This document shows, piece by piece, positions 1 through 47,269 of a stretch of DNA of 47,269 bases. The first letter of the stretch is position 1. Every line of letters starts with the position of its first letter. The notes beneath the pieces are model-generated. The model ran no database searches. It saw only the letters and a program-made list of their open reading frames with translations, and was not told the DNA's origin. The translations under genes and the position numbers were made by a program. Origin of the DNA: Treponema sp. (lineage in GTDB: Bacteria; Spirochaetota; Spirochaetia; Treponematales; Breznakiellaceae); NCBI GenBank assembly GCA_009787775.1, contig WQSQ01000007.1:1-47269 (forward strand), given 5' to 3'.

Positions 1-549
1 GACCCAAATTATTTCAGGGATTACCGGTGGGAATTTACCCTTGTCCAGGACGATACGCTGAATGCCTGGTGTATGCCGGGCGGTAAAGTTGTATTTTATA
101 CGGGGATTCTTCCGGTTTGTTTAAACGAAGACGGAGTCGCAGTGGTTATGGGACATGAAATCGCGCATGCAATGCTTAACCACGGACAGCAGAGGATGAG
201 CGGAAACATCCTGCAGCAATTGGGCGCGATTGGGGTATCTCTTGCTTTCTCAGGTTCATCTTCCGAAACCCAAACCATGGTTATGCTTGCTTACGGAGTC
301 GGTACCAACGTCGGAGCAGCGCTGCCTTTTTCAAGAAGCCATGAGAGTGAAGCTGATGACATAGGTTTAAAATTAATGGCAATAGCCGGTTATAATCCGG
401 ACGAAGGCTCTCTGCTTTGGCAGCGCATGGCAGCTGCGACAGGCGGAGGAACACCGGAGATTCTGAGCACTCACCCGTCAAATGAATCCAGAATCCAGAA
501 TCTCAGAAACTTGGCGCCGGAAGCAAGACAGGTAGCCGCGCGGTTCTGA
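1..549 (+). CDS. M48-family zinc metalloprotease, 3' part only
   Basis: The reading frame is open from the first base, so the start lies outside the window; the internal ATG at 73 is not the start. The visible 182 residues carry the gluzincin signature HEIAH (two zinc-binding His and the catalytic Glu) followed by HESEADDIG, whose first Glu is the expected third zinc ligand. This is the M48 arrangement seen in LoiP/YggG and BepA-type periplasmic proteases, which act in outer-membrane protein quality control. The C-terminal part ends with the STHPSNESRI block typical of that group. The zinc site looks intact. The membrane anchor or signal peptide cannot be judged because the N-terminus is missing. 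No terminator hairpin is obvious after the TGA stop. Confidence 0.93.
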   Translation, partial: DPNYFRDYRWEFTLVQDDTLNAWCMPGGKVVFYTGILPVCLNEDGVAVVMGHEIAHAMLNHGQQRMSGNILQQLGAIGVSLAFSGSSSETQTMVMLAYGVGTNVGAALPFSRSHESEADDIGLKLMAIAGYNPDEGSLLWQRMAAATGGGTPEILSTHPSNESRIQNLRNLAPEARQVAARF

Positions 550-1092
550 GTAACCAGTTTATCAATCAACCAAGGTTTAAGATTAACAGGATGCAAAACC
601 TATTGGTGCTATTGCAGGCTGGCATATATGTAGTGTGTTATAAGTGGACTTTGATTGTAAAACCCCTGTTTTGCAGGTCAATTGCTGTGTTTTTCCGCTG
701 CCCATAAATATACGCATATAGCGCAGGTTCCGTCTTGAACAACACTATGAGAAAATGGTTCCTGTTACCATTACACCGCAAATATTAATAATTACTGACA
801 AAGAAAGAAACTATGTGATTTAAATTAACTATATGTCATTTTATATTTTTATTTTACAAGTTAGACGACAGTTTCGCATAATGTTCTAGGAAATATAAAA
901 GAAATAAAAAGTAAAAAAATCTTTTTATCCCACATTTATTCTTCTCTCCACGCCGTCCCGGCGCAGGGACATAACCACAGAAAGGTAAAAAGAATAAAAA
1001 TTAGGTAACCACTACGCTATATCTGGTATATATATAGCAACTAACAACACTACGGAAAAAGTTTACCTGCTACAATTGTGTTTCACCCGTTT
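550..1092. other. Gene-free stretch
   Basis: About 540 bases with no credible coding frame. It is AT-rich and contains only small hairpins, for example GTCCC/GGGAC at 955-959 and 966-970. I see no tRNA, structured-RNA signature or insertion sequence. Confidence 0.6.
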
Positions 1093-1597
1093 TCAAAAAG
1101 TTATGCTTGACTTTTTATTGTCAATAATAAATTTTAACTCAGCTCTTCTAAATCTATCATAATCAAAATCCCCAGTTAGCGTTGGATAATAAGTACTAAC
1201 ACCTTCTTTACTCAGACTAATTCTACCAGTTATATTAGTATATTCAGGTTTTAATGTTAAAGTTATTATTTTGGGGCTAGTTAAAACAAGTTCAAAAGAA
1301 AGAATAGAAAAATTATACGCACCATCACCTTTAGCATTATACATGTCTCCATATAGTATCTGTTAATTGAAAATCATTATCAAAGCCATAAGAATAAAAA
1401 TTTTCATAAGAATCTTTATATAGTTCTCTCCAATTTGCATTTTTTACTGTTAGAGTGAAAGATCTTGAATCTATTTTATCCAAACTGAAAGTAACATCGT
1501 CATTAAAGAAATCTGTTAAATCTTCACATCCGGTTATCGAAAACCAGATTACCGCAGCAAATGTAATAATACCGAAAAATTTTACCATGTTTCTCAT
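1093..1597 (-). pseudogene. Frameshifted small lipoprotein gene
   Basis: An ATG at 1597, preceded by a good Shine-Dalgarno (AAGGAGT), opens an 86-codon frame with a lipoprotein signal peptide: basic start, hydrophobic core and lipobox SITGC. It stops at 1337-1339. A second 83-codon frame (1344 to 1093) overlaps its end by 8 bases in another phase. Dropping one base near 1355-1362 joins the two into a continuous product of about 168 residues whose sequence reads smoothly across the join (…TDT-YGDMYNAKGDG…). The second frame has no ribosome binding site of its own. I read this as one lipoprotein gene broken by a one-base frameshift, or a sequencing error. The family is not recognised. Confidence 0.6.
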
Positions 1598-1694
1598 GTT
1601 AAAATACTCCTTAATTTAAATGTCCTTCCGTACAGAAAGGCATAAAACCGGATGAAATTTTCATAATTAAATAGCATACGGCTTCATATTGTCT

Positions 1695-1723
1695 TATATA
1701 TAGCATAACGATATTTGTGTCAA
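1695..1723 (-). promoter_or_regulatory. Promoter of the frameshifted lipoprotein
   Basis: On the minus strand there is a perfect -35 TTGACA (1718-1723), a 17-bp spacer and a -10 TATATA (1695-1700). The predicted leader to the ATG at 1597 is about 90 nt. A -10-like TATAAT for the divergent XRE gene lies just beyond at 1739-1744 on the plus strand, so the two promoters nearly overlap. Confidence 0.55.
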
Positions 1724-1768
1724 TAGCTCTGCGCCACATATAATCAACAAATAAAGCATAGAGATATA

Positions 1769-2083
1769 ATGACAGAATTAAGAAAAATACTTGGATCAAA
1801 TATGAAGGCCTATAGGTCAGAACTCGGTTATTCTCAAGCTAAATTAGCTGAATTGATAGATACAGCAACCAATTACATTGCACAGATAGAAAACGGAAAA
1901 CGGTTTCCAACCGATACTATGCTCGAAAAAATAGCGAATGCTCTTCAAAAGAGAGCATTCGAACTGTTTTCTTTTGAACATTATGAAAACAAAATGGAAG
2001 AAGACTGGCAAACACAGATTTTAATTGATCTTAAGAATTTTATTCATAAACGAATAGCCAAGTTGAAAAAAGAAAAAGCCTGA
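1769..2083 (+). CDS. XRE-family helix-turn-helix regulator
   Basis: A 104-aa protein. Residues about 5-62 form a Cro/CI-type HTH domain: the helices LGSNMKAYRSELGYSQAKLA and then NYIAQIENGKRFPTDTMLEKIANAL carry the classic S-Q-x-x-LA…I-E-N-G-K-R-x-P pattern. The rest is a short charged helical tail ending in Lys-rich sequence, with no sensor domain. It is probably a small DNA-binding repressor or activator. It starts divergently from the frameshifted lipoprotein, about 170 bp away, so that gene or its own promoter is a natural target. It stands alone at the edge of a gene-poor region. Such single XRE genes are often remnants of mobile DNA or toxin-antitoxin modules, but I see no partner gene here. 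Confidence 0.9.
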   Translation: MTELRKILGSNMKAYRSELGYSQAKLAELIDTATNYIAQIENGKRFPTDTMLEKIANALQKRAFELFSFEHYENKMEEDWQTQILIDLKNFIHKRIAKLKKEKA

Positions 2084-2170
2084 ATATATAACATGAGGTT
2101 ACTCTGTGTAACAAATTCACGTAAAGTGTATCAGCAACGCTTCTTTCGTACACTCCATTGGCCACGCAAA

Positions 2171-2183
2171 GGTTCCAGGAACC
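2171..2183. repeat. 13-bp perfect palindrome
   Basis: GGTTCCaGGAACC is a perfect dyad with a one-base centre, about 90 bp past the end of the XRE gene. It could be a protein binding site, but nothing else supports a role. Confidence 0.3.
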
Positions 2184-2234
2184 ATTTTTCATGGAATCGT
2201 TTAATTGCTCAACCACACCACATAGAGCGTAGCG

Positions 2235-2275
2235 AGTATCTGTCTGCCTAGTAACCGGCTTTGTTGACAGATACT
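2235..2275. repeat. 10-bp inverted repeat with 21-nt loop
   Basis: AGTATCTGTC (2235-2244) and GACAGATACT (2266-2275) are exact reverse complements. There is no T-tract after it, so it is not a standard terminator. It lies in the gene-free stretch 2084-3168. Confidence 0.45.
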
Positions 2276-2390
2276 TGTATGTGTCTAAATGAGAGGCGCT
2301 TAAACCTCAGAAACCCGCGTCAATACCTGGCTGATACAACAGGCAGTTTATGCGCTGTCAGGCGTCTTATTCAGCCTTTGACTAGGTTCA

Positions 2391-2545
2391 TCATTCAGCC
2401 TATAGTAAGCTGTCACTATAGCCTAAAGTGATATTCAACTATAGTCCATAGTGATAGTTCACTTTAGCCTATAGTGAACATTAACTACAGTCTATAGTGA
2501 TATATTACTATAGACTAAAGTGTAGTTTCACTATGAACTATAGTG
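2391..2545. repeat. Array A: seven 17-bp palindromes on a 23-bp period
   Basis: Units start at 2391, 2414, 2437, 2460, 2483, 2506 and 2529, each exactly 23 bp after the last. Each unit is a degenerate version of CACTATAGnCTATAGTG, separated by 6-nt spacers that are not conserved (agctgt, atattc, atagtt, aacatt, atatat, tagttt). In the first unit the left arm has decayed. Most units are flanked by T on the left and A on the right, so the dyad is really about 19 bp. Array B at 25221-25375 has the same unit, period, number and total length. No known function is recognised. Confidence 0.9.
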
Positions 2546-2847
2546 GTATATAGGTCAAGGCAGGAACTTTGTATCAGAATAACAAGGAACAATGCAAGAA
2601 AATAGAGACTGTTCCAATGCTTCAGTTTTTGGGACAGCTACCATATACTTCACTACCCTAGAATTGAATTGTCATAAGGGTATTTTCCGAAACTAAGCAA
2701 GTTTTGGTAAATGCTCGATCTAATCATTCTTTATAGACAGCTTTCGCAATTCTTAACCGGCGGCTTTTGTGTGAATATTAATCCTTCTTGAAGGGTGCGT
2801 GCGTAAAACTCTTCCAGCGGTCTCGGTGTCATTGACATTGCTTGAAT

Positions 2848-3059
2848 CCATCTTTAAGGGCGCTCCCGCAATGCCAAATCAGCGGCCTTGGTATGGATTG
2901 CCGATGCACTCTTGCACGCTGATTAGACAGCTCTTGCCCTATCAATTAACACACAGCAAATAAAGTATAAATATTTTATTAATCGTAGCGTGCAAGCTTT
3001 CATTAAAGCCACAGCCATCCGCCGCTGATTTGGCATTGCGGGAGCGCTCTTAAAGATGG
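2848..3059. repeat. Large decayed inverted-repeat element
   Basis: The 38-bp arms 2848-2885 and 3022-3059 are reverse complements with one mismatch. Further in, 10-bp arms (2911-2920 CTTGCACGCT and 2987-2996) also match, each exactly 25 bp from the outer arm, with the 25 bp between them diverged. The centre (2921-2986) is AT-rich and non-coding. A partial third copy of the arm tip (GCGCTCTTAcAGATG) lies at 3107-3121. This looks like a small non-autonomous mobile element or a large foldback structure, with no transposase nearby. Confidence 0.7.
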
Positions 3060-3168
3060 GTTTAACTAAGGTCACAGCAGCCAGCTGCCGGAAGGGTTTT
3101 GAAAACGCGCTCTTACAGATGTATTATTACGGTATTGGTATGCGGCCGCGTCGAGTCTTTAACAATAT

Positions 3169-3798
3169 CTATTCGGATGTATCCCGAATAAAGTAATAGT
3201 TTTCCATTTCCCTGAATTGTTCTCTTACGCTCTGCAGGAAATTAAGTTCGCGGTTTATTGTTTTTCCGTAATTAAGGGAGCCGTTCTCAATTCTGAATGC
3301 TTCATCCTGCCAGTATTGAACACGCGGGAGATCTATCCACCTAAAACGCCTTTCATTGGCCTTAGCGGCCCAGGCGAGAGCTTCGTCCCAGTAGAAGAGA
3401 GCGGCGCGGTAACAGGTTTCGGCAGTCTCAAGGCTTTCAAGATTTTGATCCCTGAACGGAGCGTTATAGAAATAGGCATTGCGTTTGTTCCATTTGTTGC
3501 CAAGGAACAGGTATTGTTCTATCAGCTTTAGATAAAGGTGCATATTGAAAAGATAACGGTATTTTTCCCATTGGATTTCATTTTCGATTAACGCGAGCGC
3601 GTACAGCGGGTTAGCAAAATCAGCTTTAAGGGCCTGTTCAAGCCAGTAGATGTTTTCAATAGAGTCATCAGGGTATTGGATATAATGAACATGGAATAAC
3701 CTGTAATATTGTTCCTTATATGTTACAAAATAACTGCTTGCCGGAACCGCGGAAGATAATAAAAGAAGGATGAGAGTTATTCTGAAAGTTAATTTCAC
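3169..3798 (-). CDS. Secreted protein of unknown function
   Basis: A 209-aa product starting with GTG at 3798, which overlaps the tmk stop by one base (TAGTG), so it is translationally coupled to tmk. Residues 1-22 form a signal peptide (Lys start, Leu-rich core, VPASS cleavage region), which points to the periplasm or cell surface. The mature part is rich in Tyr, Trp, Glu and Arg and appears helical, with repeated Y-x-x-A and W-x-x-A patterns reminiscent of TPR-like helices (about residues 50-160). There is no lipobox. I do not recognise the family; the pairing with tmk may be lineage-specific. Confidence 0.8.
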   Translation of the reverse strand: MKLTFRITLILLLLSSAVPASSYFVTYKEQYYRLFHVHYIQYPDDSIENIYWLEQALKADFANPLYALALIENEIQWEKYRYLFNMHLYLKLIEQYLFLGNKWNKRNAYFYNAPFRDQNLESLETAETCYRAALFYWDEALAWAAKANERRFRWIDLPRVQYWQDEAFRIENGSLNYGKTINRELNFLQSVREQFREMENYYFIRDTSE

Positions 3799-4424
3799 TA
3801 TTTGTCAATTATCGGCATTTTACTGATTAAGCCCCATATTTGCTCTTCAACTTCCTTTTCATTTGCAGAAGCGTCAATTACTTCAACCCTTGCTCCGAGC
3901 GCGCGGTATATTTCCATGATGGATTTGTATTTTTCACGTACTTTTTCCTGAAAACCTGAGTATTCATAGATTTCAAGAGAAGAACGGTTTTTCATTCTTG
4001 CAAGCGCTGTTTCAGGATCAATATCAAGAAAAATGGTCAATTCAGGAAGCGGAAACCTTGAGTTTAAAAAGCCCGGTAATTCATCGCCGCATTCAATCCC
4101 CTGATAAACAAGAGAAGACAGAACATATCTGTCGCTTACAACAATTTCCCCTTTACGTATATGTTCAATAATACCGATATTACTGTATAGGTGTTCATTG
4201 CGATCTGCCGCAAAGAGCATGGCGAGAGTCTGCGGTGTAACAGGCCGTTCTCCCTTAAGCGCGGCGCGGATTATTTTGCCAATTTCTCCGTTTGTAGGTT
4301 CAAAGGTAGAATAAAGTATAGGGAATTTAATATTTTTAAAACGGTTTTCAAGTAAAGACAGTTGGGTAGATGTCCCGCATCCGTCACCGCCTTCGAGTAC
4401 AACAAAGCTTTTTATTATTTCCAT
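3798..4424 (-). CDS. tmk: Thymidylate kinase (dTMP kinase)
   Basis: A 208-aa protein, the usual family length. It converts dTMP to dTDP with ATP in the cytoplasm. The N-terminal loop (residues 12-21) reads GGDGCGTSTQ: the layout is that of a dTMP kinase P-loop, but the Walker A lysine is Thr18. The DRY motif (SDRYVLSSLVYQG, about residues 97-109) that binds dTMP is present, as are the FLDIDPETALARMKNR segment and the lid region after it. The overall fold signals are clear, so I expect a working enzyme or a lineage variant rather than a decayed gene. It is the first gene of a two-gene minus-strand unit, divergent from the tamB-like gene across about 100 bp. Confidence 0.9.
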   Translation of the reverse strand: MEIIKSFVVLEGGDGCGTSTQLSLLENRFKNIKFPILYSTFEPTNGEIGKIIRAALKGERPVTPQTLAMLFAADRNEHLYSNIGIIEHIRKGEIVVSDRYVLSSLVYQGIECGDELPGFLNSRFPLPELTIFLDIDPETALARMKNRSSLEIYEYSGFQEKVREKYKSIMEIYRALGARVEVIDASANEKEVEEQIWGLISKMPIIDK

Positions 4425-4464
4425 TGGCTAAAAGGTAGCATATTAGGAGATTCATGTCACTAAT

Positions 4465-4493
4465 TTGTGACTTTATTCCCGTAAAGGTATTAT
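4465..4493 (+). promoter_or_regulatory. Likely promoter of the tamB-bamA-skp-mutS unit
   Basis: TTGTGA (4465-4470), a 17-bp spacer and TATTAT (4488-4493) lie about 35 bp before the TTG start at 4528. A shifted -10 choice, TATAAT at 4491-4496, is also possible. No other strong promoter is apparent before the mutS end. Confidence 0.45.
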
Positions 4494-4527
4494 AATTATA
4501 GAAAGAAAAATAGTAAAGGATGAGTCA

Positions 4528-7500
4528 TTGCCAATTTTTATCAGAAAAGACGGGAAGAAAGTACTTCCCCGTACATTTTATATAAAAATTCTCATCTTTT
4601 GCGGTTTAATTGTAGTATCTGCTGTCCTAATGCAGCCGTTACAGGCTGCGTTAAAACGCATGATGTATCAGATTCATACAGATCTGATAGAAAACCTTGA
4701 AAAATATACAGGACTTGCGGTTTCCTATTCATCAATCCGTCCGGCTTTTTTAGGCTCATTCGATGTCCGCTACCTTAGATTTCAAAAAGGCGAAGAACCG
4801 TTTTTTAATACAACTCGCATAAGGTTCAGTTTTTCCCTTAAAGAGCTTTTATTTAACAGAAAGCTGCTTATCCATACTGTCCAAATCGAAAAGCCTGTAA
4901 TTAATATTGATACACAGAGGGATAAGGAAACTATTGATATATTAGCAGCCCTTTTCCGTAACAGGGATGAAAACGAATCTTTCGGGCAAATATCAAATTA
5001 TCTTCCAAAGCAGGCTGATTATCAAATTAATAACGGCATTTTTCTTTTTTCCGACAGAAGTATGGTCTGCCGGTTAACGGATATTGAACTGAATATCCAC
5101 AGGGGGGATTTTGATTCCGTTTTTAATATTAACAATAAAAATGATGATTTTATTATTAACGGAAAATCGTCTGTATCATTGTCATATTCAGGGGTATTCA
5201 ACAGAACAATTATTGTAGCTGCCGGAATCGGCATTAACGGAATGTGTTCAAACGATTTACAGACAGCGCAGGCCGGTATCGCTTTTTCACATATGACAAT
5301 TTCACAGCAGGCCGGTATTTTAAATGAAGCAGCTTCTTCCAGGACATCAGCAAATACGGAAGGCCAGGAACGCCTTCTTACAGTTCATCCCTTCAGCACC
5401 GCAGTCTCATATAAAGACAAGACATTAAATGTAAATCCTTTACAGACAGTTAACGATAATTATTATTCATTCAGTTATAATATGTCAGAAAGGGAAGTTC
5501 TTGCGCAAATAAATTTAAACGATTTCCGGCCTGATGCCAAAGCAGTCTTTTCAGGCTTCTGGAGTAACATAAGCCATCTGTTTAGTTTGCAGATAACAGG
5601 CAGTTCATCTTTAAGGTTCAGCGGCGCAGATATGGAATACAGCGTGAACTTAAGGGGCGGGAAAATGTCTGGTTATACTGCCCTGAATCCGGCACATGAT
5701 TTAGCGGGATATCAGCTAACTGATGCATTTATTGTTAACGCATCGGGAAATGAAAAAACAGTAACAGTAAGTGATTTAATTATAAGCTCATCGGCTCTTG
5801 CATCCGCCTCAAGTCTTTTCAACGGTATTATAAGTTATTCCGGCATTGTTGATATTTCTCCGCTGTCAGTTAACGGGGAATTAATCCTTGATCGTTTCAG
5901 CATGACAGGAGACGACTATATTGGCGCCGTTTTCAGCGTAACGGGCAATAACGGAGAAATTCTGATATCTAGCGAAGAGATTAAAATATCGCAAACTCAA
6001 ATTAAAAACATGAACATTGTTTTAAGCCCCGATAAAAATGACATTGGGATATCCGTCTCATGTTTGTGCGGCAGCGAAAACAGCGGCGCTGTTTTTATAG
6101 ACGGCGCATACTTCATGAATTTAAACCAGATAGAAGCTTCGCTTTCATTGAATGATATGAGCGTTTATGAACTAACGGAAATCATCCGTCCTTTTTTCAG
6201 TTTTTTCAGTTTTCCGGCAATAAGCCGTAATTATCTTCACGCTTCCAAAATAAACACAGAAGTATTTTTTTCAACTGACTTTAATAATATTGTTTATAAC
6301 GTACCCAGCCTTGTTTTTGATTCTGAATATATAAACGGAATTATTTCATTGTCCGGTACCGGTCGGCAATTGGCGATAAGCGAAGGAATTGTTAATTTTT
6401 TTAATACTGAACTGCTCGCGTCGGCCAGGATGAATTTTTCAAACCCAATGGATATTGATTTTAACATCAGCGCTGATTTTCTTGATCTTTCATGGAGGCT
6501 GGACGGACAGATAAATGACAGAAGGACATTGATTATTCATGATCCAAACGGTTTTAATTTATACGGCACCCTTTCTGATACCGGCGCTGTTTCCGGTTAC
6601 ATGGAAATCATTGACTTTCCTGTTCCTGTAAATACACAGACAGTATACCTTAGCTTCTTCAGCTCGCTTCGTTATGAGTCAATGGATTTATGGAATCTGG
6701 AAATAAATCAATTTGAAGCGCTCTATAACGGAGGAAATCATTTCAGTGTGTCGGGGATCGCTGATCAAAGCGGCGCGCGCTTCAGGAATTTATCATACAG
6801 CGATTCTGCCGGTAATCTTTCGGGTGCTGCCGATTTTTTCTGGGAAAAAGATTTTTCATATATTGAAGTGCATGCCAACGCGACTGACGGAAAAGATGCG
6901 GGAGAAAATTATTATCTTGAATGTGTTTATAACAGGAATCATGCTGAATTGCGCGCTTCTGTTTCTCACATGCAGATAAATCGTTTTTTCAGGGAAAGAG
7001 CGCCAATGTCCGCAAGCGGAAAAATAACAATAAACTGGGATTCAATTAGTTCATTTATTGTTCTGGCGGATATCACTTCTTTTTATACATTTATTAATAA
7101 TACCTCCGTTAACGGATCTGTCAGCATAAATCTTAATAATGACGAATTACTGGTCAGCAGTCTCATTTTGAATTATGCGTCAATACAAGCAGAAATACCT
7201 GAATTGCAAATCAACAGGGTTTCAGGCATTGTAAAAACAAACGCCGCCGTTCAGGGCATAGACAGGTTCAATATTACAGGTAACCTTGCTCTTGACGCCA
7301 GGTTTAATCCAATTGATTCATGGATGGATTATAAAAAAGCTTATGATAAATTCAGCGGAACATTGACATTGCAGAATCTGCATTATAATGACATGAAAAA
7401 TGACGGGATGGCTTTTGTATTTTCAAGAAATGAAGGCTCTCTTTTCGTTTCCGGCGGCACAAAGAATATGCTCAGGCTTGAAGTGGACTCGGACGGTTAT

Positions 7501-9066
7501 TTCTTTGCGGGTCTTTCATCTCCTTCACCGATCCAGGGTACGGTTATAGGGACAATTAAAAACGGTATTCTGGACGCGCAATTCAATAACTTCTTTTTGG
7601 ATTTAGTTTCAATATGGGCGTTCGTACCAGATATGAAGGAATTCAGCATTGTAGGCGGATACATCACAGGTCAGATGGATTTAAGGGGACATGTTTTAAG
7701 TCCGGAATTTTACGGTACGGCAAGAGCATCAAGTATTCGCCTTCAGGTTCCGGAATATATTAACGCAGATATAAGGTCTGTTCCGTTTAACATTAATGCT
7801 GAAGGATATGATGTTACTTTCGGCCCTGTAGTTGCGGCAGCGGGCAGCGGGAGCGGAACTGCGAGCGGCTGGCTTGTTTTTGAAAATTGGATACCGTCCA
7901 GCATTACCCTTGACATAAATGTTCCAAGAGAAAGCCCGATTCCTTATAGTCTTGATATATCCGGTTTTTTGGCAAAAGGAAGTGCGTCAGGAAAATTTGA
8001 CTTAACTGCTGATATATTAAACCGTGTTATGGAACTTACAGGTAATATTTTTACGAATGATGCTGAATTGGGGCTTAATGTAGACAATTTTTCTTCTATT
8101 TCAAACAGTATCTACTCTACAGCCAATACCCAGAAAAACAATGAGATGAATACCATGTTAAATTTTACAATAACAACAGGGTCCATGGTTGAATTTGTCT
8201 GGCCTGCCTCCAGCCCGATATTAAGAGCCAACCCAGAAATGGGAACTGTAGTATATATTACAGCCGATTCGCAAAACAGCCAATTTTCCATAAATAGCGA
8301 TGTAAGGATACGATCCGGTGAATTATTTTACTTTGAAAGAAGTTTTTATATTCGTCAGGGAAACATAATTTTCAGGGAGAATGAAAATCAATTTGATCCC
8401 CGCATAAGCGCAAGGGCTGAAATCCGCGATCGCGCTGAATCGGGAACTGTAACTATATCAATGATTGTGGATAATCAGCCTTTACTGAATTTTGAGCCCC
8501 GTTTTGAGTCAAGTCCTGCTTTAACACAGCTTGAAATTTATTCAATTTTAGGGCAGAATTTCGGTGTTAATCAGAATAATGAAGATATGGATATGCAGCG
8601 CTTTATTTTTGCGTCAACAACTGATTTTCTGACCCAGATTATTGCTACGTCTGATGTTTTATCGCAATTTGTGTTTTTCCGTCAATTTGAGCGCGGTGTA
8701 AGGAACTTATTGGGGCTTGATATGTTCAGTGTCAGAACAAGATTCCTGCATAATGCAGTATTATCAGGAGTTGCGGGATTATCTCAAGCTGCGGTTGACA
8801 GGAATTACAGTGTAGGTAACTATTTTGATAACACAACTGTTTTTATAGGTAAATATATTGGAAGGGATATGTTTGTTCAGGGTATGCTTACAATGAGGTA
8901 TGATAAGAATAATGTTTCATTTGGCGGTTTAGTATTTGAACCGGACATTGGAATAGAGCTGCAGAGTCCTTTTGTAAATATAAAATGGTCTTTTTTCCCA
9001 TATCATCCGGAAAACTGGTGGGTAAACGATCATTCATTTACCTTAAGCTGGAATTTTTCATTTTAG
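4528..9066 (+). CDS. tamB: TamB/AsmA-like translocation and assembly protein
   Basis: A very large protein of 1512 aa starting at TTG 4528 with an AAAGGA ribosome site. One N-terminal membrane helix (about residues 18-38) is followed by a long, almost purely beta-strand body rich in Ser, Asn, Ile and Phe. AsmA-like signals lie in the first 150 residues. The last 350 residues resemble the TamB C-terminal domain (DUF490), with the conserved run of amphipathic strands near FYFERSFYIRQGNIIF. This family forms an inter-membrane bridge that moves lipids or helps insert outer-membrane proteins. The gene lies 8 bp upstream of bamA, the order I recall in T. pallidum (TP0325-TP0326). It ends in aromatic beta-strand sequence (SLSWNF-like) close to the outer-membrane partner. 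Family assignment is good; the exact role in spirochaetes is inferred. Confidence 0.85.
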   Translation: MPIFIRKDGKKVLPRTFYIKILIFCGLIVVSAVLMQPLQAALKRMMYQIHTDLIENLEKYTGLAVSYSSIRPAFLGSFDVRYLRFQKGEEPFFNTTRIRFSFSLKELLFNRKLLIHTVQIEKPVINIDTQRDKETIDILAALFRNRDENESFGQISNYLPKQADYQINNGIFLFSDRSMVCRLTDIELNIHRGDFDSVFNINNKNDDFIINGKSSVSLSYSGVFNRTIIVAAGIGINGMCSNDLQTAQAGIAFSHMTISQQAGILNEAASSRTSANTEGQERLLTVHPFSTAVSYKDKTLNVNPLQTVNDNYYSFSYNMSEREVLAQINLNDFRPDAKAVFSGFWSNISHLFSLQITGSSSLRFSGADMEYSVNLRGGKMSGYTALNPAHDLAGYQLTDAFIVNASGNEKTVTVSDLIISSSALASASSLFNGIISYSGIVDISPLSVNGELILDRFSMTGDDYIGAVFSVTGNNGEILISSEEIKISQTQIKNMNIVLSPDKNDIGISVSCLCGSENSGAVFIDGAYFMNLNQIEASLSLNDMSVYELTEIIRPFFSFFSFPAISRNYLHASKINTEVFFSTDFNNIVYNVPSLVFDSEYINGIISLSGTGRQLAISEGIVNFFNTELLASARMNFSNPMDIDFNISADFLDLSWRLDGQINDRRTLIIHDPNGFNLYGTLSDTGAVSGYMEIIDFPVPVNTQTVYLSFFSSLRYESMDLWNLEINQFEALYNGGNHFSVSGIADQSGARFRNLSYSDSAGNLSGAADFFWEKDFSYIEVHANATDGKDAGENYYLECVYNRNHAELRASVSHMQINRFFRERAPMSASGKITINWDSISSFIVLADITSFYTFINNTSVNGSVSINLNNDELLVSSLILNYASIQAEIPELQINRVSGIVKTNAAVQGIDRFNITGNLALDARFNPIDSWMDYKKAYDKFSGTLTLQNLHYNDMKNDGMAFVFSRNEGSLFVSGGTKNMLRLEVDSDGYFFAGLSSPSPIQGTVIGTIKNGILDAQFNNFFLDLVSIWAFVPDMKEFSIVGGYITGQMDLRGHVLSPEFYGTARASSIRLQVPEYINADIRSVPFNINAEGYDVTFGPVVAAAGSGSGTASGWLVFENWIPSSITLDINVPRESPIPYSLDISGFLAKGSASGKFDLTADILNRVMELTGNIFTNDAELGLNVDNFSSISNSIYSTANTQKNNEMNTMLNFTITTGSMVEFVWPASSPILRANPEMGTVVYITADSQNSQFSINSDVRIRSGELFYFERSFYIRQGNIIFRENENQFDPRISARAEIRDRAESGTVTISMIVDNQPLLNFEPRFESSPALTQLEIYSILGQNFGVNQNNEDMDMQRFIFASTTDFLTQIIATSDVLSQFVFFRQFERGVRNLLGLDMFSVRTRFLHNAVLSGVAGLSQAAVDRNYSVGNYFDNTTVFIGKYIGRDMFVQGMLTMRYDKNNVSFGGLVFEPDIGIELQSPFVNIKWSFFPYHPENWWVNDHSFTLSWNFSF

Positions 9067-9074
9067 GAGTTTTG

Positions 9075-11609
9075 ATGAGATTTAAGGTTATTGCTTTTTT
9101 AATGATAATGACAGCCTACGCGGGTTATTCCCAGAATTCCGCTCAATTGCCCGAAGACTGGTACATGAATAGACCTATAAGAAGCGTTGATTTTTCCGGA
9201 TTAAAAAGTGTTGCTGCTTCGGAACTTGAAGCTATAATGTACCCATATATAGGGCGTGTTTTTGATGAATATATTTTCTGGGAAATGCAGGGGAAACTTT
9301 ATGCTCTTGAATATTTTGATAGAATAGAACCATCTGTCGCTCCGGTTTATTCACCCGAGCTGCAGGTAATTGTCAGGTTTAATGTAGTCGAACGACCTAC
9401 AATAGGGCGGATTGTATTTAACGGTAATTCGGGGGTTACACGAAGAGAATTAAACGATGTAATTGTCTCAAAAGTCGATGATATTTATAACCAGTCAAAA
9501 GTTCGGCTGGATATTGACGCTATTGTTAATAAATATCTGGAAAAAGGTTACCCTAATGTATCTGTTACAGCATCAGAATCCCAAGCCAGAGATGAAAGCA
9601 TTACGCTTTTGTTTACCATTGTAGAACATGAAAAAATCTCCATATCAAGAATTGAATTTCAGGGGAACTCACGATTTTCCAATAACGCGTTGAGAGGACA
9701 GCTTTCTTTAAAACAACGTTCCATAATTAATGACGGGGCTTTTCAGGAAGCAAAACTCCTCGCCGATTTAGATACAATTGCGCAATATTACCATGATCGC
9801 GGGTTTATTGACGCGTATGTCAGGGATGTTACGCGTACTTATGAAGAGAATTCTAAAGGTACAAACATGATTCTGACATTCATGATCGAGGAAGGTACGG
9901 AATTCAGATTTGGTGGAGTGTCATTTGAAGGTAATTTTATTTTTTCAACAGAACAGTTGGCAGGGTTGATCGCTTCCAGAGTGGGAGATATCGTTAACAT
10001 GACGCGGCTGGAAATGGATTTACAGCGAGTCGCCGATCTTTATTTTGAAAACGGCTATATTTACAATACCATAATGAGAACTCCCGATAAGAATGACCAG
10101 GCAAATACGCTTTCGTATACAATATTAATAGTTGAAAGAAGCAGGGCTTACATAGAGAACATCATTATAATCGGCAATTCCAAAACGAGAGATAATGTAA
10201 TCTTAAGGGAAATTCCTCTTGAACCTGGTGATGTATTTTCCAGGACTAAAGTAATGGAGGCGCTGCGTAATCTTTATAATCTTCAGTATTTTTCCATGGT
10301 ACTTCCTGATACCCTTCAGGGAAGCACGGAGAATCTGATGGATTTGGTTATTACGCTGGAAGAACAGCCTACCACTGATATTCAATTCGGACTGACTTTT
10401 TCAGGCAGCGGGGATCCGGATACATTTCCGATATCAGGGTTAATACAATGGAATGACACAAATATTGCGGGAACAGGAAACCAGCTTGGAATAGAATTAA
10501 ATTCTTCTATTGTCGATTCAACTTCACTTACAATTAATTATGTGCATAGATGGGCTTTTGGTCTTCCGTTATCGCTTGGAATTGATTTTTCGGGAAATTA
10601 CACAAAAAAAACAGCGACCATGGATAATCAGCCTCCGTTTTTTAACGGCAATGAAAGCCACGCCTATCCGGATGGTTTCGTATCTTTTGAAGAATACAGA
10701 AACAGCAGTAAAGTCCCGACAAGGGATTTTTTAATGAGCTATAATCAATTGTATTTATCATTGGGCTTGTCAACCGGGTATAGGTGGTCCATTGTACCAG
10801 GAATTTTCAGTGTAAACGGCGGAACGCGTTTTGGTGTTATAAGAAATTCCTACGATAATGAATTATACAGACCATTTGATCCTACGCTGAGAGATGATAA
10901 CAATACATGGACATTAAAGAACTCACTTTGGGTCGCCTTATCGCTTGATGATCGTGATATTTATTATGATCCGTCAAGCGGTTATTATTTGTATCAGAGA
11001 CTTGGATTATACGGCTTATTAAGCAATGAGAGAGAACATTATATTCGTTCTGATACCAGGATCCAGTATTTTCATACATTATTTAATATATCTGTGACGG
11101 AGAACTGGAGTTTTAAAGGAGTGCTTGCTTTCAACGCAAACCTTTCATTGGTATTCAAACAGCCAGGCCGTGATACTAACTCTCTTATTCCTACCATGGA
11201 AATGTCAAATATGCTCGCTGTAGACGGTATGTTTAACGCAAGAGGATGGAGCGGTATATACAGCATTAAAGGTCTCCTTCTTTTGGATACGTGGGTTGAG
11301 CTTCGCATTCCGCTTGTACGCGGCATTTTATCATGGGATTTCTTTTTTGATGCGGCAGGTATTGAAACAGAACAAGGTTATTATTTTGGGATTAACAGTG
11401 AGGGAAACCGAAATTTTACAGTAGATAATCTCAGGTTCAGCCTCGGTGCAGGTTTAAGATTTACCCTACCGCAATTCCCAATCAGGCTGAGCCTTGTAAA
11501 ACGTTTCAGGTTTTTAGACGGTGATGTCTTATGGCAGCCTGGTGTGCTTTTTGGAGACGGAACATCAAAGGGATTAGACCTTGTAATTTCATTTGCTATA
11601 TCATATTAG
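9075..11609 (+). CDS. bamA: BamA outer-membrane protein assembly factor
   Basis: The ATG at 9075 (MRFKV…) is chosen because it follows an AGGAGT ribosome site and opens a signal peptide (residues 1-20, ending AGYSQ); an upstream in-frame start at 8985 would lie inside the tamB-like gene. The product is 844 aa. Five POTRA domains can be counted from the repeated strand-helix pattern with a G-N-S type turn: about residues 34-105, 107-185, 188-275, 278-355 and 358-435. A 16-strand-type barrel follows (about 436-844), ending in an aromatic residue (SFAISY) as expected for a barrel signal. It inserts beta-barrel proteins into the outer membrane and corresponds to Tp92 (TP0326) of T. pallidum. It is co-transcribed with the tamB-like gene and skp. 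Confidence 0.96.
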   Translation: MRFKVIAFLMIMTAYAGYSQNSAQLPEDWYMNRPIRSVDFSGLKSVAASELEAIMYPYIGRVFDEYIFWEMQGKLYALEYFDRIEPSVAPVYSPELQVIVRFNVVERPTIGRIVFNGNSGVTRRELNDVIVSKVDDIYNQSKVRLDIDAIVNKYLEKGYPNVSVTASESQARDESITLLFTIVEHEKISISRIEFQGNSRFSNNALRGQLSLKQRSIINDGAFQEAKLLADLDTIAQYYHDRGFIDAYVRDVTRTYEENSKGTNMILTFMIEEGTEFRFGGVSFEGNFIFSTEQLAGLIASRVGDIVNMTRLEMDLQRVADLYFENGYIYNTIMRTPDKNDQANTLSYTILIVERSRAYIENIIIIGNSKTRDNVILREIPLEPGDVFSRTKVMEALRNLYNLQYFSMVLPDTLQGSTENLMDLVITLEEQPTTDIQFGLTFSGSGDPDTFPISGLIQWNDTNIAGTGNQLGIELNSSIVDSTSLTINYVHRWAFGLPLSLGIDFSGNYTKKTATMDNQPPFFNGNESHAYPDGFVSFEEYRNSSKVPTRDFLMSYNQLYLSLGLSTGYRWSIVPGIFSVNGGTRFGVIRNSYDNELYRPFDPTLRDDNNTWTLKNSLWVALSLDDRDIYYDPSSGYYLYQRLGLYGLLSNEREHYIRSDTRIQYFHTLFNISVTENWSFKGVLAFNANLSLVFKQPGRDTNSLIPTMEMSNMLAVDGMFNARGWSGIYSIKGLLLLDTWVELRIPLVRGILSWDFFFDAAGIETEQGYYFGINSEGNRNFTVDNLRFSLGAGLRFTLPQFPIRLSLVKRFRFLDGDVLWQPGVLFGDGTSKGLDLVISFAISY

Positions 11610-11618
11610 AGGTGGTTT

Positions 11619-12146
11619 ATGTCAAAAAGAATTGTCATTTTATTATTGTTAATTTTTTGCGCTGGTTTTGCTTTTGGTCAGCAGATATCAAGAATCGCGA
11701 TAGTGGATTTGCAGCGTGTCAATAATGAGTTTTACCGGGAATCCGCCGCTGTAAGGCAATTCAACGAGCGCACCGCAAGGGTTCAGGTCGATATTGAAAA
11801 GATGCAAAATGAGATACGAGAACTAATAGCTAGGCGCGATATTGCTGTATCATTAAATAATCAGGCGGAAGCGAACAGGCTGGAAATCGAAATAAACAGA
11901 AGCAGGGAATATTTTGGCAGTTATTACCAAGCAAGGATCGCTGAACTTGAGAGGGAAAGGGTATATTTAATGCAATCTGATACGTTTCTAAATCAAATAT
12001 ATGATGAAATACGTTATATCGCAGAGAGCGAAGGATTTACGCATGTTTTTGATATTAATCAAACGCCCGGTCTTCTCTGGTTCAGTCCCGGATTTGATAT
12101 TACTGATAGATTGCTTCAAAGTCTGCGTACAAGAATCAGATATTAA
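11619..12146 (+). CDS. skp: Skp/OmpH-family periplasmic chaperone
   Basis: A 175-aa protein with a signal peptide (residues 1-20, AFGQ cleavage region) followed by the OmpH opening RIAIVDLQRV, then a long charged coiled-coil (about residues 40-120, EIRELIARRDIAV… and RIAELERERV) and a return strand (GFTHVFDIN). Skp trimers hold unfolded outer-membrane proteins in their coiled-coil tentacles and deliver them to BamA. It starts 9 bp after bamA with a GAGGTGG ribosome site, so the three genes form one envelope-biogenesis unit. Length and layout are normal for the family. Confidence 0.93.
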   Translation: MSKRIVILLLLIFCAGFAFGQQISRIAIVDLQRVNNEFYRESAAVRQFNERTARVQVDIEKMQNEIRELIARRDIAVSLNNQAEANRLEIEINRSREYFGSYYQARIAELERERVYLMQSDTFLNQIYDEIRYIAESEGFTHVFDINQTPGLLWFSPGFDITDRLLQSLRTRIRY

Positions 12147-12158
12147 ACAGGTGCCTGT

Positions 12159-15113
12159 ATGGCCGACAGCACGCCTTTGTACAGCAGCCCGGCAGCCGGT
12201 TCAAGTCCGATGCTCGATCAATACAGGCGGATAAAAAAAAAACATGAAGGGAACACACTCTTCTTTCGTTTGGGTGATTTTTATGAAATGTTTGCAGAAG
12301 ATGCGATTGAAGTATCAGCTCTCCTGAACCTGACTCTGACAAGCCGCAATGGTCTTCCCATGTGCGGAATACCTTATCACGCCGCAAGATCATATATAGC
12401 GCGGCTTTTAAAACTCGGAAAAAAAATCGCAGTCTGTGAGCAGCTAACTCCTCCAGGAAAGGGAAACAAGATAATTGAGCGTGATGTAGTAGAAATAATT
12501 ACCCCCGGTACAACTGTCGATGAAGAATTCCTTGAAAAAGGAAGTTCAAATTATCTTGGGTGCTTGGCTGTCAGCGGTCTGACAGCCGGAAAACTTATAC
12601 CAGGCAGCCAGAGCGCAAACAACAATAAAAATCGTCTTTCTTTTTCATATATTGATCTTTCAACAGGCGAGTTTTTTGCGACAAGTTTTCCCTGTAATGA
12701 AGGAGAAACACTGAGGCAGGAACTTGAGCGTCTTCAGATTAAAGAGATACTGATACAGGAGTCCCTGTTGGAAGAAAACAATGTTATTGCCAGCGCAATT
12801 TATGAGCGGAATACCCTGGTTTTAAACCGTTGGGCAGACTGGCTGTTTGATCCTTTTCAGGCGCAATCGAGGCTGGAAAAACAATTTGGACTTGTTAATC
12901 TAAAAAGTTTCGGTCTCAAGGAAGACAGCGCGGAAATAATTTCTGCGGGAAGTCTGCTTGACTACCTTGATACAACGTCCAAAAGCCTGCTTCCGCATAT
13001 CAGAAAACTTAACATTTACAGCGATTGCGAATATATGGGTATTGATGAAGCAAGCCAGCGCAATCTTGAGCTAATTGCGAATCAAAGGGAAGGGGATGTC
13101 CGTTTTTCGCTTCTGGAAGTGATGGATGAAACGCGTTCGTCCATGGGACGCAGGCTTTTAAAGAGGCGTATTTTACATCCCCTTCGTGATATAAAAAAGA
13201 TTGAAGGCCGTCTTGACATGGCGGAAAATCTTTACCGCGATCAAAACCTTTTAAGCCGTCTTCGTGAATTATTGGGAAAGACTCCCGACCTTGAACGTCT
13301 TTGTTCAAGGCTTGCGATGGATAAGGCGCATGGAAGGGACATGCTTGCTGTAAAAAACGCGATTAATTTATATCATGAGATTTTTAATAATTTTAATGTT
13401 TGCTGTGAAACTTCAGTCGGCCAAACCCAAAATGGAAAAAATGAATTATTATTCGAAAGTGACTGCAATGAAACTCAATTTAATACTTCGTTGAATTTGC
13501 AGGAATTGAAACCTGCGCAAAACCTGCTTGAAAATGGAATTTGCGAAGAGCCATCCGTCCTGCTTAACGAAGGAAATTTAATTAAAGACGGCTATAATTC
13601 TGAATTGGATGCGCTGCGCGGAATGAGAGACAATTCAAGACAGATTCTTGAACAGTATCTTGAAGAAGAAAAAAACGGAACAGGAATTGCAAGTCTAAAG
13701 ATTCGTTACAATCGTTTAATTGGCTATTTTTTTGAAGTTACCAAGAGTCATCTTGATAAAGTACCGAAACACTTTATCAAGCGGCAGGGAATTACAGGCG
13801 GAGAAAGATACTCAACTGATCGCCTTGCTTCCCTCGAATCAGAAATAAACGGCGCATCAGATAAAGTTGTTGAGCTTGAAAGAAAATTATTCCTGGAAAT
13901 CCGCGAAGAAATAAAGAAAATCCTTGTTAACCTGTCCGTTGCAGCAAAGCGTCTTGCAGAGATTGATGTTGCTCAGTCAATGGCAAAGGCCGCGTCGATA
14001 AGAAACTGGAGGCGCCCATATGTTTGCGAAGACAGTATTCTGGAAATCTGCGAAGGCCGGCATCCAGTGGTAGAAGCTCATTTAAACCGCAGTGAATATA
14101 TTCCAAATGATGTATTGTTACATGCAAAACAAAAAAATGATACAAAGGATCAAACACTACCGAATGATGCGTATAACGATCAGGTATCTTTTGCAATGAT
14201 AACAGGCCCCAATATGGCAGGGAAATCCACATATCTTCGCTCTGCGGCTTTAATAACTATTATGGCTCAGACGGGCAGTTTTGTTCCGGCTGCGGAAGCT
14301 AAAATCGGGATTTGTGACCGTATTTACTGCAGGGTAGGCGCATCTGACAATCTTGCGCGGGGCGAATCGACCTTTCTTGTAGAAATGAATGAAACTGCTT
14401 TTATTTTGAATACAGCGACAGAAAAAAGCCTTGTTATAATGGATGAGGTCGGTAGGGGAACAGGAACCAATGATGGTCTATCCATCGCGTGGGCGGTAAG
14501 CGAAGAGCTTTTAAATCGTATAGGCTGCAGGACTCTTTTTGCGACTCACTTTCACGAACTGTCTCTTTTATCACATCCGCAGCTTGCTAACCGTTCCATG
14601 GAGGTTTTGGATCAGGGAGAAAAAATTGTCTTTTTGCGAAAACTGAAAGAGGGGCCTGCCGCGGAATCTTACGGTATTCATGTCGCGCATCTTGCAGGTA
14701 TATCGCAGAATGTTCTTAAAAGAGCTGCTCAGATTATGTCTCTTTTAAAAGAGCGGGATGAGGATTTAAATGAAGCATTCGGAGCAAATATGATTGTTAA
14801 CCAAACAATCAATAAAGTTAACGATATAAATAAGGCGATTAACCAAGGAGGACACAGATTTACACAGAGTGAAATACAGGAAAGATTAAATGATAATTCA
14901 GTTTTTACCGGCAAATTTGAGAGATTATTACAGGAGATTGATCCTGAACAGATGACTCCCCTTGAAGCATTAAACATTTTGTGCCAATGGAAAAAGCTTC
15001 TGGAAACGGCAGACATCGATGAACAGATTACATTTAACAATGGTTTATTAAAAACAGATAGACCAAAGCAGAAAATAATTCCAAAGAATGGAGAATTAAC
15101 GCTGTTTGATTGA
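12159..15113 (+). CDS. mutS: DNA mismatch repair protein MutS
   Basis: A 984-aa protein that recognises mismatches and small loops and uses ATP to signal repair. The mismatch-wedge motif F-x-E is F41-Y-E43 (GDFYEMF). The Walker A motif GPNMAGKST lies near residue 685, Walker B VIMDEVGRGTGTNDG near 762, and a helix-turn-helix and C-terminal tail follow. The protein is about 100 residues longer than usual. The excess is in Asn/Gln/Glu-rich insertions: in the connector (around SQSANNNKN), near residues 407-465 in the lever/clamp region, around 650-675 just before the ATPase core, and near 870-910 after it. Catalytic motifs are intact. It starts 12 bp after skp, the order recalled for T. pallidum TP0327-TP0328. 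Confidence 0.97.
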   Translation: MADSTPLYSSPAAGSSPMLDQYRRIKKKHEGNTLFFRLGDFYEMFAEDAIEVSALLNLTLTSRNGLPMCGIPYHAARSYIARLLKLGKKIAVCEQLTPPGKGNKIIERDVVEIITPGTTVDEEFLEKGSSNYLGCLAVSGLTAGKLIPGSQSANNNKNRLSFSYIDLSTGEFFATSFPCNEGETLRQELERLQIKEILIQESLLEENNVIASAIYERNTLVLNRWADWLFDPFQAQSRLEKQFGLVNLKSFGLKEDSAEIISAGSLLDYLDTTSKSLLPHIRKLNIYSDCEYMGIDEASQRNLELIANQREGDVRFSLLEVMDETRSSMGRRLLKRRILHPLRDIKKIEGRLDMAENLYRDQNLLSRLRELLGKTPDLERLCSRLAMDKAHGRDMLAVKNAINLYHEIFNNFNVCCETSVGQTQNGKNELLFESDCNETQFNTSLNLQELKPAQNLLENGICEEPSVLLNEGNLIKDGYNSELDALRGMRDNSRQILEQYLEEEKNGTGIASLKIRYNRLIGYFFEVTKSHLDKVPKHFIKRQGITGGERYSTDRLASLESEINGASDKVVELERKLFLEIREEIKKILVNLSVAAKRLAEIDVAQSMAKAASIRNWRRPYVCEDSILEICEGRHPVVEAHLNRSEYIPNDVLLHAKQKNDTKDQTLPNDAYNDQVSFAMITGPNMAGKSTYLRSAALITIMAQTGSFVPAAEAKIGICDRIYCRVGASDNLARGESTFLVEMNETAFILNTATEKSLVIMDEVGRGTGTNDGLSIAWAVSEELLNRIGCRTLFATHFHELSLLSHPQLANRSMEVLDQGEKIVFLRKLKEGPAAESYGIHVAHLAGISQNVLKRAAQIMSLLKERDEDLNEAFGANMIVNQTINKVNDINKAINQGGHRFTQSEIQERLNDNSVFTGKFERLLQEIDPEQMTPLEALNILCQWKKLLETADIDEQITFNNGLLKTDRPKQKIIPKNGELTLFD

Positions 15114-15138
15114 TTTAAATAATTATTTATGTGATAAT
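15110..15138 (+). promoter_or_regulatory. Promoter of the ECF transporter genes
   Basis: TTGATT (15110-15115), 17 bp, then GATAAT (15133-15138) preceded by an extended -10 TG at 15130-15131. The -35 overlaps the mutS stop codon. The leader to the ATG at 15168 is short and holds no visible riboswitch. Confidence 0.5.
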
Positions 15139-15167
15139 TACCCATCATTTTTCAAGGAGAAAAAATA

Positions 15168-15722
15168 ATGAGTAAAAAGCTAATTTCAGTAAAAACCGTA
15201 GTAGCAATCGGTATCGGTGCGGCTTTGATGTTTGTATTAATGCGTTTTGTAGCTGTTCCTACAGGGATTCCCAATACTAATATAAATTTTGGTATTGCTA
15301 TCCTTGCTGTTTTTGCTGCAATCTTTGGACCTGTCGCAGGTTTCTTGATCGGCTTTATTGGCCATACCCTGACAGATCTTACATGGGGCTGGGGAGTATG
15401 GTGGACGTGGGTAGCGGGTTCTGCGCTTTTTGGTTTGGGCGTCGGATTCTTTTTTAAATCGTACAGGATCAATGAAGGCGGATTTGGCATAAAACAATGT
15501 ATTGTTTTTAACATTGTACAGATTGTTACTAATTTCGTAGTCTGGTTAGGTATCGCTCCGACTCTTGATGTTCTTGTTTATGCAGAACCTGCTGAAAAAG
15601 TGTATCTGCAGGGGCTTGTAATTGCTCCGACAAACGCCGCTGTTGTGCTAATACTTGGCAGCTTGCTGATATTTGGCTATACCAAAACATTGGGTAAATC
15701 CGCTAGCTTAAAAGCGGAGTAG
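15168..15722 (+). CDS. ECF transporter substrate-binding (S) component, UPF0397 type
   Basis: A 184-aa very hydrophobic membrane protein with five or six predicted helices. The start [16 protein letters not shown], then [12 protein letters not shown] and [19 protein letters not shown], matches the UPF0397 family of S components. The S component captures a vitamin-like substrate and docks on the EcfA-EcfT energy module, here encoded immediately downstream (15948-18544). The substrate of this family is not firmly known to me. The neighbourhood (uraA, comF, pyrC, guaB) would be consistent with a pyrimidine or related precursor, but that is only context. AAGGAG ribosome site at 15154-15159. Confidence 0.85.
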
Positions 15723-15738
15723 TATTGATTAAGAATTT

Positions 15739-15883
15739 ACCACGAACCAAACTATTGCTTTGATATTTTGTTAAACCTTCATGTCTTTTTGTTGTTTGAA
15801 GGATAAAATAAATAACGGCAATCTTTAAGAATTTATATTTGAGGTTCCCTGGTTTCTAACATAAAGTTCGTGCGGTTCGTGGT
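15739..15883. repeat. Inverted repeat between the ECF S and ATPase genes
   Basis: ACCACGAACC (15739-15748) and GGTTCGTGGT (15874-15883) are exact reverse complements bounding about 125 bp of non-coding DNA. The right end also holds a direct repeat GTTCGTGcgGTTCGTG. It resembles the dispersed GTTCGTGG-type intergenic repeats of many bacterial genomes. It splits the S gene from its energy module. Confidence 0.5.
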
Positions 15884-15901
15884 TGAGAATTGTTATTAAT
15901 T

Positions 15902-15930
15902 TTTACAAGTTACCGGTTATATTACATATA
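15902..15930 (+). promoter_or_regulatory. Second promoter, for the ECF energy module
   Basis: TTTACA (15902-15907), 17 bp, then CATATA (15925-15930), giving a leader of about 10 nt before the ATG at 15948. This would let the ATPase and T genes be expressed independently of the S gene. Confidence 0.35.
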
Positions 15931-15947
15931 GGGGCAGTGATATAATA

Positions 15948-17708
15948 ATGATTAATGATACCTGCACCGTTTCCAAAGGACGCGAGTCTGTTCCGGTAAT
16001 CGAATTTAAAAATTATACCTTCCGTTACAGAACTCAAATTGAACCTACTTTAGTTGACATAAATCTAACTGTTAACAAAGGTGAAAAAATACTGATTTTA
16101 GGTCCTTCCGGTTCGGGAAAATCCACACTTATACATTGTATTAACGGAGTAATTCCCCATGCCTTTACCGGAGAGATTTCAGGCGAACTTTATTTAACCG
16201 GTAAAGATATAAATACGCTTAATATTTTTGAAATCTCCAAAACAGCAGGTACGGTACTGCAGGATACCGACGGGCAGTTTGTCGGTTTAAGTGCTGCTGA
16301 AGATATCGCGTTCGCACAGGAAAATGACTGTATCCCGTCAAAAGAAATGCACGCTCACGCCTATGAAGCCGCGCGTCTTGTTGACATGACAACCCACTTG
16401 GATAAAAGCCCGCAGGATCTTTCAGGCGGACAAAAGCAGCGTATCTCAATAGCAGGAGTACTTGTAGATGATGTTGAAATCCTTCTTTTTGACGAGCCGC
16501 TCGCAAACCTTGATCCTGCGGCAGGGAAAGATGCGGTTGAACTTATTGATGATCTCCATAAAAAAACAGGAAAGACAGTTCTGATAATTGAACACCGTCT
16601 TGAAGATGCGCTTCATCGTCCTGTTGATCGAATTATCGTAATGAATAAGGGTATGATAACCGCTAACGAAACATCAGCGCATCTTATTTCTTCGGGTATA
16701 CTGGCAGAAACAGGTATTCGCGAGCCTCTTTATATCAGCGCACTGAAATACGCAGGTATTAAAATTGACGCGGGAATGAATCCCCAGCATACGGATACAT
16801 TGATTTGCGATTATAAACCGCTTGTTGAATGGGACAGGCAATTGGAAGTGAGTAATGATAAGGTATATGAAACTGTCAGGAATACAGGGCTTGAGATACG
16901 AAATCTGAGGTTCAGGTATAGCGATAAAGGAGAAGAAGCATTAAAGGATATTTCGTTTTCTGTCTCAAAAGGCGAGTGTGTTGGGCTTGTTGGAAAAAAC
17001 GGATCGGGAAAGTCAACGCTGGCGAAATGTATCTGCGGGTTTGTAAAGCCTGATCACGGATCAATGTTATACAACAGTCAGGATTTATCGGGCTTTTCCA
17101 TAATGCAAAGAGCGGAAAAAATCGGCTATGTTATGCAGAATCCCAATCAGATGATTTCGTTTCCAATGATTTTTGAAGAGGCCGCATTCGGTTTAAAGTG
17201 CAGAGGCTTCCCTGAAGCAGAGATTAAGGAAAGGGTATTTGAAGCATTAAATGTCTGCGGACTTTATCCGTTTCGAAATTGGCCTGTAAACGCGCTTAGT
17301 TTCGGGCAGAAAAAGCGGCTGACTGTTGCATCAATACTTGTGCTGCGTCCGTCTTTCATGATTCTCGATGAACCTACAGCAGGCCAGGATTTTAAGGCTT
17401 ATACCGAGTTCATGGAATTCCTTTTTAATCTGAGAGATGAATTAGGGTTATCGCTGTTGCTGATAACGCACGATATGCACCTTATGCTGGAATATACTGT
17501 AAGAGCTGTTGTACTTTCAGAAGGTGAATGTATTGCCGATAAAAAACCGTACGAAGTTCTTACCAATGATGAAATAATAAAGAAAGCGAACCTTAAACGG
17601 ACAAGCCTTTATGATCTTGCGTTAAAAGGCGGTCTTGATGATCCGCAGGAGTTTGTAGACAGGTTTATAAAATATGACCGGCAGGCCAGGGGCAGGAAAA
17701 CAATATAA
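15948..17708 (+). CDS. ecfA: ECF transporter ATPase, two ABC domains fused
   Basis: A 586-aa protein with two complete ABC domains in one chain. Domain 1 has Walker A GPSGSGKST (about residues 52-60), signature LSGGQKQR and Walker B LLFDEPLANLDP. Domain 2 has Walker A GKNGSGKST (about 349-357), signature LSFGQKKR and Walker B MILDEPTAGQD, followed by a switch His (LLLITHDMH). Most ECF systems use two separate ATPase genes; a fused pair is also found in YkoD-type proteins. It powers uptake by the S component. Its stop overlaps the next start by one base (TAATG), so it is coupled to ecfT. Confidence 0.93.
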   Translation: MINDTCTVSKGRESVPVIEFKNYTFRYRTQIEPTLVDINLTVNKGEKILILGPSGSGKSTLIHCINGVIPHAFTGEISGELYLTGKDINTLNIFEISKTAGTVLQDTDGQFVGLSAAEDIAFAQENDCIPSKEMHAHAYEAARLVDMTTHLDKSPQDLSGGQKQRISIAGVLVDDVEILLFDEPLANLDPAAGKDAVELIDDLHKKTGKTVLIIEHRLEDALHRPVDRIIVMNKGMITANETSAHLISSGILAETGIREPLYISALKYAGIKIDAGMNPQHTDTLICDYKPLVEWDRQLEVSNDKVYETVRNTGLEIRNLRFRYSDKGEEALKDISFSVSKGECVGLVGKNGSGKSTLAKCICGFVKPDHGSMLYNSQDLSGFSIMQRAEKIGYVMQNPNQMISFPMIFEEAAFGLKCRGFPEAEIKERVFEALNVCGLYPFRNWPVNALSFGQKKRLTVASILVLRPSFMILDEPTAGQDFKAYTEFMEFLFNLRDELGLSLLLITHDMHLMLEYTVRAVVLSEGECIADKKPYEVLTNDEIIKKANLKRTSLYDLALKGGLDDPQEFVDRFIKYDRQARGRKTI

Positions 17709-18544
17709 TGACAAAAAAGAGAATGTTATCCTACATTGAATTATCTTCTCCTGTTCATTCCCTTACGGGTGCGGTAAAATTGATTATATTCCTTTTATGG
17801 TCAGTACTTGTAATGGTAAGTTTTAAAACCCCGATTCTGCTCGTGCTTTCTGTATTGGGGTTTCTGTTCTTTAAATTATCAAAAATAAAATTCAGCGATG
17901 TTTCATTTATCATTAAAATGATGTCTGTATTTCTTGTGCTTAATCTTTTGGCAATATATCTTTTTTCTCCGGAACAGGGAGTAAGGCTATACCAGACAAG
18001 AAATGTTATTTGGGAAGGGCAGAGCCGCTTTACACTTACATGGGAGCAGATTTTTTATGAATTCAATGTGTTCCTTAAATACATAACAATTATCCCGCCT
18101 GCTCTTCTGTTAATGGTAACAACTCACCCAAGCGAGTTTGCTGCCTCTTTAAACAGGATAGGAGTTCCCTATACAATTTCGTATTCTGTCGCTCTTACTC
18201 TGCGTTATATTCCGGATGTTCAGCGGGACTTTGAAGCAATTTATCAGTCCCAGCAGGCAAGAGGTCTTGAGCTTTCAAGCAAGGCTTCAATAATTAAACG
18301 TCTTCAAAGAACAGTACCTCTTCTTTTGCCGTTAATTTTATCGTCCCTTGCCAGAATTGATGTTGTAAGCCGCGCTATGGAGCTGAGGGGATTTGGTAAA
18401 AATAAAAAGAGGACATGGTATTCGGAAAAGCCGCCTGGAAAAAGGGATTATATTTCAGTTATCATGGCCGTAATATTATTTACAGCAGGGATTATTTATA
18501 CTTTCCATGACGGGAATCGTTTCTTTAATCCATTTGTAAATTAA
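17708..18544 (+). CDS. ecfT: ECF transporter T component (EcfT)
   Basis: A 278-aa membrane protein, the transmembrane coupling subunit. It has hydrophobic helices at about residues 20-65, 72-90, 115-140 and near the C-terminus (YISVIMAVILFTAGIIY). Between them is a cytoplasmic coupling region with the two Ala-Arg-Gly-like motifs of the family: QQARGLELSS and AMELRGFGKN. These short helices sit in grooves of the ATPases and pass motion to the S subunit. It overlaps the upstream ATPase gene by one base, consistent with balanced expression. Length is normal. Confidence 0.92.
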   Translation: MTKKRMLSYIELSSPVHSLTGAVKLIIFLLWSVLVMVSFKTPILLVLSVLGFLFFKLSKIKFSDVSFIIKMMSVFLVLNLLAIYLFSPEQGVRLYQTRNVIWEGQSRFTLTWEQIFYEFNVFLKYITIIPPALLLMVTTHPSEFAASLNRIGVPYTISYSVALTLRYIPDVQRDFEAIYQSQQARGLELSSKASIIKRLQRTVPLLLPLILSSLARIDVVSRAMELRGFGKNKKRTWYSEKPPGKRDYISVIMAVILFTAGIIYTFHDGNRFFNPFVN

Positions 18545-18610
18545 ATATCAATCCTGCTATCTTCCCATTTACTGTAAATTGATACATACTTAGAAACCGG
18601 AGGTTACTGT

Positions 18611-19882
18611 ATGGTTCAAAACGATATTGTCCGGCCCCAAGATAGGCCAAAGATAGGACATTGGATACCACTTTCTTTTCAACATGTTTTTGCAATGTTC
18701 GGAGCGACAATTTTGGTCCCATTATTAACGGGATTAAGTCCGGCGACAGCGTTATTCACAGCAGGGACCGGAACATTACTTTTTATTTTATGTACAAGCG
18801 CAAAGGTTCCGGCATTTCTAGGTTCTTCTTTCAGTTTTATAGCGCCTTTAATCGCTGTTACAGCTTCACACGGCCTTTCATACGCGATGGGAGGCGCAAT
18901 AGCAGCAGGAGCGTTTTATTGTATAATAGCGCAGATTATTCGTTTTTCAGGAACAGGGTGGCTTGATAAAGTATTGCCGCCTGTTGTTATCGGTTCTGTT
19001 ATTGTTGTAATAGGCCTTTACCTTGCGCCTACCGCAATGGATATGGCGATGAACGACGCAAACGGAAATTACAGCCTTGTATACCTTTCAATAGCTGCAG
19101 TAACGCTTTTTATTACCATTATTTCCAATATCTTCCTGAAAGGATTTTTAAGCGCCATACCGATTCTTATAGGGCTTATTTGCGGGTATTTCTTCACTTT
19201 TGTTATGGGTTTATTCTTTCCCGCATATGCAATTATCGACTTTAGTATCATTAATGAAGCAGGATGGATTGGCTTCCCGGTATTTATGGCGCCAAGTTTC
19301 AGCATTGTGCCGATTCTGATATTTATCATTGTATCGCTTGCGACGATATGCGAGCATCTTGGGGATATGGTGGTAACCAGTAAAATTGTCGGACAGGATT
19401 TCTATAAAAACCCGGGTCTTCACAGAACGCTTACAGGCGACGGCCTTGCCTCCGCATGGGCGGCTATCTGGGGCGGACCTCCGAATACAACATACAGCGA
19501 GAATGTCGGTGTTATGGCTATAACACGGGTATACTCGGTATGGGTCATAGGCGGTGCTGCGGTAATTGCGGTTCTTCTTTCGTTCTTTACAAAGTTCGGC
19601 GCGATAATTCAGACAATTCCGACTCCTGTACTTGGCGGCATCTCCATTTTGCTTTTCGGAATAATCGCCTCAAGCGGCCTTCGCACCATTGTAGAAAGCG
19701 GTGTTGATTATAAAGATAAGCGCAATTTAACAATTACATCCGTCATTCTTGTAATCGGTATTGGCGGGGGAAGGCTTGCGTTTAATATGACACAGGATCT
19801 GCATTTTGAACTTGCTGGTATTGCGCTTGCGACAGTTGTTGGTATTGTTCTTAATATTGTTGTTCCGCAAACCCCCAAATAA
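18611..19882 (+). CDS. uraA: Uracil permease, NCS2 family
   Basis: A 423-aa inner-membrane protein with about 14 hydrophobic segments. It starts at ATG 18611 after a GGAGG ribosome site (18600-18604). The family motif is present as SENVGVMAITRV (near residue 300), corresponding to the Q/E-N-x-G-x-x-x-x-T signature of nucleobase-cation symporters. The N-terminal segment (LSFQHVFAMFGATILVPLLTG) is characteristic of UraA/PyrP proton-uracil symporters rather than the xanthine branch. Proximity of pyrC and a ComF phosphoribosyltransferase supports a pyrimidine substrate. No attenuator-like leader is visible between 18545 and 18610. Confidence 0.92.
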   Translation: MVQNDIVRPQDRPKIGHWIPLSFQHVFAMFGATILVPLLTGLSPATALFTAGTGTLLFILCTSAKVPAFLGSSFSFIAPLIAVTASHGLSYAMGGAIAAGAFYCIIAQIIRFSGTGWLDKVLPPVVIGSVIVVIGLYLAPTAMDMAMNDANGNYSLVYLSIAAVTLFITIISNIFLKGFLSAIPILIGLICGYFFTFVMGLFFPAYAIIDFSIINEAGWIGFPVFMAPSFSIVPILIFIIVSLATICEHLGDMVVTSKIVGQDFYKNPGLHRTLTGDGLASAWAAIWGGPPNTTYSENVGVMAITRVYSVWVIGGAAVIAVLLSFFTKFGAIIQTIPTPVLGGISILLFGIIASSGLRTIVESGVDYKDKRNLTITSVILVIGIGGGRLAFNMTQDLHFELAGIALATVVGIVLNIVVPQTPK

Positions 19883-19888
19883 TAAAGA

Positions 19889-20033
19889 ACCCCGCCCTAG
19901 TGTTCTGTCTTATTCGGTTTCCAATATAACAAAATGCGTTAATTCTTTATTGCATAAAGAATTAACTTAGCAGTACATTCCGTCATTTGAATAAGACAGA
20001 ACACTAGAGTCTAACCGGAGGTTCGGACGGGGT
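19889..20033. repeat. Outer inverted repeat around the MITE (possible old uraA terminator)
   Basis: ACCCCGCCC (19889-19897) pairs with GGACGGGGT (20025-20033) with one mismatch, and the AAAGA / ATCTTT flanks also match with a one-base gap. It lies just after the uraA stop. Removing the MITE would bring the arms to within about 30 bp. There is no strong T-tract, so the terminator reading is tentative. Confidence 0.4.
19897..20007. mobile_element. MITE-like element with 19-bp terminal inverted repeats
   Basis: The ends CTAGTGTTCTGTCTTATTC (19897-19915) and its exact reverse complement (19989-20007) bound a 111-bp non-coding element. Inside, 19938-19950 and 19954-19966 form a perfect 13-bp stem with a 3-nt loop. 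Because CTAG is its own complement, the outermost 4 bp may be a CTAG target duplication, leaving 15-bp terminal repeats; that would fit IS5-type transposition. It has no coding capacity, so it would need a transposase elsewhere. A diverged left half occurs at 25432-25486. Confidence 0.8.
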
Positions 20034-20213
20034 ATCTTTCATCAGCACGAATAAACAATATGCGCCTGCTGGAAGGAAAAATCGTAATTTTATAGAGCTT
20101 CTGTCTGAGAAACTGTTTAGCCGCGGTAAAGATAAGCGGATTTTGTATGCGGTTAAGTATAAAAATGTTTTAATTTAAGTCATGCAAACCGGGATATTAA
20201 ACCCATATATTGC

Positions 20214-21011
20214 ATGAATATTTTAGATAAAATCCTTTTACAGCTTAAGAATTATCTTTTCCCTGCTTACTGCGCTGTTTGTAACTGCAGCTTGTTAAAC
20301 GTTAACGAGATAAAATACAGCCTGTGCGCTGCCTGCCGCTCATCAATTGTTCCTGTTCAGGGACGAACCTGTATTATATGCGGGAAACCTCTGATCTCTG
20401 AAGAAGAAGCCTGTGTCCCCTGCCGCGCGCCTGCCGATCCTGACAGGCGAAGGAATCCTCATGGTAATTATAAATATTATTTCTATGATCGCTTGTGGGT
20501 GCTTTTTCCGTATACAGGCAGATACCGTAAACTTCTTGCCGCCTATAAATTCAGGAAAAACATTGTGCTGGCAGACTTTTTTACAGAAAAAATTGTTAAT
20601 GTAATTAACGAAAACCCTGAACTTCAGGAAGCTGTTATTGTTCCTGTTCCGTCCAGACCGGGAAAGATAAAAGAAAACGGCTGGGATCAGGTAGATTATC
20701 TTGTAAAAAGGCTTAAAAAATTATGTAAAGACAGGAGTTTCAGCTTTTGCCTGAAACGCAGAAAATCAAGTATACAGAAATATCTTAACCGTAAAGACAG
20801 GCTTGAAAACCTGAAAGATCGTATTTATGTTAATAAAGATGCGTCTGTAATCTCCGCCGGGCAGAAATTACCGGACAAAAGTTTCCCTGTAGAAACTGCT
20901 CTGATTATTGACGATGTTATAACAACCGGTTCCACAATGGAAATCTGCGCGAAAGCGCTTAAAGAAACAGGAGTAAAGAGAATCTATGGGTTATGTATTT
21001 TTTATGATTAA
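20214..21011 (+). CDS. comF: ComF-family phosphoribosyltransferase-like protein
   Basis: A 265-aa protein. The N-terminal half has four Cys pairs expected to bind zinc: CAVC, CAAC, CIIC and CVPC, within residues 17-75. The C-terminal half has a type I phosphoribosyltransferase PRPP-binding motif, ALIIDDVITTGST (about residues 227-239), preceded by the family segment VPVPSRPGKIKENGWDQV. ComF proteins are linked to DNA uptake and to restarting stressed replication, but the true substrate is unclear. No Shine-Dalgarno is visible before the ATG; a TATATT lies 3 nt upstream. It is followed 39 bp later by pyrC. Confidence 0.9.
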   Translation: MNILDKILLQLKNYLFPAYCAVCNCSLLNVNEIKYSLCAACRSSIVPVQGRTCIICGKPLISEEEACVPCRAPADPDRRRNPHGNYKYYFYDRLWVLFPYTGRYRKLLAAYKFRKNIVLADFFTEKIVNVINENPELQEAVIVPVPSRPGKIKENGWDQVDYLVKRLKKLCKDRSFSFCLKRRKSSIQKYLNRKDRLENLKDRIYVNKDASVISAGQKLPDKSFPVETALIIDDVITTGSTMEICAKALKETGVKRIYGLCIFYD

Positions 21012-21039
21012 TTCCCTGTTCCCGATATCTAATCTATAG

Positions 21040-21050
21040 TACAATAACTT
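21040..21050 (+). promoter_or_regulatory. -10 region immediately upstream of pyrC
   Basis: TACAAT (21040-21045) ends 5 nt before the pyrC ATG, and an alternative TATAGT lies at 21035-21040. No ribosome binding site exists in the gap. The -35 is weak. This fits a leaderless or nearly leaderless transcript. Confidence 0.35.
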
Positions 21051-22379
21051 ATGCGTTACGATTTAATTATAAAGAACGGAACAATTGTAACACCGGATAA
21101 AAGCTTTAAAGGTGATGCTGCTGTATATAAGGGAAAAATAGATAAAACAGGGACGCTTGATCCTGAAGACACCGCAGATGAAATATACGATGCGTCAGGT
21201 AAACATATACTGCCGGGTATTATCGACGCGCATGTTCATTTCCGCGATCCCGGCCTTACAAAAAAGGAAGATTTTGAGACTGGAAGCATTGCGGCTGTAA
21301 TGGGAGGAATTACCACAGTCGCCGACATGCCCAATGTAGTTCCTGTAACTTCCACAGTGGAGCGTTTTAACGGAAAGATAAAAATAGCAAAGGAAAAATC
21401 ATATGCGGATTTTGCGCTTTTTGCTCTCTTAAATAACGACAATCTAAAGGAGACAGAAGAATTAAAGGAATCAGGCGCTCTTGGATTTAAGGTTTTCTTC
21501 GGGACATCAACAGGAGATATTGCCTCTCCGTCAACCAAGGTTTTATTAAAGCATTTGGAAAGATGCTCATTGCGTACAGGGTTTCACTGCGAGTCAAATG
21601 AAATTAACTCGTTTTATTTATCAGAATGCAGGAGCGCGATATTCGGCAAAGAAAATACTGGTCATATGCTGTCGGAAGCAAGGCCTGTATTTTCCGAAGC
21701 GCTCGCGATTCAAACTGTTGTCTGTTACGCAAAGTATACGGAAGCCAAAATACACATTCACCATGTTACTTCCCAGGACGGCTCTTTAATTGTTGCCGAG
21801 GCCAAGCAAAAAGGCACTGATATAACAGCGGAAACATGCCCTCACTATCTTTTATTTGACGCGGACAAGTGCGAACACAAGGTTTATCCTCCCATCAGAA
21901 GCGAGAGTCATCGCAGGGGCCTTTGGGACGCAATTTATAAGGGAACAATAGACATTATTGCAAGCGATCACGCTCCTCATACAACTGCGGAAAAATCGCT
22001 TCCTGTTTGGGAAGAGCCTGCAGGTTTAAGCGGAGTGGAAACATCCGTACCTCTTATGCTGAACGAAGTCAATAAAGGCAGCCTGAGCCTCAATGATTAT
22101 GTGCGCATTGCAAGCGAAGCGCCGGCGAAAACATGGGGTATTTATCCGCAGAAAGGAAACCTGCTTCCAGGCGCGGACGCTGATTTTACAATTGTCGATA
22201 TGAACATGGAAAAAACCATTCTCGCGGATGAACTTCACTCAAAGAACAGAACAAGCCCCTTTGACGGAACGAAAGTAAAAGGATTCCCTGTAGCCACTAT
22301 AATCAGGGGAAAAATAGTCATGCAAAACGGCGAGCTTAAAGGCACAAAGGGATACGGGATATTGGTCAGCCCTAAATAA
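21051..22379 (+). CDS. pyrC: Dihydroorotase
   Basis: A 442-aa amidohydrolase that interconverts carbamoyl-aspartate and dihydroorotate in pyrimidine synthesis. Metal-binding motifs are in place: DAHVHFRDPG (residues about 60-69), the Lys segment GFKVFFG (about 145-151), HIHHVTS (near 235) and the catalytic ASDHAPHTTAEK (near 305). The length and motifs fit the class I (AllB-like, bacterial PyrC) dihydroorotases. There is no Shine-Dalgarno before the ATG. Functionally it pairs with uraA upstream (salvage and synthesis of pyrimidines). Distinguishing it from allantoinase rests on family feel and context. Confidence 0.9.
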   Translation: MRYDLIIKNGTIVTPDKSFKGDAAVYKGKIDKTGTLDPEDTADEIYDASGKHILPGIIDAHVHFRDPGLTKKEDFETGSIAAVMGGITTVADMPNVVPVTSTVERFNGKIKIAKEKSYADFALFALLNNDNLKETEELKESGALGFKVFFGTSTGDIASPSTKVLLKHLERCSLRTGFHCESNEINSFYLSECRSAIFGKENTGHMLSEARPVFSEALAIQTVVCYAKYTEAKIHIHHVTSQDGSLIVAEAKQKGTDITAETCPHYLLFDADKCEHKVYPPIRSESHRRGLWDAIYKGTIDIIASDHAPHTTAEKSLPVWEEPAGLSGVETSVPLMLNEVNKGSLSLNDYVRIASEAPAKTWGIYPQKGNLLPGADADFTIVDMNMEKTILADELHSKNRTSPFDGTKVKGFPVATIIRGKIVMQNGELKGTKGYGILVSPK

Positions 22380-22392
22380 AAACCAGACAATA

Positions 22393-23598
22393 TTATTCCA
22401 TCAAACCCATACGGAGTTTTTCATAAATAATGCGCTGTACGGCATCCTGTAATCTGTTTCTGGAAAGCTCCCCTTCTTCAAGAGCGGATAAAATCGCGCT
22501 GTGGGTGTGCGCAAGGTCAGGAGGCCATACCAGAATCAAATCAGCGCCCGCGGCAATAGACTGCACTGCAGCTTCATACTTGTTAAAATCCCCTGCAGCG
22601 GCCATGGAAAAATCATCGCTTATTATTATGCCGTCAAATCCGAGATCACCTCTAAGCAGGTCCTGCATAACAGCCGGTGACAAACTTGCAATGCGCTGAT
22701 CCAACAACGGAACAAGAGAGTGAGCTGCCATTATCGCTCTTGCTCCGTTATTAATAAGGTAAATAAAAGGGAAGACAAGCATGTCAATCTCATTCTTTTC
22801 CCCGTTTATAACAGAAACCCAGTAGTGCGGATCGGCTCCCGCGGTTCCTGGAAAATGCTTGACGACGCATATAATACCTGCTTTTTGCATGCTTTGTAAA
22901 AACGCCCCTGCAGCCAGAGCTGTAAAGAAAGGATCGCTTCCGTAGGAACGGTGTACAAGAAAATCCCTGTTATCGTCATTTAAATATTCCGCGACAGGGG
23001 CAAAGTTCATATTGATGCCCAATTCATTTATAATGGATGCTGCTTTAAAACTGTCTTCTTCAATTTTGGAGAGCGCCGCCTCTCTTCCTTCCTCCTGTAA
23101 AATATTCCAATATGACGAAGCGTCAGGAAGGTCTGCAACGCCGGGTAAAAACCGGTTTACATATCTTCCCTCATGATCAACGGCGATAAAGGGAGGTATA
23201 TTTGAGTTTTCTGTTATAAGCGAAGCTGTTTCAGAAAGAAGGTTTTTGATTTCTTCGTTGCTGGTATTTAAGTTGTACCTGAAAAGCATTACGCCTCCTG
23301 CAGGAATATTTTTGAGCATCTGTGAAACATGGAGGGGAAGGCTGCCCCTTCCGTCTATTCCGCTGATTAAAACCTGGGATGCAAGAAGGCTGTCGTCTAA
23401 GGAAGAAGCTATTTCTTCTGCCCGAATGCGAAGGGGATCGATAATAGCGGTTGTTTGAGCGCCAAGGCTCTCCCGATCGGCATTAACAGAAACCTCCTCA
23501 ATATCGTTAACATTATCAATAATAAGGTTAACAACATCTGATTTTGTACAGGAAGCAAACAGAGTAAGGCACAATATTGAAGCGATGATTAAGCGCAT
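22393..23598 (-). CDS. nagZ: GH3 beta-N-acetylhexosaminidase, lipoprotein (NagZ-like)
   Basis: A 401-aa product with a lipoprotein signal peptide: hydrophobic residues 3-15, then the lipobox LFASC with Cys17. The GH3 catalytic domain shows the NagZ-type loop KHFPGTAGADPH, which keeps the D-x-H acid/base dyad although the usual GHG part is replaced, and the nucleophile region GIIISDDFSMAA. Such enzymes remove N-acetylglucosamine from peptidoglycan fragments or chitin-derived sugars. Cytoplasmic NagZ recycles muropeptides; a lipid anchor suggests this one works outside the inner membrane. It is convergent with pyrC (13 bp apart) and divergent from guaB. Confidence 0.87.
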   Translation of the reverse strand: MRLIIASILCLTLFASCTKSDVVNLIIDNVNDIEEVSVNADRESLGAQTTAIIDPLRIRAEEIASSLDDSLLASQVLISGIDGRGSLPLHVSQMLKNIPAGGVMLFRYNLNTSNEEIKNLLSETASLITENSNIPPFIAVDHEGRYVNRFLPGVADLPDASSYWNILQEEGREAALSKIEEDSFKAASIINELGINMNFAPVAEYLNDDNRDFLVHRSYGSDPFFTALAAGAFLQSMQKAGIICVVKHFPGTAGADPHYWVSVINGEKNEIDMLVFPFIYLINNGARAIMAAHSLVPLLDQRIASLSPAVMQDLLRGDLGFDGIIISDDFSMAAAGDFNKYEAAVQSIAAGADLILVWPPDLAHTHSAILSALEEGELSRNRLQDAVQRIIYEKLRMGLME

Positions 23599-23604
23599 TG
23601 GGTA

Positions 23605-23634
23605 ATTATACTAAAAAAATGCGTTGTGCAGCAA
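23605..23634 (-). promoter_or_regulatory. Promoter of the GH3 lipoprotein, apparently leaderless
   Basis: On the minus strand TTGCTG (23629-23634), an 18-bp spacer and a perfect TATAAT (23605-23610), which ends 6 nt before the ATG. Transcription would begin at about the A of the start codon. No Shine-Dalgarno is present. Its -35 is 5 bp from the -35 of the divergent guaB promoter. Confidence 0.5.
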
Positions 23635-23639
23635 TTCCA

Positions 23640-23668
23640 TTGACATATTTAGCTTAAAATGCCATGAT
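23640..23668 (+). promoter_or_regulatory. Promoter of guaB, apparently leaderless
   Basis: A perfect -35 TTGACA (23640-23645), 17 bp, then CATGAT (23663-23668), which ends 5 nt before the guaB ATG. There is no ribosome binding site in the gap. It is back-to-back with the promoter of the GH3 lipoprotein. Confidence 0.5.
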
Positions 23669-23673
23669 CGACC

Positions 23674-25122
23674 ATGGAAGCTATTAAATTAACCGAAGGA
23701 TTATCTTACGATGATGTCCTTCTATTGCCAGGATATTCGGAAATACTGCCGAAAGAATGTAATGTACAGACAACATTATGCAAAGGCATCAATCTGAATG
23801 TCCCGATTATTTCCGCCGCGATGGATACAGTGACAGAAGAGAAACTGTCTATCGCAATCGCACTGGAAGGCGGAACCGGAGTTATTCACCGTAATCTAAA
23901 ACCCGAAGAACAGGCGCGTCAGGTCGCAGGTGTTAAACGTTTTCTCAACTGGATAATCGAATCGCCTGTGACAATCGCGCATAACGCATATGTCAGGGAT
24001 GTACGCCTGTTGGTCGACACATTCGGCGTTTCAGGTTTTCCCGTTGTTGACGCAGACGGCGTATTAATGGGAATTATAACAAACCGCGACCTGCGTTTCT
24101 GCCGCGACGATTCCCTTCCTGTAACGGATGTAATGATAAGCGATGTTATTACCGCGGCAGGCGACATAACAGTTGAAAGAGCAAGTGAGATATTCAAGAA
24201 AAACAGGATAGAAAAGCTTCCTGTTGTGGACAGTGAAAGAAAACTTACTGGTCTTATCACTGTAACTGATATGGAAAAGAATCATAGCTTTCCCAACGCA
24301 GCAGTAGATAAAAACGGAAGACTCATTGTCGGAGCGGCAATCTCTCCGCAGGATTATAAAATAAGAATGCCGCTCCTTAAGAAAGCAAAAGTCGATTATG
24401 TAGTTCTTGATACAGCTCACGGCGATTCAAAAAATGTAATGGAAGCCGTTTCCCAGATTAAGAAAGAATATAAAATCCCAGTTATCGGAGGAAATGTCGC
24501 AACCAAAGAGGGGACAAGAAAATTGATTGATTCCGGCGCAGACGCAATAAAGGTCGGTATAGGGCCGGGTTCAATATGCACAACCCGCATAATCGCCGGA
24601 ATAGGGGTTCCCCAGTTTACCGCCGTAATGGATTGCGCCGAAGAGGCAGTCAAATCGAAAATACCGGTTATTGCCGACGGAGGCATAAAGTTTTCAGGCG
24701 ATATTACAAAGGCTATAGGAGCAGGCGCCAGCGTTGTAATGATAGGAAACCTTTTTGCGGGATTAAAGGAGTCTCCGGGAAGCGAAATTATTTATGACGG
24801 AAGAATATACAAGGAATACCGCGGGATGGGAAGCATGGGCGCGATAGCGGACGGAGCGGGCGACCGCTATCAAATCGGCAAGGACGAAGAGCCTGTCCCT
24901 GAAGGCATTGAAGGCAGGGTTCCTTATAAAGGCGAACTTAAGTTTTTCTTAAACCAGCTTGTAGCCGGCCTTAGGAAGGGTATGGGCTACTGCGGCTGCA
25001 AAAGCATAGCAGAGCTTAATAATTACCGCAAGTTTGTAAAAATTACCGCCGCCGGCCTCCGCGAAAGCCATCCTCATGATGTGCAGATAACGCAGGAAGC
25101 CCCGAACTATTCGCGGTTATAA
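23674..25122 (+). CDS. guaB: IMP dehydrogenase
   Basis: A 482-aa enzyme that oxidises IMP to XMP with NAD, the committed step to GMP. The catalytic loop GPGSICTTR places the active-site Cys near residue 300. The barrel opens with GLSYDDVLLLPG and includes ISAAMDTVTE. Two CBS domains (about residues 92-205) are inserted after the first barrel strands (EARQVAGVKRF-type linker, then GVLMGIITNRDLRF and KLTGLITVTDMEK). The C-terminal flap motif EYRGMGSMGA is present. Length is typical. No Shine-Dalgarno precedes the start. It is the last plus-strand gene before palindrome array B. Confidence 0.97.
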   Translation: MEAIKLTEGLSYDDVLLLPGYSEILPKECNVQTTLCKGINLNVPIISAAMDTVTEEKLSIAIALEGGTGVIHRNLKPEEQARQVAGVKRFLNWIIESPVTIAHNAYVRDVRLLVDTFGVSGFPVVDADGVLMGIITNRDLRFCRDDSLPVTDVMISDVITAAGDITVERASEIFKKNRIEKLPVVDSERKLTGLITVTDMEKNHSFPNAAVDKNGRLIVGAAISPQDYKIRMPLLKKAKVDYVVLDTAHGDSKNVMEAVSQIKKEYKIPVIGGNVATKEGTRKLIDSGADAIKVGIGPGSICTTRIIAGIGVPQFTAVMDCAEEAVKSKIPVIADGGIKFSGDITKAIGAGASVVMIGNLFAGLKESPGSEIIYDGRIYKEYRGMGSMGAIADGAGDRYQIGKDEEPVPEGIEGRVPYKGELKFFLNQLVAGLRKGMGYCGCKSIAELNNYRKFVKITAAGLRESHPHDVQITQEAPNYSRL

Positions 25123-25220
25123 ACAGAGGGTCAGTAGTCATTCATGAGTACGATTCTTTCCCGATACAGAAATCCGTTCCAGGGTATACAAGCGCCTTGA
25201 TCCAGCCTTGAATACCATGC

Positions 25221-25375
25221 CGCTATAGTCTATAGTGATACCTCACTACAGACTGTAGTGAATAGCCACTATAGACTATAGTGAATGGCCACTATAGACT
25301 GTAGTGATTTATCACTATAGACTGAAGTGAATAATCACTATAGCCTATAGTGATATCTCACTTTAGGCTATAGTG
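25221..25375. repeat. Array B: seven 17-bp palindromes on a 23-bp period
   Basis: Units start at 25221, 25244, 25267, 25290, 25313, 25336 and 25359, all exactly 23 bp apart. The unit at 25267 is the perfect palindrome CACTATAGaCTATAGTG. The unit at 25244, CACTACAGaCTGTAGTG, carries matched changes in both arms and stays perfectly symmetrical. The 6-nt spacers vary (atacct, aatagc, aatggc, atttat, aataat, atatct) but nearly always start with A and often end with T. The last unit is the exact reverse complement of array A's second unit. It lies between guaB and the GH4 gene. Confidence 0.93.
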
Positions 25376-25431
25376 GCAGCATCGTCTTTGCTGTATTTAA
25401 ACCTTTTTCCTTCCTTGCATGCTAGAATAAA

Positions 25432-25486
25432 TAGAGTTCTGTAAAATTCGGTTTCCAGTATGACAGACTGCGTTAATTCCTTACTG
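25432..25486 (+). mobile_element. Diverged left half of the MITE-like element
   Basis: These 55 bp align without gaps to 19898-19952 of the intact element with about 10 mismatches, covering the left terminal repeat, the GGTTTCCA block and the first arm of the internal stem. The second arm and right end are missing. It ends 16 bp before the GH4 start codon, so the remnant now forms the gene's 5' region. Confidence 0.65.
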
Positions 25487-25502
25487 GAGAACAGAGGTAT
25501 CC

Positions 25503-26825
25503 ATGCTGAAAATTACCTTTCTTGGAGCTGGAAGTACGGTTTTTGCCCGCAGTGTGCTGGGCGATTGTATGTCAAGTGAGGCGCTAAAGGGGTGCGAGAT
25601 TGCCCTTTATGACATTGATGCCCGGCGTCTTAAGGAAAGCGGGAAGATTGTATCTGCGATAAACAAAGGAAAAGGTGATTACTCAAAGATATCATGTTAC
25701 GGGGGAGTTGAAAACCTTGAAAAAGCACTCGCGGGCGCTTCTTTCGCTGTGAACGCTGTACAGGTCGGAGGTTATGATCCTGCGACAATCGCTGATTTTG
25801 AGATTCCAAAGAAATACGGGCTGCGTCAGACAATCGGAGATACTCTCGGGATAGGCGGTATAATGCGCGCACTGCGGACGATACCTGTAATGGAAACATT
25901 CGCGCGCGCGGTTGAAAAAGTATGCCCCGATGCGTGGCTGTTAAATTATACAAACCCCATGTCGATGCTGACAGGCTACATGCAAAGATACACAGGTGTA
26001 AAAACGGTCGGTCTTTGCCACAGTGTGCAGGGATGCTCGTACTGGCTTTTAAAAGAGCTTGGCATGGAAGATAAACTTGACGGGAGAAAGGAATTAATAG
26101 CGGGTATTAATCACATGGGATGGCTTTTGGATATCCGCGATAAGGATAATAATGATCTGTACCCTGAAATTAAAAGAAGAGCAAAAGAAAAGAATACGCG
26201 CGAAAAACACCGGGATATGGTACGCTATGATTACATTGACAAGCTGGGTTTCTATTGCACAGAATCCAGCGAGCATAACGCAGAATACAATCCTTTTTAT
26301 ATAAAAGCCAAATACCCGCAGCTGATAAATGATTTTAACATTCCGCTTGATGAGTATCCGCGCCGCTGCATTGAACAGATAGAAGGATGGAAAACCGAAT
26401 ATGAAAATCTTGTTAAATCCGATACTCTGGAACATAAAAGATCGCAGGAATACGCTTCTTACATTATGGAATCAATCGTGACAGGCGCGCCTTATAAAAT
26501 CGGCGGAAATGTTCTGAATACAGGCGGCAGCATAGATAACCTTCCTCACGAAGCGTGCGTTGAAGTCCCCTGTCTTGTTGATAATTCAGGTATCAGGGCG
26601 TGCTATACAGGCAAGCTGCCTGTCCAGCTTGCCGCAATGAATATGACGCACATTAATGTTCACTTAATTACACTGGAAGCAGCTGTTACCAAAAAGCGCG
26701 AAAATATCTATCATGCGGCCATGCTTGAGCCTCACACCGCGGCTGAACTCTCTATTGACGATATAAGGAAAATGACAGACGAACTCCTTGAGGCGCATAA
26801 GGTTTGGCTGCCTGAATATAGGTAG
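25503..26825 (+). CDS. GH4 family glycosidase, probably alpha-galactosidase (MelA-like)
   Basis: A 440-aa NAD- and metal-dependent glycoside hydrolase. The N-terminal Rossmann fold has ITFLGAGSTVF. The segment GLCHSVQG (near residue 171) has the Cys and His that bind the metal in MelA-type alpha-galactosidases. INHMGWLLDI (near 200) supplies the second metal His and is also typical. GH4 enzymes cleave by an oxidation-elimination route and need a divalent metal and NAD. CHSVQG favours alpha-galactosidase over 6-phospho-glucosidases; a galacturonidase (LplD-like) is the main alternative. It is preceded by palindrome array B and the MITE remnant, and has an own ribosome site (ACAGAGG). No sugar transporter genes lie beside it. 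Confidence 0.88.
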   Translation: MLKITFLGAGSTVFARSVLGDCMSSEALKGCEIALYDIDARRLKESGKIVSAINKGKGDYSKISCYGGVENLEKALAGASFAVNAVQVGGYDPATIADFEIPKKYGLRQTIGDTLGIGGIMRALRTIPVMETFARAVEKVCPDAWLLNYTNPMSMLTGYMQRYTGVKTVGLCHSVQGCSYWLLKELGMEDKLDGRKELIAGINHMGWLLDIRDKDNNDLYPEIKRRAKEKNTREKHRDMVRYDYIDKLGFYCTESSEHNAEYNPFYIKAKYPQLINDFNIPLDEYPRRCIEQIEGWKTEYENLVKSDTLEHKRSQEYASYIMESIVTGAPYKIGGNVLNTGGSIDNLPHEACVEVPCLVDNSGIRACYTGKLPVQLAAMNMTHINVHLITLEAAVTKKRENIYHAAMLEPHTAAELSIDDIRKMTDELLEAHKVWLPEYR

Positions 26826-26834
26826 TGTCTATAG

Positions 26835-27233
26835 TTATTTTGCTTCTTTCTCGTCAATAGACTGCAGGACAATCTGCGAGAGTCTTTTAAAGTGCTGCGG
26901 AAGCAGAATCTGATCAGGAGAATCATAATATGCAAGTACGCCGTTTAACCCTTCGCGGGCTTCAGCGTACTTTTTCTGTTTATAATTAATAAAAGCAATA
27001 TGGTATTCGGATGTTATTACAAGATCGACACTGCTGCGGTTGCGTTCATTCAAGGCTTCATAGTATTGAATGGCAATATTGTAACGGTTTCTGTCCAATG
27101 CTTCCTGCGCCCGCTGTATTATCTCCGCGGATGACATATCTTCACCAATCGTTACTGTTGTTGCGCAGGAAGACAGAAGCAATACTGCTCCAAATGATAT
27201 AATAAAAGCTGTTCTTTTCAATAATCCATTCAT
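26835..27233 (-). CDS. Small lipoprotein with TPR-like helices
   Basis: The start is set at ATG 27233 rather than 27308, because this ATG opens a proper lipoprotein signal (MNGLLKRTAFII…LLLSSC) and a promoter ends 6 nt upstream. The mature part, about 110 residues, is helical with A-x-x-x-Y-x-x-A spacing (RAQEALDRNRYNIAIQYYEAL and YKQKKYAEAREGLNGVL) like two or three TPR motifs. TPR lipoproteins usually scaffold envelope complexes; the partner is unknown. It is convergent with the GH4 gene (9 bp gap) and divergent from argC. Confidence 0.82.
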   Translation of the reverse strand: MNGLLKRTAFIISFGAVLLLSSCATTVTIGEDMSSAEIIQRAQEALDRNRYNIAIQYYEALNERNRSSVDLVITSEYHIAFINYKQKKYAEAREGLNGVLAYYDSPDQILLPQHFKRLSQIVLQSIDEKEAK

Positions 27234-27239
27234 AGCCGT

Positions 27240-27268
27240 AGTATATATATAACCGTGCTTAATGTAAA
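27240..27268 (-). promoter_or_regulatory. Promoter of the small lipoprotein, apparently leaderless
   Basis: On the minus strand TTTACA (27263-27268), 17 bp, then TATACT (27240-27245), ending 6 nt before the ATG at 27233. There is no Shine-Dalgarno in the gap. It is divergent from the argC promoter, whose -35 is 13 bp away. Confidence 0.55.
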
Positions 27269-27281
27269 GTGTAACAGGGAA

Positions 27282-27311
27282 TGGACAATTAGCAGGCAAA
27301 TATTGCATAAT
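27282..27311 (+). promoter_or_regulatory. Promoter of argCJB, apparently leaderless
   Basis: TGGACA (27282-27287), 18 bp, then CATAAT (27306-27311), ending 5 nt before the argC ATG. No ribosome binding site is visible. I did not find a clear ARG-box palindrome next to it. Confidence 0.5.
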
Positions 27312-27316
27312 TACGC

Positions 27317-28471
27317 ATGGTCGCAGGTATTATAGGCGCTACAGGGTATGCCGGCGCTGAATTGGCAAGGCTTCTTTCCGCGCATCCTAAAGTCGATAAA
27401 CTGGCTCTTTCTTCTGTAAGCTTTGAAGGGGAACAAATACAGGATATATACCCCAATTTTATAGGCAGAATTGAATATCCTCTGCTAAAAGCTGAAGATG
27501 TGATCGCTTCGTCAGATGTGGTTTTTGCCGCTCTTCCTCATGCGGTAGGGGAGCCTTTTGCCGCCGCCTGTATCGAACGCAGGATTCACTATATAGATTT
27601 CTCCGCCGATTTTCGTTTTGATGACGATGAGGCTGCCTATAACGCATGGTACGGCAAATCGTTTCAATTCCCTGAATTGCATAAGAAATCAATATACGGC
27701 CTTCCGGAGCTGAACAGGCGGCGCATGAAGGATTTGGCCTTAAAGGAACCTGTTATAATAGGAAATCCCGGATGCTATCCGACAGGCGCATCACTAGGAA
27801 TCTTTCCGGCTCTGGTAAAGGGACTTACAGGCAGGGTGTTTAACCCTTACAGAAAGCATACAGACAGATGCGGCCCTGTTATTATTGATGCTGCTTCCGG
27901 TACATCAGGCGGAGGAAGGGAGCCGTCCCGCTCTTTTCATTACAGCGAATGTGCTGATTCAATCGCACCATATAAGGTCGCAAGCCACAGACATTCGCCT
28001 GAAATCTCGCGCAATCTTGATGTGATGGCAAAAGAAGGTAATGTGCCTCCTCCTCTTGTAATATTTACACCGCATCTTGTACCGATGAACAGGGGTATCC
28101 TTAGTACGATTTACATCCCATTGTCTGAAAAATGGCGGGTCACTGACGATTACCCTGATACAGTCAGGCTGCCGTCGAAAGAAATAGAAGCAAAGACTGA
28201 CGAAATACGCGGGTTGTATACCGCTTTTTATAAAGATGAGTCTTTTATAAGGGTATTGCCAAAAGGAATTACTGCTTCCACAAACAGGGTGCGCCAGTCC
28301 AATTACTGCGACATTTCCGTCCATGTGGACATTAACGGTTCTACATTGATAGTTATTACCGCAATTGATAACATGGTAAAAGGCGCCGCGGGACAGGCGG
28401 TTCAGAATATGAATATCCTGTTCGGTTTTGATGAAACAGAAGGTCTTAACGCTATACCTATGTTGTTTTAA
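27317..28471 (+). CDS. argC: N-acetyl-gamma-glutamyl-phosphate reductase
   Basis: A 384-aa NADPH enzyme that reduces acetylglutamyl-phosphate to its semialdehyde, the third step of arginine (ornithine) synthesis. The nucleotide motif GATGYAGAELARLL is at the N-terminus (residues 6-19), and the catalytic Cys lies in GNPGCYPTGASL (near residue 155). The family His segment ASHRHSPEI is present (near 221). At 384 residues it is some 35-40 longer than typical ArgC; the extra sequence includes the segment GRVFNPYRKHTDRCG (about 175-190). First gene of argC-argJ-argB. The ATG at 27317 has no Shine-Dalgarno and lies 5 nt after a -10 box. Confidence 0.95.
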   Translation: MVAGIIGATGYAGAELARLLSAHPKVDKLALSSVSFEGEQIQDIYPNFIGRIEYPLLKAEDVIASSDVVFAALPHAVGEPFAAACIERRIHYIDFSADFRFDDDEAAYNAWYGKSFQFPELHKKSIYGLPELNRRRMKDLALKEPVIIGNPGCYPTGASLGIFPALVKGLTGRVFNPYRKHTDRCGPVIIDAASGTSGGGREPSRSFHYSECADSIAPYKVASHRHSPEISRNLDVMAKEGNVPPPLVIFTPHLVPMNRGILSTIYIPLSEKWRVTDDYPDTVRLPSKEIEAKTDEIRGLYTAFYKDESFIRVLPKGITASTNRVRQSNYCDISVHVDINGSTLIVITAIDNMVKGAAGQAVQNMNILFGFDETEGLNAIPMLF

Positions 28472-28527
28472 AATTAAATATGTTTGTATCTTTACGGTAA
28501 AATAATGACAATAATTTGGAGTAAAAG

Positions 28528-29769
28528 TTGAAAACTATAACAGGAGGCGTGTGCGCACCTAAAGGTTTTATGGCAGGCGGGATTCGCTGCGGTATAAAAC
28601 AAGGTTTACAGAAGAATGATCTTGCCCTTATTTATTCAAAAGAGTTCTGTTCAGCAGCGGCGGTGTTTACAGAGAACAAAGTAAAGGCGGCAAGCGTACT
28701 GGTTAGTCAGGAAAATATTGCAAACGGAAAACTCCGCGCTGTAATTGCCAATTCAGGCAACGCGAATGCTTGCACCGGCAAACACGGAATGGATGCCGCG
28801 AGACGAATGGCGCATCTTATCGCGGATGAATTATCAATCGCACCCTCTGAAGCCGTAGTAGCATCCACAGGCGTTATCGGCGTTCCGTTGCCAATCGAGG
28901 CCATCGAAAAGAATATCTCCGCTTTAAAGGCAAGTCTACGAAGCGACGAAGCAGGGCATACAGCCGCCCTTGAAGCAATAATGACAACGGATACGCGCAA
29001 AAAAGATATTGCTGTTGAAGTTGAAATTGACGGCAAGATTGTCCGTATCGGAGCGATGGCAAAAGGATCGGGAATGATTCATCCAAATATGGCGACCATG
29101 CTTTGCTTTATCACAACCGATGCCGCAATAACTCCTTCCGCGCTTGACTGCGCCCTTCGCTATGCTGTAAATCATTCTTTTAACCGTCTTACAGTAGACG
29201 GCGATACTTCGACCAACGATATGGCTGTAATAATGGCAAACGGCGAAGCGGAAAACAATCCGGTAATAGGGTACCAGGGCTCCGGGATCAAGAATCGGGG
29301 TTATGAGATTTTCTGCAGGGCGCTGGAACATGTCTGCGTTGAGCTGACCCGCATGATGGCGCGTGACGGAGAAGGAGCGACAAAGCTTATAACAGTTACT
29401 GTCAGCGGAGCGCAGAGCGAAGAAAAGGCCGTGCTTCTGGCAAAATCAGCCGCGTCTTCAAGTCTTGTAAAGACCGCCTGCTTCGGCGCAGACGCCAACT
29501 GGGGGCGTGTGTTATGCGCAATGGGATACTCCGGAGCTGATTTTGATCCGTCAAAAGTCTCGGTTGGTTTTAGGAGCAGCGCAGGCGAGATACAGGTTTG
29601 CAGCGAGGGACAGACTGTTAATTTCAGCGAAGAAAGAGCGAAAGAAATATTATCCCGGGAAGAAATTGAGATACTTATAGGCCTTTCGGAAGGAAATTAC
29701 AAGGTTTCCGTCTGGAGCTGCGATTTATCATATGATTATATCAAGATCAACGGAGATTACAGATCATGA
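28528..29769 (+). CDS. argJ: Glutamate N-acetyltransferase / amino-acid acetyltransferase
   Basis: A 413-aa ornithine acetyltransferase that moves the acetyl group from acetylornithine back to glutamate, making arginine synthesis cyclic. The start is TTG at 28528, after a TTGGAG ribosome site. The protein is made as a precursor that cuts itself: the cleavage site is in KGSGMIHPNMATMLCF, where the Thr near residue 189 becomes the nucleophile of the beta chain. N-terminal features GGVCAPKGF and AVFTENKVKAA are also typical. The C-terminus reads DLSYDYIKINGDYRS, the usual end of the family. It overlaps argB by 4 bases (ATGA). Confidence 0.96.
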   Translation: MKTITGGVCAPKGFMAGGIRCGIKQGLQKNDLALIYSKEFCSAAAVFTENKVKAASVLVSQENIANGKLRAVIANSGNANACTGKHGMDAARRMAHLIADELSIAPSEAVVASTGVIGVPLPIEAIEKNISALKASLRSDEAGHTAALEAIMTTDTRKKDIAVEVEIDGKIVRIGAMAKGSGMIHPNMATMLCFITTDAAITPSALDCALRYAVNHSFNRLTVDGDTSTNDMAVIMANGEAENNPVIGYQGSGIKNRGYEIFCRALEHVCVELTRMMARDGEGATKLITVTVSGAQSEEKAVLLAKSAASSSLVKTACFGADANWGRVLCAMGYSGADFDPSKVSVGFRSSAGEIQVCSEGQTVNFSEERAKEILSREEIEILIGLSEGNYKVSVWSCDLSYDYIKINGDYRS

Positions 29770-30650
29770 GCGATTTTGCGGATATAAAACATATCAGCAA
29801 CAATGACAGAGCCGCAATACTTATTCACGCGCTGCCTTACCTTCAGCTTTTTCAGAATAAAACCATTGTAGTTAAATACGGCGGCAATGCCATGCTTAAC
29901 GATGAGCTTAAAAAAGCGGTTATTGAAGATATAATTCTTATGACATGCGTAGGGATTCGCACAGTGCTGGTACACGGCGGCGGACCTGAAATTGAAGCAA
30001 TGCTTAAAAAGACCGGAATAGAAAGCCGTTTTATTAACGGGTTAAGATACACAGATGAAGAAACGATGGATATCGTTCAAATGGTCTTATGCGGCAAAGT
30101 AAATAAGGAAATAACCGCCCTGATTCAAAAAAACGGCGGCAAAGCAATCGGCCTTTGCGGTATTGACGGCGGTATTTTAAAAGCAAGCCGTGTTAATGAA
30201 ACCGATCTTGGCCTTGTAGGTAATGTTGAGAATGTTGACGTATCATTATTAAATGCGGTTTTGGATTCTGGGATTATACCTGTTGTTTCATCTGTCGCTT
30301 ACGGCAAAGGCGATGATGAAGGAAAAGCCCTTAATATAAACGCGGATATAGCAGCCGCAAAAATTGCCGCAGAGCTGGGAGCAGAAAAACTTGTGCTTAT
30401 GACGGATGTCCGCGGTATTTTACGCGATATACATGATGAAAACTCCCTTATTAAAACCGTGCAAAGATCGCAGCTTGATACCCTAAAAAAGGAAGGCATT
30501 ATAACCAAAGGAATGATTCCAAAAACAGACTGTTGTATGACAGCATTGGACGGGGGAGTTATAAAGACTCACATTATTGACGGGAGATTGCCTCATGCCA
30601 TTTTAATAGAATTGTTTACAGATGAAGGCATAGGGACGGAGATAGTGTAA
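29766..30650 (+). CDS. argB: Acetylglutamate kinase
   Basis: A 294-aa kinase of the amino-acid kinase fold; it phosphorylates N-acetylglutamate in the second arginine step. Visible motifs: VVKYGGNAM (near residue 36) for phosphate binding, VHGGGPEI (about 69-76), and NINADIAAAKIAAELGA with LMTDVRGI (nucleotide and substrate binding, about 190-220). The N-terminal helix (RAAILIHALPYLQLF) is the type found in arginine-sensitive hexameric enzymes, suggesting feedback control; that is inferred. It is translationally coupled to argJ by a 4-base overlap and ends the argCJB unit. Confidence 0.96.
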   Translation: MSDFADIKHISNNDRAAILIHALPYLQLFQNKTIVVKYGGNAMLNDELKKAVIEDIILMTCVGIRTVLVHGGGPEIEAMLKKTGIESRFINGLRYTDEETMDIVQMVLCGKVNKEITALIQKNGGKAIGLCGIDGGILKASRVNETDLGLVGNVENVDVSLLNAVLDSGIIPVVSSVAYGKGDDEGKALNINADIAAAKIAAELGAEKLVLMTDVRGILRDIHDENSLIKTVQRSQLDTLKKEGIITKGMIPKTDCCMTALDGGVIKTHIIDGRLPHAILIELFTDEGIGTEIV

Positions 30651-30674
30651 AAACATTGTTTTTCGGTATTCTAC

Positions 30675-30704
30675 TAGACAAAAAAGGAAAAAATTTGCTA
30701 GTAT
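30675..30704 (+). promoter_or_regulatory. Promoter of infC-rpmI-rplT
   Basis: TAGACA (30675-30680), 18 bp, then TAGTAT (30699-30704) with an extended -10 TG just upstream (TGCTAGTAT). The leader before the TTG start at 30735 is only about 25 nt, too short for the long L20-binding leader known from some bacteria. Confidence 0.45.
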
Positions 30705-30734
30705 ATGTAAAGTAGTGAAAACAGAGGAGGCCAG

Positions 30735-31250
30735 TTGGCGGAGAAAGATTTACGTATTAACGAGCAGATTCGTTCAAGAGAAGTCCGTTTAATCCGGGAT
30801 GACGGTGACAAAGGTATTATATCTGTATCGGAAGCGCTTGAAATTGCCAGAGAGGCAGGTCTTGATCTTGTAGAGGTTGCGCCGCAGGCAATGCCTCCTG
30901 TTGTCAAGATTCTGAATTACGGAAAGTTCAGATTTGAGAATGAGAAGAGGCTTCGGGATTCAAAGAAAAAACAGAAGCTCCTGAAGCTTAAGGAAATCCG
31001 GATGCAGCCGAAGATCGATGATCATGATCTGGATTTTAAATCTAAACATATAAAAGATTTTTTAGCTGAGGGTAACAAAGTAAAAGTAACAATACGTTTC
31101 CGCGGCCGCGAACTTGCACATACAGAGCTGGGTTTTGATGTAATGAAAGATGTGCTTTCGCGGATTGAAGGAGAGTACGCAATGGATAAACCTCCGGCTA
31201 TGGAAGGCCGTTTTATGTCCATGATCCTGAGTCCCAAGGGTAAAAAGTAA
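30735..31250 (+). CDS. infC: Translation initiation factor IF-3
   Basis: A 171-aa protein starting at TTG 30735 after an AGAGGAGG ribosome site. IF-3 binds the 30S subunit and checks the start codon. The N-domain ([16 protein letters not shown] … GLDLVEVAP) and the C-domain ([14 protein letters not shown] … [12 protein letters not shown]) joined by a Lys-rich linker helix are clear. A rare start codon for infC is common, since IF-3 limits its own synthesis by discriminating against non-standard starts; the TTG fits that autoregulation. First gene of infC-rpmI-rplT. Confidence 0.97.
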
Positions 31251-31279
31251 CTTGGTGATTTTATTTTAAGAGGTGGCAA

Positions 31280-31480
31280 ATGCCAAAGATGAAAACAAAA
31301 AAAAGCGCAGCAAAGCGTTATTCTTTTACCGGCACGGGTAAGGTAAAGTATAAAAAACAAAATCTGCGCCATATCCTGACAAAAAAGTCGGCAAAACGAA
31401 AACGCAGCTTACGGCATGCTGGTATTCTATCTGATGATAATGTACCGGTAATAAGAAAAAAACTTTTGCCCTACGGGTAA
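31280..31480 (+). CDS. rpmI: Ribosomal protein L35 (bL35)
   Basis: A 66-aa basic protein with the family opening [20 protein letters not shown] and the segment [13 protein letters not shown]. Part of the large ribosomal subunit. The ribosome site is AGAGGTGG, and it lies 29 bp after infC and 33 bp before rplT, the standard order. Length is normal. Confidence 0.97.
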
Positions 31481-31513
31481 GAGACCTTTAATAAAGGCAT
31501 TTGAGAGGGAAAT

Positions 31514-31873
31514 ATGTCAAGAGCAATAGACGGTTCCAAAAGGAAAAACCATCGTAAAAAAATATTAAAACTGGCTAAGGGTTATTGGGGAAGGCGCAGC
31601 ACAAATTATAAAACAGCAAAAGACGCAGTAGCCAAGTCATTAGCTTACGCATACCGCGACAGAAAAGACAGGAAAGGTGAATTCCGTAAACTCTGGATTA
31701 TCAGAATAAATGCCGCTTGCCGTGAGCAGGGGCTTTCCTATTCGCGGCTGATCGCCGGTCTTAAAAAAGCGGGGATTATTATAAACCGTAAGGCATTAGC
31801 ATACCTTGCGACAGAAGACAATGCTGCGTTTGCGGCGATTACAGATAAAGTTAAGGCCGCACTCGGAGCATAA
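31514..31873 (+). CDS. rplT: Ribosomal protein L20 (bL20)
   Basis: A 119-aa basic protein with a long N-terminal helix extension ([20 protein letters not shown]) and a globular domain ending in ALGA ([31 protein letters not shown]). It helps early 50S assembly. It can repress infC-rpmI-rplT in other bacteria; I see no L20 leader fold here. Ribosome site GAGAGGG. Followed 34 bp later by a coiled-coil gene without an obvious terminator, so read-through is likely. Confidence 0.97.
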
Positions 31874-31907
31874 ACGTAACTCACCCGACTGAAAGGAGGT
31901 TCCCCTC

Positions 31908-32441
31908 GTGATTAGTCTTGAACAAGTACAGCTGCTGGAAGCTAAAGTTGCAAAGGCGATTGAGTATGTCCAGACTGTAACTACAGAAAACAACGCGCTA
32001 TCTGCCGAGAGAACAGGTTTACAGGCAAAACTGGAATCATATCGAAAACGGATCGACGAACTTGAAGTGCTCATTATGCGGTTTAAAGAAGATCAGAGCC
32101 GGATAGAAGACGGCATAATTGCCGCTCTTGATCGTTTAAACCAGTTTGAAGAAGCATTTGAAAACAGCTTAAAAGATAATAAGGCTGATGAAAAGAAAGC
32201 AGCTGTGAAACAGGAGAAGACGCTTCCTTTACAAACAGCAAAGGAGATTGAATCATCAGGAGTCAATAAGCCGCAAACAGAAGCTGTAACGCGGGTTCCT
32301 CCAAACGAACCGGGCAAAGCAAAATTAACAGCCGCAAGGGAATCCAAGGAATTCTTTGAAATCCCTGAAACAGAACCTTCTGTTGATCATTTAATGACAG
32401 GTACTCTTGCTTCCGCAGACGAAGAGCTGGACATTTTTTAG
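31908..32441 (+). CDS. Coiled-coil protein, possible ZapB-like partner of ZapA
   Basis: A 177-aa protein starting with GTG at 31908, chosen because it follows a near-perfect ribosome site (GAAAGGAGGT, 31891-31900). Residues 3-100 form a continuous coiled-coil of heptads (VQLLEAKVAKAIEYVQTV … LQAKLESYRKRIDELEVL), with the layout of ZapB and other cell-division coiled-coils. The rest is a disordered, Pro/Glu/Lys-rich tail ending in the acidic EELDIF. It precedes zapA by 8 bp. Short acidic tails of this kind often dock partner proteins; here that is only an idea. The coiled-coil is clear; the ZapB role is inferred from the neighbour. Confidence 0.75.
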   Translation: MISLEQVQLLEAKVAKAIEYVQTVTTENNALSAERTGLQAKLESYRKRIDELEVLIMRFKEDQSRIEDGIIAALDRLNQFEEAFENSLKDNKADEKKAAVKQEKTLPLQTAKEIESSGVNKPQTEAVTRVPPNEPGKAKLTAARESKEFFEIPETEPSVDHLMTGTLASADEELDIF

Positions 32442-32449
32442 GGAAATTA

Positions 32450-32779
32450 ATGGCCAATGAAAAGCGAAGCGGTAATTCAGATACCCACTCAATACTCAAA
32501 CTGGATATTCTTGGGACTTCGTTTACCATAACTGTTGATGAAGACGAAGATTATCTTAATAAAGTTCTTTCCCAATACCATGCCGCTGTTAAAAACACAC
32601 AGAGTATATCGGGAATAAATGATCCTCTTAATATCGCTGTTTTAACAGGTTTTCTGTTATGTGATGAAATAAACAAAATAAAGCAAAACATTGAAAATGA
32701 ATCCGCCGAAGTGCGGGAAAGGACCATGAAACTTATCGCCACCCTTGACAAGGCGCTTAAGGTCTGTGCGGATGAATAA
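32450..32779 (+). CDS. zapA: Cell division protein ZapA
   Basis: A 109-aa protein. The N-terminal beta-alpha domain (LKLDILGTSFTITVDEDEDYLNKVLSQY) is the ZapA head, followed by the long C-terminal coiled-coil helix (AVLTGFLLCDEINKIKQNIENE). ZapA binds FtsZ and bundles protofilaments at the division ring. The neighbour just upstream is a coiled-coil protein of suitable type for a ZapB-like partner. Its stop overlaps the manA start, so the three genes are probably transcribed together with the ribosomal-protein genes. Confidence 0.85.
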   Translation: MANEKRSGNSDTHSILKLDILGTSFTITVDEDEDYLNKVLSQYHAAVKNTQSISGINDPLNIAVLTGFLLCDEINKIKQNIENESAEVRERTMKLIATLDKALKVCADE

Positions 32780-33959
32780 AATATACCGCCTGTCAAACAG
32801 GATTAAACATTATGAATGGGGGTCTCCGTATATGATCCCGCAATTTATAAATGCCGAAAATAATGAACTTCGTCCTTTTGCTGAAATGTGGATGGGAACG
32901 CATGGAAGCGCTCCGTCGCAGGTCTTTGTAAATAATACCAATCTGCCGGAGGATCTTAAAAATATTTGCGGAGAGCTTTCTTTCCTTTTAAAATTGATAG
33001 CGGTTGAAAAGCCGCTTTCTATTCAGGCTCATCCCAATAAAGAACAGGCAGAAGAAGGCTTTAAAAGGGAAGAAGAGTTAGGGCTGTCAATAAACGCTCC
33101 AACGCGTAATTACAGGGATACCAATCACAAACCTGAAATACTATGCGCAATTACTCCGGTTAAATTAATGGCTGGTTTTTCCGAACCTGAAAAAATCTGC
33201 GAATCACTTAAAGAGTTCTCATCAGGATCGGCGGCAGCAGAAGATATAATTAATCCCTTGATTGACAGTCTTAAAACAGGTTCACTTTCCCTTTTTTTCC
33301 GCACCCTTAATAATATTTCAGGAACTGAACAGGAATGCCTGCACTCTTACATCAATGATAAAACAGACAATAGCGCTGATGGTTTAATAAAAGATGAACA
33401 GTGGAAACTAATGAAACAGCTTGCTTGCCTTTATCCCGATGATTCGGCCGTATTATCGCCTCTGTATCTTAACTATATAACAATACAGCCGGGACAGGCT
33501 GTTTTTATTCCTGCAGGAGTTCTTCACGCATATGTCAGCGGATTTGGCATTGAACTGATGACAAGTTCTGATAATGTTCTTCGCGGAGGTCTTACACCGA
33601 AACATATCGACATAAACGAACTTATGAACATATTAAAATTTGAACCGTTTACTGTGCAGGTTATTTCTCCTCTTTCTTCAGAGAATTGGTTTTGTTATCA
33701 TACTCCATGCAATGAATTCACGCTAGCTTACATGCATACAGAAAGTGAAGCTGTTTTTCAGGGAAACTGTCCGGCTATTTGCATCGTTACCGAAGGAGAA
33801 TTAAAAACTGCTGATATGTTTTTTAATAAAGGCGATTCATTTCTTATTGCAAAGGGAAGCGAACCCTGTATTTTAAAGGGAAATTTTTCTCTATATGCCG
33901 CTTTTTCTGCAGGGAACAATCACAAAGCGGAGGTTACTTGTTTTTTTGAAGGTTTTTAA
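32772..33959 (+). CDS. manA: Mannose-6-phosphate isomerase, class I
   Basis: The start is set at ATG 32772 (MNKIYRLSN), which overlaps the end of zapA by 8 bases, rather than 32745. The 395-aa zinc enzyme interconverts mannose-6-phosphate and fructose-6-phosphate. Zinc-ligand motifs are seen: QAHPNKEQAEEGF (near residue 87) and YRDTNHKPEI (near 117), and AGVLHAYVSGFGIELM (about 245) with the family Arg-Gly-Gly-Leu-Thr-x-K-His segment RGGLTPKH. It supplies mannose-derived sugars or feeds mannose into glycolysis. Coupling to cell division and ribosome genes seems lineage-specific. Confidence 0.92.
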   Translation: MNKIYRLSNRIKHYEWGSPYMIPQFINAENNELRPFAEMWMGTHGSAPSQVFVNNTNLPEDLKNICGELSFLLKLIAVEKPLSIQAHPNKEQAEEGFKREEELGLSINAPTRNYRDTNHKPEILCAITPVKLMAGFSEPEKICESLKEFSSGSAAAEDIINPLIDSLKTGSLSLFFRTLNNISGTEQECLHSYINDKTDNSADGLIKDEQWKLMKQLACLYPDDSAVLSPLYLNYITIQPGQAVFIPAGVLHAYVSGFGIELMTSSDNVLRGGLTPKHIDINELMNILKFEPFTVQVISPLSSENWFCYHTPCNEFTLAYMHTESEAVFQGNCPAICIVTEGELKTADMFFNKGDSFLIAKGSEPCILKGNFSLYAAFSAGNNHKAEVTCFFEGF

Positions 33960-33990
33960 ACTAGCATGCAAATAATAATTGAAAAGTGAA

Positions 33991-34467
33991 ATGAAAATTA
34001 TTATTGATGCGGATTCCTGTCCCAGACCAGCAAGAGATCTTGTACTGCGAAGAGCCTGTAAACTGTCTATTCGGATAATATTTGCCGCCAATCGTTTAAT
34101 CCCGTCTGAATATGCAATTAATGGCCAAATAGTGCATGCGGAAATGGTAATATGCCCGGCTATTGATAATTCCGCGGATGACAAAATTGTAGAGCTGGCG
34201 CAGCCAGGCGATCTTGTGATTACAAGGGATGTCCCTCTTGCAAAACGTCTAATCGAAAAAGATGTGTTTGTAATTGATGATCGGGGTCGAATCTTTACTC
34301 AGGATAATATAAATGAAATGCTTTCCCTTCGCAACTTTAAAGTAGGGCTTGCAGAAAACGGCCTGGAAATAGAAAGAATCGCAGGTTACGGCAAGAAGGA
34401 ACTAAAGCTATTTGCAGACAGCTTTGACAGAGTACTGACAAGATGCAGAGCTGTAATGAAGAGTTAG
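33991..34467 (+). CDS. YaiI/YqxD family (DUF188) PIN-like protein
   Basis: The start is set at ATG 33991 (MKIIIDADSCPRPARD), the standard opening of the family; a TTG at 33979 would add four residues. It gives 158 aa. The motif IIIDADSCP (residues 3-11) and DLVITRDVPLAKRLIEK (about 72-88) carry the acidic residues expected for a PIN-like nuclease fold, and DDRGRIFTQDNI is the family signature after it. The cellular role of DUF188 proteins is unknown. The upstream ribosome site is weak. Convergent with the HD-GYP gene (19 bp apart). Confidence 0.88.
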   Translation: MKIIIDADSCPRPARDLVLRRACKLSIRIIFAANRLIPSEYAINGQIVHAEMVICPAIDNSADDKIVELAQPGDLVITRDVPLAKRLIEKDVFVIDDRGRIFTQDNINEMLSLRNFKVGLAENGLEIERIAGYGKKELKLFADSFDRVLTRCRAVMKS

Positions 34468-34486
34468 AGGTGATTGGTCACTATAA

Positions 34487-35788
34487 TCATGCAGCGTTTT
34501 CCGGGTACTGGCTTTGTGTTTGTTTGATATTTGGAAGTATCTCAAAAAAACATTCAATCAGTTCCGGATCAAATTTGGTTCCGCTAAGTTTGCTTATTTC
34601 TTCTAATACGTTGCTTTCGGCCCAAGGTTCCTTGTATACGCGTTTTGAACAGAGAGCGTCGTATACATCCGCAATGGCGACAATCCGGCCGCCCAAAGGA
34701 ATTTCATTTCCTTTTTTTCCAAGCGGTTTACCTTCGTTATTCGTTCTTTCAATAGAGCCGCTGAAAGGATCCACCCAGCCGGGATAGCCTGTACCGTCCC
34801 AATTTTCATGATGTGTAAGCGCGATATCTTTCGACATGATATCGATGGGAGAAGAAGTGTCCTGAAACAGGCCTGCTCCGAATAATGTATGACTTTGCAT
34901 TACTTTATATTCATCAGGAGTAAAACGCGCGGGCTTTTTGAGAATTGCGTCCGATATGGCTACCTTGCCTACATCATGCAGCATTGAGCTGATTTTTAAT
35001 AAATCGCGGTATTTCTCCCTTTCTATCATGTTTATTTTATTATGATGAGCCCAGCGATCGTATATATCCACAGCGTATCCGGCAACGCGGTTTACATGCG
35101 TACCTGTCTCTTTCGGGTCGCGGAGTTCAGACATTTTTATCATTCGCAGAATCATCGCTCTTGTAATATAAGCCCTCTGAAGCACCATGCTTGCGTTATG
35201 CGCAAAATGAGTCAGAATTACTTCATCTTCCGAAGTAAACGGAATTATGTTTCCTGCATCGTCTTTTGCGTTTAATACCTGAATAACTCCCATTAGCTTT
35301 TCGTCTGTTGAAATAAGGGGAGTTGTAAGGCTTGATATGGTTTTGTACCCTGAGATCAAATCAAAAGATGAATTGAATTTATATGAGGCTTCCGGCGGAA
35401 TATTGTACATATCCGGAACATTGATCAAAGTTTTTTTCAACGCGCAGTAGCCTGAGATGGATTTTTCATTGATAAGCACCGAAAAAATGGTATAAACCAT
35501 CTTTTGGCCATGCGGAAGATTTTTTTGAATTGTGTCATTTTGGGAATATTTTATTGCGAGTTTTTCTGTTCCTTCTTCATTTAATTCTACAGGAACAGTG
35601 ATATAAATTGATCCCGCATCCGCCTTAACTACTTTTCTGGATTCAAATAGTATCCTTTCAAGCAATAGATCATAGTCCTGAATTTGATTTATTTCTGAAT
35701 CAAGGCGGATGATATTTTTAAAATCTGTTTCTTTTTCCATAGCCGCTTTAATTTTAACCTTGCTCTGCAGATTAATCAAGTTAATCAT
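34487..35788 (-). CDS. GAF plus HD-GYP domain protein, likely c-di-GMP phosphodiesterase
   Basis: A 433-aa protein. Residues about 30-205 form a GAF sensor domain (AGSIYITV … SGYKTISSLTTPLISTDEKLMGVIQVLNAK). Residues about 215-430 form the HD-GYP domain, with H271-D272 in LHDVGKVAI and the GYP signature in HHENWDGTGYP (326-336), then IVAIADVYDAL. HD-GYP enzymes hydrolyse cyclic di-GMP, and spirochaetes use this second messenger for motility. A 30-residue insertion follows the GYP motif. All metal-ligand His/Asp residues that I can identify are retained, so it is probably active. The ligand of the GAF domain is unknown. Confidence 0.92.
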   Translation of the reverse strand: MINLINLQSKVKIKAAMEKETDFKNIIRLDSEINQIQDYDLLLERILFESRKVVKADAGSIYITVPVELNEEGTEKLAIKYSQNDTIQKNLPHGQKMVYTIFSVLINEKSISGYCALKKTLINVPDMYNIPPEASYKFNSSFDLISGYKTISSLTTPLISTDEKLMGVIQVLNAKDDAGNIIPFTSEDEVILTHFAHNASMVLQRAYITRAMILRMIKMSELRDPKETGTHVNRVAGYAVDIYDRWAHHNKINMIEREKYRDLLKISSMLHDVGKVAISDAILKKPARFTPDEYKVMQSHTLFGAGLFQDTSSPIDIMSKDIALTHHENWDGTGYPGWVDPFSGSIERTNNEGKPLGKKGNEIPLGGRIVAIADVYDALCSKRVYKEPWAESNVLEEISKLSGTKFDPELIECFFEILPNIKQTQSQYPENAA

Positions 35789-35850
35789 AAAGGTAAACCC
35801 TCTTGCTTAAATAATGGATCATTAATAACTTATAGTGGAGGGAGAAACAT

Positions 35851-36447
35851 ATGGGAGTTATAAAGACAGCGCTGGAAATCGCTCTGGAAAAAACAGAAAG
35901 TGTTAAAAGTGATAAATCCACAATCGGCCAATTTGATGCAAAGAGAAAAGGCAAGAAACTGGCAAATGATTTTTTGGCAGGTGATGCGGATATAACGGAT
36001 GGGCTAAAGAAAACACTTGCCGCCGATAAAGAAAGCCTGAAACAGGGGGTTTTTGACGTGCTTATTACCCAAATTGCTTTGCCTGCGCTGCAAGAGACTG
36101 GCAATGAAAATAAATTTGATAAAGTGGGTAAAGGACTTTTTGCGATATTAAATCAAAAAAACAATGAATTCTCAGGAATATTAAAAATGCTTACCCAGCT
36201 ATTCTCCCAATACCTTCAGGAGGCCTCCCATTACGAGCAGGCGATACGGCAGCAATATGCTCCAAAACTCCGAAAGAAAGAAGAAGAGCTTTCCCGCAGG
36301 ATGGGCAGAGAGATACACATTGATCCGCTGCAGGATCCGGAATTTACAGCTTTTTATAACCAGCACATGAACGCTTTAAAGAGCAATTATGAAGGTACCG
36401 TTGAACAAGCAAAGGAAAAGATTAAAGAAATATTTAACAAGGGGTGA
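35851..36447 (+). CDS. Unknown helical protein
   Basis: A 198-aa protein with a strong ribosome site (GTGGAGGGAG) at about 35834-35843. It has no signal peptide or membrane segment, so it is probably cytoplasmic. It appears mostly helical, with charged Lys/Glu stretches at the start (EKTESVKSDKSTIGQFDAKRK) and end (YEGTVEQAKEKIKEIFNKG). A central part (about 85-130) is more hydrophobic. I do not recognise the family. Its stop (TGA, 36445-36447) directly abuts the stop of the convergent DRTGG gene. It may be a spirochaete-specific protein. Confidence 0.7.
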   Translation: MGVIKTALEIALEKTESVKSDKSTIGQFDAKRKGKKLANDFLAGDADITDGLKKTLAADKESLKQGVFDVLITQIALPALQETGNENKFDKVGKGLFAILNQKNNEFSGILKMLTQLFSQYLQEASHYEQAIRQQYAPKLRKKEEELSRRMGREIHIDPLQDPEFTAFYNQHMNALKSNYEGTVEQAKEKIKEIFNKG

Positions 36448-36804
36448 TTAAATCGCTCTTGTGCCGCCTGTGCGAAGTCCTGCTTCGTAGAGTTTTCCGC
36501 AGGCCAAAAACATGGGGAGTTTTGTTCCCGCAAGGATTATATCGGCTTCTTCCGCCATTTCTATCATGTCACGGCCCGGAGCTTTACCCCGTACAAATAT
36601 GATCGCGTGAATGTCCAAAAGCTCAGCAGTACGTATTACCTGCGGATTTACAAGCCCTGTCAGCAATAGCACCCTGTCTTTAACGAATGCCATTACATCA
36701 CTCATAAGATCAGCCCCGCAGGCGGATGCAATTTCAAGCTCTGCCATGCCTTCACCGCTAAAATATTGGCCTTCCAGTAATGTAACTGCTTCAATTACCT
36801 TCAT
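36448..36804 (-). CDS. DRTGG domain protein
   Basis: A 118-aa protein made only of a DRTGG domain. It reads MKVIEAVTLLEGQYFSGEG at the start and ends with the domain signature as GLRTGGTRAI. The body has a Rossmann-like alternation (LLLTGLVNPQVIRTAELLDIHAIIFVRGK). DRTGG domains occur in phosphotransacetylases, CobB-type proteins and stand-alone copies near electron-bifurcating hydrogenase genes, where they may bind a nucleotide. There is no catalytic domain attached here. Ribosome site GGGGGAA. The ligand cannot be told from sequence. Confidence 0.8.
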   Translation of the reverse strand: MKVIEAVTLLEGQYFSGEGMAELEIASACGADLMSDVMAFVKDRVLLLTGLVNPQVIRTAELLDIHAIIFVRGKAPGRDMIEMAEEADIILAGTKLPMFLACGKLYEAGLRTGGTRAI

Positions 36805-36893
36805 TATTTCCCCCGTTTATGACAAAAATGTCTTTACATAAACCAATTATTATACTATTTTGTATATAATGTAAAGCCCAGACGGAGGTTAAT

Positions 36894-37001
36894 ATGGCCG
36901 AACATATAATGCATAAAAAAGAAACAAAGAAAGTTCCACAAAAAAGCCTAAAAGAAAAACGCGAACAGAAGAAAGCAAAGAAGAAAGGTAAAGATTCTTA
37001 A
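36894..37001 (+). CDS. 35-aa lysine-rich small protein
   Basis: ATG at 36894 is preceded by a clear ribosome site (GACGGAGG) and ends with TAA at 36999-37001. The 35 residues contain about 13 Lys; a core KSLKEKREQKKAKKK recalls small conserved basic proteins in other bacteria, but I cannot name a family. A basic peptide of this kind could bind nucleic acid. A -10-like TATAAT lies at 36865-36870. It is convergent with the histidine kinase gene, 18 bp away. Confidence 0.6.
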   Translation: MAEHIMHKKETKKVPQKSLKEKREQKKAKKKGKDS

Positions 37002-37019
37002 AACCATCTGCTCAGATAT

Positions 37020-38381
37020 TTATTTTGTATCAATGGTTATCGTAAAAATGGTTTCCTTATCCTTTTCTGATTGAGCGGAGATGGACCATCCGTGATAATC
37101 TATTACCCATTTCACAACAGCCAATCCGAGGCCCATGCCCTGTTCACGGCGGGATGATGTGCCCCTGTAGAACATTTCAAAAACATGCGGAATATCTTCT
37201 TTTTCTATTCCAGGGCCGTTGTCGCTAACTGAAAGTTTTATTATATTATTAGTTTTTGCTGCGGTTAAGCGAATAACCGATCCTGAAGGAGTGTGGCGGA
37301 TTGAGTTATTTATAAGATTTTCCATCGCGCGGTAAACAAGTCTGTCATCCATCGGAATCAGCAAGTCCTCAGGCAGGCTGATATCATGTATTAATTCATG
37401 CTGAAACAATTCAACATCTGCACTCATGGTATTTACAAGATTTTTTAAAAAAGCGGTTAGATCAATTTTTGTTAACTGCTTTCTCCATTCTCCTGTTTCC
37501 ATACGTACAAAATTTATCAGGTCATTAATCATACCTTCAAGCTGATCAGATTTTGTTGCAATTATCTGCGCAGCCTTGCGGCTATCTTCTGCGATATTAT
37601 CCTCAATCGCTTCAGCATATCCTTTGATTAACGCCAGAGGCGTTTTTAAATCATGAGTGATTCCCATTATAAAGCGGGAACGTCTCAGTTCCTCTTCCTT
37701 TAACGCCTGCCGCATTTTATTTAAAGAGCAGGTAAGGGATGTTATCTCATTGCTGCCCTTGATGTCCAGCTGAAGATCCAGCTCTCCTTCGGCGATACGT
37801 TTGGTCGCATCATCAAGAACCTGAACAGAATGGGTGATTGTTCTTGCAATAATTATGGACATGCCGACAGCAAATAAAACAAGTAGAATAATAAAAATAA
37901 AAACAACTATTGCCGGAATAAAAAAAGGCATCATTCTGACTCTTGCCTCACGCGGCATTATTCTGTTAACGACATAAACCTGACTCTCATCCATATTGCG
38001 CCTGACAAGCGAGTATTCATATCTTTTATCTTTGGAGCTTATCAGGGACAGTACGCCGTCCTGGGACGAATAAACACCCTGGTTAAATTCCGGAATTGTA
38101 GAATAAAGGACAAGATAATCATCGCGGAAAACAATGATCTCTTCATTTCTTGACGAATGCCCTGCATTTCTTGGCGAACGTCCTGCAATGCGCGTAACGG
38201 CCTCCCAGTCCTGAAAGCTTATGGATTCGTCCAGTAAAGCGGAAATATTTTCGTATGAAGGCAGTTCAATTACATCCTCAACAGTAATAAATTGGCGGTA
38301 TACAAAATTTACCAGAATGATTAGAAGAGGAGTCAGTACAATGCCTGCGACAAGAAAGCCCGCTTGTGTTTTTATCTTCAC
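37020..38381 (-). CDS. Sensor histidine kinase
   Basis: A 453-aa inner-membrane kinase starting at GTG 38381, with a CAGGAGA ribosome site. Two membrane helices (about residues 8-28 and 153-179) bound a periplasmic sensor of about 125 residues, then a HAMP linker (180-232). The phospho-acceptor is H243 in ITHDLKTPLALIKGYAEA. ATP-binding boxes follow: NLINNSIRHTPSG (N box), SVSDNGPGIEKEDIP (G1) and QGMGLGLAVVK (G2). It is paired with the response regulator immediately upstream, 2 bp apart, and is divergent from the efflux operon. The signal is unknown. Confidence 0.94.
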   Translation of the reverse strand: MKIKTQAGFLVAGIVLTPLLIILVNFVYRQFITVEDVIELPSYENISALLDESISFQDWEAVTRIAGRSPRNAGHSSRNEEIIVFRDDYLVLYSTIPEFNQGVYSSQDGVLSLISSKDKRYEYSLVRRNMDESQVYVVNRIMPREARVRMMPFFIPAIVVFIFIILLVLFAVGMSIIIARTITHSVQVLDDATKRIAEGELDLQLDIKGSNEITSLTCSLNKMRQALKEEELRRSRFIMGITHDLKTPLALIKGYAEAIEDNIAEDSRKAAQIIATKSDQLEGMINDLINFVRMETGEWRKQLTKIDLTAFLKNLVNTMSADVELFQHELIHDISLPEDLLIPMDDRLVYRAMENLINNSIRHTPSGSVIRLTAAKTNNIIKLSVSDNGPGIEKEDIPHVFEMFYRGTSSRREQGMGLGLAVVKWVIDYHGWSISAQSEKDKETIFTITIDTK

Positions 38382-38383
38382 AA

Positions 38384-39145
38384 TTAAATGTCTCCTGACG
38401 GATATTGCGCATTACTTATAGGCGCATCTTTAATGTGACTCTCGCTATTGTTTGTTCTGTTATGCGCGTTAAAGCGGTAACCCATGCCGTGCACAGTTTC
38501 CAGATAATACGGATTTGCAGGATCTTCTTCTATCTTTTTTCTCAGGCGCTGTATATAAACCGCGACTGTTGTAAGATCTCCGTAATTGTTTTTCCAAACC
38601 TCGGAATATATTTTTTCAACATCCAATGGTTTCCCCGAATGTTCCGAGAGAAGAGACAGACATCCGTATTCTTTCGCCGACAGATGAATCCTTTGCCCGT
38701 TTTTCTTCAGAATGCAGGAATCATAATCAATAATAAAAGGACCGAATTTAAAAAGATTTTCCTGGTTTTTTTCATTAAAATCACGCAGACGGCGGAATAA
38801 TGCCCGTACGCGCGCGACAAGAACCTTCGGAGAAAAAGGCTTTGTTATATACTCATCTGCTCCAATTCCCAAACCGCTGATTTGATCTTCATCGCTGTCC
38901 CTCGCAGAAACAATAAGTACGGGAGTCTCGTTTGTCCGCCTGAATTTTTGCAGGAATTCAAAACCGTCAATTCCAGGCAGATTTATATCAAGAATAATTA
39001 GCTCAGGTTTCCATTCTTCAAGAACCGAGAAACCTTCCTCTGCGCTTTCAGCGGCGCGGACATTAAAGCCTTCCTTGCTTAAGTAAAGAGTAACAAGGTC
39101 AGAGAGTTCTTTTATATCTTCAATTATTAATATATTGCCTTGCAT
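38384..39145 (-). CDS. OmpR-family response regulator
   Basis: A 253-aa protein with a receiver domain (residues about 4-118) and a winged-helix DNA-binding domain (about 140-235). The phosphorylation site is D53 in IILDINLPG, with acid pocket E9-D10 and the conserved K102 in ITKPFSP. The winged helix includes HLSAKEYGCLSLL and VAVYIQRLRKKIEEDP and ends with the family segment VHGMGYRFN. Some 18 extra residues follow the DNA-binding domain. Co-transcribed with the kinase; the divergent MacAB-TolC-like operon is a natural target. Confidence 0.95.
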   Translation of the reverse strand: MQGNILIIEDIKELSDLVTLYLSKEGFNVRAAESAEEGFSVLEEWKPELIILDINLPGIDGFEFLQKFRRTNETPVLIVSARDSDEDQISGLGIGADEYITKPFSPKVLVARVRALFRRLRDFNEKNQENLFKFGPFIIDYDSCILKKNGQRIHLSAKEYGCLSLLSEHSGKPLDVEKIYSEVWKNNYGDLTTVAVYIQRLRKKIEEDPANPYYLETVHGMGYRFNAHNRTNNSESHIKDAPISNAQYPSGDI

Positions 39146-39379
39146 TTAATACCAACTCAATATAACACCTAAGTATATTTTTCATATATAAATTGAGCAA
39201 TATTAAAAACAGAATATAACAAAAAATTATTTTATTTTAATTTTCTGTAAATGGTATATCATTTTTTCATCGATTAATTTATTATCAAGATAAAAGGCAT
39301 GAAAAATCAGCAAAGAGGTATTTGTTACCTTGTTCTGTCTTATGTTGTTTTTTATTCCGACGGAGGTATTTTCAATAAC
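39146..39379. promoter_or_regulatory. Divergent control region between two-component and efflux genes
   Basis: A 234-bp AT-rich gap shared by both operons. A short inverted repeat CTCAAT (39156-39161) / ATTGAG (39192-39197) lies near the response-regulator start. I see no clear direct-repeat operator typical of OmpR-type regulators, nor strong promoters. A regulatory role follows from position only. Confidence 0.3.
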
Positions 39380-40690
39380 ATGAAAAAAAATGTAAACCGC
39401 ATAACGGTTTTTTGCCTTTTCATTTTATTCAGTGCGTGTTCAGGCAATAATTCAACGACCGCCACATATGAATTTTCAAACATACGGCGCGGAACGATCG
39501 AGCGCACTGTTTCATCCAGCGGAACAATCAACCCTATCGCTACTGTAAGAGTTCTGCCGCAGATGAGCGGCAAGGTAGAAGAAGTATTTGTTGATTATAA
39601 TGACAGTGTCACGAGAGGGACTATACTCGCGCGGCTTAATACCGATATGTTGCGTCTTACGAGAGACCGGCAGCAGGCATCTGTCCAAAGCTCGCGCGCA
39701 AACTATGAATTACAGCTAATGAACTACAGAACACAGGAAGCTCTGGCGCAAAGAAACCTGATTTCTGATTACGAATTGCGTCAATCCAAAACAGCGCTTG
39801 ATAACTCTGCCGCCAACCTTGCAACAGCCGAGGCTGATTTAAGGACTACGGAAACAGAGATTAATCAATATGCCTATATCACATCTCCGATTACAGGTAT
39901 TGTTCTTGACCGGAATGTCAATGTAGGAGATACGGTTGTGGGCGGTTCAAACAGCAATTCAGCAACAATGTTCACTATTGCTGAAAATTTACGCGAAATG
40001 CAGATTGAAGCCTCAGTCGGAGAGCTTGATGTATCTTCAATACACAAGGGACAGGATGTCCGTTTTACACTGGAAAGCCTTCCTGGGAGGAGGTTTTCCG
40101 GCGTTGTAGAAAATGTACGGATGGTTCCTGTAGTTTCAGGCGGAATGGTTTCGTATACAGTGCTGATTAGCGTGGAAAACCGTGACGGTTCTCTTATGCC
40201 GGGTATGACATGCGCGGTGGATTTCATTGTGGAAAGAAGTGAAAATATTTTACTTGTCGCAAACGCGGCATTGCGTTATACACCGACAAGCCTCAGCGCT
40301 GATCAGATTTCGGAAATGGTATTTAGCGCAAGCCTTGCAAATATGAGCGATGAACAAAGACAGGCGGCGGTTATTGCAAGAACGCAAGCCTCGCAGGGCC
40401 AGAGCAGAAACCAAAACTCATCAAATCAAAGCGGCGGCATCGCATCCCTTATGAGCATGGGCGGCGGAGCAAGGATGATGATGCCTTCAGGGAACTCAGG
40501 GAGTTCAAGGCAGGCAAGCACAGGTCAGGCGCGAAACGAGCCTGTTATGCGAAATCTATGGTATATTAACGGCGACGGGAAGCTTGATGTAATGCAGGTG
40601 CTTACAGGCATAAGCGACGGCTCCTTTACGGAAGTTTATCTGTCTGCGGACAGCGACAGTATGCAGGTAATCTTGAGGGAGAGGATTTAG
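39380..40690 (+). CDS. MacA-like periplasmic adaptor lipoprotein of an efflux pump
   Basis: The start is set at ATG 39380, giving 436 aa, because it opens a lipoprotein signal (MKKNVNRITVFCLFILFSAC, lipid Cys20) after a CGGAGG site; the upstream ATG at 39299 would put a long non-signal tail in front. Following regions match RND/ABC-type adaptors: a barrel-sandwich half (GTINPIATVRVLPQMSGKVEEV), a helical hairpin (about 85-145, RQQASVQSSRANYELQL), the second lipoyl half (ITSPITGIVLDRNVNVGD), then beta-barrel and membrane-proximal domains. A Ser/Asn/Gly/Met-rich insert (about 340-390) is unusual. It joins the inner-membrane pump to the TolC-like channel. Confidence 0.88.
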   Translation: MKKNVNRITVFCLFILFSACSGNNSTTATYEFSNIRRGTIERTVSSSGTINPIATVRVLPQMSGKVEEVFVDYNDSVTRGTILARLNTDMLRLTRDRQQASVQSSRANYELQLMNYRTQEALAQRNLISDYELRQSKTALDNSAANLATAEADLRTTETEINQYAYITSPITGIVLDRNVNVGDTVVGGSNSNSATMFTIAENLREMQIEASVGELDVSSIHKGQDVRFTLESLPGRRFSGVVENVRMVPVVSGGMVSYTVLISVENRDGSLMPGMTCAVDFIVERSENILLVANAALRYTPTSLSADQISEMVFSASLANMSDEQRQAAVIARTQASQGQSRNQNSSNQSGGIASLMSMGGGARMMMPSGNSGSSRQASTGQARNEPVMRNLWYINGDGKLDVMQVLTGISDGSFTEVYLSADSDSMQVILRERI

Positions 40691-41499
40691 TGTCTGTTAT
40701 TGAAATGCGCAGAATCAAGCGTGAATACCGCATGGAGTCTAAACGCGGGAAGAAAAAATCAAATTCAACTGCAATAATTGTAAGAGCTCTTCGAGGGGTT
40801 GATTTTCTTGCGGATGAGGGAGAGTTTGTCTCTGTAATGGGGCCTTCTGGTTCGGGTAAATCCACTCTTATGAATATTCTTGGATGCCTTGATAAACCTA
40901 CAAGCGGGACTTATACACTTGACGGCATAGAAACCTCAAAATCAAATTCAAATACATTCGCATATATCAGAAACCGTAAAATCGGATTTGTGTTTCAATC
41001 CTTTAATTTACTTGCCCGAACAACTGCGCTTGAAAATGTAGAACTTCCGCTTTTTTACCGGCAGAAAGACAGGAGTGATAAAAATAAAACAAATATTAGC
41101 CGTAAAGAAAGAGCTATAACCGCTCTTAAGGAAGTCGGGCTTAAGGAACGCATGGATCATTTTCCGTCTCAGCTTTCAGGAGGGCAGCAGCAGAGAGTAG
41201 CAATCGCAAGAGCGATGGTGAACGATCCCGCGTTTATTCTTGCGGATGAACCTACAGGGAATCTTGATACAGGCATGACTCTTGAAATTATGGGGCTTTT
41301 CCAGCAGTTAAACGACCAGGGAAAGACAATCATTATGGTAACCCATGAACCGGAACTTGCAGCTTACACAAAAAGAATCATTACACTAAGGGACGGCGAA
41401 ATCGTATCCGATATGCCGGTTACCGAAAGATGCAATGCGTTTGATGATCTTGCCAAATGGAAAAGCGATCACGCGCTCCTTTCGGAGGATCATTCGTGA
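40690..41499 (+). CDS. ABC transporter ATPase, MacB/LolD type
   Basis: A 269-aa ATPase starting at GTG 40690, which overlaps the stop of the adaptor gene (TAGTG). Walker A is GPSGSGKST (near residue 54), the signature LSGGQQQR (about 162) and Walker B FILADEPTGNLD (about 180). The H-loop is VTHEPELAAY. This is the MacB ATPase family, which powers tripartite efflux of antibiotics, toxins or lipoproteins. The N-terminus has an extra basic segment (RRIKREYRMESKRGKKKSNS) not usual in the family. In E. coli MacB this domain is fused to the permease; here it is separate. Confidence 0.93.
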   Translation: MSVIEMRRIKREYRMESKRGKKKSNSTAIIVRALRGVDFLADEGEFVSVMGPSGSGKSTLMNILGCLDKPTSGTYTLDGIETSKSNSNTFAYIRNRKIGFVFQSFNLLARTTALENVELPLFYRQKDRSDKNKTNISRKERAITALKEVGLKERMDHFPSQLSGGQQQRVAIARAMVNDPAFILADEPTGNLDTGMTLEIMGLFQQLNDQGKTIIMVTHEPELAAYTKRIITLRDGEIVSDMPVTERCNAFDDLAKWKSDHALLSEDHS

Positions 41500-42710
41500 A
41501 TGCCATACAGCTATTACAGACCTGTCTTAGATCCATTTTCCGCAACCGGATGCGCAGTCTTCTTACATCGTTAGGTGTTATTATAGGCGTAGGTTCGGTG
41601 ATTATCATGGTGGCTATCGGCGAAGGCTCGCAACGGCTAATAGAGGCAAACCTTACCGCGATGGGCACAAATCTCCTGACAATAACTCCAAGCCGGGCCG
41701 TCAGCCGCACCGGGACAGCGATGATGACGCGTGTAAGCTCTTTTACAAAGAAAGATATTGAAAAGCTCCGGAATGAATCAACTTTCGCAAATGCGATTTC
41801 AGCAGTTGTACAGAGTAATTCAAATGTGACCGGATCTCTTGGCAACGCCTCCATTTCAATTCAGGGAGTTGAGCCTGATTTCTTTATTGCGCGTAACTGG
41901 ACCATAGCCGAAGGCTATTTCTTCGACAATGAAGACCTGGAATTGCGGAACAGGGTAGCTGTAATCGGGAACTCATCCGCTGAAAGTCTTTTCGGAGACG
42001 CGCAATCCGCAATCGGGCAGCAAATAAGGATTGGTACCAACTACTTTACAGTGATCGGCGTTTTACAGAGCAAGGGAGCCGGTATTATGGGCAATCAGGA
42101 TGATGTTGTAATTCTTCCGCTTGACACAGCGATGACGCGTATTAGCAATATGCGCAATATTCAGCAAATAGTGGTAAATGTAATTAGTTCGGATTATATG
42201 ACAGCTGCGATGAATGAGTCTGAGCAAATACTCCGCGAATCGCGCGGCATTCAGCAGGGAGCAACTTCTGATTTCAACATTATGAATCAGGCGGATATGC
42301 TGGATATGGCATCAGAGACCATCGGTGTTTTAACAACATTACTGGCCGCGATTGCAGGCGTATCGCTTCTTGTAGGCGGAATCGGCATTATGAATATCAT
42401 GCTCGTTTCTGTAACTGAGCGTACACGGGAAATAGGAATCAGAATGGCAGTCGGAGGAAGAAAGCGCGATATTCTAATGCAGTTCCTTACAGAGTCGGTC
42501 ATTTTAAGCGTTATGGGAGGCCTTCTTGGAGTAGGCCTTGCTTTTCTCGCATGCAGATTGATGAACATGGCCGGAGTTCCTGCTGCGATCAGCCCGACCA
42601 TTGTTATGATTTCAACTTTATTTGCCGCGTCAATCGGGATAATTTTCGGATACTATCCCGCGCTTAAGGCGGCAAAATTGTACCCGATAGACGCGCTTAG
42701 GTACGAATAG
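41496..42710 (+). CDS. MacB-like ABC permease
   Basis: The start is set at GTG 41496, preceded by TTCGGAGGAT, overlapping the ATPase stop by 4 bases (GTGA), not at the ATG 41457 inside the ATPase gene. The 404-aa protein has one N-terminal helix (LLTSLGVIIGVGSVIIMVAIG), a large periplasmic domain (about 50-265) and three C-terminal helices (TLLAAIAGVSLLVGGIGIMNIM …). The segment TERTREIGIRMAVGGRKRDI is the family's coupling motif. It pushes substrates from the periplasm into the adaptor and outer channel (mechanotransmission in the MacB family). Translationally coupled to the ATPase. Confidence 0.93.
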   Translation: MNAIQLLQTCLRSIFRNRMRSLLTSLGVIIGVGSVIIMVAIGEGSQRLIEANLTAMGTNLLTITPSRAVSRTGTAMMTRVSSFTKKDIEKLRNESTFANAISAVVQSNSNVTGSLGNASISIQGVEPDFFIARNWTIAEGYFFDNEDLELRNRVAVIGNSSAESLFGDAQSAIGQQIRIGTNYFTVIGVLQSKGAGIMGNQDDVVILPLDTAMTRISNMRNIQQIVVNVISSDYMTAAMNESEQILRESRGIQQGATSDFNIMNQADMLDMASETIGVLTTLLAAIAGVSLLVGGIGIMNIMLVSVTERTREIGIRMAVGGRKRDILMQFLTESVILSVMGGLLGVGLAFLACRLMNMAGVPAAISPTIVMISTLFAASIGIIFGYYPALKAAKLYPIDALRYE

Positions 42711-42746
42711 TGTAATTAGTCACTCTATATTAAGGATGGATAAAAG

Positions 42747-44093
42747 ATGAGAAGAACAGGTATTTTGTTTTGTCTGGTTCTATTATTGAATCTGGCGGGT
42801 TATGCGCAGACAGTTATAGATATTGATACCGCAAGGCTTTTGGGGCTTACGAATTCGAAGGATATTGCAGGATCCGATGCGTCAGTCAGAACAGCCTTGC
42901 TGAACGAAAGAAGTCAATTATACAGCATGCTGCCTCAGGTTTCCGCAGGGTACAGCGCTTCAGCGAATTTCCTGCAGAGTTCTGAATTTGTAAACCCGGT
43001 TGATTCCTTTAGGGCGGGGGTAAGTTTATCACTAAATTATTCCATACAAACAGGAGGAAACGATTTTATATCAATGTCCATTAATAAAATCAAAACGGAC
43101 ATAGAAAGGATTAATTCTCTTTCAACGTACTACAAAGTGCTTGAATCAATTGACAGCGCATATTATTCGGTCTTAAGAGCCGCAGCCGCCTTTGAATCGG
43201 CGGAGTCATCGCTCAGGGCCGCGAATCTTGCTTTGGAAATTGCAACTGTACGCTTTAATAACGGAATTATCAATCAAATTGATTATCTGGAAGCGCAGGC
43301 AAACAGGGAATCAAGTGAAAATACATACAATCAAAACCGGCGCTCTCTTACGCTTAGCATGATTACATTAAAAGATTTAATCGGCGTTCAGGGAGATATA
43401 ATACTTGAACCTGTTAACTTCAGCATATACGATGACGTACTGCGCCGTCTTGCCGTGATTTCCAATGAAGAAGCCGATGTTTTATACAGTAGTCTATGGA
43501 ACGCAATGCTGGCAAATAACCCTTCTCTTAAAACAGCGGCGCTTAATACTCAGGTCGCCGAAATGAATTATACAAATTTCTTCAGATCGTACGCGCCTAC
43601 ATTGAGCATAGGTGTTAACTTCGGCGATATTCTAAGTTACTCTACAAATAACGGCTTTAGCGGCCCGGATAAATTCAACGGAAGCATTTCGCTTAGAGGA
43701 ACAATTCCAATAGATTTCTGGAATCAGTCAATCAAAATAGAAAATCAAAAGAGAACACTTGATAACTCATCAAATTCATTTGCCAACACGCTCAATGATT
43801 CACAGAAAAATCTGTTAAGCAATTTATATGATGTTCTTTCACAGGCAGGCTCGGTTCTTTCCTCGCGCCGTTCACTTGAAATAGCTCAAAACAGATATGA
43901 TTATCAAATGGAACGATACAGGCTTTCACAAAGTTCTGTTAAAGATGTTGGCGATGCTTCCATATCTTTAATGAACAGCCAGAACAATCTTAACAACGCA
44001 AATTATACTTTTTTACAGAGGCTTTCAACTTTGCGCTCTCTTTGCGCGCTTGATGACGAGGAGCGGCTTATTAATATTTTGCTCGGAAGATAG
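42747..44093 (+). CDS. TolC-like outer-membrane efflux channel
   Basis: A 448-aa protein with a signal peptide (residues 1-20, LLNLAGYAQ). It has the internal duplication of TolC-type channels: two halves of long helices, with strand pairs (VSAGYSASANFLQSS and LSIGVNFGDILSYST) about 190 residues apart. The motif RFNNGIINQIDYLEAQANRESSE (near residue 175) corresponds to the family RxxxG-x-x-x-x-x-D-x-L-x-A-Q signature. It would form the exit duct for the MacAB-like pump. It follows the permease by 36 bp with an AAGGAT ribosome site. Convergent with the aldo/keto reductase gene. Confidence 0.9.
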   Translation: MRRTGILFCLVLLLNLAGYAQTVIDIDTARLLGLTNSKDIAGSDASVRTALLNERSQLYSMLPQVSAGYSASANFLQSSEFVNPVDSFRAGVSLSLNYSIQTGGNDFISMSINKIKTDIERINSLSTYYKVLESIDSAYYSVLRAAAAFESAESSLRAANLALEIATVRFNNGIINQIDYLEAQANRESSENTYNQNRRSLTLSMITLKDLIGVQGDIILEPVNFSIYDDVLRRLAVISNEEADVLYSSLWNAMLANNPSLKTAALNTQVAEMNYTNFFRSYAPTLSIGVNFGDILSYSTNNGFSGPDKFNGSISLRGTIPIDFWNQSIKIENQKRTLDNSSNSFANTLNDSQKNLLSNLYDVLSQAGSVLSSRRSLEIAQNRYDYQMERYRLSQSSVKDVGDASISLMNSQNNLNNANYTFLQRLSTLRSLCALDDEERLINILLGR

Positions 44094-44096
44094 CGG

Positions 44097-45176
44097 CTAA
44101 CCTGCTATTTCCTTTAATCTGTTAATTATATCAATATGCTGGGTGCAGGCCTTTTCGCACTGGCCGCAGGCAGTGCATTTTGCGGCTCCAGCTCTTTCAA
44201 GGCTCCAGTGCCATTTAAGCCTTTCTGATATCGGGTCTTTTGAGTTTTTGTTCAGTATCTTTTGATTGTACGCATCCATGTACTGAGGGATAGGAACTCC
44301 GGAAGGGCAGTCATTACAGTACGCGCATCCTGTACATATACCTTCAAAAGAAACGCCTGCTTTTAATTTAACATCTTCAAGTTCATTCTGAGTTCTCGGT
44401 TTATATCCTTCCATAGCGTTTAATGCTTCATTCAAATGTTCCATTGTATCAAAACCTACAAGCGTGTTTGTAATTTCTTTGTGATCCCACAGGACACGCA
44501 GAGCCGCGGTTACAGTACTTTCGCCTTCCCGCCTGATAAATTTAAACAGTTCAGGATGCTCAGGTATAACTCCGCCGCCAAGAGGGTTCATTACAACAGA
44601 ACCCAGGTTTTTCTCCTTAATTGCGTCAAACGCTTCCTGCCTTGTCTTAAAATTGTACGCCGAATAGCCGAAAAGGACGCCCTCAAAAACTCCCTCCAAA
44701 AGCAGTTCTTTTATTTCATTTTTTATAAGATGGCTTGATACGCAAATATGCTTTATCAGCCCTTCTTCTTTTAACTTTCTGAAAGTGTTAAGTATTCCGT
44801 CTTTTTTTCTATTCTCCCAGTTTCCGAGGTCTGTTATGCACCAGATATGGTAAAAGTCAATTGAGTTAATATCCATTCGTTTTAGCTGGTTCTCAATTTC
44901 CTTACGTACAGCGCTTTCCTTGCTTTCAAATGTTTTAGAGGCGCAGAAAAAGGGGAGCCCCTTTTTTTTAATCTCGGCGAAACCCTTGCCGAAGACAGTC
45001 TCGCTTCTTGTTTCAAAATATCCCGGAGCTGTATCAAAATAATTAATCCCGCCTTCCGCAGCGGCAAGCATCAGCCGGACACATTCATCATGATCATCAA
45101 TATTTTTGAATCTCATCCCGCCGAATCCAAGAAGAGAAACCTTTTTGCCGGTTTTACCGTATTCCCTGTATATCAT
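44097..45176 (-). CDS. Aldo/keto reductase with C-terminal 4Fe-4S domain
   Basis: A 359-aa protein. Residues 1-255 form the aldo/keto reductase barrel, with the expected catalytic residues Asp and Tyr in YFDTAPGYFETRSE, Lys in CASKTFES and His in FYHIWCI. The C-terminal 100 residues hold two Cys clusters: CTGCAYCNDCPSG and CTACGQCEKACTQHI, the second of the ferredoxin 4Fe-4S type. Such iron-sulfur aldo/keto reductases are common in anaerobes and may pass electrons between ferredoxin and an NAD(P)-linked substrate. The substrate is unknown. Ribosome site GGCGGAGG. Confidence 0.93.
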   Translation of the reverse strand: MIYREYGKTGKKVSLLGFGGMRFKNIDDHDECVRLMLAAAEGGINYFDTAPGYFETRSETVFGKGFAEIKKKGLPFFCASKTFESKESAVRKEIENQLKRMDINSIDFYHIWCITDLGNWENRKKDGILNTFRKLKEEGLIKHICVSSHLIKNEIKELLLEGVFEGVLFGYSAYNFKTRQEAFDAIKEKNLGSVVMNPLGGGVIPEHPELFKFIRREGESTVTAALRVLWDHKEITNTLVGFDTMEHLNEALNAMEGYKPRTQNELEDVKLKAGVSFEGICTGCAYCNDCPSGVPIPQYMDAYNQKILNKNSKDPISERLKWHWSLERAGAAKCTACGQCEKACTQHIDIINRLKEIAG

Positions 45177-45321
45177 ATCTGCCTCCGCCTGAAGTATAGC
45201 AAATAATCAGGAAAATAATCAATAAAGTGAATGATCACACCAAGTTTGACGATTTGGGAAAATCGCATAGCGGTGTTTATCGAAATAAAGTAATTTTCTT
45301 TATTTTATGCAGAAATTTCAC

Positions 45322-45350
45322 ATTATTAATAAAATGCCGATATTAATAAT
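45322..45350. promoter_or_regulatory. 10-bp inverted repeat upstream of the H1-like peptide gene
   Basis: ATTATTAATA (45322-45331) and TATTAATAAT (45341-45350) are exact reverse complements 9 bp apart, 25 bp before the small gene. It could be an operator or part of an AT-rich promoter. A hairpin CGATTT-GGGA-AAATCG lies further upstream, around 45250-45265. Confidence 0.4.
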
Positions 45351-45374
45351 ATCAAACTAGATAAGGAGTAATTT

Positions 45375-45455
45375 ATGCCAGCAGCAAAAAAGACAGAAAA
45401 GAAAGCAGCACCGAAGAAAACTGCTACGAAGAAAGCCGCCACAAAGAAGAAATAA
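45375..45455 (+). CDS. 26-aa histone-H1-like lysine/alanine peptide
   Basis: ATG at 45375 follows a strong ribosome site (AAGGAG, 45363-45368), and the gene ends with TAA at 45453-45455, directly followed by a terminator. The peptide has 11 Lys and 7 Ala in 26 residues with repeats of KK-x-A and TKKAATKKK, as in the tails of bacterial H1-like proteins (Hc1, AlgP). The upstream promoter region with the inverted repeat and the downstream terminator show it is its own transcription unit. It could bind DNA or RNA by charge. It is too short for a fold. Confidence 0.7.
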   Translation: MPAAKKTEKKAAPKKTATKKAATKKK

Positions 45456-45472
45456 CCGCAACTTAAGATGGG

Positions 45473-45508
45473 ACTGTCCGGGAAGTAACTCCCGGGCAGT
45501 TTTTTTTT
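45473..45508 (+). terminator. Rho-independent terminator after the H1-like peptide
   Basis: ACTGTCCGGGA (45473-45483) pairs with TCCCGGGCAGT (45490-45500) in an 11-bp stem with one G-T pair and a 6-nt loop, followed by eight T's (45501-45508). It is the clearest terminator in the window. Confidence 0.9.
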
Positions 45509-45659
45509 ATCTATACCTGAATACCTGCTTTAAATTATTTTCCGGAACCGTTGATCCCTGTTTGTTTTTACGGGCCGACCTTATCCATGTAAACGGACCT
45601 GCCTTGTCTTGGTTTAGGCTTCTTCCGGTAAAAAGCCGCTGGTTATTACCTTCATCGGT

Positions 45660-46580
45660 TTAAGGAAATGAAATGGTTCCGTATATGAAATCTATCGCTA
45701 ATCCAGATAAAACTGCAAAGATCACGGTAAATAAGAGAAAGAAAATAAAATGTTTTATTCCAAGTACGATTTTTACCGCTCCTAAATTCGTAATTTTCAA
45801 TGCCTGTCCTGTGATCATGAACGCCGAAGCTGATCCTAATGACATGCCTCTTAAAAGCCATGATTGAAGAAGCGGGATTGTTCCGCCTCCGCAGGCGTAT
45901 AACGGCACGCCTATTGCCGCAGCCATAAGTACGCCGAAGCCCCTGTTATTAATAAAAAGTCCAGTGAATAAATCCTGCGGTACATATCTTTGAAAAAGAA
46001 CCGAAAGAACAATGCCTATAAAAAAATAAAGCCACGTCGCTTTTATATTTCTGCTGAAATTTTTTATATAGCGTATGAATGGATTAGGGTCTGTGTCGCG
46101 GTTTGCCATGTTTTCAAATTTGGTAAATTTAAAAAACGGCTTGTTTCTGAAAAAAAGCCTTACGCAAATTCCAGCAGTTATGCCCAGTAATAAACAGACT
46201 GTAACTCGAATGATTAATACAGGAATTCCTAAAGCAGCGCTGTAAAATAGTAATTGCGGATTAAGAAGGATTGAACTCATAACAAAAGCCGCGATCCAGT
46301 CTTCTGACATTCCCTTTTCGGAGAATGAAGCGGCTATCGGTATTGTACCGTACATACAAAGCGGAGAGGCTATTCCCAATAAAGAAGCCGGAATAATACC
46401 GAATATTCCGATTTTGGTATTCCGCATTTTGACAAAGAGAGCATGTATTTTCTCTTTGCCAAATACTGATATTAATGATCCCAGAGCCATTCCGAAAATC
46501 CAATACCAGATAATTTGTTCTGTCTGGATTGTGAAGTAATACCAGAAAAATATTAATTCCCTTCTAAGTATTTCAATCAT
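45660..46580 (-). CDS. PF03773-type membrane permease
   Basis: A 306-aa protein with about eight hydrophobic segments in two halves. The halves each carry the family's short motif: IASPLCMYGTIPIAASF (near residue 71) and IGVPLYACGGGTIPLLQSWL (near 225), with Cys in C-x-x-G. This matches the permease family that includes ArsP-like exporters of organic arsenicals; substrate in this member is not known. A cytoplasmic loop (about 145-170) separates the halves. There is no Shine-Dalgarno or strong promoter directly upstream of the ATG. No arsenic-resistance genes lie beside it. Confidence 0.8.
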   Translation of the reverse strand: MIEILRRELIFFWYYFTIQTEQIIWYWIFGMALGSLISVFGKEKIHALFVKMRNTKIGIFGIIPASLLGIASPLCMYGTIPIAASFSEKGMSEDWIAAFVMSSILLNPQLLFYSAALGIPVLIIRVTVCLLLGITAGICVRLFFRNKPFFKFTKFENMANRDTDPNPFIRYIKNFSRNIKATWLYFFIGIVLSVLFQRYVPQDLFTGLFINNRGFGVLMAAAIGVPLYACGGGTIPLLQSWLLRGMSLGSASAFMITGQALKITNLGAVKIVLGIKHFIFFLLFTVIFAVLSGLAIDFIYGTISFP

Positions 46581-46621
46581 TGCGGCTTACATCGGCTTGT
46601 ACCAATATTTCATGTTTATTA

Positions 46622-47269
46622 TCAAAGCCTTACAAGTTCATAAACTTTGCTTCCAACGCCGAGGGAGGCGGCATGATCAATTGTTAATAGTCCGTTTCTT
46701 GATTCGATGCGCTGTATTAAATCCCTGCTGTCAGGCGCGGAATAAACCAAATCAATACAGGCTTGATCGAGAGCGACAGGATCAAGGGACGCGAGTATGC
46801 CGATGTCCGCCATTGTAGGCGCGGCGGGTCTTCCGTTACAGTCGCAGTCAACAGAGAGGTGGTTCATCACATTGATATAAAGAATTCTGCCGTTTGCGCT
46901 GTCAACGATTGATTTCGCGGCTTCCGCCATTGATTCAAGAAAGGCGTTTTGATCGCCGCCTGACATGCTGGTTCTGCTTCTTCCTGCGGTATGTATCCAG
47001 TTCTTGCCCGCGGATGACGCGTAACCTATGGATAAATTTTTTAACGCGCCGCCGAAACCGCCCATCTGATGTCCTTTAAAGTGGGACAGAACGATATGAA
47101 AATTAAATTCATTGAATCGCGATCCTACAATGTTTTCTGTCAGGTGTTTTCCTCCAATGACAGGGATACTGATATCTCTGCTTTCATCGAGTATCACAAA
47201 AGGAGCGATAGCGGTAAAACCATGATCGCGGGCTACCTGATAATGCGCCTGAGTGCTTGCCCTTCTTCC
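46622..47269 (-). CDS. DUF362 family protein, 3' part only
   Basis: The frame stays open to the window edge, so the N-terminus is missing and 215 residues are visible; the GTG at 47197 is internal. The segment HFKGHQMGGFGGALKNLSIGYAS and the later ASLDPVALDQACIDLVY match DUF362, a family often fused to ferredoxin domains and of unknown function. It closes with a short C-terminus ending in VYELVRL, with no iron-sulfur cluster in the visible part. Upstream of the permease on the same strand, with about 40 bp between them. Confidence 0.8.
   Translation of the reverse strand, partial: GRRASTQAHYQVARDHGFTAIAPFVILDESRDISIPVIGGKHLTENIVGSRFNEFNFHIVLSHFKGHQMGGFGGALKNLSIGYASSAGKNWIHTAGRSRTSMSGGDQNAFLESMAEAAKSIVDSANGRILYINVMNHLSVDCDCNGRPAAPTMADIGILASLDPVALDQACIDLVYSAPDSRDLIQRIESRNGLLTIDHAASLGVGSKVYELVRL

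Follow-up and report, generated by a model that had tools for sequence, protein, structure and literature searches.

Introduction

BrickBuilt of Porphyromonas gingivalis has been described as a minisatellite-containing MITE in which a leader is followed by 23-nt repeats and a tail (PMC4596501). According to the available part of that account, a 2.35-Mb genome holds 19 copies, always intergenic and of restricted host range; the repeat number varies, some copies have no leader or no tail, and there are 12-nt terminal inverted repeats like those of the IS5 family as well as some putative target duplications. Promoter fusions of BrickBuilt have been made in laboratory E. coli. The BOX element of Streptococcus pneumoniae consists of boxA, variable tandem boxB and boxC, is species-limited, and has been proposed to be mobilised in trans (PMC3049150, available part). 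A further kind comprises the constant-size repeats of Subirana and Messeguer, which are non-coding, species-specific tandem repeats of 20–23 nt with several families per genome (PMC8161180, PMC6749651, available parts). They are called enigmatic and without obvious function there, and a protein that polymerises on the repeat DNA is proposed (PMC8161180). For the families of Leptospira, the accessible part of PMC6749651 gives a second number, which we read as the repeat length, of 46, 46, 37 and 69. The values 46 and 69 are multiples of 23, and 37 is not. Reference 3 of PMC8161180 is probably 'Unique features of tandem repeats in bacteria' (J Bacteriol 2020). In the literature on palindromic or tandem repeats of Treponema we found no description of the arrays reported here.

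These arrays lie in a 2.04-Mb draft genome of a Treponema species, 71% complete and in 109 contigs, of which the window (the whole 47,269-nt stretch of DNA that was analysed) is contig 7. By analogy of build, the element that carries them appears to fit the known kind of BrickBuilt, BOX and the constant-size repeats. It resembles BrickBuilt in having a leader, 23-nt repeats and a tail, dispersed intergenic copies and a restricted range, the comparison being one of build and not of sequence. Unlike BrickBuilt, it has no recognised terminal inverted repeats or target duplications, and for the BrickBuilt repeats the available text mentions dyad symmetry and does not describe strict palindromes (PMC4596501). 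BOX, likewise compared by build, is alike in being modular. Its copy number is higher than that of the Treponema element, and we know of no 23-bp palindrome ladder in BOX. It also differs in having boxA and boxC modules of ~50 nt, shown to be transcribed (PMC3049150, available part). The Treponema arrays have the properties of constant-size satellites, being non-coding, constant at 23 bp and species-specific, with several families in the genome. Unlike the constant-size repeats of Bacillus, for which palindromes go unmentioned in the accessible part of PMC8161180, the Treponema unit is a dyad, and it sits in an element with shared flanks.

Results

Arrays A and B in the window

The locus under study, array B, and its counterpart, array A, comprise the following features.

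25221..25375, + strand: array B, a ladder of seven dyad units, each of 17 bp, with a step of 23 bp
25197..25220, + strand: left flank X of array B in eroded form (likeness by eye), with a TTG kept at −13 from the first unit
25376..25398, + strand: stretch in which a degenerate last unit, or the start of right flank Y, of array B would be expected (likeness to Y by eye)
2391..2545, − strand: array A, element as in array B in opposite orientation, with six good units and a degenerate one at 2391–2407
2546..2604, − strand: left flank X of the element that holds array A, 93% identical to the X query
2330..2411, − strand: right flank Y of the element that holds array A, 80% identical to the Y query, taking in the degenerate terminal unit

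The units of array B start at 25221, 25244, 25267, 25290, 25313, 25336 and 25359, and all six steps are 23 bp, in agreement with the seven units in 155 bp given by the initial annotation. The consensus unit, CACTATAGnCTATAGTG, is a 17-bp palindrome, and the 6-nt spacers are variable and largely A/T. Three further observations of that annotation were reproduced: unit 2 (CACTACAGACTGTAGTG) is a perfect dyad, the last unit (CACTTTAGGCTATAGTG) is the exact reverse complement of the second unit of array A (at 2414), and the spacers of the two arrays are unlike. Array A has the opposite orientation, so its units on the + strand are reverse complements of those of array B. Tandem Repeats Finder picks up both arrays. 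An identical unit count had also been claimed, and this holds for array B, with seven units; in array A, six units reach 11 or more of 16 consensus letters and the seventh is degenerate and sits within flank Y, so the equality depends on the threshold.

A family of 23-bp arrays nearly confined to one genome

A similarity search found 24 array places on many contigs of the genome; arrays A and B are two of these, and the other 22 were taken with their flanks. One place (L030) has fewer than three good units, and the counts that follow use the remaining 23. All 124 steps in these arrays are 23 bp, a pitch that the method did not impose. The number of units, at the threshold of 11 of 16 consensus letters, ranges from 4 to 8 (seven in 11 arrays, six in 6, and eight, five and four in 2 each), and the earlier suggestion of a fixed unit number therefore fails. 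The array is far beyond chance: sites with up to two mismatches number 126 in the genome against 0 for the reversed pattern, and those with up to three number 140 against 4. Because 126 and 137 of these sites, respectively, lie inside arrays, nothing points to operators standing alone.

The family hardly occurs outside this genome. Across 39 genomes of the genus, the 126 units found here compare with 0 or 1 in each of the 38 congeners, and among 195 genomes of the family, with at most three candidates scored per genome, the element was matched in two, this one and one congener with a single pair of units. In four congeners (696,741 bases) a ladder detector found nothing comparable; its hits were two weak ladders of three units, with steps of 22 and 18, and an exact 48-bp repeat that by eye is coding. 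Searches with blastn gave one 38-base match, to a Pseudomonas plasmid (E 2e-3), among plasmids and no copies among phages; exact patterns gave no copies in viral and genome contigs, collections that may omit records of this genome. By guaB, the nearest named relatives are metagenome-assembled Treponema sp. at 84% protein identity and below, whose isolate codes we take to denote termite gut samples.

Multi-site clusters at 24 places on many contigs, with a fixed pitch and no isolated good sites, are what might be expected if the arrays were chromosome-organising or partition-like, that is, dispersed site clusters for a nucleoid or segregation protein, and the protein proposed by Subirana and Messeguer to polymerise on constant-size repeats (PMC8161180, available part) would suit such a role. 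We nevertheless regard this explanation as quite improbable, since the arrays are almost absent from congeners, unlike conserved partition sites, and have shared flanks, as in a mobile element.

The arrays are parts of a dispersed element

Alignment of the flanks revealed two distinct ends, X (~64 bp) and Y (~85–119 bp). The element is built of left flank X, the 23-bp units and right flank Y, spans ~250–340 bp and is non-coding; none of the 24 array places lies within a long mechanical ORF, though the short array at L030 is contained in an ORF of 63 aa. A search of the genome placed X at 18 sites (E <= 1.5e-6) and Y at 15 (E <= 3.6e-9), all beside an array, with three weak further rows for X and two for Y. 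One array (L024) has X at both ends and is adjoined by one of the weak X rows, and at least one copy visible in the alignment (L011) escaped the search with Y. In these searches of the 71%-complete genome, neither X nor Y was found around anything but an array. Near-identical copies stand at separate sites (92% over 289 and 302 bp; 93.9% over 330 bp), and these, together with the shared flanks, identify a dispersed element. The view that arrays A and B are not a recent duplication of one another is thus borne out: they are dispersed copies of one element.

Diverged and shortened copies also exist. In array B, L010 and L018 the flanks can hardly be recognised, or not at all, and yet most of the units are near consensus. 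At the flanks of array B the X and Y searches of the genome gave no match, and a faint resemblance is visible by eye; array B is a copy of the element with eroded flanks. Three other arrays (L013, L015 and L019), each within ~0.7 kb of a contig end, have extra common sequence left of X, to about −164 (−439 for L015 and L019), perhaps a larger duplicated block.

The element is probably mobile. No terminal inverted repeats were recognised by eye in the aligned copies and no mobilising enzyme gene was found, both in the 71%-complete genome. A scan of 15 copies, in which the element ends were not defined to the base, gave no recognisable target-site duplications, the eight best matches listed falling inside the conserved flanks. 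A purely selfish minisatellite element, with units that serve copying only (as recognition or structure sites for an enzyme) and do nothing for the host, would account for the near restriction to one species, for the mixed gene orientation and for the diverged and shortened copies, and BrickBuilt, with the same build, has been interpreted as a MITE (PMC4596501, available part). We think this rather unlikely, if still a serious contender: array B, L010 and L018 have faded flanks and near-consensus units, which would seem odd if constraint ended with movement.

The dyad core and the pitch are conserved

The reading that we favour, and to which we would give an even chance, is that array B is the core of a diverged, non-autonomous, non-coding interspersed element whose units are kept as protein sites in double-stranded DNA. 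Over 15 copies, with units 1–6 aligned by index, mean column identity was 0.958 in the ten positions of the dyad core (ACTWYAGNCTRWAGT), 0.742 in the six arm positions that vary, 0.40 at the centre base and 0.553 in the spacers; it was 0.763 in X for the same 15 copies and 0.694 in Y in a 17-copy alignment. Both the dyad core and the pitch of 23 bp are thus kept more than the flanks, which fits double-stranded DNA sites better than RNA hairpins. Base preferences over 161 unit positions (almost always A/T and T/C at 5 and 6; A/G at 12; T, A or, in 10 cases, C at 13) look like those of a tolerated binding site, and the units are most likely candidate protein-binding sites in double-stranded DNA. 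In 15 arrays, resemblance is closer between units of equal index (14.30 of 17 letters) than between other units (13.21), so the shared unit order comes largely from descent. The initial annotation had supposed that symmetry and geometry are selected or that units are copied among arrays; conservation of the dyad core and of the pitch agrees with this, and compensated changes in the arms are not supported.

No arm covariation within the array B family

That annotation had seen in unit 2 a compensated change, with both arms altered so as to restore symmetry. Among 144 units, an identical non-consensus dinucleotide at positions 5/6 of both arms was seen 5 times, against 9.1 expected by shuffling, and both-arm deviations at these positions 16 times against 23.3 (P 0.009, a value that overstates significance, as do all the shuffle P values, because the copies are related by descent and the units are not independent). 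For 80 distinct units the corresponding counts were 5 against 5.9 and 14 against 18.4 (P 0.04, read likewise). When any mismatch in the 8-letter arms was counted there was no deficit, with 49 units changed in both arms against 50.4 expected (38 against 40.6 for distinct units). Across 16 aligned arrays, paired changes were no more numerous than after shuffling in either the unit register (5 against 5.4) or the spacer register (0 against 3.2), and single cells changed on both sides in the unit register numbered 10 against 8.1, a figure reached by 134 of 500 shuffles. The apparent compensated change in array B is chance, since arm covariation is absent from the family and both-arm changes are fewer than expected.

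The same counts bear on the idea that the array is transcribed as a chain of hairpins and acts as a small RNA, mRNA stabiliser or attenuator. For array B, a very strong fold of the transcript is predicted (−83.1 kcal/mol, z −12.7), and the strong fold is found on both strands, but palindromes alone would give it. The covariation term of the consensus fold is unfavourable (+0.94), and unit 4 keeps an A-A mismatch and unit 6 a U-U mismatch in 13 of the 16 aligned arrays each. Changes at position 6 and its partner affect the left side alone as often as the right side alone (24 each in 149 units), which counts against RNA because a transcript would allow a G-U pair on one side only. On the covariation counts, we rejected a hairpin RNA selected by pairing for the array B family.

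Of the 24 arrays, 21 have a TTG at −13 from the first unit, 17 nt before a hexamer reading TATAGT or similar; array B is one of them, as are five of the six arrays for which the search found no X. This too would be in keeping with a transcribed RNA element. In array B the two hexamers form one feature.

25208..25236, + strand: promoter-like TTGAAT-17-TATAGT, made by the flank and the first unit of array B

The fixed position of the TTG is suggestive and could equally be an enzyme's site. Promoter-like matches were no more frequent than in shuffled sequence, either in 25100–25510 (1 found against 1.1) or over the 24 arrays (24 and 30 on the two strands against 23.4 expected per strand), and no Rfam entry matched the window at gathering score. 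Overall, an RNA element seems improbable to us. As a separate observation, 23 bp is also what separates the starts of −35 and −10 hexamers when their spacer is 17 bp, and the consensus unit of the arrays carries TATAGT on both strands; the match of pitch and hexamer distance may be coincidence.

Neighbouring genes

Pfam, used on three neighbouring proteins, placed array B between guaB and a GH4 gene, as the initial annotation had it; the names of other neighbouring genes were assigned by eye.

23674..25122, + strand: guaB (IMP dehydrogenase), PF00478 E 1.9e-150, left neighbour of array B, outside the element
25503..26825, + strand: GH4 glycosidase gene, PF02056 E 8.7e-59 and PF11975 E 3.6e-61, right neighbour of array B, outside the element

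Control of sugar use had been suggested from this position, and a local operator acting on guaB or the GH4 gene would explain both the placement and the direction of the lone promoter-like match at the array edge, which points to GH4. That single match equals the shuffle expectation, however, and the family stands beside unrelated genes in every relative orientation: by our reading of mechanical ORFs, 5 of 23 arrays lie between convergent genes, and in 12 of 24 cases the element faces the start of a gene. Because of these mixed orientations and unrelated neighbours, control of sugar use is not supported, and we judge a local operator highly improbable.

No binding protein for the units was identified. 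An XRE-type helix-turn-helix gene lies near array A (window 1769–2083, Pfam) and a second small one, recognised by eye, in the left flank of L017, each with its 3' end towards the array; at 2 of 24 loci, such genes are too few to argue from as candidates for the binding protein. Genes for BspA-like leucine-rich repeat proteins adjoin two arrays (L009 and L020), and their repeats of ~23 residues, judged by eye, correspond to a coding period of 69 bp.

A wider class of 23-bp arrays

A ladder detector run on 80 named guaB loci (497,440 bases) returned five ladders, with steps of 23 (L241 and L244), 21, 21 and 44. The first 23-bp ladder (L241) consists of a constant AGGCTTA and a 16-nt palindrome, and a pattern of three such tags matched 27 of 195 family genomes, this one included, against none for the reversed control. 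Members of this class (L241:157-288, L244:6834-7148, L249-L269, L273 and L278-L297) combine a constant (A/G)GGCTTA with a locus-specific, often palindromic 16-nt part. The array B family differs in having no tag, a constant palindrome and variable spacers. Two arrays of the AGGCTTA type are present in this genome (G000:C42:20658-20755, L269, and G000:C51:2387-2507, L273); their unit is CCTTGCCCGTGTACGT, the tag is mostly GGGCTTA, and the sequence is unrelated to the window arrays. Several arrays of the class lie at contig ends, so the true copy number is probably higher.

At least three of the 42 loci taken from this class duplicate a place already included, and we therefore used 37 distinct consensus units, which are not independent lineages. 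In these units, a mean of 3.92 of the outer six pairs were complementary, against 2.10 after between-locus shuffling (maximum 2.76 of 2000 shuffles); 12 of the 37 have fewer than four pairs in the tested register, some with a shifted dyad by eye. Judging from these sequences, the class keeps its symmetry as its sequence changes between loci in a compensated way. The covariation that the initial annotation had proposed to look for is thus seen in the wider class of 23-bp arrays and not in the array B family. In two species (L241 and L251) the array follows the 3' end of what by eye is apparently the same gene, and some arrays of this class may be conserved in place.

The arrays share intergenic palindromes with REP/RAYT systems, and the AGGCTTA class also pairs a constant short tag with a variable palindrome; they are unlike REP in that the constant tag is not GTAG or CGTC and in their regular 23-bp head-to-tail ladders (PMC3733652, available part). 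No constant GTAG or CGTC end tag occurs in the unit and spacer columns, GTAG being found only within the arms of some variant units, and no tyrosine transposases were recognised by eye among the flanking ORFs.

In a sample of 1,487,232 bases from relatives, which was not chosen by array place and in which two genomes were chosen as tag-rich, 26 of 58 tandem arrays have a period of 20–23; 12 of the 26 have a period of 21 and may be coding, since 21 is a multiple of three. Palindromy, assessed by shuffling in the same bases, showed no excess (3 of 27 arrays of period 20–24 at P < 0.05, against 4 of 22 with other periods), and symmetry is therefore shown only for the array B family and the AGGCTTA class. 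In L298-L316 (genomes G078 and G088; 293 kb sampled), tandem arrays that are unrelated in sequence and have periods of 21, 22 and 23 are frequent.

Discussion

On the reading that we favour, an interspersed element whose units are kept as protein sites, an element of X, 4–8 palindromic 23-bp units and Y would have spread between the genes of this Treponema species, its copies moved in trans by an enzyme. A dimeric DNA-binding protein, which might belong to the host, be the mobilising enzyme itself or regulate that enzyme, would read each dyad in double-stranded DNA and pack side by side at the fixed pitch, and RNA hairpins would be a by-product of the dyads.

A more general proposal, which we offer tentatively and consider unlikely as it stands, is that the 23-bp ladders of the Treponema family are one class of fixed-pitch site that keeps its pitch and symmetry and whose sequence either drifts by locus and lineage in a compensated way, as in the AGGCTTA class, or is frozen on a mobile element, and that a protein with a 23-bp footprint explains constant-size satellites. 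To the known kinds of repeat, the present arrays add a conserved dyad core, the absence of arm covariation in the array B family and a covarying AGGCTTA class. Together, the array B family and the AGGCTTA class turn the puzzle of constant size into a question of binding. If the proposal is true, the constant-size 20–23-nt satellites of bacteria would be explained by a dimeric protein that acts cooperatively in binding or copying DNA and has a footprint fixed at 23 bp.
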